38,519 nucleotides of DNA from Lachnospiraceae bacterium (GTDB taxonomy: Bacteria; Bacillota; Clostridia; Lachnospirales; Lachnospiraceae), in contig JAJQIL010000071.1 in the NCBI GenBank assembly GCA_021199235.1, positions 1 to 38,519 of the forward strand. The letters run 5' to 3'. This document shows positions 1 to 38,519 of the stretch, piece after piece. The notes beneath the pieces are model-generated. The model made no database searches, was not told the origin of the DNA, and was given only the letters and a program-made list of their open reading frames with translations. The stretch's first letter is position 1; every line of letters starts with the position of its first letter. Both the position numbers and the translations under genes were made by a program.

Positions 1-75
1 CTTATGTTAAAAATTTTTCAGGACATTTTCAAAAACGCTTGACAGTATTTTTTTATTTTTTACAAAATTAATGGG

Positions 76-104
76 TTGCAGTTGATTCTTATTCGGATTA
101 TAAT
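76..104 (+). promoter_or_regulatory. Sigma-A promoter for ktrB
   Basis: TTGCAG (76-81) and a perfect TATAAT (99-104) are separated by 17 bp. The predicted transcript starts near 111, giving a leader of about 60 nt before the ktrB start. No riboswitch can be judged because the window begins only 150 nt upstream. A second TTGACA at 39-44 lacks a good -10 partner. Confidence 0.7.
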
Positions 105-173
105 AGGCGCAAAATGTTATTTTAAACGTGTATAAAAGTAAAAGTGTAAATGCTGCTGTCAGAGGGAGGCCCG

Positions 174-1538
174 ATGATTTCCATACGTAATAAATTCCAG
201 GCGCTTCGTGAGCTGTGGGTTTCCAGGACCCGGCTGATCATGGGCGGATTTCTGATTATTATTTTGGCAGGAGCATGTCTTCTGATGCTTCCCTTTGCCA
301 CGAAGAGCGGGCAGCATACGACTTTCTTCGGTGCGCTGTTTACGGCGGTTTCCTCGACCTGTGTGACCGGGCTGATCGTGTATGATACCTGGACGCACTG
401 GACGGTATTCGGACAGCTGGTCATCCTGACGATGATCCAGATCGGGGGACTGGGCTTTATCACGATCGGCACTTTTGCGATGGTTCTGTTGGGAAAGAAG
501 ATCGGTCTTGCCGGACGGGAGCTGATCCACGAAAGTCTGAATACGCTGCAGCTGCGCGGGAGCGTGCATCTGGTGCGGCGGATTGTTGTCGGGACGCTGT
601 TTTTTGAGGGGACGGGGGCTGTTCTGCTTTCCATCCGTTTTATTCCGCAGATGGGCGTTCTGAAGGGCATTTATTATGGTGTATTTCACGCCGTTTCGGC
701 CTTCTGCAATGCAGGCTTTGACCTGATGGGCTATCAGGAGGCCTACTCTTCTTTCTGCGCCTATGCAGGCGACCCGCTGGTGAATCTTGTCCTGTGTGCG
801 CTGATCCTCATCGGCGGCATCGGTTTTATTGTGTGGGAGGATCTGTGGGAGAACCGCTGGCACTGGAAGCGCTATTCGCTTCAGACGAAGATTGTCCTCA
901 CGGCTACGGCTGCTCTGACGGTGGGCGGCACGATTCTGTTCCTTATCTCTGAGCGCAACAATCTGCTGGCCGGGATGAGTGCTCCGGACCGGTTCTGGCG
1001 TGCCCTGTTTTCCTGTGTCACACCGAGGACGGCCGGATTTAATACCATTGACACGGCTTCGCTGACGAACGGCAGTAAGATCCTGACCATGTGTCTGATG
1101 TTTATCGGCGGCAGTCCGGGTTCGACCGCAGGCGGTATTAAGACAACTACGATCGTCGTGATTCTGCTTTATATCCGCGCTTACCTGCTGCATAATCAGG
1201 ATCTAACAGCGTTCGGACGCCGGTTAAGTCCGGATGTGATGAAGCGTGCCAGTGTAGTGGTGTTTATCAATTATTTTCTGGCGCTTACGGCGATTCTGAT
1301 TCTCCTCATCGGACAGGATCTGCCGCTTGCTGATGTCCTGTTTGAGGCGTTTTCCGCGATTGGAACAGTGGGTATGTCGACTGGCGTGACGCGCGACCTG
1401 AACGCACTTTCCCGCGCAGTGATCATGATTCTGATGTTCCTGGGAAGGGTCGGCAGTCTGTCCTTTGCCATGTCATTTACGGAGAAAAAGCGCCCCGGAA
1501 AAATCCGCTATCCGGAGGCGGATATTATTGTAGGATAA
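174..1538 (+). CDS. ktrB: KtrB/TrkH-family potassium uptake channel subunit
   Basis: Integral membrane pore subunit of a Ktr/Trk potassium uptake system; it works with the cytoplasmic KtrA subunit encoded just downstream. The 454-residue protein has the four pseudo-repeated membrane-pore-membrane units of the superfamily. The selectivity-filter segments are visible as TCVTG (residues 62-66), AFCNAGFD, TPRTAGFN and GTVGMSTG. Start: an in-frame ATG exists at 150, but AGAGGGAGG at 161-169 lies 4 bases before the ATG at 174, so 174 is preferred. Length and motif spacing are normal. The first part of the downstream gap is filled by a composite palindromic repeat. Function is confident; the choice of KtrB over TrkH/TrkG rests on the Firmicutes context. 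Confidence 0.93.
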   Translation: MISIRNKFQALRELWVSRTRLIMGGFLIIILAGACLLMLPFATKSGQHTTFFGALFTAVSSTCVTGLIVYDTWTHWTVFGQLVILTMIQIGGLGFITIGTFAMVLLGKKIGLAGRELIHESLNTLQLRGSVHLVRRIVVGTLFFEGTGAVLLSIRFIPQMGVLKGIYYGVFHAVSAFCNAGFDLMGYQEAYSSFCAYAGDPLVNLVLCALILIGGIGFIVWEDLWENRWHWKRYSLQTKIVLTATAALTVGGTILFLISERNNLLAGMSAPDRFWRALFSCVTPRTAGFNTIDTASLTNGSKILTMCLMFIGGSPGSTAGGIKTTTIVVILLYIRAYLLHNQDLTAFGRRLSPDVMKRASVVVFINYFLALTAILILLIGQDLPLADVLFEAFSAIGTVGMSTGVTRDLNALSRAVIMILMFLGRVGSLSFAMSFTEKKRPGKIRYPEADIIVG

Positions 1539-1540
1539 AT

Positions 1541-1674
1541 GTAACTATTCAGGACAGTACCTCGCACTCGCTGCGAGGTACGTATGAAAACGTTCATTCT
1601 ACAGGAAAAAGTCCCATCGCGCAGCGATTTTAAATGGACTTTTTCCCGTAACTGTGAAGGTACTGAACAGTTAC
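1541..1674 (+). repeat. Composite palindromic element (long form) between ktrB and ktrA
   Basis: The ends are a 12-bp near-perfect inverted repeat, GTAACTATTCAG (1541-1552) and CTGAACAGTTAC (1663-1674). Inside is a perfect 10-bp hairpin GTACCTCGCA/TGCGAGGTAC (1557-1581). Relative to the 52-bp copy at 19688-19739 this copy is split by 82 extra bases (1582-1663), with AGGTAC present at both edges (1576-1581 and 1658-1663). The extra segment holds a second hairpin (1604-1646) belonging to another repeat family. The element ends 31 bp before the ktrA start codon. Confidence 0.8.
1604..1646 (+). repeat. Bulged hairpin (asymmetric-bulge family), nested copy
   Basis: Outer stem GGAAAAAGTCC/GGACTTTTTCC (11 bp, perfect), inner stem ATCGC/GCGAT closed by the triloop GCA, and a 7-nt bulge TTTAAAT on the 3' side only. 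This matches the geometry of the hairpins at 8020-8056, 19301-19336, 25994-26033 and 36633-36668, although the stem sequences differ. It is nested inside the composite element at 1541-1674. Confidence 0.65.
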
Positions 1675-1705
1675 GGATAAATATATAATTTAAGGAGACC
1701 TGAGT

Positions 1706-2362
1706 ATGAAATCTATCTTGATCATCGGGCTTGGCGATTTTGGTCACTATCTCTGCCGCGATCTGGCGGGACTGAAAAATGAGATTATGGTCGTAGACCA
1801 GGATGAGACCGCGCTGGAGGATCTGCTGGATCTGGTGTCTGACAGTCTGATCGCGGACTGTACGCGTGAGAGCGTCCTGAAAAAGATCGGTGTTGATAAT
1901 TTTGACATCTGCTTTGTGTGCATCAGCGGCAATTTCCAGAGCAGTCTGGAGATTACGAGCCTGCTCAAGGATCTGGGGGCGAAATATGTGGTCAGCATGG
2001 TGCGCAGCGAGGTTCATGCCAAGTTTCTCCTGCGAAACGGAGCGGACGAGGTGATCCATCCGAACCGCGGAGCGGCAATGCGGGCTGCTGTGAAATATAA
2101 TAATGACCATATTTTTGACTACATCGACCTGAAGGACGGGTATTCGATTTATGAGATTACACCGCTGAGGGAGTGGACGGATAAGACGATCCTGAAGTCG
2201 GACATCCGTGCCCGGCATGATATGTATATCATCGGCATCATCAGTCCGGATGGACGCACGAATTTTATGCCGGACCCGCAGACGATCATCCACGAAGGCG
2301 ACCACCTGATGGTACTCGCACACCGCGAGACGGTAGACCGGCTTATGAAGAAGCTGCGCTAA
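1706..2362 (+). CDS. ktrA: KtrA/TrkA-type RCK regulatory subunit of potassium uptake
   Basis: Cytoplasmic ring-forming RCK protein that gates the KtrB channel. The N-terminal Rossmann (RCK_N) domain is recognised by IIGLGDFG (GxGxxG nucleotide-binding loop, residues 5-12) followed by an acidic MVVDQDE strand end. The C-terminal part (about residues 135-218) is an RCK_C domain; in Firmicutes this domain often binds c-di-AMP, but binding cannot be read from sequence alone. Length is 218 aa, typical for the family. Start: AAGGAGA at 1692-1698 is 7 bases before the ATG. Its placement after ktrB on the same strand supports a functional pair, although the 167-bp gap contains a repeat element. Confidence 0.93.
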   Translation: MKSILIIGLGDFGHYLCRDLAGLKNEIMVVDQDETALEDLLDLVSDSLIADCTRESVLKKIGVDNFDICFVCISGNFQSSLEITSLLKDLGAKYVVSMVRSEVHAKFLLRNGADEVIHPNRGAAMRAAVKYNNDHIFDYIDLKDGYSIYEITPLREWTDKTILKSDIRARHDMYIIGIISPDGRTNFMPDPQTIIHEGDHLMVLAHRETVDRLMKKLR

Positions 2363-2399
2363 AGGCATCACGCAGGCGCAGCCGCGGTTTGCGGTTTAT

Positions 2400-2530
2400 G
2401 AACCGAAGCTGCGTCTGAACGCCCGGCTGCTGTTTCTCAGCGTGAAGAAAATGAACCGAAGCTGTTCGGTCGCCCGGCTGCTATTTCTCAGTGTGAAGAA
2501 AATGCACTGAAGCTGTTCGGTCGCCCGGCA
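2400..2530 (+). repeat. Tandem repeat, about 51-53 bp unit, 2.5 copies
   Basis: Three head-to-tail units lie at 2400-2452, 2453-2503 and a partial one at 2504-2530. Each begins with a variant of GAACCGAAGCTG, contains CGCCCGGCTGCT and a TTTCTCAG segment, and (in the full units) ends with GTGAAGAAAAT. They occupy the gap between ktrA and the GGDEF gene. No coding function is apparent on either strand. Confidence 0.8.
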
Positions 2531-2584
2531 TGCCTCTTTCAGGCAGCTGTGCCCCGGCGTTATAAAAGGAGACGGAACGCAACA

Positions 2585-4339
2585 ATGGAAAATAATGATT
2601 ACTATATGGAAGACGCCATGCGGATCCTGGCGGAGACCTACCATAAAATTCTGAAGATCAACCTCACGACCGATACCCATATTAACATCAAGGTCTATCA
2701 GTCGGAACAGGATGATTCGCACGGCTACGCACCAACGATATCCGACTGGCTGCGCAATTTTGCCGTCTCCGGCCAGGTCTATGAAAAGGATGTCGAACAA
2801 TATCTGCGTTTTACGGACATCAATACGATCAGAGCGCACTTTGAACACAGTGACGAATGCATACGGCTTCGCTATCGCCGCCGCACGAACGGCACCTTCC
2901 GCTGGGTCATGATGGAGCTTCTGAAGGCAAGCGATTATACGCCGGATAATCAGACGCTGATGCTGTACATACAGGATATACATGATGCGTATATCCGTGA
3001 ATTCGAAGCACATAAAGAACTGGAATACCTGAGCCGTTTTGACACTCTGACAGGTCTGAAGAATCTGTATTCTTACCGTTCCATGTGTGATATGGTCGCA
3101 TCGGAATCCTCCCCGCGGCCGATCGGAGTCATGTTTTCGGATCTGAACGGACTGAAAATCATCAATGACACGATGGGGCATGAAAAGGGGAATGAGTTTA
3201 TCTGCAGCTACGCCGCTATGCTCTGCAGCCACTTTACCAGATATGACTCTTTTCGTATCAGCGGCGATGAATTTCTGGTGGTCAGCATTGACGACGGGAA
3301 AGACGAGTTTGTAAAGCAGGCCGAAGCGTTCAAACACCTGCTTGAAGCGGACGGGCTGCCCCGCGCGGCAGTTGGATTTGCATGGATGAGCGGCAACCGC
3401 ATCGATGCTGTTACAGCAGAAGTGGAAACTCTTATGTACAGTGATAAACAGAGTTTTTATGAAGCGCATCCGGAGTATAAACACAGTGTCGTCGAACAGT
3501 CCTATCATGATGAGATGGCATCTCTGATCAGTGTTCTGACCGACTCCTACGAGGTACTTCTGCTTGCGGATCTGAACGAAGACACCTACCATATCATTAA
3601 GCAGAACTCAACCAGCATCAATGCCGGTGAGCCGCTAAACGGGATTTACTCGCGGCGAAATGACAATTTCTGCAACGGCTATATTTCCGATGATTTTCGG
3701 GAACTGCGCAGGAATATCGGCAGCATCTCCAATCTCCGGAAGCAGCTGCGCACAGAGAATCACATCATCTGTGATTATCGTCTCAAAAACGGGCAATGGA
3801 GAGAATCTGCTTTCTGGAAGACCGGCTCCGACATAGACGGAAAGCCCACTAAGATCATTTATTACTCACAGTCCATTGACCATTCGATGACAGAGCGTTT
3901 AAGCCGCCGCCGCACGGCAGAAAAAAATCTGGAACTGCTGGCGGGGCTGAATGAAGCCTATCGTTCCTTCAGTCTGATCAATCTGGACAATGAATATCTT
4001 TGTCTGCAGCAAAACAATACTCTGCCCGACCGCATCAGCGAGATGATGAACAATGTTCCATATGAAGCTATGATTCATAAATTTGCGGAGGAGTTTTTAG
4101 ATGAGGAGGACATCCCCTCTTTTATCGAAAAGACAAGTCTGATCCTTATCCGCAGGGAGCTGCAGCATAAAAAAAGCTACCGCGTCCTTTGCCGCATAAA
4201 GCCTGAAATGCAGTCTGTAGTCGGAGCCAGATATGAGAAGTTCAGCTACAGTTTTTCCGGTGTAAAAAACCACCGTTCCATCGTCATGGCGACTCGCGAT
4301 ATTACTGATGTGGTTGAATGGGGGCAAAATCTTATGTAA
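2585..4339 (+). CDS. PAS-like/GGDEF diguanylate cyclase, cytosolic
   Basis: Predicted diguanylate cyclase (2 GTP to c-di-GMP). The N-terminal PAS-like sensor region spans about residues 1-140. The GGDEF domain (about 152-310) opens with DTLTGLKN, has FSDLNGLKIINDTMGHEKGNE around 184-204, and carries the active-site variant SGDEF (226-230), which is common in active enzymes. No RxxD inhibitory site precedes the motif (the sequence there is TRYDSF). Two more PAS-like segments follow, at about 315-450 and 455-584. There is no signal peptide or membrane segment, so it should sense an intracellular cue. Start: AAAGGAGA at 2565-2572 fits the ATG at 2585 better than the in-frame ATG at 2549, which lies close to the repeat tract. 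584 aa. No EAL or HD-GYP partner is in the window. Confidence 0.85.
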   Translation: MENNDYYMEDAMRILAETYHKILKINLTTDTHINIKVYQSEQDDSHGYAPTISDWLRNFAVSGQVYEKDVEQYLRFTDINTIRAHFEHSDECIRLRYRRRTNGTFRWVMMELLKASDYTPDNQTLMLYIQDIHDAYIREFEAHKELEYLSRFDTLTGLKNLYSYRSMCDMVASESSPRPIGVMFSDLNGLKIINDTMGHEKGNEFICSYAAMLCSHFTRYDSFRISGDEFLVVSIDDGKDEFVKQAEAFKHLLEADGLPRAAVGFAWMSGNRIDAVTAEVETLMYSDKQSFYEAHPEYKHSVVEQSYHDEMASLISVLTDSYEVLLLADLNEDTYHIIKQNSTSINAGEPLNGIYSRRNDNFCNGYISDDFRELRRNIGSISNLRKQLRTENHIICDYRLKNGQWRESAFWKTGSDIDGKPTKIIYYSQSIDHSMTERLSRRRTAEKNLELLAGLNEAYRSFSLINLDNEYLCLQQNNTLPDRISEMMNNVPYEAMIHKFAEEFLDEEDIPSFIEKTSLILIRRELQHKKSYRVLCRIKPEMQSVVGARYEKFSYSFSGVKNHRSIVMATRDITDVVEWGQNLM

Positions 4340-4356
4340 AGCGAGCAGGCGATCCC

Positions 4357-4376
4357 GGCAGGAGCAGCCTCCTGTC
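4357..4376. terminator. Hairpin between convergent genes
   Basis: GGCAGGAG/CTCCTGTC (8 bp with one wobble pair) with a CAGC loop lies between the convergent GGDEF gene and the hypothetical at 4375. It lacks a U-tract, so terminator activity is only a possibility. It overlaps the stop codon of the minus-strand gene. Confidence 0.35.
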
Positions 4377-4824
4377 ATGGGTCAGGGGACGCCAGCAGGT
4401 CATCCTCCCAGCGCTGCAGGTTCCCCAGAATCTCCAGCACTTTTCCGTGCGCCAGTTCTACCTGCCGCTGCGCGTCGTTGATCCGCGACTGCACCATCCA
4501 GTCAGCGACTGCACCATCAAAGAACAGGTCCGCAAAGCTCAGGAAACCGCCGACTTCTATATTGAAATTCATCGGGACATCAATATCACGCAGTTCTTTT
4601 TTCAGTACCTGCAGATAATATTTCGCGTCCTCGATCTGGCGGCGGGCCTTATCCATACGCCCGTGTTTGAGCAGAGTGGTGACCGTTCCGCCTCCAAAAA
4701 GATCCAGAAGTCCCCAGTTTCTCGCACCTTTCAGTTCACGTCCGGCATTCTCCAGACTGTCCAGCGCACGGTTCGCAGCCGTTATCGCCTCACGTACTTC
4801 TCTGAGTGTGTCCTGCTTTGTCAT
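4375..4824 (-). CDS. Conserved hypothetical protein, helix-rich, 149 aa
   Basis: I do not recognise a named family. The protein is soluble, charged and probably largely alpha-helical: a coiled-coil-like N-terminus (residues 1-32), a central glycine-rich stretch WGLLDLFGGGTVTTLLKH (about 37-54), a helix with alternating charges (57-80), then a hydrophobic segment FLSFADLFFDG and a final helix rich in Q/E/L. The GGG-TLLKH block looks like a conserved core, so this is probably a real family and not a chance ORF. AAAAGGAAA lies about 7 bases before the ATG. A 27-bp palindromic repeat sits 25 bp upstream of the start. Confidence 0.7.
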   Translation of the reverse strand: MTKQDTLREVREAITAANRALDSLENAGRELKGARNWGLLDLFGGGTVTTLLKHGRMDKARRQIEDAKYYLQVLKKELRDIDVPMNFNIEVGGFLSFADLFFDGAVADWMVQSRINDAQRQVELAHGKVLEILGNLQRWEDDLLASPDP

Positions 4825-4848
4825 GATCCAGTTTCCTTTTCCATCATA

Positions 4849-4875
4849 GTAACTGTTCAGTGCCTTCTCAGTTAT
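4849..4875 (-). repeat. Palindromic GTAACTGTTCAG element, 27-bp form
   Basis: GTAACTGTTCAG followed by TGCCTTCTCAGTTATC. It matches, in reverse orientation, the right end of the composite element at 1541-1674 (about 1648-1674), and shares 21 identical bases with 28365-28385. It lies 25 bp upstream of the start codon of the minus-strand gene ending at 4824. Confidence 0.7.
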
Positions 4876-4903
4876 CCATCATACATTTTATTGATACAAG
4901 GGT

Positions 4904-4938
4904 GCCGGACCTTCAGCGGAGGTCCGCTGAGCACCGGC
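4904..4938. repeat. Nested perfect hairpin in intergenic DNA
   Basis: TCAGCGGA (4913-4920) and TCCGCTGA (4923-4930) form an 8-bp stem with a 2-nt loop, inside an outer GCCGG/CCGGC pair (4904-4908, 4934-4938). It lies in the 156-bp gap between two minus-strand genes. No poly-U follows on either strand. The role is unknown. Confidence 0.5.
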
Positions 4939-4962
4939 CGGGGCCTGCCCCCCGGATATTCA

Positions 4963-4978
4963 AAAGCCGGCCGGCTTT
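4963..4978 (-). terminator. Probable terminator of the thioesterase gene
   Basis: A 16-bp perfect palindrome (AAAGCCGG/CCGGCTTT) begins 2 bp downstream of the stop codon of the minus-strand thioesterase. On that strand the second arm ends in TTT, giving a minimal intrinsic-terminator shape. Confidence 0.45.
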
Positions 4979-4980
4979 CT

Positions 4981-5511
4981 TCAGATGAACTCCGTCGGCA
5001 GTGCACGAAAAGCCTCATACACCTTCGGGAACTTTCGTTTCAGGGAAATGAGCTGTCCGTCTGCTCCCAGAAAACAGTGCCCGGTCTCTCCCGTGCAGCA
5101 GAGCACGTCATCGCCGTCCCGCAGCACCTCGTACTTTATCGTCAGCCGGATACCGTCAAATTTTTCAATCGCCGAACGAATTTTTACGGTTTCGCCAAAG
5201 CGGACGCTTTTCACAATCTTCGCATTGATCGTAAGCACCGGACTGATGATTCCCTCTGCTTCCAGCTTATCATATCCATACCCGATCTCATCCAGCGTAT
5301 GCACTCTGCACTCCTCGAACCATCGAATAAAATTCGAATGATGCACGACCTGCATCTGGTCTGTCTCGTAATATTGCACCTTGTGGATCCAGGGAGTGAT
5401 CCCCACCGCTGGTGCAGTTTCTTTTTCTGCTGTGTCAGCCAATGCGTCTGTATTGATACCGGCAGCAGAATCTGTTTTTATATTAGCACATGTATCTGTA
5501 TTGGCAATCAT
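4981..5511 (-). CDS. Acyl-CoA thioesterase, 4HBT (hot-dog) family, YbgC/FadM-like
   Basis: Predicted hot-dog-fold thioesterase hydrolysing an acyl-CoA; the physiological substrate is unknown. The family signature is clear: YYETDQMQVVHHSNFIRWFEE, with the catalytic Asp of the ETD motif and the H-x-N/Y-F-x-R-W-F-E helix, followed by LDEIGYGYDKLEAEG and a typical beta-sheet core. I place the start at 5511, where GGAGGA lies about 8 bases upstream; the open frame runs on to 5637 but that part would be encoded by the glyQS terminator region. Even so, about 36 residues rich in Thr, Asn, Asp and Ala precede the domain, longer than usual for the family. A terminator-like palindrome follows the stop. 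Confidence 0.82.
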   Translation of the reverse strand: MIANTDTCANIKTDSAAGINTDALADTAEKETAPAVGITPWIHKVQYYETDQMQVVHHSNFIRWFEECRVHTLDEIGYGYDKLEAEGIISPVLTINAKIVKSVRFGETVKIRSAIEKFDGIRLTIKYEVLRDGDDVLCCTGETGHCFLGADGQLISLKRKFPKVYEAFRALPTEFI

Positions 5512-5575
5512 ACCAGGGTTCCTCCGATGCAGGAAACGGCCTGCTGTTCTGCGTTCGAAACAAATTTTCCCAAAA

Positions 5576-5613
5576 GAGGGCTTTTGCCCGCTTAATAAAG
5601 TGGGCCAGCCCTC
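5576..5613 (-). terminator. Intrinsic terminator of glyQS
   Basis: On the minus strand GAGGGC/GCCCTC forms an outer stem enclosing GCCCAC/GCGGGC, and it is followed directly by TTTTG. It lies about 37 bp after the glyQS stop codon. Confidence 0.7.
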
Positions 5614-5649
5614 TGATAAAACAGAATTCTTTGCCACGGTCAGTCAGTC

Positions 5650-7038
5650 TTACCACGCAAACTTCTCTTCAAAGTACGCTTTCAGATCCTCAATCTTTAC
5701 CCGCTCCTGCTCCATTGTGTCACGGTCACGAACGGTTACGGCGCCGTCCTCTGCAGATTCAAAGTCATAGGTCACGCAGAATGGTGTGCCGATCTCGTCC
5801 TGTCTGCGGTAACGTTTGCCGATATTGCCGCGGTCATCAAACTCGCAGTTATAATATTTCGAAAGCTCGGTGTAAATCTTTTCCGTGCCTTCATTCAGCT
5901 TCTTTGAAAGCGGCAGGACGCCGATCTTTACCGGCGCGATTGCCGGATGAAAATGCAGGACGGTGCGCACATCTCCGCCCTCCAGCGTCTCTTCATCGTA
6001 TGCACTGCAGAGGAACGCCAGCACAACACGGTCCGCGCCGAGCGACGGCTCGATCACGTACGGGATGTACTTTTCCTTCTTTTCCTCATCAAAATAGCTC
6101 ATATCCTGGCCGGATGTATTCTGATGCTGGGTCAGATCGTAATCAGTACGGTCCGCGATGCCCCAGAGCTCACCCCAGCCGAACGGGAACAGGAACTCAA
6201 TATCAGTCGTACCCTTGCTGTAGAAGCAGAGTTCCTCCGGATCATGATCGCGCAGCCGCAGCTCATCCTCTTTCATCCCCAGCTTTTTCAGCCATTCGAA
6301 GCAGAAGCTTCTCCAGTACTGGAACCAGTCAAGATCCGTACCCGGCACGCAGAAAAACTCCAGCTCCATCTGTTCAAACTCGCGTGTACGGAACGTGAAG
6401 TTGCCCGGCGTGATCTCATTGCGGAATGACTTGCCGATCTGGGCAATACCGAACGGCAGCTTTTTCCGGGAAGTCCGCTGTACGTTTTTAAAATTGACAA
6501 AAATACCCTGTGCAGTCTCCGGGCGAAGATAAACGGTGTTTTTCGCGTCCTCGGTCACGCCCTGGAAGGTCTTGAACATCAGGTTAAACTGACGGATGTC
6601 AGTGAAATTATGCTTACCGCAGGACGGGCAGGGAATCTGGTGTTCATCAATATAATCCCTCATCTCTTCCTGTGAAAAGGCATCGATCGGCTTGTCAAGC
6701 GTCAGCCCCTGTTCCGCGCAGTAGTCCTCAATCACCTTATCCGCACGGAAACGCTCATGGCATTCCTTGCAGTCCATCAGCGGGTCAGCAAAGCCGCCGA
6801 GATGCCCGCTGGCTACCCAGGTCTGCGGATTCATCAGAATCGCGCAGTCCACGCCGACGTTGTACGGATTCTCGCGGACAAATTTCTGCCACCAGGCCTG
6901 CTTAACGTTATTCTTCAGCTCCACGCCGAGATTGCCGTAGTCCCAGGTATTTGCCAGGCCGCCGTAAATCTCGCTGCCCGGGTAAACAAAGCCTCTGCCT
7001 TTCGCCAGCGCCACGATCTTATCCATTGTTTTTTCCAT
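5650..7038 (-). CDS. glyQS: Glycyl-tRNA synthetase, single-chain alpha2 (class II)
   Basis: Charges tRNA-Gly with glycine. This is the one-chain, eukaryotic/archaeal-like GlyRS found in many Gram-positives, not the alpha/beta GlyQ-GlyS enzyme. It opens with [19 protein letters not shown], then has [13 protein letters not shown], a Cys-containing insertion ([11 protein letters not shown] and CPSCGKHNF, probably a zinc site), and class II motif 2 around [21 protein letters not shown]. The motif 3 region is [12 protein letters not shown]. The C-terminal anticodon-binding domain (about 370-462) begins near [14 protein letters not shown]. 462 aa, normal length. Start: GAGGAGA lies about 5 bases before the ATG. 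Only 96 bp separate it from the upstream lipoprotein gene, too little for a T-box leader. A good terminator follows. Confidence 0.96.
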
Positions 7039-7134
7039 AATGTTCTCCTCTCCATCCTGTTTCTATATTTTATTCAAAACACATATGCTTTTATCGTTTA
7101 TCCCTTCAGTATAAATGCTCCGCATTCTCCGCAC

Positions 7135-7860
7135 TCATTCCGTATCATACAAAATGTACACGCGGTTCGCAAGCTTTTCTTCCTCATAGGAAACTTCCTC
7201 CCCTTCATATACTTTGCTGGACGGAAGCACAAGTACTTCTCCTTCGTCTTCCTGTTCTCCGTTCGCATTTACGGTATCCGATGAAATCATCTCCGCATTG
7301 GTGCTGATATAGATTACGGTGCCTTCTTCCACGTGTACTTCCATCGGAGCCTGCACGATCACCACCTGCAATGACATATCCTGAAATACCCGGCTGCTGC
7401 CGAGCGCAGTATCATCCGCCACGCCATCCTCTACCTGATAAAAAGAGGTGTCAAACAGGTATCCTTCAATCTGCGCGCCGATGATCGATCCGCTGAAAAA
7501 CTCGGCATTATTAAATTCTGCATAATCTTCCGCAGACGAATACCAGAGCTTTAATGTAACGGCCGTGCCTTCGTTTTCAAAGCTGTCGATCCGTATGGTA
7601 TCCTCGCCATGCTCCGAATTATATTCCGTGATCTCCGAATTGATCATGCTTTCCAGCTCGCTTACATCATAATATGACTCGTCGAGCGTATCCTGAACGA
7701 TTTCTGTCACGCTTCCGTCCGCCGCAATTGATATCGCGTCCGACTCCTGCGGTGTCCATGCCGTCTGTCCTCCAATCAGCTGTTCCATCTCGCTGCAGCC
7801 GCCAAGCATCGTCACCGCAGCCAAAAGCCCCGCAGCCGCGGCTCTTTTTTTCGCTGTCAC
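7135..7860 (-). CDS. Secreted lipoprotein, function unknown
   Basis: A 241-aa protein with a short lysine-containing N-terminus, a hydrophobic segment and a lipobox LGGC (Cys at residue 22), so it is exported and lipid-anchored. The mature part is acidic (many D/E) with alternating hydrophobic strands and no recognised catalytic motif. The start is GTG, with GGGAGG about 6 bases upstream. Its own promoter (7938-7966) is strong. It precedes glyQS by 96 bp on the same strand and could be co-transcribed with it. A Lit-like protein encoded at 13.2 kb could act on such lipoproteins, but that link is inference. Confidence 0.75.
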   Translation of the reverse strand: MTAKKRAAAAGLLAAVTMLGGCSEMEQLIGGQTAWTPQESDAISIAADGSVTEIVQDTLDESYYDVSELESMINSEITEYNSEHGEDTIRIDSFENEGTAVTLKLWYSSAEDYAEFNNAEFFSGSIIGAQIEGYLFDTSFYQVEDGVADDTALGSSRVFQDMSLQVVIVQAPMEVHVEEGTVIYISTNAEMISSDTVNANGEQEDEGEVLVLPSSKVYEGEEVSYEEEKLANRVYILYDTE

Positions 7861-7937
7861 CGCAATCCTCCCTGATTTGTTTAAAACTGTCGTTTAAACG
7901 TATTTAATCGTTGCCTGTAAATCACATAACAATCCAT

Positions 7938-7966
7938 ATTATACAGGCATTCCGCCCATGTTTCAA
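7938..7966 (-). promoter_or_regulatory. Sigma-A promoter for the lipoprotein gene (and possibly glyQS)
   Basis: On the minus strand TTGAAA (7961-7966) and TATAAT (7938-7943) are separated by exactly 17 bp. The transcript would start near 7931, about 70 nt upstream of the GTG start. Confidence 0.75.
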
Positions 7967-8019
7967 CTGTTTCTTTCCCGGTTATTGTCCTCGATTTCCA
8001 CAGGAAATCGGGGATGCAG

Positions 8020-8056
8020 GCCGCGCCATTGCCGCAGGCAATTCTGCATGCGCGGC
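8020..8056 (+). repeat. Bulged hairpin (asymmetric-bulge family), intergenic copy
   Basis: Outer stem GCCGCGC/GCGCGGC, one C, inner stem ATTGCC/GGCAAT with loop GCA, and a 7-nt 3' bulge TCTGCAT. The inner stem sequence differs completely from the AACGC/GCGTT of the other copies, yet pairing and the loop are kept. It lies in the 270-bp gap between recO (ends at 8131) and the lipoprotein gene. The rest of this gap holds only another palindrome (CGATTTCC/GGAAATCG near 7992-8010) and the lipoprotein promoter. Confidence 0.65.
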
Positions 8057-8130
8057 TCTCCATGATTTTCTTCCCATAGAAAGAATCGTTGCAACCGTTC
8101 AGCGTCTTTACAGTTACGAATCGTTACCGT

Positions 8131-8838
8131 TCATGCTTCGGGTGAGACATCCTTCCCAACGTTCTGAGAAGGCACCTCCGTCATCTGCCGGAGAATTTCG
8201 AGAGATTTCAGTTTCCGGTCCACCGCTATACTGTTATAGTAATCCTGCACGCGCCGGAATTCCCGGAAGACCTCCGGCTGAAGCGTAAAGCGGTAAAGCT
8301 TCTGCATCGGCGCCCGGATGACATAGGAAAGCGCGTATCTCGTTGATTCCATAAGTTCCGGATCGTTCGCTGTCTCATAAGGATATTCCCCATTGATCAC
8401 CATGGCTTTCATCTCAAAGATACAGCGGATCAGTTCATCGTCCGGCTCCGGTCTGGGAAGTGCGCGAAGCGTCGCATACAGAAGATTCAGCATCTGGGAT
8501 GCCTCCAGATTCTCCCTTGTATAGTATTCCGCAAGTTCCATAAAATAACACGCGTAGCAGGCCGCCGTGACATCCTGGCGCACTTCCGGAAAATAATCCG
8601 AAATGTCCGCCTGCACAAGCGTATACGCGCTTTTTCCTTCATAGACCGTAAAACTGCCGAACGCAAATGGCGTCGCCGCCGCGAGCAACGCGCTGTTTGT
8701 CCTGCGGGCGCCCCGGGCAAACGCCGTGATCTTTCCGCGCTCCTTCGTCAAAAGAACGGTTCGCCTGTCATATTCCCCTGTCGGTACAGCCAGAAGCACC
8801 ATGCCCGTCAATTTAAGGGGATCACTCATTGCGCTCAC
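8131..8838 (-). CDS. recO: DNA repair protein RecO
   Basis: RecO takes part in RecFOR recombinational repair, annealing ssDNA and helping load RecA. The N-terminal OB-fold begins LKLTGMVLLAVPTGEYDRRTVLLTKERGKITAFARGARR, the classic RecO opening. A helical C-terminal domain follows, with FMELAEYYTRENLE near the domain boundary. The 235-aa length is normal. The zinc-ribbon cysteines found in some Firmicutes RecO proteins are not present in the C-terminal half. Start: the first codon is GTG at 8838, with AAAGG close upstream; ATG three codons later (8829) is an alternative. The era stop lies 27 bp upstream, the common era-recO arrangement. Confidence 0.92.
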   Translation of the reverse strand: MSAMSDPLKLTGMVLLAVPTGEYDRRTVLLTKERGKITAFARGARRTNSALLAAATPFAFGSFTVYEGKSAYTLVQADISDYFPEVRQDVTAACYACYFMELAEYYTRENLEASQMLNLLYATLRALPRPEPDDELIRCIFEMKAMVINGEYPYETANDPELMESTRYALSYVIRAPMQKLYRFTLQPEVFREFRRVQDYYNSIAVDRKLKSLEILRQMTEVPSQNVGKDVSPEA

Positions 8839-8865
8839 CGCCCTTTCCCTGTCTACAGCATCACC

Positions 8866-10071
8866 TTAGCATTCCAGTTCTTTTTTATCATAACCGAAAT
8901 TTTTTATCATAAAATCACTGTCACGCCAGTCCTTTTTTACTTTCACCCAAAGCTGCAGATTGACCGGCTCCTCCAGCATCTGCTCGATCTCATAGCGCGC
9001 CTGTGAACCGATTTTTCGCAACATCGCGCCCTGTTTGCCGATGATCATGCCCTTGTGAGAATCCTTTTCGCAGATGATCGTCGCTTCAATATCCATGATC
9101 CAGTCGGAATTCCTGCGGACATCGGTCTCCGTCTGCTCGCGGCGTCCCGCGGGATCCCAGCCGTTCTTTTTCCCTTCCGGAGCAGCCTTTGCATCCCCGG
9201 ACCCTTTTTGCGTACTGTCAGCTGCCGTATTCAAAGAGTCTCCATGATCATGCCTGTGACGGTTTCTGCGCCGTACGGCCTCGGCACGGCTGTCCCTTTT
9301 CTTCTGGCTGCCTGCCGGACGTTCTTTCATCACTTCAATCGCGACCGCGATACCGTGCGGTATCTCCTCATCCATACAGCGCAGCACTTTCTCACGGATC
9401 AGCTCCGCCACGATCTGCCGCTGCGGCTGGTCGGTCACGGTATCATCATCGTAAAACTTCGGTCCGTACGGGAGATAGCGGAAAATAGCCTGGATCACCT
9501 CGTCCATGTGCAGCCCCCGCAGCGCGCAGACCGGAATCATGTCCGCAAACCGGTATGAACCGGCCGGACGCGCAGCATTCTCCGCATATATCGCATGTTC
9601 TTCCTTTGACGCCGTTTCTTCCGTACCTGCAAAAAGCTCCCGGTACGCGTCCATGCAGCGTGGAATTTCCTGTTTATCCACCGTATCCATTTTGTTCATG
9701 ATCAGGATCACCGGCACTCCCGCCTTCTGCAGCAGGCGCGCAATGTGCTGCTCGCCTTTGCCGATGTACTCCGTTGGTTCTACGAGCCAGAGCACCACGT
9801 CCACTTCCCGGAGCGTCTGTTCCGCAGCTTCCACCATGTACTCGCCCAGCTTATTCTTTGCTTTGTGAATGCCCGGCGTGTCAAGGAAAATGATCTGCCC
9901 CTGATCCGATGTGTAGACCGTCTGGATGCGGTTCCGCGTCGTCTGCGGCTTACTTGACGTGATCGCGATCTTCTGCCCGATCAGATGGTTCATCAGCGTG
10001 GACTTTCCCACATTCGGCCGTCCGATCAGGGTCACAAATCCGGATTTAAATCTCGTGTTTTCTGTTTCCAT
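8866..10071 (-). CDS. era: GTPase Era with two family-atypical insertions
   Basis: Essential GTPase that binds 16S rRNA and assists 30S maturation. G1 is GRPNVGKST (residues 17-25), G3 DTPG (64-67), G4 NKMD (126-129), and the G5 region is around IPVCALRG (179-186). The C-terminal KH domain has HKGMIIGKQGAM (339-350). At 401 aa it is about 100 residues longer than usual. The excess falls in two places: about 149-173, between YRELF and FADMIPV, and about 252-323 in the KH domain, between AIEVMKERP and MDIEATII. The second insertion is very basic and polar (RRRNRHRHDHGD). The core is intact, so I expect a functional protein. It is followed by recO (27 bp) and preceded by the M16C peptidase gene (82 bp). 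Confidence 0.95.
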   Translation of the reverse strand: METENTRFKSGFVTLIGRPNVGKSTLMNHLIGQKIAITSSKPQTTRNRIQTVYTSDQGQIIFLDTPGIHKAKNKLGEYMVEAAEQTLREVDVVLWLVEPTEYIGKGEQHIARLLQKAGVPVILIMNKMDTVDKQEIPRCMDAYRELFAGTEETASKEEHAIYAENAARPAGSYRFADMIPVCALRGLHMDEVIQAIFRYLPYGPKFYDDDTVTDQPQRQIVAELIREKVLRCMDEEIPHGIAVAIEVMKERPAGSQKKRDSRAEAVRRRNRHRHDHGDSLNTAADSTQKGSGDAKAAPEGKKNGWDPAGRREQTETDVRRNSDWIMDIEATIICEKDSHKGMIIGKQGAMLRKIGSQARYEIEQMLEEPVNLQLWVKVKKDWRDSDFMIKNFGYDKKELEC

Positions 10072-10153
10072 ATCTTATGATATCCTCGCACTCCCTGTAA
10101 AACGATTCCCGTTGTTTCCTATATCGATTCTGATTGAGCGTCAAAAGGGATTG

Positions 10154-13108
10154 TTATTCCTCCGCCCCGCTTAACGGCCTGATGGAATCAAACAGATCCT
10201 GAGCCTCTTTGATCTTCTCTTCATTGCCGACTACGCAGATCGCGTCCGCGTCCAGCACAGCCTGTACCAGCGGCGCAAGTGCGCGGATATCCTCCGGCGC
10301 CGCGGAAAGCACCTCGTCCCGTTCCTTCTGAACATCTTCCTCTGTAATCCCGCTGAAGTACGCGTTCAGAGCGCGTGCCCCCTTCATCGACGGGGTCAGC
10401 GGCGTATCCAGGTCGCTGATCGCACCAATGATGTATTTTGTCATCTCCCGCTCATCGGCGTCAAACTCGCGCAGATAAGCCGGAATGCCTTCAAATACCT
10501 GATTCGTTCCGCGAAGATGCGGGTCACGATAAGAGACAAAGAACGCGTCTCCCCTCCGGTAGAAGGAGCACATACACCCGTACGCGCCGCCCTTTACGCG
10601 GATATTCACCCACATGTACTCATAGCTCATCAGCACCTTTAAAATGTGAAGCGCTCCCGTGTAGGCAAAGCCTGCGTCCCGGAAATTGCCCGCGCGTGCC
10701 ACATACTGCACCTGTCCAGGAGTCGTAAAGCCCTCATTTTTCTTCTCCAGAGGCAGCGGTCCGCGCAACGTACGTTCCGCACTCATTTCTGTCAATTCGC
10801 TTTCTGCCAGTTCGTTCATAAACTTCTCAAGCGGTGCGCGAAGCGCGGCAAGTCCATCCACGTCATTTGTCACACTGACGAACAGGTTCTCCCGGCGAAA
10901 CAGCAGACCGACAAGCTCTTTCAGTTTTGCCTTAAGTGCTTCCTTTTTCTCCTCAAAATGCTCTTCCAGATCCGCCGCCAGCTCGTAAAAGGCAATCCCG
11001 CTCACCGCGTCATTGAACGCGTTAAATTCGGACAGGTACGACAGTGCCCGCCCTGATGCGGCCTGATGTCCGGCTGTGCTTAACTGCATGGAAAGGCGGG
11101 ATTCCAGCTTCGCGAGGATTTCATACAGCCTCTTATCGTCGTCAAACTTTGACGTCAATATCTCTTTCGACATGGTCAGCGCATACGGCAGCTTCTCATC
11201 GAGCACGCGCGAGCGAATTCCCATAAATGCCCGGATTCCGCTCTGCGTCTGGAAGACGCTGATCCCCACGGAAATGCCGCCTGTGTTTGCATTGATATCG
11301 TTATTCAGGTCACTGTAGGAATACTGTTCGGTGTCGACCATGCCAAGCACGGCTTTCAGGATTCCCAGATATCCCAGATCCTCTGCCGGCACTTCCTGCG
11401 CGTCAAACAGCAGATCCAGATAAGAAATCCCGTTTGTAAACACGTCGTGATGCAGCACTGTCACGCCGTCCCAGTCATACTCCGTGTTTTCAATCGGCGC
11501 CGCTTTCTTTCCGATATCCTCGCGTGTCAGCATCTTAATCGCACTGAGTTCCTCCTGCGTGGAGGGTGTTTCCTGAAAAGCGCGCAGCCGCCCGGTTGCG
11601 GCAATCATATCCTGAATCTCCTCTTCTGAAAGGGATTCTTTCAAGGCGCACAGCCTGTCCCGCAGCGCCGCATCCGTCTTTGCGGTCAGTCCCTGTTCCG
11701 GAGCCAGTGTCACCAGCGACACATGCGTATTGTCCAACAGATATTTTTGGATCAGGTCCTCAAAATAAGAGGTCTCCACGCGATCCCGCAGAGCCGCGTA
11801 AACATCCAGCTGTTTCAGATAATCGAATGCCGCGCCGTCATCATACAGCCAGCTGTCAAATACATCGAGGCCGTAGATCAGTCCTTTGGGCGCTGTGCCG
11901 TAATCCGCTTCCCGGAACCTGAATTCCATGGAATTGATTCCTGCATAGAGTGCTTTTTTATCCACTCCTTCTCTGACGGTTTTCTCCAGCGTATCCCTGA
12001 TCACAGAAAGAAAGCGCTCTGCGTCTTCCCCGTTCGCGTTTTTTGCAATAATCGCCAGATACGGCTGATATGTTCCGCTCTCGTAATCGCCCATGATATC
12101 GTTGCCGATCCCGGCGTCCAGAAGCGCCTGCTTCAATCTCGCTCCCGGCGCGGACAAAAGAGCGTACTCCAGCACCGCGAATGCATTGGAAAGCTCCACT
12201 TCGCCCCCTGTCCCGATCACGGCACTCCACGCCAGGTACGTACTGTCCTCCAGCGGATCCGTCTCCGAAACGGAATACTTACGGCTCACGCAGCGCATGG
12301 CCTCAAAAGGCGGCTGTTTCTCTACCACCGGCAGTTCCTCCTCCGGCAGTTTCGTGAAAGCGCTCAGATACTCCTTATCCAGCCAGTTCAGCCGTTCTTC
12401 AATATCCATATTTCCATAAAAATAGATATAGCTGTTCGACGGATGATAATATTTTTTGTGAAATGCCAGAAAATCCTCATAGCTCAGATCCGGGATGCAC
12501 TGCGGGTCTCCGCCGGATTCCACTCCGTAGACCGTGTCCGGGAACAGGCTGTTCATAATCTCACGTTCCAGCACATCCTCCGGGGATGAATAAACACCTT
12601 TCATTTCATTATAAACAACGCCGTTGATCGCAATCTCATCCTCCGGATTTTCCAGCTGACAGCTCCAGCCTTCCTGTCGGAAGATCTGCTCATTCCGGTA
12701 AATATTCGGGTAAAATACCGCATCAAGATAGACATCCATCAGGTTGCAGAAATCCTTGTCATTGCAGCTCGCGATCGGATACATCGTCTTATCCGGATAG
12801 GTCATCGCGTTCAGAAATGTATTCAGCGAACCCTTCACCAGTTCAACAAACGGATCCTTCGCCGGAAATTTGCGGCTGCCGCAGAGCACACTGTGTTCCA
12901 AAATGTGCGGTACGCCGGTGCTGTCCGTCGGCAGCGTCTTAAAAGCGATGTTAAACACCTTGTTCTCATCGTCGTTTTGCAGCACCAGGATCCGCGCTCC
13001 GCTCTTCTTATGGCGAAGCAGGTATCCGTCAGAGCGGATGTCCTCAATCCATTCATGCTGCACCAGTTCATACTGTGGAAGTGCTTCCAGATTCATGTTT
13101 TTTTCCAT
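10154..13108 (-). CDS. M16C family zinc metallopeptidase (PreP/Cym1-like)
   Basis: Predicted cytosolic insulinase-type peptidase degrading oligopeptides; no signal peptide is visible. The inverted zinc motif HxxEH is HILEH (residues 68-72) within GVPHILEHSVLCGSRKFPAK, and the downstream zinc-ligand region is NEMKGVYSSPEDVLEREI. 984 aa with two fused M16 halves and a C-terminal M16C-associated domain, as in bacterial HypA/PreP-like enzymes. Start: AGAAGGG lies immediately before the ATG at 13108, so the ATG four codons later (13096) is also possible. A palindromic repeat lies about 31 bp upstream, and era follows 82 bp downstream. The long gene shows no disruption. Confidence 0.92.
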   Translation of the reverse strand: MEKNMNLEALPQYELVQHEWIEDIRSDGYLLRHKKSGARILVLQNDDENKVFNIAFKTLPTDSTGVPHILEHSVLCGSRKFPAKDPFVELVKGSLNTFLNAMTYPDKTMYPIASCNDKDFCNLMDVYLDAVFYPNIYRNEQIFRQEGWSCQLENPEDEIAINGVVYNEMKGVYSSPEDVLEREIMNSLFPDTVYGVESGGDPQCIPDLSYEDFLAFHKKYYHPSNSYIYFYGNMDIEERLNWLDKEYLSAFTKLPEEELPVVEKQPPFEAMRCVSRKYSVSETDPLEDSTYLAWSAVIGTGGEVELSNAFAVLEYALLSAPGARLKQALLDAGIGNDIMGDYESGTYQPYLAIIAKNANGEDAERFLSVIRDTLEKTVREGVDKKALYAGINSMEFRFREADYGTAPKGLIYGLDVFDSWLYDDGAAFDYLKQLDVYAALRDRVETSYFEDLIQKYLLDNTHVSLVTLAPEQGLTAKTDAALRDRLCALKESLSEEEIQDMIAATGRLRAFQETPSTQEELSAIKMLTREDIGKKAAPIENTEYDWDGVTVLHHDVFTNGISYLDLLFDAQEVPAEDLGYLGILKAVLGMVDTEQYSYSDLNNDINANTGGISVGISVFQTQSGIRAFMGIRSRVLDEKLPYALTMSKEILTSKFDDDKRLYEILAKLESRLSMQLSTAGHQAASGRALSYLSEFNAFNDAVSGIAFYELAADLEEHFEEKKEALKAKLKELVGLLFRRENLFVSVTNDVDGLAALRAPLEKFMNELAESELTEMSAERTLRGPLPLEKKNEGFTTPGQVQYVARAGNFRDAGFAYTGALHILKVLMSYEYMWVNIRVKGGAYGCMCSFYRRGDAFFVSYRDPHLRGTNQVFEGIPAYLREFDADEREMTKYIIGAISDLDTPLTPSMKGARALNAYFSGITEEDVQKERDEVLSAAPEDIRALAPLVQAVLDADAICVVGNEEKIKEAQDLFDSIRPLSGAEE

Positions 13109-13138
13109 CCCTTCTAAAAATATAATTCTGTAAAATAT

Positions 13139-13191
13139 ACGTTTTCATACGTACCTCGCAGCCGATGCGAGGTGCTGTTCTGAATAATTAC
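13139..13191 (-). repeat. Palindromic GTAACTGTTCAG element, left half with extension
   Basis: Read on the minus strand: GTAATTATTCAG, then a hairpin of CCTCGCA/TGCGAGG, then GTACGTATGAAAACGT, which is the same continuation as in the copy at 1541-1596. The match weakens but seems to continue toward 13121. The copy lies 31 bp upstream of the M16C peptidase start codon and on its strand. Confidence 0.7.
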
Positions 13192-13198
13192 ATATTTT

Positions 13199-13876
13199 TT
13201 ATCTGTGCAGACTCTTTTCTTTACGGTACTTTCGCGTCAACAGCCGGTAAATGCCTCCGCTCAGGATGCCGCCCAAAAACAGAAGCAGCAGGATTGCCGC
13301 AGCGCAATGGTAAAAAAACTCATCCGGCAAAATCAGTATCACCGGATCCGTGACCGGATCGAACAGCCAGTAATCATTGTTGAAAAAAAGTTCGTGAAAC
13401 TGAACAAAAAAAGTGTCCCAGTTCAGAAACATGCAAATCCCCAGGCCAATCGGAATCAGAAACGTCAGAATTGACAGCAGCTTCAGGCTTCCATAATCTT
13501 TGTGCATCAGTTTTCGAACCAGTAAAACCAGAAACAGCACTCCGGTAACGATGCACAAAATCTGTATCGTCACAAAGATCCGTTTCACTTCTTTAAAATG
13601 TGTCGCCGCGTTGTCCGACATCGGAAAATCGGGAAATTCCAGTTCCTTCACGCCTCCCATCAGCAGATTATAATCAATCAGCACGTCATAGTTTTCCCGT
13701 ATCACTTCTTCCGTGTATCCGGTCTCGCTCTCCAGGTTCAGATATCCGATGTCAAAATAATAAATGCATCGAAGATTCAGAACCATTACGACCGACAGAC
13801 AGGCCAAAAAAAGAAAACCGATCAGGGACAGCAGCAGGTTGCTTCCCGTCAATGTCCGTTTTTTCATAAACCGCAT
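13199..13876 (-). CDS. lit: TIGR01906/DUF1461 membrane protein, Lit-like lipoprotein intramolecular transacylase
   Basis: A membrane protein of 225 aa with four predicted transmembrane helices (about 11-33, 100-122, 131-153, 190-212) and an extracytoplasmic loop after TM1. The pattern FxxHELFFxNDYWLFDPxxDPVIxxLP (around 155-185) and an upstream THFKEVK (His93) mark the TIGR01906 family. Lit enzymes of this family (described in Enterococcus and Bacillus) move the sn-2 acyl chain of lipoproteins to the N-terminal cysteine, making lyso-form lipoproteins; conserved histidines in these two places (here His93 and His161) are thought to be catalytic. Function here is by family resemblance. The start is 13876, or the ATG at 13867, which has better spacing to GTGAGG. 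Palindromic repeats lie on both sides. Confidence 0.75.
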   Translation of the reverse strand: MRFMKKRTLTGSNLLLSLIGFLFLACLSVVMVLNLRCIYYFDIGYLNLESETGYTEEVIRENYDVLIDYNLLMGGVKELEFPDFPMSDNAATHFKEVKRIFVTIQILCIVTGVLFLVLLVRKLMHKDYGSLKLLSILTFLIPIGLGICMFLNWDTFFVQFHELFFNNDYWLFDPVTDPVILILPDEFFYHCAAAILLLLFLGGILSGGIYRLLTRKYRKEKSLHR

Positions 13877-13901
13877 TCCTCACTTCTGTCAGTAAATTGA
13901 C

Positions 13902-13928
13902 GTAACTGTGAAGCTGCTGAACAGTCAC
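13902..13928 (+). repeat. Palindromic GTAACTGTTCAG element, 27-bp form
   Basis: GTAACTGTGAAG then CTGCTGAACAGTCAC, closely matching about 1648-1674 of the composite element. The terminal arms GTAACTGT/ACAGTCAC pair with one wobble. It lies about 26-35 bp upstream of the Lit-like gene start. Confidence 0.65.
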
Positions 13929-14011
13929 AGCTTCCATGCGTATTGTTCATAATATCACAAAACAGATATCTTGTAAATCAATCTGATTGAAAAATTGCGA
14001 TACAAGGAAAA

Positions 14012-14045
14012 CCTCCGGGAGATTCTTTCACGAATCCCACGGAGG
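14012..14045 (-). terminator. Intrinsic terminator of the surface-protein gene
   Basis: On the minus strand CCTCCGTGGGATTC and GAATCTCCCGGAGG form a 14-nt stem with a few non-Watson-Crick positions and a 6-nt loop, followed by TTTTCCTT. It lies about 60 bp past the stop codon at 14105. Confidence 0.85.
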
Positions 14046-14104
14046 CTTCCATATCACAATGCCGCATCTCTATCCTTAACAGTTACAAAACCCCTTTTTA
14101 TTAT

Positions 14105-17005
14105 TTATTCCTCATCCCTTCTTCTTCTGCGGATGAATACCACCAGCAGAACAATGAAGATCAGGCACGCCACTACCGCGATAACCACAACCTGTATGAT
14201 CGGGGTATCATCTCCGGTCTGAACAGATTCCAGAGACTCTACGATATTGAATGTCACTGAAGTAGTGGTCGTAGTGCCATCTGCCACCCAGGAACTTCCG
14301 TCATATACCTGACGTTCAAATGTCACGGTCAATGTATACTCCCCTGTTTTCTTGATCGACATCGAGGTCTCATACGGAGAGGAACTCCATGTATTCGATA
14401 CATTGCCGATGGTATATCCGGTCGGCACATAGCGGACATCCCCCGGATTCGGATCGGTATTCGACATCCCGGCTCCGACTGGTGTGAAAGTCAGTTTGTC
14501 ATTTGCCACATAGGAGCCGCCCTCTTCAATCCCGCTGATATAGTTATCTGCCCCGGTCGGTGCGTCCTCATAGGTAGCAGAAATTGTCACATCACTCGCC
14601 GGCATCGTAAAGGTCGTGGATGCTTTCGACGCATCCGTAAACGTCACGTTGCCGCTCGTCGCGGTCCATGCCGAAAACACCTTGCCGCTCGCCGGATAAT
14701 TGGAAGAAATCGTTACCGTATCCCCATAATAGAAATACGTCGCGTTCGCATTGCCGTTCTCCACTGTGACTGTGTACTGCACTTTCCTGTAATTCGCCGT
14801 CACTGAAACATCCGCGGACGGCATCGTAAAGGTCGTGGTCGACTTTGAAGCATTAGCCAGCGTCACATTCTGTGTACCTACCGTCCAGGAATCAAACGCA
14901 TACCCCGTTGCCGGAGCGTCTGCCGTGATCGTTACAGTTGTACCTGCTGTGGTCTCCGTATAGTCCGCGGAGCCGTTTGTCACCATCACGCTGTACTTAA
15001 TACCGGTGTAGTTGGCCACAAAGGTCAGGTTCTGATCCACGGTCACCGTAACCGTAGAGGAGGATGCGCTGTCGCCCAGATCATAGGCACCGTCATTGAC
15101 AGTCCATCCGGAGAACTCTTCTCCGCTTGCGCTCGTGTTCGCCGTCACCGTGATCTGTGTCCCTTCCTCATACGTATTTTCTGTATAAGTCCCGTCAATC
15201 AGACCATTTGACACTTTTACGGTATAGGTATTCGGTTCATTCACATATACCGCTGTCACTTCCACATTACCAGCCGGCATCGTAAAAGTCGTCGTAGCAG
15301 ACGAACTGTTCGTAAATGTCACCTCGGTCGTTCCGGTGCTGGTCCAGTGGTCAAATGTCTGGCCATCCGGAGCCGCAGCCGCAGCGATACTTACAGATTC
15401 TCCATAATAGTAAGTAGCGGATGCCGTACCTGAAGTGCCTGTTGTTCCGTTTACTACAGTTACCGTGTAAGGCACCTCATCAAAAACAGAAGATGCAATG
15501 ACATTATCTGCCGGCATCGTAAAGGAATATGTGCCGTCTCCATTGTCTGTATAAGCAACTGTCTTGTTGTCGCCAGCCGTCGTGATCGTCCAGCTGGAGA
15601 ACGCGGTCCCCACAGCAGTCGCCGCCGGCGGTGTGATGGTGACGGTATCACCTTCCGCATAGGCCCCGCTCAATGCAGTTCCATCCACAGTGACCGTATA
15701 AGTCGTCGTAGTTTCACTTTCCACAGCTGCTGTTTCGCTTTCCGCCGTCGCCGCCGTTTCGCTTTCTACAGCCGCTGCCGTTTCGCTTTCCTCAGTCGCT
15801 GCCGTTTCGCTTTCCTCAGTCGCTGCCGTACTGTCATCCGATACGATCACGATTTCTTCTTCCGCTGCTGTAGTTTCTGCAGTGGTCTCCGCAGTCGTCT
15901 CCGCCACAGCCGCTGTGTAGGTAGCAAGAATCGTCACATCCGTCTCCGGCATGGTAAATGACACCGTCTGTGCAGACAGATCATCCAGCGCCACATTCAG
16001 AGAAGATACATACCACCCGCTGAAGGTGTAGCCGTCCAGTTCTTCCGCTGTGATCGTCACGGTATCGCCGGCAGCATATGTTTCAGAATCCGTCTTTGCG
16101 TAAGATTCCGCACCCGTATCATAATTAACCGTCAGAGATGAGTACACAACATCTGCAGTCACAACAATATCGGCGTCTGCAGTCGTCTCCGCAACAACCT
16201 CTGCAGCAGTCTCTTCTGTAACATCCGCAGCCACGATTTCATCCGTACCCGAAGCTTCCGTTGTCTCAGTCGCCTCAGTAGATTCTGTTGCTTCAGTTGC
16301 TTCCGGCGTCTCAGCCTCAGTCTCCTGTGTATAAGTCGCGGTGACCGTGACTTTCGCCTTCGGCATCACAAGCGTTGTCTCCGCACTGGAGGCATCCGCA
16401 ATTGTCACCGTCACTTCTTCATCATTCGTTTCCACAGTCCAGCCCGCAAACACATATCCATCTTCCGGCTCAGCCGCCGTAATCTTCACGGACTCACCTT
16501 CCGGATAATATGCGATGTCCTTGCTGGTATTCTCCGCTTCCAGAGAAGCCTTCTCTTCATCGGTAAATTCATAATGGTTATCCGTGGTGCCGCTGCCGTC
16601 CGTCAGCGCGGTCTCGGAAGCGCCGTCCACAACTGTCAGCACATATCCCGCCAGTGTCAGCTGAATAGATGCCGCTACTGCCTCGGCCTCAACGACCTCT
16701 GTACCATCTTCAAGCACAGATACCACTGCGTCAGTCCCGGCAGTATAGGATGCCGTCACTGCTTTTCCCTCTGATTCATTCTTCCAGATACCGCTTCCGT
16801 CAGCCGTCACCTGATCTCCGTTGGTCTTGGTGATCACAGTTCCTTCCGCAATACCCGTCAGGCTGTCGCCAGGAAACAGAACGGTGCTTTCCAGGTCTTC
16901 CGACGTCACTTCATACGCGGAAGCCGCCATCACCTGTGCTGCAGGTACGCACATCATCACACAGGCAAGCAGCAATGCCAGTACTCTTTTCTGCTTTCTC
17001 TTCAT
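14105..17005 (-). CDS. Large secreted cell-surface protein with InlB-B-like repeats
   Basis: A 966-aa exported protein. The signal peptide is MKRKQKRVLALLLACVMM followed by a small-residue region ending near VMAAS. About seven repeats of roughly 70 residues follow the pattern YTVTVxNG...YxxGxTVTI...GxxFxxW...TTFTMPxxDVTVTAxY, which fits divergent InlB B-repeats (beta-grasp-like adhesive modules). Two Thr/Glu/Ala/Ser-rich linkers separate groups of repeats; the one at about 15717-15832 is built of 24-bp DNA repeats. The C-terminus has SVQTGDDTP, a hydrophobic helix and RRRRRDEE, which is the layout of a sortase signal although the motif is non-canonical. I chose the ATG at 17005, with AAAGGGG upstream, over the longer frame to 17062. 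It is probably an adhesin or wall protein; the ligand is unknown. Confidence 0.82.
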   Translation of the reverse strand: MKRKQKRVLALLLACVMMCVPAAQVMAASAYEVTSEDLESTVLFPGDSLTGIAEGTVITKTNGDQVTADGSGIWKNESEGKAVTASYTAGTDAVVSVLEDGTEVVEAEAVAASIQLTLAGYVLTVVDGASETALTDGSGTTDNHYEFTDEEKASLEAENTSKDIAYYPEGESVKITAAEPEDGYVFAGWTVETNDEEVTVTIADASSAETTLVMPKAKVTVTATYTQETEAETPEATEATESTEATETTEASGTDEIVAADVTEETAAEVVAETTADADIVVTADVVYSSLTVNYDTGAESYAKTDSETYAAGDTVTITAEELDGYTFSGWYVSSLNVALDDLSAQTVSFTMPETDVTILATYTAAVAETTAETTAETTAAEEEIVIVSDDSTAATEESETAATEESETAAAVESETAATAESETAAVESETTTTYTVTVDGTALSGAYAEGDTVTITPPAATAVGTAFSSWTITTAGDNKTVAYTDNGDGTYSFTMPADNVIASSVFDEVPYTVTVVNGTTGTSGTASATYYYGESVSIAAAAAPDGQTFDHWTSTGTTEVTFTNSSSATTTFTMPAGNVEVTAVYVNEPNTYTVKVSNGLIDGTYTENTYEEGTQITVTANTSASGEEFSGWTVNDGAYDLGDSASSSTVTVTVDQNLTFVANYTGIKYSVMVTNGSADYTETTAGTTVTITADAPATGYAFDSWTVGTQNVTLANASKSTTTFTMPSADVSVTANYRKVQYTVTVENGNANATYFYYGDTVTISSNYPASGKVFSAWTATSGNVTFTDASKASTTFTMPASDVTISATYEDAPTGADNYISGIEEGGSYVANDKLTFTPVGAGMSNTDPNPGDVRYVPTGYTIGNVSNTWSSSPYETSMSIKKTGEYTLTVTFERQVYDGSSWVADGTTTTTSVTFNIVESLESVQTGDDTPIIQVVVIAVVACLIFIVLLVVFIRRRRRDEE
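15717..15832 (-). repeat. In-frame 24-bp tandem repeats in the surface-protein gene
   Basis: Four to five imperfect units containing TTTCGCTTTC on the plus strand encode the repeated ESETAA(T/V) peptide of a linker. Such tracts change copy number easily, so linker length may vary between strains. Confidence 0.75.
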
Positions 17006-17084
17006 AATCCTTACCCCTTTCTTCTCCTTAATCCAAATAACCGCTGTAAAATTGTAAAACAAAAACGGCGTTTGATTTACTGTG

Positions 17085-17113
17085 ATTATAGCACAGTGCT
17101 TTTTGAAACAAAT
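17085..17113 (-). promoter_or_regulatory. Extended -10 promoter for the surface-protein gene
   Basis: TGCTATAAT on the minus strand gives a perfect -10 (17085-17090) with an upstream TG dinucleotide. The -35 is weak (TTTGTT-like, 16 bp away). Confidence 0.55.
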
Positions 17114-17217
17114 GATGGTTTCCCTTTGCTTTTCTTAAGACTTTCTGAAATTTGCCGCCAGGCACGGCCAGCAGCATTGCTAATTTGCACTCGCGGCTGT
17201 GCGTACAAAGAAAATAT

Positions 17218-17241
17218 CCCCACCGGATTTCTCCAGCGGGG
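17218..17241 (-). terminator. Intrinsic terminator of rnpB
   Basis: On the minus strand CCCCGCTGGA/TCCGGTGGGG forms a 10-bp stem with a GAAA loop, followed by ATATTTTC. It begins a few bases after the 3' end of the RNase P RNA. Confidence 0.85.
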
Positions 17242-17246
17242 AAACT

Positions 17247-17827
17247 TTGCAAGCGAGACGATAAGCCGGGTTCTGTCGCGAGTGGTCATCTATCCAGGCC
17301 TGTCGTCGCCGACAGGCTCAAGCGGCCTACCTGAGGCTGACGGGCCGTCTGGTGTTACTCTTTTCGCCTCTATGCGGTCTTGCTTCGAATGGGGTTTACA
17401 TATGCCGCCTCTGTTGCCAGACTATTGGAAGGTCACGCAATAAAATCGCGCCGGGGCGCGATGGCGTGGCCTGCGTCCTCACTCTTTGAGTGAAAAACGT
17501 GGAGAGCCACGCAATAAAATCGCGTTGGGCGCGATGGCGTGGCCTGCGTCCTCACTCTTTGAGTGAGGACATGTGGCGCGGTAGTCTCTTACACTGCCCT
17601 TCCACCCTTACCGCTCATACGAAAAGCCGCGCAATCGCGCGGCCTTTGTCCGCACCCGAAAAGAGCGCGGACATATGGCGGCGGTTCATTTCTGTTGCAC
17701 TGTCCCTGGAGTCGCCTCCGCCGGACGTTATCCGGCATCCCTGCCCTGTGAAGCCCGGACTTTCCTCGTCTTCTGCCCGGCATCATCTGACGCCGTCAGA
17801 AGCCGCGACCACTTATCTCACTTGCCA
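17247..17827 (-). ncRNA. rnpB: RNase P RNA (rnpB), expanded by tandem hairpin repeats
   Basis: Catalytic RNA that removes tRNA 5' leaders. On the minus strand the universally conserved blocks appear in order: GAGGAAAGTCCGGGC (17753-17767), CAGTGCAACAGAAAT (near 17688-17702), GTAAACCCC followed by GAAGCAAGACC (near 17377-17400), and GACAGAACCCGGCTTATC (17260-17277). The ends pair as helix P1 (GCAAGTGAGA near 17825 with TCTCGCTTGC near 17250). The length of about 580 nt exceeds the usual 330-420 nt. The excess lies mainly at 17432-17571, in the part corresponding to the P12-P14 region, as two near-identical two-hairpin repeats; a related unit lies at 17626-17681. Its own promoter and terminator flank it. 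Confidence 0.95.
17432..17571 (-). repeat. Tandem two-hairpin repeats inside rnpB
   Basis: Two copies at 17432-17493 and 17506-17570 (period 74 bp) are almost identical over about 60 bases. Each has a hairpin with GCCACGC/GCGTGGC arms (GTCACGC in the first) enclosing ATCGCG/CGCGAT, then a second hairpin GTCCTCACTC/GAGTGAGGAC (truncated in the first copy). A diverged third unit at 17626-17681 (GCCGCGC/GCGCGGC, then GTCCGC...GCGGACATATGGCG) shares the order and the GGACAT-TGGCG end. Confidence 0.8.
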
Positions 17828-17834
17828 GTATTTA

Positions 17835-17863
17835 AGTTTATCACAAGATAGCGTTCACTACAA
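17835..17863 (-). promoter_or_regulatory. Promoter of rnpB
   Basis: On the minus strand TTGTAG (17858-17863), a 17-bp spacer and TAAACT (17835-17840). Transcription would start at about 17828, which agrees with the 5' strand of helix P1. Confidence 0.7.
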
Positions 17864-17875
17864 GCATCAGGTTTT

Positions 17876-19645
17876 TTATTTTTCAAAACAGCTGCCCCCG
17901 ATGAACTCCCGGATCAGAGAATTGTTCGGGATATCGTCACCCGGAATCGGAAGAAAATAATCCAGGAATTTCAGAAGGCGTTTGGCTTCCTCATATTCCG
18001 GTTCGCCGGGGCGGACAGAAAACAACAGCGGTTCCGCATACTGCTTAAGTACAGCAAGCTCATAGATCAGCGTGGAATTAAAAATGTAGTCCGCCGATTC
18101 CTGATAAGGGAAAATATACTGTTCTTCCCCGCGCCGCACGGAAGGCCACATGGCGATTGTCCCGTGTACGTCCGTACCGCGCATTCGCGCGTCGCGCACC
18201 ATACGCCGGATCAGACGGCCATCGGTAGTCGGGATCCGGTTGTGTTCATCTATATTCAGCTGCGTAAGTGCGCTGATATAGATTTTGACCTTGTGATCCG
18301 GGTCCAGACGATACGTCAGCCGGTCGTTCAGACAGTGAATTCCTTCAATAATAAGAATATCCTGAGGACCAAGGGTCCGTACATCTCCCTTATATTCCCT
18401 CTTGCCGGTCTTAAAATTGAAAACCGGAAGCTCGACCGTCTCACCGGCAAGGAGCGCCAGCATATCCTCATTCAGCTTTTCCGTATCAATGGCTTCCAGA
18501 CACTCAAAATTCGGCTTCCCATCCTCATCAAGCGGGGTGTGTTCCCGTTCCACAAAATAATTGTCCGCTTCGATCGGATGCGGCTTCAGTCCATACACGG
18601 ACAGCTGCGTCGAAAGACGGTGCGAAAATGTTGTCTTGCCGGAGGAAGACGGACCCGCGATCAATATGACCCGTTTTTCCGGCGACGCGGCAATCGAGGC
18701 CGCCATTTCCGCAATCTTTTTCTCATGATATGCTTCCTGGATCATGATCAGATCTTTGGTCCGGTGTTCCACAATATACGTGTTGAGGGCACCTACCGTC
18801 GGAATTTCCAGCTTTTTCCCCCATTCAAGTGCGTCCTTCTGTGTACGCCAGATCTTATTCTGTATTTCCGCGGAAACGCGGGCCTGCGCACAGCCGGCCA
18901 GCTTTCCCGGCTCCGCCTGCGAAGGGAAACAAAGGAGAAATCCGTCCCCATAAAGCCGCAGGTCAAAACAGGTCAGATAAGAAGCATCCGGCAGCATATA
19001 TCCATAAAAATAATCCTCGAACGACTCCAGATCATAAATATTTACCTTCGAGGAACGGCGGTAGCGGAACAGCTCTTCCTTATCGTACATCCGATACTCA
19101 TGAAATCTGGCGCAGGCTTCCCAGGTGGCGATCGTTTTTTTGCGGATCGGCGCCGCCTGGCGGACCAGCGTAAGCATGTACTGCTTCACTTCCTCCAGAA
19201 ACGCTTCTGTCAGGGGAATCCGTCCCTCCATCGTACAGTAATAGCTTTCCCCCACCGAAAAATGTACACCGACCTTGTCGATATTGCTGTTTTCTCCCGC
19301 GCCTGCGAAACGCAAAGCGTTTTCTGCATCGCAGGCGCAAGCTGCCGCCGATGCGCAGCGAGGGGGCATTTCTCCCGCCACATGATAGATTCCTTTTAAC
19401 ATCAGAAGCACCAGAGAGCGCCGGTATGTATCACAGCCCGCCTTATCTTTCAGCGTCACAAACCGAAGCTGGCAGCCCGGCGACGCTTTCTTATACAGCT
19501 CACGCAGCCGCCCGTCGGCATTTACCAGCGCGATCGGGCAGGAAAAATCTTTCTGGTGCGCATCCGCAATCTCCCTGTACGTGGTCCCTTCCGGACAGGT
19601 TTCCGGCAGCCCTTCCACATAAACCGTTATCGTTTTCTCATTCAC
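17876..19645 (-). CDS. Nucleoside kinase (uridine kinase-like with TGS/ThrRS-N-type N-terminus), carrying an in-frame repeat insertion
   Basis: Predicted nucleoside (uridine-like) kinase of the two-part Clostridia family. The N-terminus (about 1-60) is TGS-like (TITVYVEGLPETCPEGTTYREIAD). A threonyl-tRNA-synthetase second-domain-like region follows (VHFSVGESYYCTMEG). The C-terminal half is the kinase, with P-loop LIAGPSSSGKTTFSHRL, EADNYF, and LIIEGIHCLND. Twenty-six residues (EMPPRCASAA ... RFAGAG) interrupt the N-terminal region between HVAG and ENSNIDKV. Their DNA is a repeat element (19301-19368) flanked by TTTCTCCCGC direct repeats. The start is uncertain: GTG at 19645 or TTG at 19654, the latter better spaced from AGAGAGG. 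The frame extends to 19723, but that part is a palindromic repeat. Confidence 0.88.
   Translation of the reverse strand: MNEKTITVYVEGLPETCPEGTTYREIADAHQKDFSCPIALVNADGRLRELYKKASPGCQLRFVTLKDKAGCDTYRRSLVLLMLKGIYHVAGEMPPRCASAAACACDAENALRFAGAGENSNIDKVGVHFSVGESYYCTMEGRIPLTEAFLEEVKQYMLTLVRQAAPIRKKTIATWEACARFHEYRMYDKEELFRYRRSSKVNIYDLESFEDYFYGYMLPDASYLTCFDLRLYGDGFLLCFPSQAEPGKLAGCAQARVSAEIQNKIWRTQKDALEWGKKLEIPTVGALNTYIVEHRTKDLIMIQEAYHEKKIAEMAASIAASPEKRVILIAGPSSSGKTTFSHRLSTQLSVYGLKPHPIEADNYFVEREHTPLDEDGKPNFECLEAIDTEKLNEDMLALLAGETVELPVFNFKTGKREYKGDVRTLGPQDILIIEGIHCLNDRLTYRLDPDHKVKIYISALTQLNIDEHNRIPTTDGRLIRRMVRDARMRGTDVHGTIAMWPSVRRGEEQYIFPYQESADYIFNSTLIYELAVLKQYAEPLLFSVRPGEPEYEEAKRLLKFLDYFLPIPGDDIPNNSLIREFIGGSCFEK
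19291..19378 (-). mobile_element. 68-bp palindromic element inserted in frame, flanked by 10-bp direct repeats
   Basis: TTTCTCCCGC occurs at 19291-19300 and 19369-19378, flanking a 68-bp element (19301-19368). The element has a bulged hairpin: outer GCCTGCGA/TCGCAGGC, inner AACGC/GCGTT, loop AAA, 3' bulge TTCTGCA. It then has a tail containing GCCGATGCGCAGCGAGGGGG. Element plus one direct repeat is 78 bp (26 codons). Removing 78 bp leaves HVAG-ENSNIDKV, which resembles the uninterrupted family sequence. A second 68-bp copy lies at 36633-36700. Confidence 0.8.
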
Positions 19646-19687
19646 ACTGCCCAATTGTATACGCCTCTCTTTCTGTGTTGATGTTCT

Positions 19688-19739
19688 GTAACTATTCAGA
19701 ACCGTACCTCGCACCCGCTGCAAGGTACTGAACAGTTAC
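19688..19739 (-). repeat. Palindromic GTAACTGTTCAG element, complete 52-bp form
   Basis: GTAACTATTCAG (19688-19699) and CTGAACAGTTAC (19728-19739) are near-perfect terminal inverted repeats around a GTACCTCGCA/TGCAAGGTAC hairpin (9 of 10 pairs). This is the uninterrupted version of the element at 1541-1674. It lies in the gap between trmK and the nucleoside kinase gene, 43 bp upstream of the kinase start. Confidence 0.75.
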
Positions 19740-19768
19740 GATGTTTTTATCATAAATGTTCAATACCG

Positions 19769-20602
19769 TTACCCGGAATACAGCATCAGTGCCTCATCAA
19801 TCAGGCGGATATACGAAAGAACCTCTGATATCCGTTCGCAGCAGGATTCTGTTCTGTTCTTTGATGCGGTCATTTCGTCCGCTGCAGCCCTGCGGCCGGG
19901 AGCAGTCTTATTATTTGCTTTGTTCCCGCGGCTCCGTTCCAGGGACTGAAGGATCCGCTCCTGTGTTGCCCTCTCATGTAAAAGAAACTGCCGGAGGACC
20001 GGATGACGCATTTTCAGAAGCTCCGGCCCGAAATTCAGTTCCATGGTATTTGCACAGGAAGAGGGGATCTCCGGCCCGCAGGCAGGTACCGCTTTCATCA
20101 TTGGATAATATTTTCCGTCCTCGAAAACCATATCTTCCCGCACAATGCGGAAACCATTCTGTTCCAGATGCGCACGCACCAAAGGAACTTCCGACTGCGG
20201 CTGTAAGATCAGTTCCGGCGCCGGCATGGCATCCGCCCGATGCAGATCTGAAAATGCTTCCAAAGTATCTGCAAGAAGTACCTGTGCTCCTTCGCGAAGA
20301 ATCCGGACGGTAAGCGCCCCTCCCATTCCGGCAATGACCAGGCTCTGCGCTTCCCCCGCATGCAGCCCGGCAAGTCCATCGGAAAGTCTGGTCTCAATAG
20401 CGTCTTCAAGCCCGTGTTCCCGAATATGCTCCCCTGCGCGCGCAAGCGGACCGCGATTCACATCCATTGCAACCGCATGCGGGATGATTCTGTTTTCCAC
20501 AAGATAAATCGGTATGTACGCATGGTCTGTCCCAATGTCCGCGAGGACGGAACCGGGCGTTACCATGCCGGCGACTGCAAGCAGTCTTTTTGATAATTTC
20601 AT
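19769..20602 (-). CDS. trmK: tRNA (adenine22-N1)-methyltransferase TrmK
   Basis: SAM-dependent enzyme that methylates A22 in the tRNA D-arm. The N-terminal Rossmann domain opens with LSKRLLAVAGMVTPGSVLADIGTDHAYIPIYL, the SAM motif I of TrmK. AMDVNRGPL, the catalytic-region IAGMGG and LILQPQSEVPLVRAHLEQNGFRIV are also characteristic. At 277 aa it is about 40 residues longer than the Bacillus protein. The extra is a polar stretch near residues 225-254 (RGNKANNKTAPGRRAAADEM) inside the C-terminal coiled-coil region. Start: GGGAAG lies about 2-8 bases before the ATG. It lies 117 bp after rpoD, the usual rpoD-trmK order in Firmicutes. Confidence 0.92.
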   Translation of the reverse strand: MKLSKRLLAVAGMVTPGSVLADIGTDHAYIPIYLVENRIIPHAVAMDVNRGPLARAGEHIREHGLEDAIETRLSDGLAGLHAGEAQSLVIAGMGGALTVRILREGAQVLLADTLEAFSDLHRADAMPAPELILQPQSEVPLVRAHLEQNGFRIVREDMVFEDGKYYPMMKAVPACGPEIPSSCANTMELNFGPELLKMRHPVLRQFLLHERATQERILQSLERSRGNKANNKTAPGRRAAADEMTASKNRTESCCERISEVLSYIRLIDEALMLYSG

Positions 20603-20719
20603 AACTTCCCATCCTGTATAGTATTATAGGAAAGGACATTCGCCGCTTCCTTTTGCACCGTTGCAAAGACGCAGGGCTGCGAAGGAGCCCTTCCATATGC
20701 GGTCGGGCGCATCGAACCC

Positions 20720-21706
20720 TTAATCAAGATAGTCCTTAAGCTTCCGGCTTCTGCTCGGATGGCGCAGCTTGCGCAGGGCTTTCGCCTCAATCTGCCGGAT
20801 GCGCTCTCTTGTCACACAAAATTCCTGTCCGACTTCCTCCAGGGTGCGTGCCCGGCCGTCATCCAGTCCAAACCGCAGACGCAGCACCTTCTGTTCCCGC
20901 TCGGTAAGCGTAGAAAGTACTTCCACCAGCTGCTCCCGAAGCACAGTAAATGTCGCCGCGTCGGCCGGCACCAGAGCACGATCGTCACTGATAAAATCTC
21001 CCAGATGCGAATCATCCTCTTCCCCGATCGGTGTTTCCAGAGATACCGGTTCCTGAGAAAACTTCAGGATCTCCGCGACCCGCTCCGGTTCCATCTTAAG
21101 CTCGGCGGCAATCTCTTCTTCCGTCGGTTCACGGCCAAGCTCCTGCAGCAGCCGGCGTGAAGTGCGAAGAACGCGGTTCATCGTCTCTACCATATGCACC
21201 GGAATCCGGATCGTGCGGGACTGATCCGCGATCGCCCGTGTGATTGCCTGACGGATCCACCATGTCGCGTAGGTGCTGAATTTATATCCTTTGCGGTAGT
21301 CAAACTTGTCCACCGCCTTCATCAGTCCGAGATTTCCCTCCTGCACCAGATCCAGCAGCTGCATCCCGCGCCCGCTGTACCGTTTCGCAATACTGACTAC
21401 CAGTCTCAGATTGGCTTCAGCAAGTCTTGACTTGGCATTCTCATCACCTTCGCTCATTTTCTTAGCGAGTACAAGCTCCTCCTCGGCGTTCAAAAGATCA
21501 ATCCGTCCAATTTCTTTCAAATACATACGCACCGGATCATCCGGGGAGATGCCATCCGCATCCGGATTATCTGAAAAAATGCCGTCTGCATCCGGATTAT
21601 CCAGAGAAATGCCGTCTGCATCCGGATTGTCATCCGCGTATAAGTTTTCCGCCTGCGTCTGCAGCATTTCTGTCCTGTCCTGACTTCTCCCGCTTAGCAC
21701 ACCCAT
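20720..21706 (-). CDS. rpoD: Primary sigma factor RpoD/SigA lacking region 1.1
   Basis: Housekeeping sigma factor. Region 1.2 begins at [12 protein letters not shown]. Regions 2.1-2.4 are complete ([59 protein letters not shown]), as are region 3 and the helix-turn-helix of region 4.2 ([27 protein letters not shown]). The 328-aa protein is shorter than most clostridial SigA proteins. The acidic region 1.1 is missing and is replaced by about 45 residues with three tandem copies of DNPDADGI plus two residues. The preceding gene (dnaG) ends 52 bp upstream, so no missed N-terminus fits. AGGAAAAC lies before the ATG. The dnaG-rpoD order is the standard primary sigma locus. Confidence 0.95.
21551..21640 (-). 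repeat. Three 30-bp tandem repeats in the rpoD 5' end
   Basis: Units at 21551-21580, 21581-21610 and 21611-21640 share GCATCCGGATT and encode the repeated decapeptide built on DNPDADGI. The third unit diverges at its end. The repeat length is a multiple of 3, so copy-number changes would keep the frame. Confidence 0.85.
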
Positions 21707-21730
21707 CTGTTTTCCTGCCTGTTCTGCTCT

Positions 21731-21755
21731 GTAACTGTGACCATTACTATTGTTA
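21731..21755 (-). repeat. Possible degenerate GTAACTGT element upstream of rpoD
   Basis: GTAACTGTGA (21731-21740) matches the first 10 bases of the copy at 13902, and GTTAC at 21752 closes a weak inverted repeat. Its position, 25 bp upstream of the start codon, matches the other copies. It could be chance. Confidence 0.35.
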
Positions 21756-21758
21756 CTG

Positions 21759-23540
21759 TTAATCTTTCCCCGACGGCAGAGAAATATGCAGCCCGGAGAG
21801 TCTCTCCTGACGCTTTCTGGCCTGAATCAGATCCTGCAGGCCATTTAAATCCGTCGGATCCAGTTTTGCACTCTGCTGCTCAACAGCATAGGTCATCACC
21901 TTGCGGATGGTATCTGCGATCGCCTTTTCCACTTCTTTTTTCGAAGTGACCGGCACTTCCGTGTTAAATATCTGTGCGACCGTCCTCTGCTGATCCGGCT
22001 CCGTAAAATGATTCACGATGCGAGCCGGATTCAGCTCATTTTTTGACAGCTGATCATAGAGCATCGAAGCCACTTCGCTGTACAGACCGTCCGTAAAATC
22101 CTCCGGGCGGATATACGCGGACACAGCAGAATAAAGCTCCGGATATTCGGTCAGCCATGTCAGGAGCAGCCTCTGAGAACGCAGGATACCGTCGTCCTTC
22201 TCCGCACGATTCTCGTTCTCAAGCCGGCGCGGAGCCGTACGCACGGGCGTGCCCTGCATCAGCACATTCAGCACCATTTTGCGCATACCTTCATACGAGG
22301 TCTGATAACGCGAAACGACTGCTTCAATATAATTCTCCCGTTCAATCTCCAGCTCCAGCCCGGCAATCTTTCCGGCCACCGCCTGAAAGAAGCGGGTCTT
22401 GCCGTCCGGATCCTTCATGTCGTATGACTTTTCCATCACGGAAAGTTCAAACAGGAAGCTGTTCTCCGCCTGCTCCATCCGTTCGCGGAACGCGTCCGTC
22501 CCCAGTGCTTTGATAAACTCATCCGGATCTTTGTAGGGCTCCATATGAAGCACCCGTGTGGACACGCCCGCTTCTTTTAAAAGCGGAATCGCCCGCAGCG
22601 CTGCCCGGATACCGGCCTCGTCGCTGTCGTAGGTCAGGATCACCTCATCCGTGTACCGTTTCAGAATCGTGGCATGACGGCTCGTCAGCGCCGTTCCGAG
22701 TGAGGCCACCGCGTTTGTAAAGCCGGCCTGATGCATGGAGATCACATCCATGTAGCCCTCGCAGACGAGCATTGCTTTTTCCTTTGAGGAACGCGCGAAA
22801 TTCAGCCCGTAAAGATTACGGCTTTTATCAAAGATCACCGTCTCCGGCGAATTCAGGTATTTCGGCTTGCCGTCCCCCATTACACGCCCGCCAAATCCGA
22901 TCACCCTGTGGTTCACATCCATGATGGGAAACATGACGCGGTTCCAGAATTTATCATACATGCCCTGCCGCTCGTTCACCTGCATCAGTCCGGAGTCCTT
23001 CAGCAGCTGATCGGAAACATTCTGCTTTTTCAGATAGCGGTACAGTGCCGTCCCGTCCTGCCCCGCATATCCAAGGCCAAAATGCTTCATCGTCTCATCC
23101 GATAACGCACGGTTCTTCAGGTATTCCATGCCGCGCTGTCCCTGTGCGCTCCGAAGCTGATAATAGTAAAACTTCGCGGCAATCTTATTGACTTCCAGCA
23201 CACTGCTTCTTAAATCCCGTGCTTTTCTGGCTTCTTCATTATATTCTTCCTCGGGCAGGGTCATCCCCACCCGTTCCGCCAGATACCGCACTGCTTCCGG
23301 AAAGGTATAATTCTCGTACTCCATGATAAAATTGAAAACGCCGCCGCCTGCTCCGCAGCCAAAGCAGTAATACATCTGCTTGGACGGACTGACGGAAAAA
23401 GACGGAGATTTTTCATTATGAAAAGGACAGAGCCCGAAATAATTGCTCCCTCTGCGCTGCAGCTTCACGTAGCCGGAAACTACGCTCACAATATCATTCC
23501 GCTGTCGGACTTCTTCAATCACATCATCCGAGTAGTACAT
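21759..23540 (-). CDS. dnaG: DNA primase DnaG
   Basis: Synthesises RNA primers for replication. The N-terminal CHC2 zinc domain shows [29 protein letters not shown] (ligands C-H-C-C), and the catalytic domain has the RNA-polymerase-basic motif near [19 protein letters not shown]. The Toprim domain has [16 protein letters not shown] (catalytic Glu) and TYDSDEAG (DxD-like metal site). The C-terminal helicase-interaction region ends at HISLPSGKD. 593 aa, normal. Start: AAGGAGA lies about 4-6 bases before the ATG at 23540; the frame is open to 23582, but that would overlap the dgt stop. Transcribed between dgt (16 bp upstream) and rpoD (52 bp downstream). Confidence 0.96.
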
Positions 23541-23556
23541 TTTGTTCTCCTTCTTC

Positions 23557-24564
23557 CTATACCTGCCAGGACTGCGGCACAAAAAGCTCCGTGTATTTCC
23601 GGATTGAGTACAGATCTGTCATTCCGGCAATATAATCGCAGACCACCTTTTCCTGCGGTTCGCCGCGCTTTGTCATCAGATTCTGATATTCCTCCGGCAT
23701 TTGCTCCGGAAATTCATTGTAATAACGATAAAGCTCCTGGATCATGCGGATCGCCTTGCCCTCTTCGCTTTTTGCCTCCGGATTCAGATAAACTCTTTGA
23801 AACATAAATGCGCGCAGATCATGCATGGCCGCCTCCATCGTCTCAGACATCGCGATGTGATCCTGCCCCTCACTGTTCTCCACTACATCGTGAATCAGCG
23901 CGTTCAGGCGCTTCCGCGTCGTGTCGCCGATGATCCTGCGGCTTTCCTCCGGAATATCCGTCTCTTTGAGGATGCCCGCCCGCTCCGCATCATCAATATC
24001 ATGATTTATGTACGCGATCTTATCACAATAGCGGACCACCTGCCCCTCCAGTGTGGAGGGATGTCCGGCCGTGCGGTGATTGCGAATGCCGTCCCTCACT
24101 TCCCAGGTCAGATTCAGCCCCTCCCCCGTCTTTTCCAGCAGCTCCACTACACGGACGCTCTGCTCATAGTGTGCAAAGCCATACGGACACACCTCGTTCA
24201 ATGCCCTCTCTCCGGAATGTCCGAACGGCGTATGACCCAGATCATGGCCAAGCGCGATCGCATCCACCAGATCCTCATTCAGCCGCAGCGCCTTCGCAAT
24301 CGTGCGCGACAGCTGCGAGACCTCCAGCGTATGCGTCATGCGCGTACGGTAATGATCGCCCTCCGGGATCAGGAACACCTGTGTCTTCTGTTTCAGCCGC
24401 CGGAAGGCCTTGCTGTGGATGATCCGGTCCCGATCCCTCTGGTAGACCGTGCGGATGTCGCACTGCGGCTCGTCCACGTCCCGCCCTCTGCTCTCCCGGC
24501 TGTAAGACGCATACGGACTGAATATCTGATATTCCAGCTCTTCTGTTTTTTCACGTATCGTCAT
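23557..24564 (-). CDS. dgt: dGTPase-like HD-domain triphosphohydrolase
   Basis: Predicted deoxynucleoside triphosphate triphosphohydrolase (dNTP to deoxynucleoside plus triphosphate), a possible control on dNTP pools. The HD motif set is visible: RTRMTHTLEVSQLSRTIAKAL (first His), ALGHDLGHTPFGHSGERAL (HD plus extra His), RNHRTAG and a later DIDDAERAG. About 335 aa, typical of the Gram-positive dGTPase-like group. Start: AGGAG is 8 bases before the ATG at 24564; the GTG at 24573 directly abuts the ribosome site. It heads the dgt-dnaG-rpoD cluster, as in many Clostridia, so regulation is probably shared with replication genes. Confidence 0.9.
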   Translation of the reverse strand: MTIREKTEELEYQIFSPYASYSRESRGRDVDEPQCDIRTVYQRDRDRIIHSKAFRRLKQKTQVFLIPEGDHYRTRMTHTLEVSQLSRTIAKALRLNEDLVDAIALGHDLGHTPFGHSGERALNEVCPYGFAHYEQSVRVVELLEKTGEGLNLTWEVRDGIRNHRTAGHPSTLEGQVVRYCDKIAYINHDIDDAERAGILKETDIPEESRRIIGDTTRKRLNALIHDVVENSEGQDHIAMSETMEAAMHDLRAFMFQRVYLNPEAKSEEGKAIRMIQELYRYYNEFPEQMPEEYQNLMTKRGEPQEKVVCDYIAGMTDLYSIRKYTELFVPQSWQV

Positions 24565-24584
24565 TTGTCTCACTCCTTTGTATC

Positions 24585-24614
24585 ATTATATGCCAAAGTA
24601 CGTGAATATTTCCA
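24585..24614 (-). promoter_or_regulatory. Probable promoter of the dgt-dnaG-rpoD cluster
   Basis: A perfect TATAAT on the minus strand (24585-24590) lies about 10-15 bp upstream of the ribosome site. The best -35 candidate is TGGAAA, 18 bp away, which is a weak match. The leader would be very short. Confidence 0.45.
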
Positions 24615-24660
24615 TATATTTTCACATTTTTTTCTAAAAGTTCAGAACAGCATCGAAACA

Positions 24661-27099
24661 TTAATATTCAACCGTCTTCCTGTATCCTGCAATCCGGTAC
24701 CCGCTGCCGTTGCTCCGCACGATCAGCGCTCCGCAGTCCATCGTCGTATAGAGTGTAATATTTGCCGCGCGCAGCCTCTCCACGGCAGCCGTCGCCGGGT
24801 GTCCGTAAGAATTGTCTTTCCCGCAGGAAATAATTCCAAAAGACGGGGCCGCGGCCGCGAGAAATTCTTCAGAGGACGCACCTTTGGAACCGTGATGGCC
24901 CACCTTCAGCACGTCGCAGCTAAGATTGGCTCTGGATGCCGCCAGCGCCGTTTCCGACTCTCCCTCAAGATCGCCGGTATAAAGCATACGAAAAGAGCCG
25001 TATTGAAGCAGAAGCACCATGGAATCCTCATTTTTATCCCCGGAAAGAGCGTCCGAAGAAGGTGCCAGACAGGTAAGCGACCACCCGATGCCTCGGGAAC
25101 TCATGGCAGCAGCCGTATCTGTTCCGACAGCCATCGTTCCGATCGAGCCTCCCGCCTCCATACGCAGCACCCTGATTCCGGCATCCGCGGTGGCCGTGAT
25201 CAGTTCCGCAAAATCCGTCTCATCGGCCGTCGGCGGCAGGACAAGGTTTCTGACGGTGATTCCATGCGCATTCGTGCCCGCAAACCCTGGCAGATAGTCT
25301 TCGAGATATTCCTGTATCCCGCTGATGTGGTCACTGTCCGCATGGGAAAGAAAAACATAGTCCAGTCTGCTGATTCCGTAATATTTGACGGTCTGGCTGA
25401 TGCGGTATTCCCAGAGTCCGCTCACCGAGCTGCTTCCGCCGTCAATCAGGCAGTTGATTCCATCCGGCAGCATGAGCAGCGCACCGTCCCCCTGTCCGAC
25501 ATCCATGCTGACCGCGGTGAGCCCGCCGCGCGGGTGAAAGGCCATAAGGCAAATGCCAAACGCGATTGCGGACAGCCAAATCCAGTGCGCATTTCTGCCC
25601 GACTTTCGGGGCACTTTTTCTACTGTTCTACTCTTTCCTGTCGTCACAGCAGCCAAAACAAGCAGCGCATAATACGCCGCGATCTTCCAGACGGCCGGGC
25701 AGCCCGCAATCCAGATGGCGCATGGCAGCTGTCTTTCAAACGTACACAGCCCTTCAAACAGTCCGAGAAGATAGTAAACCGGAGCGGCAAGAAACGTTCC
25801 GAGCGGCACGCTGACCAGACCGGCCAGACAGGATACCAGGCCGGACGCCATCAGTGCGGACATCAGCGGGATCACAGCAAGATTCACGAGAATGCTCCAC
25901 AGCGCAGTCTGATAAAAGAACCAGAGTGTGATCGGGAGTGTTCCGATCCAGACACCCGCACCGCTGCAAAGAGCGTCCCAGCCCCGCGCCGCAGCATCTG
26001 CCAAACGCGAAGCGTTTTTCAAATGGTGGCTGCGTTCTCCGCTCTGTTTTGCCCCTGTCCGGCAGGTCTCAGGGTGTGTCTCCTCCTGAATGCCCGGCTT
26101 CCTGGAAGCCATTTTCCCGCGGAACGGATTCGCTGCCGTCAGGCGAGGCACGAGCATGGCGATAGACAGAATCGCGCCGAACGAAAGTAAAAAAGAAGAC
26201 TGCGTCGCTGCCCGGCCGTTTCCGGCAAGGATCACAGCCGCTGCAACAGCCGCTGCCGTCAGCATATCGTATTTACGCCCCACGATCTGTGAACCAAGCC
26301 AGATCGCAAACATGAGACTGGCACGCATGGACGAAATCCCGAATCCGGACATCATGGCATACAGGACCACCACAGCGGCAGCCGGAGGCGCCGCGGCAAA
26401 AAAAGGCAGCCGCATACGGCGCAGCAGACTGTAAATACACATGCCGATCATGCTGATGTGCAGGCCGCTGATGGAGATGATATGCGCAATGCCGCCTTCC
26501 TGATACAGCTGCTTCCATTCCTGCTCCATGAAGCTTTTTTCTCCGAGGCTGATAGCGGACACCGTGCGCGCCGCCTTCTCCTCCAGGATCTGCAGGTAGG
26601 AATACCGCAGTGCGCGCCGGAAGCGGGCCAGCATCCTTGAGAGGCTGCGCGTCCCCTGTTGAATGCCTGTCACCTCGGGACCCGTGATCCGTCCCACCGT
26701 ATTTTGCGCAAAGTAATAGCCGGGAGAATCAAACTGCCCCGGGTTTCCCGCTTCTTCAAACGAACGGTATGTACCTGTCACCCGGATGCGGTCGCCGGGC
26801 AGATATTCTACTGTATCAATTGTCATAATAAGCTTTAAGTCGGATGATAATGAACCGAGTGGTTTCTCATTTGTATAAAGAATAATAGAGTTTACAGAAA
26901 GGCGTATGCCTTCAGATACTGCATTGATTTCCGTCACGGTACCCTCAAAGGTCAGCGTACCGTCTGTGCCGGCCGTCTCGGCCAGAATCTCCTGAACCTC
27001 TTCCAGTGCACGGTCCCGTTCCGCGCCGCGCGCATTTCCGATCAGGGACAGGAGCATGGCGGCCGCCAGGCACAAAAAAGCCAGCGGTCGTTTTTTCAT
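24661..27099 (-). CDS. comEC: ComEC/Rec2 DNA-uptake channel with C-terminal MBL-fold nuclease domain
   Basis: Membrane channel for uptake of single-stranded DNA during transformation. The N-terminal DUF4131-like/OB region (about 45-150) is followed by the competence domain, with GIAHIISISGLHISMIGMCIYSLLRR and many membrane helices. The metallo-beta-lactamase-like domain starts at VSMDVGQGDGALLML and contains the metal motif LSHADSDHISGI and LKVGHHGSKGASSEEF. 812 aa. A polar, hairpin-encoded stretch (HLKNASRLADAAARGWDAL, near residues 355-373) lies in a loop between membrane segments and matches the repeat family. Start: GAAGGTGG lies upstream of the ATG. It is the last gene of a five-gene minus-strand set beginning with a ComEA-like lipoprotein. 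Confidence 0.92.
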   Translation of the reverse strand: MKKRPLAFLCLAAAMLLSLIGNARGAERDRALEEVQEILAETAGTDGTLTFEGTVTEINAVSEGIRLSVNSIILYTNEKPLGSLSSDLKLIMTIDTVEYLPGDRIRVTGTYRSFEEAGNPGQFDSPGYYFAQNTVGRITGPEVTGIQQGTRSLSRMLARFRRALRYSYLQILEEKAARTVSAISLGEKSFMEQEWKQLYQEGGIAHIISISGLHISMIGMCIYSLLRRMRLPFFAAAPPAAAVVVLYAMMSGFGISSMRASLMFAIWLGSQIVGRKYDMLTAAAVAAAVILAGNGRAATQSSFLLSFGAILSIAMLVPRLTAANPFRGKMASRKPGIQEETHPETCRTGAKQSGERSHHLKNASRLADAAARGWDALCSGAGVWIGTLPITLWFFYQTALWSILVNLAVIPLMSALMASGLVSCLAGLVSVPLGTFLAAPVYYLLGLFEGLCTFERQLPCAIWIAGCPAVWKIAAYYALLVLAAVTTGKSRTVEKVPRKSGRNAHWIWLSAIAFGICLMAFHPRGGLTAVSMDVGQGDGALLMLPDGINCLIDGGSSSVSGLWEYRISQTVKYYGISRLDYVFLSHADSDHISGIQEYLEDYLPGFAGTNAHGITVRNLVLPPTADETDFAELITATADAGIRVLRMEAGGSIGTMAVGTDTAAAMSSRGIGWSLTCLAPSSDALSGDKNEDSMVLLLQYGSFRMLYTGDLEGESETALAASRANLSCDVLKVGHHGSKGASSEEFLAAAAPSFGIISCGKDNSYGHPATAAVERLRAANITLYTTMDCGALIVRSNGSGYRIAGYRKTVEY
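25994..26033 (-). repeat. Bulged hairpin (asymmetric-bulge family) inside comEC
   Basis: Plus-strand reading: outer GCATCTGCC/GGTGGCTGC (8 of 9 pairs, two of them G-T wobbles), inner AAACGC/GCGTTT (perfect), loop GAA, and 3' bulge TTCAAAT of 7 nt. It encodes KNASRLAD on the minus strand, similar to AENALRFA and VENAARLS of the other two coding copies. It lacks the conserved 27-nt tail. Confidence 0.55.
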
Positions 27100-27139
27100 C
27101 GCACCACCTTCTTTTATTTATGTCCTTGATTTTCTTTTT

Positions 27140-28351
27140 TCAGTTTGCTCCGGCAAGCACCTGATTGCCGGAGGAGTCCTCCGCCGCGCTCTCCCCGGAA
27201 TCGTCTGTTTCCACGGAAGCCGCATCATCATCGACTGTCTGATCCAGGCTGTCCACGCCTGCCAGATCCGAACTTACGGCATCCGCCGAAGCCCCGCTGT
27301 CCGAACCTGTGGTATCTGTGCCAGCGGTATCCGAGGCTGATGCCTCCGCGTCCCCCGTACTGTCAGATGCCTCCGCGGCTTCGCTGTCTTCCGTCTCTGT
27401 CTGCAGCGCCTCCGTCTCAATGAGGTTCTGATTCGTGATAAACACGCTGTTGAGGTCGATCTCATCCCAGAACAGAACATTGCCCGATCCCTCAACAGTG
27501 AACTTTACGCCGTTCACCTCATCCGCGGTCTCGCAGATGGAATTGATAATTGCGTACAGAGCGGCCTCCGCTGACGGTGCGTTTTCCGCAGGACGCGTAT
27601 TAAATTCCGAGCTGAAATTGAGCGTACAGATTCCGTTTTTCGTCGTAATGTCCAGAATCTCCGTGCCTGAACTGAACACGGTTTTCCGGTCGGAGTACTC
27701 CGATCCGGCCATCAGCTGCTCCACGATCACACGCTCCAGCACCATGTTGCTGGAATAATCCACGCTCCGGACTTCCTTTTGCAGCATGGTCCCGTCCTGA
27801 TTCGGGAAATACAGAACCAGAGATGCCGTCTGGTAGGAATTGATTCCCCCATCCTTAGTGTCAATGAAACTCTCCGCATCCATCGCCGCGATTGCTTCTC
27901 CATTTGCATCCGTCAGCTGTTCCGAGTCTACGGTGATCATGACTTTTGTCACGCCGGGAATCTGGATGATCGTCTTGACCACTGCGGCACGCAGCAGCAC
28001 CTCGGTCGTATTGTTCATGTCATAGTATTCGCCCGAAAAATCAATCCGAAGAGCGTCAATCCCCCGCTCATAGCCCTGATAAGTCACATCGGAAGGGAGC
28101 GCGCTGACATACGTGGCGTCCGTCGGAGGCGTCGCGAGCTGTTCCATCAGTTCCGTCACCATCTCGTCAAAGGTCTCCGCTGCCGGAATATAGGCCACTT
28201 CATACAGGCTTGTCCCCGTTGCATTTTTATAATAGATGATATAGCTGCTGCTCTGCTCCTTATCATTCCTGCCGCAGCCGCCTGTCAGCAGCACAGCCGC
28301 CAGCAAGGCCAACAACAGGGGCATCGCAAAAAAGTGTCTGTTTCTGCTCAC
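27140..28351 (-). CDS. GerMN-domain lipoprotein (sporulation/germination type)
   Basis: Exported lipoprotein: basic N-terminus, hydrophobic stretch and lipobox LTGGC. Two GerMN domains are recognisable. The first (about 50-160) has IPAAETFDEMVTELMEQLATPP and LRIDFSGEYYDM; the second (about 180-310) has VLERVIVEQLMAGSEYS and GICTLNFSSEFNT. In GerM of Bacillus this domain serves engulfment/germination. The last 85 residues are an acidic Ser/Ala/Asp-rich tail, probably disordered. Start: GTG at 28351 with GGAGG about 6 bases upstream; the open frame extends five codons further to a TTG. It lies between the histidine kinase (30 bp) and comEC (40 bp) on the same strand, so it may be a partner of the sensor in the envelope. 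Confidence 0.85.
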   Translation of the reverse strand: MSRNRHFFAMPLLLALLAAVLLTGGCGRNDKEQSSSYIIYYKNATGTSLYEVAYIPAAETFDEMVTELMEQLATPPTDATYVSALPSDVTYQGYERGIDALRIDFSGEYYDMNNTTEVLLRAAVVKTIIQIPGVTKVMITVDSEQLTDANGEAIAAMDAESFIDTKDGGINSYQTASLVLYFPNQDGTMLQKEVRSVDYSSNMVLERVIVEQLMAGSEYSDRKTVFSSGTEILDITTKNGICTLNFSSEFNTRPAENAPSAEAALYAIINSICETADEVNGVKFTVEGSGNVLFWDEIDLNSVFITNQNLIETEALQTETEDSEAAEASDSTGDAEASASDTAGTDTTGSDSGASADAVSSDLAGVDSLDQTVDDDAASVETDDSGESAAEDSSGNQVLAGAN

Positions 28352-28364
28352 CTGCAACCTCCAC

Positions 28365-28385
28365 AACTGTTCAGTGCCTTCTCAG
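28365..28385 (-). repeat. Partial GTAACTGTTCAG element overlapping the kinase stop codon
   Basis: These 21 bases are identical to 4851-4871. The segment begins 2 bases upstream of the gerMN ribosome-binding site and its far end supplies the stop codon of the histidine kinase (28382-28384). Confidence 0.6.
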
Positions 28386-29749
28386 GGCACAAACTTCAGC
28401 GGGATACGCACAGTAAAGGTCGTTCCCTCCCCTTCCTGGCTGTATACCTTGATTGCCCCGTGGTGCATCAGCACCGCACTCCGCGTGATCGCCAGTCCCA
28501 GACCGGTACCGCCAATCTCACGGGAATGTGATTTGTCCGCACGATAAAAGCGTTCAAAGATATGTTCCTGTGCTTCTTCCGGGATCCCGATCCCGGAATC
28601 CTCCACTTTAACATAAAAATACTTGTTGTCCACATTCAGAGAAATATGGACCCACCCGCCGTCTTTATTGTATTTGATGCCGTTCTCGATCAGATTCGAA
28701 ATGGCAAGCGTCATCCTCGTCTCATCCACCTCAGCCAGTATCGGCTTAAAGCTCTCCAGCACAAGGGTAATGTCCCGTGTATCTGCGATCGGGCGCAGTC
28801 TTTTCAGCACCAGCTCGATCAGCTGATTGATATTGACCTCTTCAATGTGAACATCTGAAGAGCGCTTGTCCATCTTTACCAGGGAAAGCAGATCAGAAAT
28901 GATCTTGTTCTCCCGGTCAACTTCCTCCGCGATATCGCCCATGAATTCCCTGTACAGCTCGACCGGCACGTCCTCCTGCGCCAGAAGCGAATCTGCCAGT
29001 ACTTTCATGGAGGTAATCGGTGTCTTCAGCTCATGTGAGACATTCGAGACAAACTCCTGCCGAGACTCCTCCTGCGCCTTCATACGATTGAGCATGCGGT
29101 TGTAGGCTTCCGCCAGAAGCTGCGTCTCGGTATAATCCGGTATGGATATCTCTTCGTCATTCACGCCCACAACGTCTTCCAGAGACTGTGTGATCTTCCC
29201 GAACGGTTTCGTCAGAATCCGGGAAACATAAAATGCCACGCCGAGGATCAGGATACAGAATACCGCCTGCATCTGAACAACAATCGTGCTCAGGCCGGAT
29301 TTGCCGTTCGCAATATCCAGCGTCGGAACACTGATGATCATGATGCCTTCCGTCTCCCCGGTCTCACCGCTTGTGATCGGAATCGTCATTTCCAGAAACT
29401 GATTGTCCTCGTCGTAGTTTGTAGAATTTGTTCCAAGAAAAGTAAGAAGCACCTCTTCCGAGATGATGACCTTGTCCACATCAATCTCGTAGGTGTCCTT
29501 GATAATACAGAAGCTGCTGTTCACCAGGATCACGCGTCCGGAATACAGTGAAGCCATCTGGTCGATCAGCTTATCCACCTGATCCGAAGTGCTCCCGTGC
29601 ATATAGCCGGATTCCTCAATCTGATCCAGGATCTGCTGGCACTGCCGCTCCAGAAGCTGTGCTTTCTGTTCCACAGTCTGAGAAACATAGCTGGTCACGA
29701 CCACATAGTGCACCAAAAGAACAGGCGTCACGCCAACCAGAATAAACAA
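28382..29749 (-). CDS. Membrane sensor histidine kinase (HAMP-HisKA-HATPase), uncertain start
   Basis: Sensor of a two-component pair with the adjacent response regulator. TM1 is IFLLFILVGVTPVLLVHYVVV, and an extracytoplasmic sensor of about 130 residues follows. TM2 is VFCILILGVAFYVSRIL, then HAMP, HisKA with the phospho-accepting His in VSNVSHELKTPITSMK, and an ATPase domain with NLIENGIKYN, DSGIGIPEEAQEHIFERFYR and GGTGLGLAI. The start is a problem. The first usable codon in frame is the TTG at 29749, inside TM1. The reading frame continues upstream (SSIKPIVKKYFKSLQARIF, a normal kinase N-terminus) with no ATG, GTG or TTG. An ATT at 29815, six bases after GGAG and overlapping the regulator gene, is a candidate non-canonical start. 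Confidence 0.9.
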   Translation of the reverse strand: MFILVGVTPVLLVHYVVVTSYVSQTVEQKAQLLERQCQQILDQIEESGYMHGSTSDQVDKLIDQMASLYSGRVILVNSSFCIIKDTYEIDVDKVIISEEVLLTFLGTNSTNYDEDNQFLEMTIPITSGETGETEGIMIISVPTLDIANGKSGLSTIVVQMQAVFCILILGVAFYVSRILTKPFGKITQSLEDVVGVNDEEISIPDYTETQLLAEAYNRMLNRMKAQEESRQEFVSNVSHELKTPITSMKVLADSLLAQEDVPVELYREFMGDIAEEVDRENKIISDLLSLVKMDKRSSDVHIEEVNINQLIELVLKRLRPIADTRDITLVLESFKPILAEVDETRMTLAISNLIENGIKYNKDGGWVHISLNVDNKYFYVKVEDSGIGIPEEAQEHIFERFYRADKSHSREIGGTGLGLAITRSAVLMHHGAIKVYSQEGEGTTFTVRIPLKFVP

Positions 29750-29798
29750 CAGGAAAATCCGCGCCTGCAGGCTTTTAAAATATTTTTTTACGATCGGC

Positions 29799-30488
29799 TT
29801 AATGCTGGAAATAATAACCCACTCCCCACTTCGTATGGACGTATTTCGGTTCGCTCGGGTTCACCTCGATCTTCTCGCGCAGACGGCGGATATGCACATC
29901 CACAGTCCTCACATCCCCCGGATACTCATAGCCCCACACCGTATTCAAAAGGCTCTCCCTGCTGTACACTTTATTCGGGTTGAACACCAGCAGTTCCAGA
30001 AGATCGAACTCTTTCGTCGTCAGATTCACTTCCTTGCCGGCAACGCTGACCCTTCTGCCGTCGCAGTCAAGCACCAGGTCGCCCACTTCCACGATCTTGC
30101 CTCTGGGCTCCGGCTGGTTCTTCTGCGAAGTACGGCGGATGATCGCTTTCAGTCTGGCCTTGACCTCCAGAATATTAAAAGGCTTCGTAATATAATCGTC
30201 CGCGCCGTATTCCAGCCCCATGATCTTATCCATGTCGTCGCCCTTGGCAGTCAGCATGACAATCGGCACATCCGAAAACTCCCGCACCTGCTGGCAGACT
30301 TCCAGGCCGTCCAGCTTCGGCAGCATCAGATCAAGCAGAATAATGTCATAATGATTCTCCTTCGCCAGCCGGACCGCTTCCTCTCCGTCATACGCGCAGT
30401 CCACTTCCATGTCGTCCTGCTCCAGGCTGAAACGGATGCCTTTTACAATCAGTTTCTCGTCATCTACTACCAGAACTCTCTTCGCCAT
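29799..30488 (-). CDS. OmpR/PhoP-family response regulator (WalR-like)
   Basis: DNA-binding response regulator of the adjacent histidine kinase. The receiver domain (1-120) has the acidic pair DD (9-10), phospho-acceptor Asp53 in IILLDLMLPKLDG, a conserved Thr in VMLTAKG and Lys in DYITKPFN. The C-terminal winged helix (about 130-229) has LTTKEFDLLELL and the recognition-helix region RTVDVHIRRLREKIE. 229 aa, normal length. Start: AAGGAGA about 6 bases before the ATG. It resembles WalR/PhoP-like regulators, but no WalH/I/J partner genes follow. Instead it lies between comEA-like and gerMN-comEC genes, so a role in envelope or competence control is possible. Confidence 0.93.
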   Translation of the reverse strand: MAKRVLVVDDEKLIVKGIRFSLEQDDMEVDCAYDGEEAVRLAKENHYDIILLDLMLPKLDGLEVCQQVREFSDVPIVMLTAKGDDMDKIMGLEYGADDYITKPFNILEVKARLKAIIRRTSQKNQPEPRGKIVEVGDLVLDCDGRRVSVAGKEVNLTTKEFDLLELLVFNPNKVYSRESLLNTVWGYEYPGDVRTVDVHIRRLREKIEVNPSEPKYVHTKWGVGYYFQH

Positions 30489-30518
30489 GCTATTCTCCTT
30501 ACCATTAAAAACCAGCGA

Positions 30519-31403
30519 CTACACCGTTATAAAATCCTTTATCTGTGAGAACACTCCGCTCTTGATCCCGGAAATGTTCTGAATTTCCTCAATCGACGCA
30601 AATGCACCGTGCTCCTCCCGGTACGCGATGATCGCGTCCGCTTTCGACTCACCAATCCCCGGCAATGTCATCAGCTCATCGTGGGCGGCTGTATTCAGGT
30701 TCACCTTTCCGTCAGAACTGTCCGCACCGGAAGCCCCCGTGCCGGTCGCCGCCGCATTCCCCATATCCGCAGATGCTGCGCTCACTGTTCCGGCCGCCGA
30801 AACACTGTCTGTACTCCCTGAAACCGAACTGTCCGATGTGCTCATACCTTCCGCGGTCATTCCTGATGCCCGCATCAGGTCTGTTTCTTCCATTGTATAA
30901 ATATAAAGCTTCTGTCCGTCGCTGACCGCAGCAGCCTGATTCAGCCATTCTTCATCGGCTTCCGACGAAAAACCTCCGGCCAGCGCTACCGCATCACAGA
31001 CACGCATATCCGTCGTGACCGGATAGACCCCAGGCTCTTTCACCGCGCCGCAGACATAGACATAGCCCACGATCGCTTCGGTCTGCGCTTCCGTCCCGGC
31101 CTGCACAGACTCCGTACCCGTATCCAGACCCGCAAGGGTCCCGAGTGAGCCTGACGCTCCGGCGTTGTCCGCTGTGCCATCCGCCGAAGCAATAACATCG
31201 GACTCTAAGCCCGCGGACACACTGTCTGCAGCAGTGTCAGCCGCTTCAGATTCCGACGCTGAAACCGCAGTATCTGCGCTCCCCGCCTCCGTCTGCGCCG
31301 CAAGCCCTGTCGTATAAAGCGGCTCGTCTTTTGTACATCCGAAGATCATCATCAGGGCAACGCATAACAGGGCTGTAACCAGCCCTCTCTTATTCATAAG
31401 CAT
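30519..31403 (-). CDS. comEA: ComEA-like lipoprotein (SLBB + helix-hairpin-helix)
   Basis: Predicted surface DNA receptor for transformation. The N-terminus has a lipobox ending MIFGC, so it is lipid-anchored, not held by the single transmembrane helix typical of Bacillus ComEA. A Ser/Ala/Asp-rich linker leads to an SLBB domain (about 112-172; VYVCGAVKEPGVYPV, VCDAVALAGG), a second low-complexity linker and two HhH motifs (KVNLNTAAHDELMTLPGIGESKADAIIAYREEHGAF, IEEIQNISGI). 294 aa. Start: ATG at 31403 or 31397; the ribosome site is weak for both. A good promoter lies 45 bp upstream. It is the first gene of the set that ends with comEC, which provides the channel. Confidence 0.88.
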   Translation of the reverse strand: MLMNKRGLVTALLCVALMMIFGCTKDEPLYTTGLAAQTEAGSADTAVSASESEAADTAADSVSAGLESDVIASADGTADNAGASGSLGTLAGLDTGTESVQAGTEAQTEAIVGYVYVCGAVKEPGVYPVTTDMRVCDAVALAGGFSSEADEEWLNQAAAVSDGQKLYIYTMEETDLMRASGMTAEGMSTSDSSVSGSTDSVSAAGTVSAASADMGNAAATGTGASGADSSDGKVNLNTAAHDELMTLPGIGESKADAIIAYREEHGAFASIEEIQNISGIKSGVFSQIKDFITV

Positions 31404-31447
31404 AAATTGTTCGCAGTCATCACTGCCGTTTCCCCATATGCGAATTT

Positions 31448-31476
31448 ATTTTAACGAAAAAATTACATATTTGCAA
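31448..31476 (-). promoter_or_regulatory. Promoter of the comEA-regulator-kinase-gerMN-comEC set
   Basis: On the minus strand TTGCAA (31471-31476), a 17-bp spacer and TAAAAT (31448-31453). Transcription would begin near 31441, about 40 nt upstream of the comEA-like start. Confidence 0.65.
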
Positions 31477-31680
31477 CAGATTTTTAAAGTTTAGAAAAAA
31501 ATTAAGGATGCAGACTTACACACAATTCAGAATTTTCTGACTACAGAACCAATTCACCAATTTTTCATCTGTCAACCCTTTTTCGACAAAAATTTGCATT
31601 TTTCGCCTTTTTATCACAATCCACAAAACGGACGTTCTTTTAAAAATACTATGTAAACCATGTAAAATTTCCGTCAAAAA

Positions 31681-31752
31681 TGTGGATAATGTGGATAACT
31701 TCGTGTATAAGTCCATTTTATCGGGCTTTTTTATCCACAATCCTGTGAATAA
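31681..31752. other. Cluster of four DnaA-box-like 9-mers
   Basis: TGTGGATAA at 31681-31689 and again at 31690-31698 (directly abutting), TTATCCACA at 31731-31739, and TGTGAATAA at 31744-31752. The first three are exact matches to the DnaA consensus TTATCCACA and the fourth is the TTATTCACA variant. AT-rich DNA lies on the left side (31440-31680). dnaA, dnaN and rpmH are not in the window. Confidence 0.6.
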
Positions 31753-31753
31753 A

Positions 31754-31780
31754 TCGGGGAAAACTTTTCAGTCTCCCCGA
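31754..31780 (-). terminator. Possible terminator hairpin
   Basis: ATCGGGGA and TCCCCGAT form an 8-bp stem; on the minus strand it is followed by TTTATTC. It could end transcription from the gene at 32060, though it lies 280 bp beyond that stop codon. Confidence 0.4.
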
Positions 31781-32059
31781 TACGCTGTTTCTTTCCCGTT
31801 CATTTGTTTTGTGCAGGATTACTTTCCGGATTTTCGTATTTCGTGTTTTGCCGCGATTTTCCGATTAATTATTGTCAGATTTTTATCGCGGTTTTCTGAT
31901 AATTTTAAAGTTGTATATGTCCCACTCCTGCAACCCATATATTTCACCACGGAGCTTGCCGCCTGACAATCTGTGTTCTGGCGCAAACCTTTTTTACCGG
32001 ATACTCCTCCCCAGGCAGTCTCATCCGTCAGCGGTATACATCGGGGCATTACTGTTCCG

Positions 32060-34540
32060 TCACTCAATCTCCGTATTCAGATACGACACGAACCGGTTCC
32101 CGGCCGCCTCGAACAGCGCCAGGCTGTCGTTCGGCCCGTAGTAGTAGGTCTCAGTCTCACCCGGATTCAGGAGGATCAGGTTCCCGTAATCGTCATAGCC
32201 GGTGATGATCACGCTGCCAGTCTCCGTGGCGGCGATCACTGCCTTGCCTTCACTGACAAAATAGAGCACCTGGTCCAGCGAGCAGCCGGTCAGTTCCACT
32301 ACATCCTGTCCAAGCGCCTCCTCCAGTACATCCACGTCCATCGTGCCGGTCTTTATAATATCCGGAATCCTGTCGAGACTGATGCTTGCCTCGTCCGCCT
32401 GGTTGCCGCGCTCCCAGACGTATTCCTTCGCGTCATTGATGACGACGCCCACTGTCTCATCGGCGCGGAGGATTGCTTCCACCGCAGTCGGCCAGCAGCT
32501 GTCCAGGCTTCCGCCCGCATAGACGTAGTACAGCTTCTCCTTCTCTGTATTTGCCGGAATCTCCACGGACACACTGCTGCTCTCCGAGGTGAATTTTCCG
32601 GTCACGACCTGCGGATTCTCATCCGTGATCGTGGCACCGACACGCAGCAGGATCTCCGTCTGCTTTGTGTCATCCGTCTCCGTAGCGATACCATATTCAA
32701 CATTGTCTTCCGTGTCTGTGCTGACGATCGTGTCAGACGTTGTCTCGACGAACTCCCCTTCGGACTTCGCCACGCGGGTGAGCGTCAGCATGCTGTTCGA
32801 CTGCGTTACCTCTGTCACATAGGAGCCTGTCGGCGTATAATTTTTGATCGTCTCGCCTTCCTCATCCAATATGGAAAGCGTATACATCGGGAACACCTCC
32901 GTGCCCTCGCTGGAACTGTCAATATCAGAAAGAAGCGCCACGCCACAGACCAGATTTTCTTCCATATAACATACCGGCCGGATGCGTTCGTTTTCGCCGC
33001 AGGCAACCTCCCGGATCTCACCCGTCTCCAGATCGATCGTGCACAGTGTCTGGGAATTGTAGCGTTCTCCCTCAGCAAGCCAGCTGAAATAGCGGTTGGA
33101 AGCCGAGCTCGTATAACAGTCGTTGTTGACACCGGTGATCACACTCTCATACTCACCGGTCGCAAGATCAATCCGGTACACCACGTTTTCCAGCAAAAGA
33201 TAAAAGTCCTGGCCATCGTCCGTCAGATAGGCCAGTGAATCAATATCCAGCTTCAGGCTGTCATAGGCCTCCTCCACGCGCACAAACAGCAGCTCCTCAG
33301 AGGTCGCCGAGGAATCCTCATAATGATAGAGCGCGACGCCGTTTTCTCCCTCGTGATCCCCCCGGTTCATGTAGCCGGAGACGACATACCACACGTCCCC
33401 CGATTCATCCACCCGCAGAATTTTGATGTTATTCTGGTCATAAAAATCGCGGTAATCAATGTCGTCCTCCTGCGCAAAATCAAACACGCAGGTCATTTTT
33501 CCGCCGTTGATCTCATAAGTCCAGAGCGCGTTTTCCTGTACAAAAGCCACCACGCTCTTACTCTCGTCAAACGCATATTCCACATCGCTGTCCGTGATGC
33601 CGAGGTTGATACCGCCGGACTCCAGAACCTCCCGGTCCGTGTTAAAGACCTCGTCCGTCGTCCTCGTAAAATCCAGCAGATAGACACGCGTATCCGTATA
33701 ACGCAGGCGATAAAATTCCCTGACGTTGTATGTGCAGGTCACCCCGTCGTCGTCCACGGCGGAAATCCGGTAATACAGTACAAAAGAGGCCGTCGTACCG
33801 TTGATATCGACCAGGCTCGGCGTAGGCTTGTACGCGATCTGCGGGTTCAGGTCGCCCCACATCAGCTGCGCCACCGTATCATGGATGTCCATCGTCGCGA
33901 GTGTCTGGCTTGTCCCCGTCGTATCATCCGGCTCCACCGCCACGCCAAGAGAATCCTGATCCGTCTTGTTGACACACTTCGCATAAAATCCGGTCACAAA
34001 ATCCAGATAGGAATCCAGATGGAGGCCGTCCTCCAGCAGCAGTCTGGTGTAAAAATAAATGTCCCGTCCTCCGGCGGACACCTGAATTTTCAGAATATAC
34101 TCCTGATTCAGAAGCATCTGATTCTGGATCGTCAGGATCGCGGCAAGATATCCGTCCTCATCCTCGGTGAGATTGATCACGCTCGTATTTTCCAGCGACT
34201 CGCTGCCGTCAAGGGAAAGTACCTCATACGATACGCTCTCTACATTCGAGTCAAACGTCTGAATCCGGATATCCAGCTCATGGCTCGCGTCAAGGATCGT
34301 CACGGTATCGCGGATATAATTGACGTCCATCTCACAGGCGTATCCGTGCAGACAGTTGTAGCTGACATCGTCATTTAGCATATAGACAAGCGGAAACGTC
34401 GAAGACGCCATTGCGGAGGAGGTATTCGGCGTCGTCTGGTTCAGCAGCCTCGCAAACACATACACCGCCACGATAAACACGGTCAGCAGGACCAGTATAT
34501 GGATGAGTGTATTTCTTACTGTTTTCAATATCTTCTGCAT
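32060..34540 (-). CDS. Large membrane-anchored extracytoplasmic protein of unknown function
   Basis: 826 aa. One N-terminal transmembrane helix (LIHILVLLTVFIVAVYVFARLL, about 12-33) and no lipobox, so most of the protein is outside the cell. The middle (about 250-640) has repeated short beta-strand patterns such as DVWYVVSGYMN, DFYLLLENVVYRIDLATGEYESV and LCTIDLETGEIREV, suggestive of a beta-propeller. The end (about 690-826) resembles a C39-like papain-fold domain (TGCSLDQVLYFVSEGKAVIA, then GSVIITGYDDYGNLILLNPGE), but the usual catalytic His is not at its expected place. I do not recognise a named family. AGGAGA lies before the ATG. Confidence 0.8.
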   Translation of the reverse strand: MQKILKTVRNTLIHILVLLTVFIVAVYVFARLLNQTTPNTSSAMASSTFPLVYMLNDDVSYNCLHGYACEMDVNYIRDTVTILDASHELDIRIQTFDSNVESVSYEVLSLDGSESLENTSVINLTEDEDGYLAAILTIQNQMLLNQEYILKIQVSAGGRDIYFYTRLLLEDGLHLDSYLDFVTGFYAKCVNKTDQDSLGVAVEPDDTTGTSQTLATMDIHDTVAQLMWGDLNPQIAYKPTPSLVDINGTTASFVLYYRISAVDDDGVTCTYNVREFYRLRYTDTRVYLLDFTRTTDEVFNTDREVLESGGINLGITDSDVEYAFDESKSVVAFVQENALWTYEINGGKMTCVFDFAQEDDIDYRDFYDQNNIKILRVDESGDVWYVVSGYMNRGDHEGENGVALYHYEDSSATSEELLFVRVEEAYDSLKLDIDSLAYLTDDGQDFYLLLENVVYRIDLATGEYESVITGVNNDCYTSSASNRYFSWLAEGERYNSQTLCTIDLETGEIREVACGENERIRPVCYMEENLVCGVALLSDIDSSSEGTEVFPMYTLSILDEEGETIKNYTPTGSYVTEVTQSNSMLTLTRVAKSEGEFVETTSDTIVSTDTEDNVEYGIATETDDTKQTEILLRVGATITDENPQVVTGKFTSESSSVSVEIPANTEKEKLYYVYAGGSLDSCWPTAVEAILRADETVGVVINDAKEYVWERGNQADEASISLDRIPDIIKTGTMDVDVLEEALGQDVVELTGCSLDQVLYFVSEGKAVIAATETGSVIITGYDDYGNLILLNPGETETYYYGPNDSLALFEAAGNRFVSYLNTEIE

Positions 34541-34574
34541 ATAAAATTTCTCCTGTATGAATGGGTACTTTTTC

Positions 34575-34580
34575 AGTATA
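34575..34580 (-). promoter_or_regulatory. Candidate -10 for the large membrane-anchored protein
   Basis: TATACT on the minus strand, about 35 bp upstream of the start codon, with no convincing -35 at 16-18 bp. The 298-bp divergent gap also holds two small hairpins (GGAAAC/GTTTCC near 34621-34635, and CCCTGAAGC/GCTTTAGGG near 34640-34660) of unknown role. Confidence 0.35.
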
Positions 34581-34698
34581 CTATCTTGCCGGAAAAAAAG
34601 CCACTGATTTTTATGATGCGGGAAACTTTGTTTCCTTTCCCCTGAAGCAATGCTTTAGGGCAACCACACATTCTGAAAGCTTATATTTTTTTGATATA

Positions 34699-34727
34699 TT
34701 GCAATTTAGCATCGGGCTGCATATAAT
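34699..34727 (+). promoter_or_regulatory. Promoter of the MATE transporter gene
   Basis: TTGCAA (34699-34704) and TATAAT (34722-34727) with a 17-bp spacer. The leader would be about 105 nt; I see no riboswitch in it. Confidence 0.7.
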
Positions 34728-34838
34728 GGGGAGCGGTGCAATTTTCAAGGAAAAAACGAAATCACTGTAAAGAACCTGAGCACTTACAAACCGAAATTAC
34801 GGACTATGTAAATTCAGCAGAAAAGGGAGTAAACGTTC

Positions 34839-36173
34839 ATGAACAAAGATCTGACTTACGGAGACCCGGAAAAGGTTCTCTGGCAATTCTGCCTGCCGCT
34901 CTTTGGCAGCATTATTTTTCAGCAGCTCTACAACATCGCCGACAGCCTCGTCGCGGGCAAATTCATTGGAGAAACCGCGCTGGCCGCCGTCGGCAACAGC
35001 TATGAGGTGACGCTGATCTTTCTGGCGTTCGCGTTCGGCTGCAACATTGGCTGTTCCGTCGTCGTCTCACAGCTGTTCGGCGCGCATGATTATGGAAATT
35101 TAAAGACCGCGGTCTCCACCGCATGGATCGCCAGCGCCATCCTTTGCGTCCTGCTGATGCTGACTGGACTTATAAGCTGCGGACAGCTGCTGCGCCTGAT
35201 CAACACGCCCGATGAAGTCTTCGCAGACTCAAAGCTATACCTGAACATCTACATCTGGGGGCTTCCGTTTGTCTTTTTCTATAATATCTCGACCGGCATT
35301 TTTTCCGCGCTGGGCGACTCCAAAACACCCTTTTGGTTCCTGGCTGCATCGTCGACCTCCAACATCGCGGTCGATATTCTTTTCGTGACGGCGTTTCATA
35401 TGGGTGCCGCGGGCGTCGCGTGGGCGACCTTTCTCTGCCAGGGCGTCAGCTGTATCCTGTCCGTCCTTGTGGTTCTGCGCCGCTTAAACGCGATTCCTCA
35501 CACGCAAAAAGCGCCTCTGTTTTCGTTCCGCCTTCTGAAACGCTTCGCCGCGATCGCGATTCCGAGCATTTTGCAGCAGAGCTTTATTTCCGTGGGCAAC
35601 ATGATCATCCAGGGCGTCATCAACAGCTTCGGCACCGGCGTCATGGCAGGTTATTCCGCTTCCGTAAAGCTGAACAATCTGGTGATTACCTCATTTACCA
35701 CACTTGGCAACGGCATCTCCAATTTCACCGCCCAGAACATCGGCGCGGGCAAACGATCACGCGTAAAGGACGGCTTCCGCGCCGGTGTCAAAATGGTCTG
35801 GATGCTGAGCGTGCCTATTGTTCTTCTGTACCTTGTATTTGGCAAATACCTGCTGTATCTCTTCCTGGATGAGCCGACGACCGTCGCGCTGCAGACCGGC
35901 ATCACGTACCTGCGGATTCTTTCGCCGTTCTACTTTATTGTCTCCGTCAAGCTCGTCGCGGATGGAATCCTCAAGGGAGCCAGTCTGATGAAACTGTTTA
36001 TGATCTCCACGTTCACCGACCTGATCCTCCGTGTCTCGCTCGCCGTCCTTTTGTCCGGAACCGCCCTCGGCTCGACCGGAATCTGGTGTGCATGGCCGAT
36101 CGGTTGGACCATCGGAACTGCTTTGTCCGTCCTGTTTTACCGCAAAAGCACGAGTGGAAAAGTCGCGGCATGA
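34839..36173 (+). CDS. MATE-family multidrug/sodium (or proton) antiporter
   Basis: Inner-membrane efflux transporter of the NorM/DinF-like group. The opening DLTYGDPEKVLWQFCLPLFGSIIFQQLYNIADSLVAGKFIGETALAAVG is characteristic of clostridial MATE proteins, and the second half repeats the fold (IAIPSILQQSFISVGNMIIQGVINSFG, VITSFTTLGNGISNFTAQNIGAG). About twelve hydrophobic helices can be counted in 444 aa, normal length. AAGGGAG lies about 10 bases before the ATG. It is monocistronic from its own promoter and divergent from the large membrane-anchored protein gene. The substrate cannot be read from the sequence. Confidence 0.93.
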   Translation: MNKDLTYGDPEKVLWQFCLPLFGSIIFQQLYNIADSLVAGKFIGETALAAVGNSYEVTLIFLAFAFGCNIGCSVVVSQLFGAHDYGNLKTAVSTAWIASAILCVLLMLTGLISCGQLLRLINTPDEVFADSKLYLNIYIWGLPFVFFYNISTGIFSALGDSKTPFWFLAASSTSNIAVDILFVTAFHMGAAGVAWATFLCQGVSCILSVLVVLRRLNAIPHTQKAPLFSFRLLKRFAAIAIPSILQQSFISVGNMIIQGVINSFGTGVMAGYSASVKLNNLVITSFTTLGNGISNFTAQNIGAGKRSRVKDGFRAGVKMVWMLSVPIVLLYLVFGKYLLYLFLDEPTTVALQTGITYLRILSPFYFIVSVKLVADGILKGASLMKLFMISTFTDLILRVSLAVLLSGTALGSTGIWCAWPIGWTIGTALSVLFYRKSTSGKVAA

Positions 36174-36299
36174 ATTCTCCGTCTTTTGCAGGCATCATCT
36201 GCAACAGAGAGTTCAGTCTCAGGCATTGAATGATTCAGGCTGAGCAGGGGGTAACCTCGGCTTCACTTGATTCAGGCTGTAAAAGGATGTGTTGCGATG
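36174..36299. other. Gap between MATE gene and hypothetical, with short repeats
   Basis: Contains TTGCAG/CTGCAA just after the MATE stop (a weak hairpin without U-tract) and two direct copies of TGATTCAGGCTG (near 36229 and 36268). A CTCAGGC/GCTGAG-type hairpin spans about 36213-36243. I see no gene. Confidence 0.4.
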
Positions 36300-36932
36300 T
36301 CACAGCGCATTCACGCCCCTGCAGGTCCTGTAGCGCGATCTTCGACGGTGCATTTCCTGCAACAGCATCACCCGGATGAGATCCTCCGGCGCGCTGTCAC
36401 CGCCTGCTTTTTTACGCGCCGCGTCGGCAATTCTTTTTTGCAGCGTGTAGATGGTCGTATAGTCCGGATATTCATCAAACATGGGACTCCCCTCATATTC
36501 CAGCCGGTCGCATTCCTCCTCAACCAGTTCCAGCAGTTCTTTCGCCGCATTCGGGTACATTCCCTGCAGCATGCGGAAATCCCGTTCTTCCGAAAGCTCG
36601 CCTGCCGGCAGCATACCCATGCATGCTGCAGCGCTGCTCAAACGCGCAGCGTTTTCTACATGAGCAGCGCGTTCTGCCGCCGATGCGCAGCGAGGGGGCA
36701 TTTCCAAGTAGCCATAGATTTCTTCACCGGAGCCGAAACCGCCCGCAGGTTTTCTGAAACCCGTGTCACCAGAAAAGTTTCCACTGGCACAGGCCGTGCA
36801 TCCAACACGCATTCCGCCCACTGTCTCCATGGGATCAGGAACATTTTCTCCGCTTTGATTTCCGGTCCCTGTGTTAATTTCCCTTTGTTTCTGTCCAGCT
36901 TCCCTGTTTCTTTTATCACTTAGATAACCCAT
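36300..36932 (-). CDS. Conserved hypothetical protein carrying an in-frame repeat element
   Basis: 210 aa, no named family. The C-terminal 100 residues look like a conserved core: RDFRMLQGMYPNAAKELLELVEEECDRLEYEGSPMFDEYPD, then a helix and EDLIRVMLLQEMHRRRSRYR. I recall similar small proteins in Lachnospiraceae without known function. The N-terminal half is Gly/Ser-rich and low in complexity, and contains EMPPRCASAAERAAHVENAAR, encoded by the 68-bp palindromic element (36633-36700) also found in the nucleoside kinase. No signal peptide or membrane helix. The ribosome site is weak (AGGTGCGG before the ATG), so the start is uncertain. Confidence 0.65.
   Translation of the reverse strand: MGYLSDKRNREAGQKQREINTGTGNQSGENVPDPMETVGGMRVGCTACASGNFSGDTGFRKPAGGFGSGEEIYGYLEMPPRCASAAERAAHVENAARLSSAAACMGMLPAGELSEERDFRMLQGMYPNAAKELLELVEEECDRLEYEGSPMFDEYPDYTTIYTLQKRIADAARKKAGGDSAPEDLIRVMLLQEMHRRRSRYRTCRGVNAL
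36633..36700 (-). mobile_element. Second 68-bp palindromic element, inside a coding region
   Basis: Outer stem GCTGCTCA/TGAGCAGC (extendable by GC/GC to 10 bp), inner AACGC/GCGTT, loop GCA, 3' bulge TTCTACA, then the 27-nt tail identical to the copy at 19301-19368. The outer stem differs at five of eight base pairs from the other copy, all compensated. No flanking direct repeat is evident here. Confidence 0.75.
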
Positions 36933-37021
36933 AACCGCACCTGTAGCTATTCCATTGCTTTATCTTATGCTTCAAAAAGAAAAACGTTCCATTTACATGC
37001 GCCGAGCCGCTCAATTCCCGC

Positions 37022-37050
37022 TTGCATAATCGAAGCGGTTGCGGTATATT
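37022..37050 (+). promoter_or_regulatory. Promoter of argG
   Basis: TTGCAT (37022-37027), a 17-bp spacer and TATATT (37045-37050). The leader would be about 33 nt, containing AGGAGGAAGG just before the start. Because the start codon lies at 37090, the longer open frame from 37039 cannot be the real one. Confidence 0.65.
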
Positions 37051-37089
37051 GAACGAAGCATAGCTATTCACGACAGGAGGAAGGATATT

Positions 37090-38313
37090 ATGAAAGAAAA
37101 AGTAGTTCTGGCATACTCAGGCGGGCTGGACACGACCGCGATCATCCCGTGGCTGAAAGAGAATTTCGATTACGATGTCGTCTGCTGCTGCATCGACGTC
37201 GGACAGGGCAATGAGCTGGACGGTCTGGATGAGCGCGCAAAGCTCTCCGGCGCATCCAAGCTGTATATTGAAAATATTGTCGATGAGTTCTGCGACGATT
37301 TCGTCATGCCGTGCGTCAAGGCCGGCGCGGTGTATGAGCACAAATACCTGCTCGGCACATCGATGGCCCGCCCGGCTATCGCGAAAAAGCTGGTCGAGAT
37401 CGCACGTAAAGAAAACGCGGTGGCGATCTGCCACGGCGCGACCGGCAAGGGCAACGACCAGATCCGTTTTGAGCTGGGCATCAAGGTGCTCGCTCCGGAC
37501 ATCAAGATCATCGCTCCGTGGCGCATGACCGATGTGTGGACCATGCAGTCCCGTGAGGACGAGATTGAATACTGTGAAAAGCACGGCATCCATCTTCCGT
37601 TCGCACAGGATTCCAGCTACAGCCGCGACCGCAACCTCTGGCACATCAGCCATGAAGGACTGGAGCTTGAAGATCCGGCCAACGAGCCGAATTACGACCA
37701 CATGCTGGTGCTCGGCGTAACGCCGGAAAAAGCGCCGGATCAGGGCGAATATGTGACCATGACGTTTGAAGCGGGCGTTCCGAAGACACTGAACGGTCGC
37801 GAAATGAAAGTATCCGAGATCATCACCGAGCTGAACGCCCTGGGCGGCAAGCACGGCATCGGCATCGTGGATATCGTCGAGAACCGCGTGGTCGGCATGA
37901 AGTCCCGCGGCGTCTATGAGACTCCGGGCGGCACGATCCTGATGGCTGCTCATGAGCAGCTCGAGGAACTGATCCTCGACCGCGAGACGCTGGAATGGAA
38001 GAAAAAGCTCGGCAGCCAGTTTGCACAGACCGTTTACGAGGGCAAATGGTTCACCCCGCTTCGCGAGGCGATCCAGGCATTTGTCGACGTGACGCAGGAA
38101 AATGTGACCGGCGAGGTGAAGTTCAAGCTCTACAAGGGCAACATCATCAAGGCCGGAACGACCTCCCCGTACTCTCTGTACAACGAGTCCCTGGCATCTT
38201 TCACGACCGGCGACCTGTACGATCACCACGACGCAGACGGCTTCATCACGCTGTTCGGCCTGCCGCTGAAGGTACGCGCGATGAAGAAAGCAGAGCTGGA
38301 AAACAAGAAATAA
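37090..38313 (+). CDS. argG: Argininosuccinate synthase
   Basis: Condenses citrulline and aspartate with ATP to argininosuccinate in arginine biosynthesis. The N-type PP-loop is LAYSGGLDTTAIIPWL. Also visible are CCCIDVGQGNELDGLDERA, the citrulline/aspartate-binding region with KYLLGTSMARPAIAKKLVEIA and CHGATGKGNDQIRFELG, and DSSYSRDRNLWHISHEGLELEDP. 407 aa, normal length. Start: AGGAGG lies about 8 bases before the ATG at 37090. No argH follows within the remaining 200 bp. The gene has its own promoter and a hairpin after the stop codon. Confidence 0.97.
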   Translation: MKEKVVLAYSGGLDTTAIIPWLKENFDYDVVCCCIDVGQGNELDGLDERAKLSGASKLYIENIVDEFCDDFVMPCVKAGAVYEHKYLLGTSMARPAIAKKLVEIARKENAVAICHGATGKGNDQIRFELGIKVLAPDIKIIAPWRMTDVWTMQSREDEIEYCEKHGIHLPFAQDSSYSRDRNLWHISHEGLELEDPANEPNYDHMLVLGVTPEKAPDQGEYVTMTFEAGVPKTLNGREMKVSEIITELNALGGKHGIGIVDIVENRVVGMKSRGVYETPGGTILMAAHEQLEELILDRETLEWKKKLGSQFAQTVYEGKWFTPLREAIQAFVDVTQENVTGEVKFKLYKGNIIKAGTTSPYSLYNESLASFTTGDLYDHHDADGFITLFGLPLKVRAMKKAELENKK

Positions 38314-38348
38314 AATCGAATACATTCTGGTTCATTCCAAAAATGGCA

Positions 38349-38381
38349 GGAGCAGACTGCATAAACGCTTTCTGCTCCTTT
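38349..38381. terminator. Hairpin after argG, terminator-like on both strands
   Basis: GGAGCAG (38349-38355) and CTGCTCC (38372-38378) form a 7-bp stem followed by TTTC on the plus strand. On the minus strand the same stem is followed, after four bases, by ATTTTTGG. Confidence 0.5.
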
Positions 38382-38397
38382 CACGCAGACTGCATAA
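38352..38397 (+). repeat. 13-bp direct repeat downstream of argG
   Basis: GCAGACTGCATAA occurs at 38352-38364 and 38385-38397 (period 33 bp), and similarity continues for about 10 bases. The first copy is partly within the post-argG hairpin. Confidence 0.6.
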
Positions 38398-38407
38398 CTC
38401 GTTTGCT

Positions 38408-38435
38408 GTATTAAAGCCCTTCATACCGCTGTCAA
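38408..38435 (-). promoter_or_regulatory. Candidate minus-strand promoter facing argG
   Basis: TTGACA (38430-38435 on the minus strand), a 16-bp spacer and TAATAC (38408-38413). A transcript would begin near 38400 and could end at the hairpin and T-run around 38335-38378, giving an RNA of about 70 nt. No reading frame fits. The rest of the window end (38436-38519) shows nothing I can assign. Confidence 0.35.
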
Positions 38436-38519
38436 GTGTTTTCTATTTCACTTAACAATGCACATGTTACCATTCACAGTTGATTTTTCAGAGTGTGTCT
38501 GATTGCTGAAACTTTTAGG

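Follow-up and report, generated by a model that had tools for sequence, protein, structure and literature searches.

The best-known cases of palindromic elements read in frame within genes come from Rickettsia and Wolbachia; for REPs and other small repeats, reports are scattered. The Rickettsia palindromic elements (RPEs), which are approximately 100 to 150 bp long and come from another phylum, and the Wolbachia elements (WPEs) occur as palindromic repeats in frame in unrelated genes (PMC2229807, PMC3767692, PMC10969869), and CGTC is described at one end of the RPEs of R. conorii (PMC3733652). Intragenic GTAG/CGTC REPs are likewise short palindromes, some of which encode residues inside genes; Proteobacteria, Cyanobacteria, Chloroflexi, and the PVC group are named as hosts of GTAG REPs, whereas the word "Clostridium" is absent from that text (PMC3733652). 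PARCEL repeats are palindromic DNA encoding units of approximately 25 residues and form tandem arrays in ORFs of unknown function (PMC2996958), and the bacterial MITEs RUP, ERIC, and Correia are small, non-autonomous, and dispersed, some with ORFs fused in frame (PMC2229807). The GA-cis RNA motif is catalogued as a structured RNA and appears intergenic in three other genera; the table row in the Rfam 15 paper that names it is silent on mobility or coding.

The window analyzed here, a stretch of 38,519 nucleotides from a Lachnospiraceae genome, contains on its minus strand a gene for a uridine/nucleoside kinase-family protein (17876..19645; 589 aa plus the stop codon from a putative GTG start at 19645, or 615 aa if counted from a TTG), which has a PRK/uridine kinase domain in its C-terminal half (Pfam PF00485, 6.2e-19). 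Within this gene, two exact copies of the 10-bp direct repeat TTTCTCCCGC, the right-hand one relative to the gene at 19291..19300 and the left-hand one at 19369..19378, enclose 68 bp and give a period of 78 bp, or 26 codons, through which the minus-strand reading frame is continuous; both the arrangement and the coordinates described in the earlier note were confirmed. A covariance model built from 23 aligned copies placed the element core on the minus strand at 19299..19372 (74 nt; in-frame reading EMPPRCASAAACACDAENALRFAGA; 96.7 bits), the top match in the genome, with this copy also belonging to the training set of the model. Reading along the minus strand, the core comprises a short 5' hairpin (GCC.CC ... 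GG.GGC; 19344..19367) that varies little, the 5' arm of an outer 9-bp stem (19330..19338) that is variable between copies, the near-constant inner hairpin ACGC-TTT-GCGT (19310..19320), and the 3' arm of the outer stem (19299..19307). A search of 18900-19700 for inverted repeats of at least 12 nt, blind to shorter ones, found none. The exact border between element and target is ambiguous in the kinase, because bases of the consensus start, GAAAY, overlap the 10-bp repeat.

Orthologous kinases read HVAGENSNIEKV or similar at this site and lack the 26 residues, the form that had been expected of the uninterrupted family sequence, and the closest genome compared (G008) has a single plain GTGGCGGGGGAGAACAGC in place of the window's two repeats and insert. 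The residues were absent from all 28 orthologous loci covering the site in a set of 29 other loci (L058 was truncated); in a second set, which overlaps the first, all 80 loci covered the site and none had five or more residues there, the named top matches being Lachnospiraceae or Clostridiales metagenome assemblies. These absences support the proposal of a recent, frame-preserving palindromic insertion. AlphaFold, given 30 sequences, modeled the kinase with a mean pLDDT of 85.5 and a pTM of 0.84; residues 93-119, which approximately correspond to the insert, had a pLDDT of <50 and no secondary structure, following a helix (68-91) and preceding a strand (122-131), a prediction that fits a tolerated floppy loop.

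Other kinases of the set carried extra sequence of their own. The orthologue of another species, L068, had two model matches inside the gene (1130-1200 and 1766-1836), at positions other than that of the window's insert and accompanied by long extra stretches, and further matches upstream of the gene (497-615 and 897-968). The kinases of L065, L066, L069, and L100 had a variable stretch after reference position 242, between the kinase halves, which holds LPPTEP-like repeats in L066 and may be another repeat family.

Further genomic copies, which the earlier note had suggested looking for, proved more widely spread than could be seen from the window. BLASTN with the kinase insert identified 46 places in the same genome (E ≤ 10; the best 40 of 53 candidates were scored), and the covariance model gave at least 96 matches (E ≤ 0.1; the best 150 of 2,618 candidates were scored), so the kinase insert is not a chance occurrence. 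In gene orientation, the copies are laid out as GAAAYGCCCCCTCGC-n-TCGGCGGCAG-n-[9-nt arm]-ATGCAGAAAACGCTnnGCGTTT-[9-nt arm]. Most matches were 70 to 74 nt long and some were 110 to 113 nt, a number of the latter containing an extra internal module that reads DIPPEGRGCHPARA; tandem copies with a period of 78 also exist. The window itself holds a second copy (36631..36704, minus strand), in frame in an ORF at 36303-36959 that has no Pfam family, and its 27 residues are missing from the orthologues in G008 and G014.

Several variants and unrelated features were seen in passing. At L205, on contig C125 of the same genome, a period-78 tandem array at approximately 3716-4004 lies in a 523-aa frame and contains an assembly gap (a run of N). 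At L197, L167, and L174, and in variant form at L198, the copies belong to a subfamily whose 5' module is RSALN(D/N)RPLDDQRPR instead of ETPPR; its host genes, among them those for M32 peptidase and GalT, are not related to one another. A weak model match in the window (25994-26080; E = 6.6e-4), which aligns through at the same place in G008 and G014, is probably a chance match or a very old copy. Two other short dispersed repeats, L183:2902-2973 and L207:6411-6466, both of which match G008, G013, and G014 at many places, seem unrelated to the kinase element, and L168:728-820 (minus strand) matched the TPP riboswitch at 53.3 bits against a gathering score of 54.3.

The surroundings of 92 of the 96 matches were examined (C110, C22, C73, and C23:112490 were left out), with the frame assigned by the longest reading frame through each copy and ORF calls depending largely on length. 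Among the 72 best copies, 31 were in the frame and on the strand of the kinase (s0), 4 were in s1, 6 were in s2, and 5, 3, and 5 were in the opposite-strand frames a0, a1, and a2, respectively; 9 were ambiguous, including the kinase copy itself, which has a 411-aa frame opposite, and 9 had no ORF of at least 150 aa. One strand and frame was thus common to 31 of the 54 copies having one clear frame. For 69 copies from other genomes, which were picked among the best-scoring and are biased to the subfamily of the kinase copy, the counts were 42 in s0, 4 in a1, 1 each in a2, s1, and s2, 9 ambiguous, and 11 without an ORF. Stop codons alone were rejected as the source of the frame bias, since the other frames are open through many copies.

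A Pfam family was found in 27 of 30 chosen host ORFs and in 8 of 10 further ORFs chosen for the other frames. The hosts, named from their Pfam families, include PurL, HemB, NAD synthase, WhiA, a penicillin-binding protein (PBP), UvrD, and alanine racemase, and for HemB, an M32 peptidase, an ABC ATPase, UvrD, the PurL linker, the PBP transpeptidase, GH94, a GH2 domain, and alanine racemase, the domain match was split or extended where the copy lies. Several copies were in other frames, on the opposite strand, or outside ORFs; those in other frames or on the opposite strand crossed ORFs with DnaX, HemD, MutL, alanine racemase, Mfd, and PriA domains.

The earlier note had known of no named equivalent in Clostridia; the family, however, matches the Rfam entry GA-cis (RF02987). 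The kinase copy gave a full-length match (1-88 of 88) at 19295..19377 on the plus strand, opposite to the gene, which at 28.6 bits (E = 0.0008) fell below the gathering score of 34.7 bits. Twenty other chosen loci of the genome, among them that of the second window copy (L143; 36.8 bits, above the gathering score), contained 22 GA-cis matches (E ≤ 0.1), every one on an element copy, and 20 of the 22 passed the gathering score end to end, reaching up to 62.7 bits. By covariance model, the element family is GA-cis, matched on its other strand. Of the clear copies of this genome, 41 had the GA-cis strand opposite to their gene and 13 had it on the strand of the gene.

At E ≤ 1e-5, GA-cis was found in 4 of 391 genomes of the class, namely, this genome and three genomes of other Lachnospiraceae genera (at least 4, 1, and 1 matches). 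All six loci of these three genera appear intergenic by ORF layout only, although one is spanned by an opposite-strand frame of 148 aa, and their stems differ between copies and remain largely complementary. An intergenic position of GA-cis would suggest cis-regulation, and most copies in the present genome are located otherwise. In five of the six loci (L361-L363, L365, L368, and L370), a tiny ORF lies inside the hairpin after AGGAGG or GGGAGG and consists of ATG, three codons, and a stop (ATG ACG AAG TCA TGA or a close variant); no such ORF was seen in the 23 aligned copies.

Within the genus, matches at E ≤ 1e-4 were present in 23 of 47 genomes, with at least 10 matches in 17 genomes (up to at least 80) and 1 to 8 in 6, and none were found in the other 24, most of the genomes compared being draft or metagenome assemblies. 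Among 200 genomes of the family, the present genome and two others, with one match each, had matches at E ≤ 1e-5. All copy counts are lower bounds, since the best 104, 24, and 10 candidates per genome were scored for the genus, family, and class, respectively. High copy number was seen only in part of one genus. No earlier description of GA-cis as mobile or intragenic was found in the literature searched, which did not cover what is reportedly the discovery paper, Weinberg et al. 2017; as far as searched, it is new that the copies have spread inside genes, that they prefer GA (described below), and that a catalogued RNA can be read as a mobile element.

Compared with the GA-cis loci of other genera, the copies of this genome, although of the same family by covariance model, are mostly intragenic, more often have the GA-cis strand opposite to the gene, and number tens per genome. 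The parallel with RPEs that had been drawn for the kinase insert holds for behavior, namely, in-frame insertion into unrelated genes, but not for length, with inserts of 75 to 117 bp, nor for the CGTC end; the element can thus be said to work like RPEs, in a comparison limited to behavior. A target preference is visible in the GA-cis-family copies, in which they differ from RPEs. Whereas PARCELs form tandem arrays, these copies are mostly dispersed inserts in known enzymes, with a few tandem cases such as that on C125. Like MITEs, the copies are small and dispersed and would be non-autonomous; no terminal inverted repeat of at least 12 nt was found around the kinase copy, and target duplication is irregular.

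Ten coding copies (the kinase copy and nine others; c51 was left out of the count) had an empty site in the same gene of a relative. By protein alignment, the inserts were 26, 27, 26, 25, 26, 26, 26, 39, 25, and 38 residues long, all multiples of three at the nucleotide level (75, 78, 81, 114, or 117 bp), with eight of 75 to 81 bp and two of 114 to 117 bp; nucleotide breakpoint placement had misplaced the kinase insert (76 or 70 bp, not 78), and the c44 insert aligned as 16 residues against G013 and 25 against G008. The c14 copy was present also in G008 with the site empty in G013, and c1, c4, c5, c12, c79, c82, c92, and c94 aligned through in at least one relative, some of them partly. Because some copies are common to relatives and others have empty sites, the insertions differ in age. 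An orthologous place was available for 24 of the 92 located copies, the stretches in relatives having been chosen by synteny and not at random.

Exact direct repeats at the empty-site insertions were longest in the kinase (10 bp), followed by the PBP copy c13 (9 bp), c14 (7 bp), and c7 (6 bp); no clear direct repeat was found in c3, c8, c10, c44, and c63, and c38 sits in a tandem context. Duplication was also assessed by comparing the left and right flanks of each copy at a fixed offset with mismatched pairs. For the 74-nt copies of this genome, with the tandem copies c6, c9, and c31 taken out after inspection, the agreement at offset 78 was 0.442 versus 0.368 in the flank (p < 0.0002) and 0.313 versus 0.268 in the arm zone (p = 0.004); at other offsets, p exceeded 0.05 except in the arm zone at 84 (p = 0.03), and the distant flank gave p = 0.24. 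By copy length, the peak lay at offset 75 for the ten copies of 71 nt (p = 0.03) and at offset 78 for the seven of 73 nt (p = 0.001). Copies from other genomes showed a weak signal at offset 78 (flank, 0.417 versus 0.402, p = 0.087; arm zone, p = 0.011), and offsets 72, 75, and 76 did as well (p = 0.02 to 0.03), so no family-wide duplication was established. The 10-bp target-site-like duplication noticed in the kinase is thus exact there but not general, and a fixed duplication of this length was not upheld as a family rule. A stretch resembling the stem arm, as if the arm had been copied from the target, was present in the c60 empty site of G008 and in the c36 (alanine racemase) site of G014, and none was clear in the remaining empty sites inspected.

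A preference for GA was the stronger target signal. The codon directly after the 26-codon insert was GAN (Asp/Glu) in 32 of 70 copies (12 of 25 in this genome and 20 of 45 elsewhere), against a background of 13.4%; the associated p value of 5e-11 is too small, because several of the other-genome copies are orthologous. The excess of GA codons extends beyond the tested position, since the codon preceding it has one in 20 of 70 copies and the codon ahead of the element in 19 of 70. A GA target, usually at codon positions 1 and 2 (Asp/Glu), would alone push insertions into one coding-strand frame.

The outer 9-bp stem was more variable, at a mean entropy of 1.09 bits, than the remainder of the element, at 0.64 bits, yet its arms stayed paired. 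Among 104 distinct copies out of 109, 56 different arms were found, and 74 of the 104 formed perfect 9-bp stems; double-sided changes in the outer and inner stems together numbered 57 cells, versus 15.6 in shuffles. The 936 stem cells comprised 879 Watson-Crick pairs, 23 G-U pairs (16 on the GA-cis strand and 7 on the other), and 34 other mismatches. An RNA that selection maintains generally goes through G-U pairs. Because G-U pairs were rarer here than plain mismatches and were present on both strands, the palindromy was read as maintained at the level of DNA, where arm complementarity would be restored by hairpin template switching or through a folded intermediate during mobilization.

Very probably, the kinase insert belongs to a mobile, non-autonomous palindromic element, of the GA-cis family, whose copies have multiplied within a single clade of gut Lachnospiraceae. 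Copies tend to enter at GA dinucleotides, which in coding frames commonly occupy positions 1 and 2 of Asp/Glu codons, and, because the insert length is a multiple of three in all ten empty-site cases and the main frame usually lacks stops, the host gene gains 25 to 39 residues and stays open. Host proteins with inserts should still work, and copies may survive in genes through neutrality combined with purging of out-of-frame copies. A trans-acting enzyme would move the element; no mobilizing gene was found in a search that covered Y1_Tnp in the 47 genus genomes. A possible though doubtful extension is that the family represents an element class adapted to genes, which would target Asp/Glu codons, carry a frame of length 3n that is mostly free of stops, and have one stem arm rewritten from the other at each move via a folded single-stranded intermediate, so that the palindromy, recorded in Rfam as RNA covariation, would be a by-product of an undescribed transposition chemistry.

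Passive spread by template switching or microhomology recombination, with no dedicated mobilization enzyme, would fit the varying length of the direct repeats, the partial resemblance of some targets to the GGAAA end of the element, and the tandem copies; it is nevertheless unlikely, as the GA preference, the predominance of 78-bp inserts, and the 10 to 80 copies in each of 17 genomes suggest an active process. We consider it improbable that GA-cis is a functional structured RNA, a cis-regulator or antisense RNA, whose copies are kept for the RNA and merely tolerated by genes. The Rfam entry as an sRNA/structured RNA, the covarying arms, the six loci apparently between long ORFs in three other genera, and the small G-U excess on the GA-cis strand all point that way, but in this genome the clear copies are found within unrelated genes, to which the GA-cis strand is mostly opposite, G-U pairs are scarcer than other mismatches, and ten coding copies are missing at a relative's orthologous site.

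Short palindromes and tandem copies also recall REPs, intragenic examples of which are on record (PMC3733652), and Y1_Tnp was present in 25 of the 47 genus genomes, in a pattern that does not follow element copy number. Whereas REPs have a tag tetranucleotide and a Y1 transposase, these copies have neither a conserved tag nor an associated Y1: a conserved GTAG/CTAC or CGTC/GACG end was not found, the motifs lying within 8 nt of an end in only 1 and 4, respectively, of the 23 aligned copies. In addition, Y1_Tnp was not found in 6 of the 17 element-rich genomes (G013, G031, G061, G062, G063, and G028), so RAYT/IS200 mobilization is not supported as a standing requirement, and in the present genome Y1_Tnp was represented only by fragments of a disrupted gene where a contig ends. 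Mobilization of a REP-type element by an IS200-like (Y1/RAYT) transposase accordingly merits very little credence. Less probable still is selection on the peptide, as a conserved protein motif or domain duplication: the dominance of one frame (ETPPRCASAADR..DAENAAR) would be expected, but other frames and the opposite strand cross real genes (DnaX, MutL, alanine racemase, and PriA), copies outside long ORFs retain the DNA, and the hosts are unrelated.

With the kinase insert read as a copy of a mobile GA-cis-family element, the in-gene behavior known from Rickettsia and Wolbachia is found in gut Clostridia as well, with tens of copies per genome, several of them datable against empty sites in sister species. 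Because the copies are numerous and several can be dated, the old question of how elements of this kind get into genes and leave them intact can now be put to the test. The family also carries a warning that covariation in catalogues of candidate RNAs can stem from mobile palindromes, and GA-cis is a concrete family to re-examine in this light.
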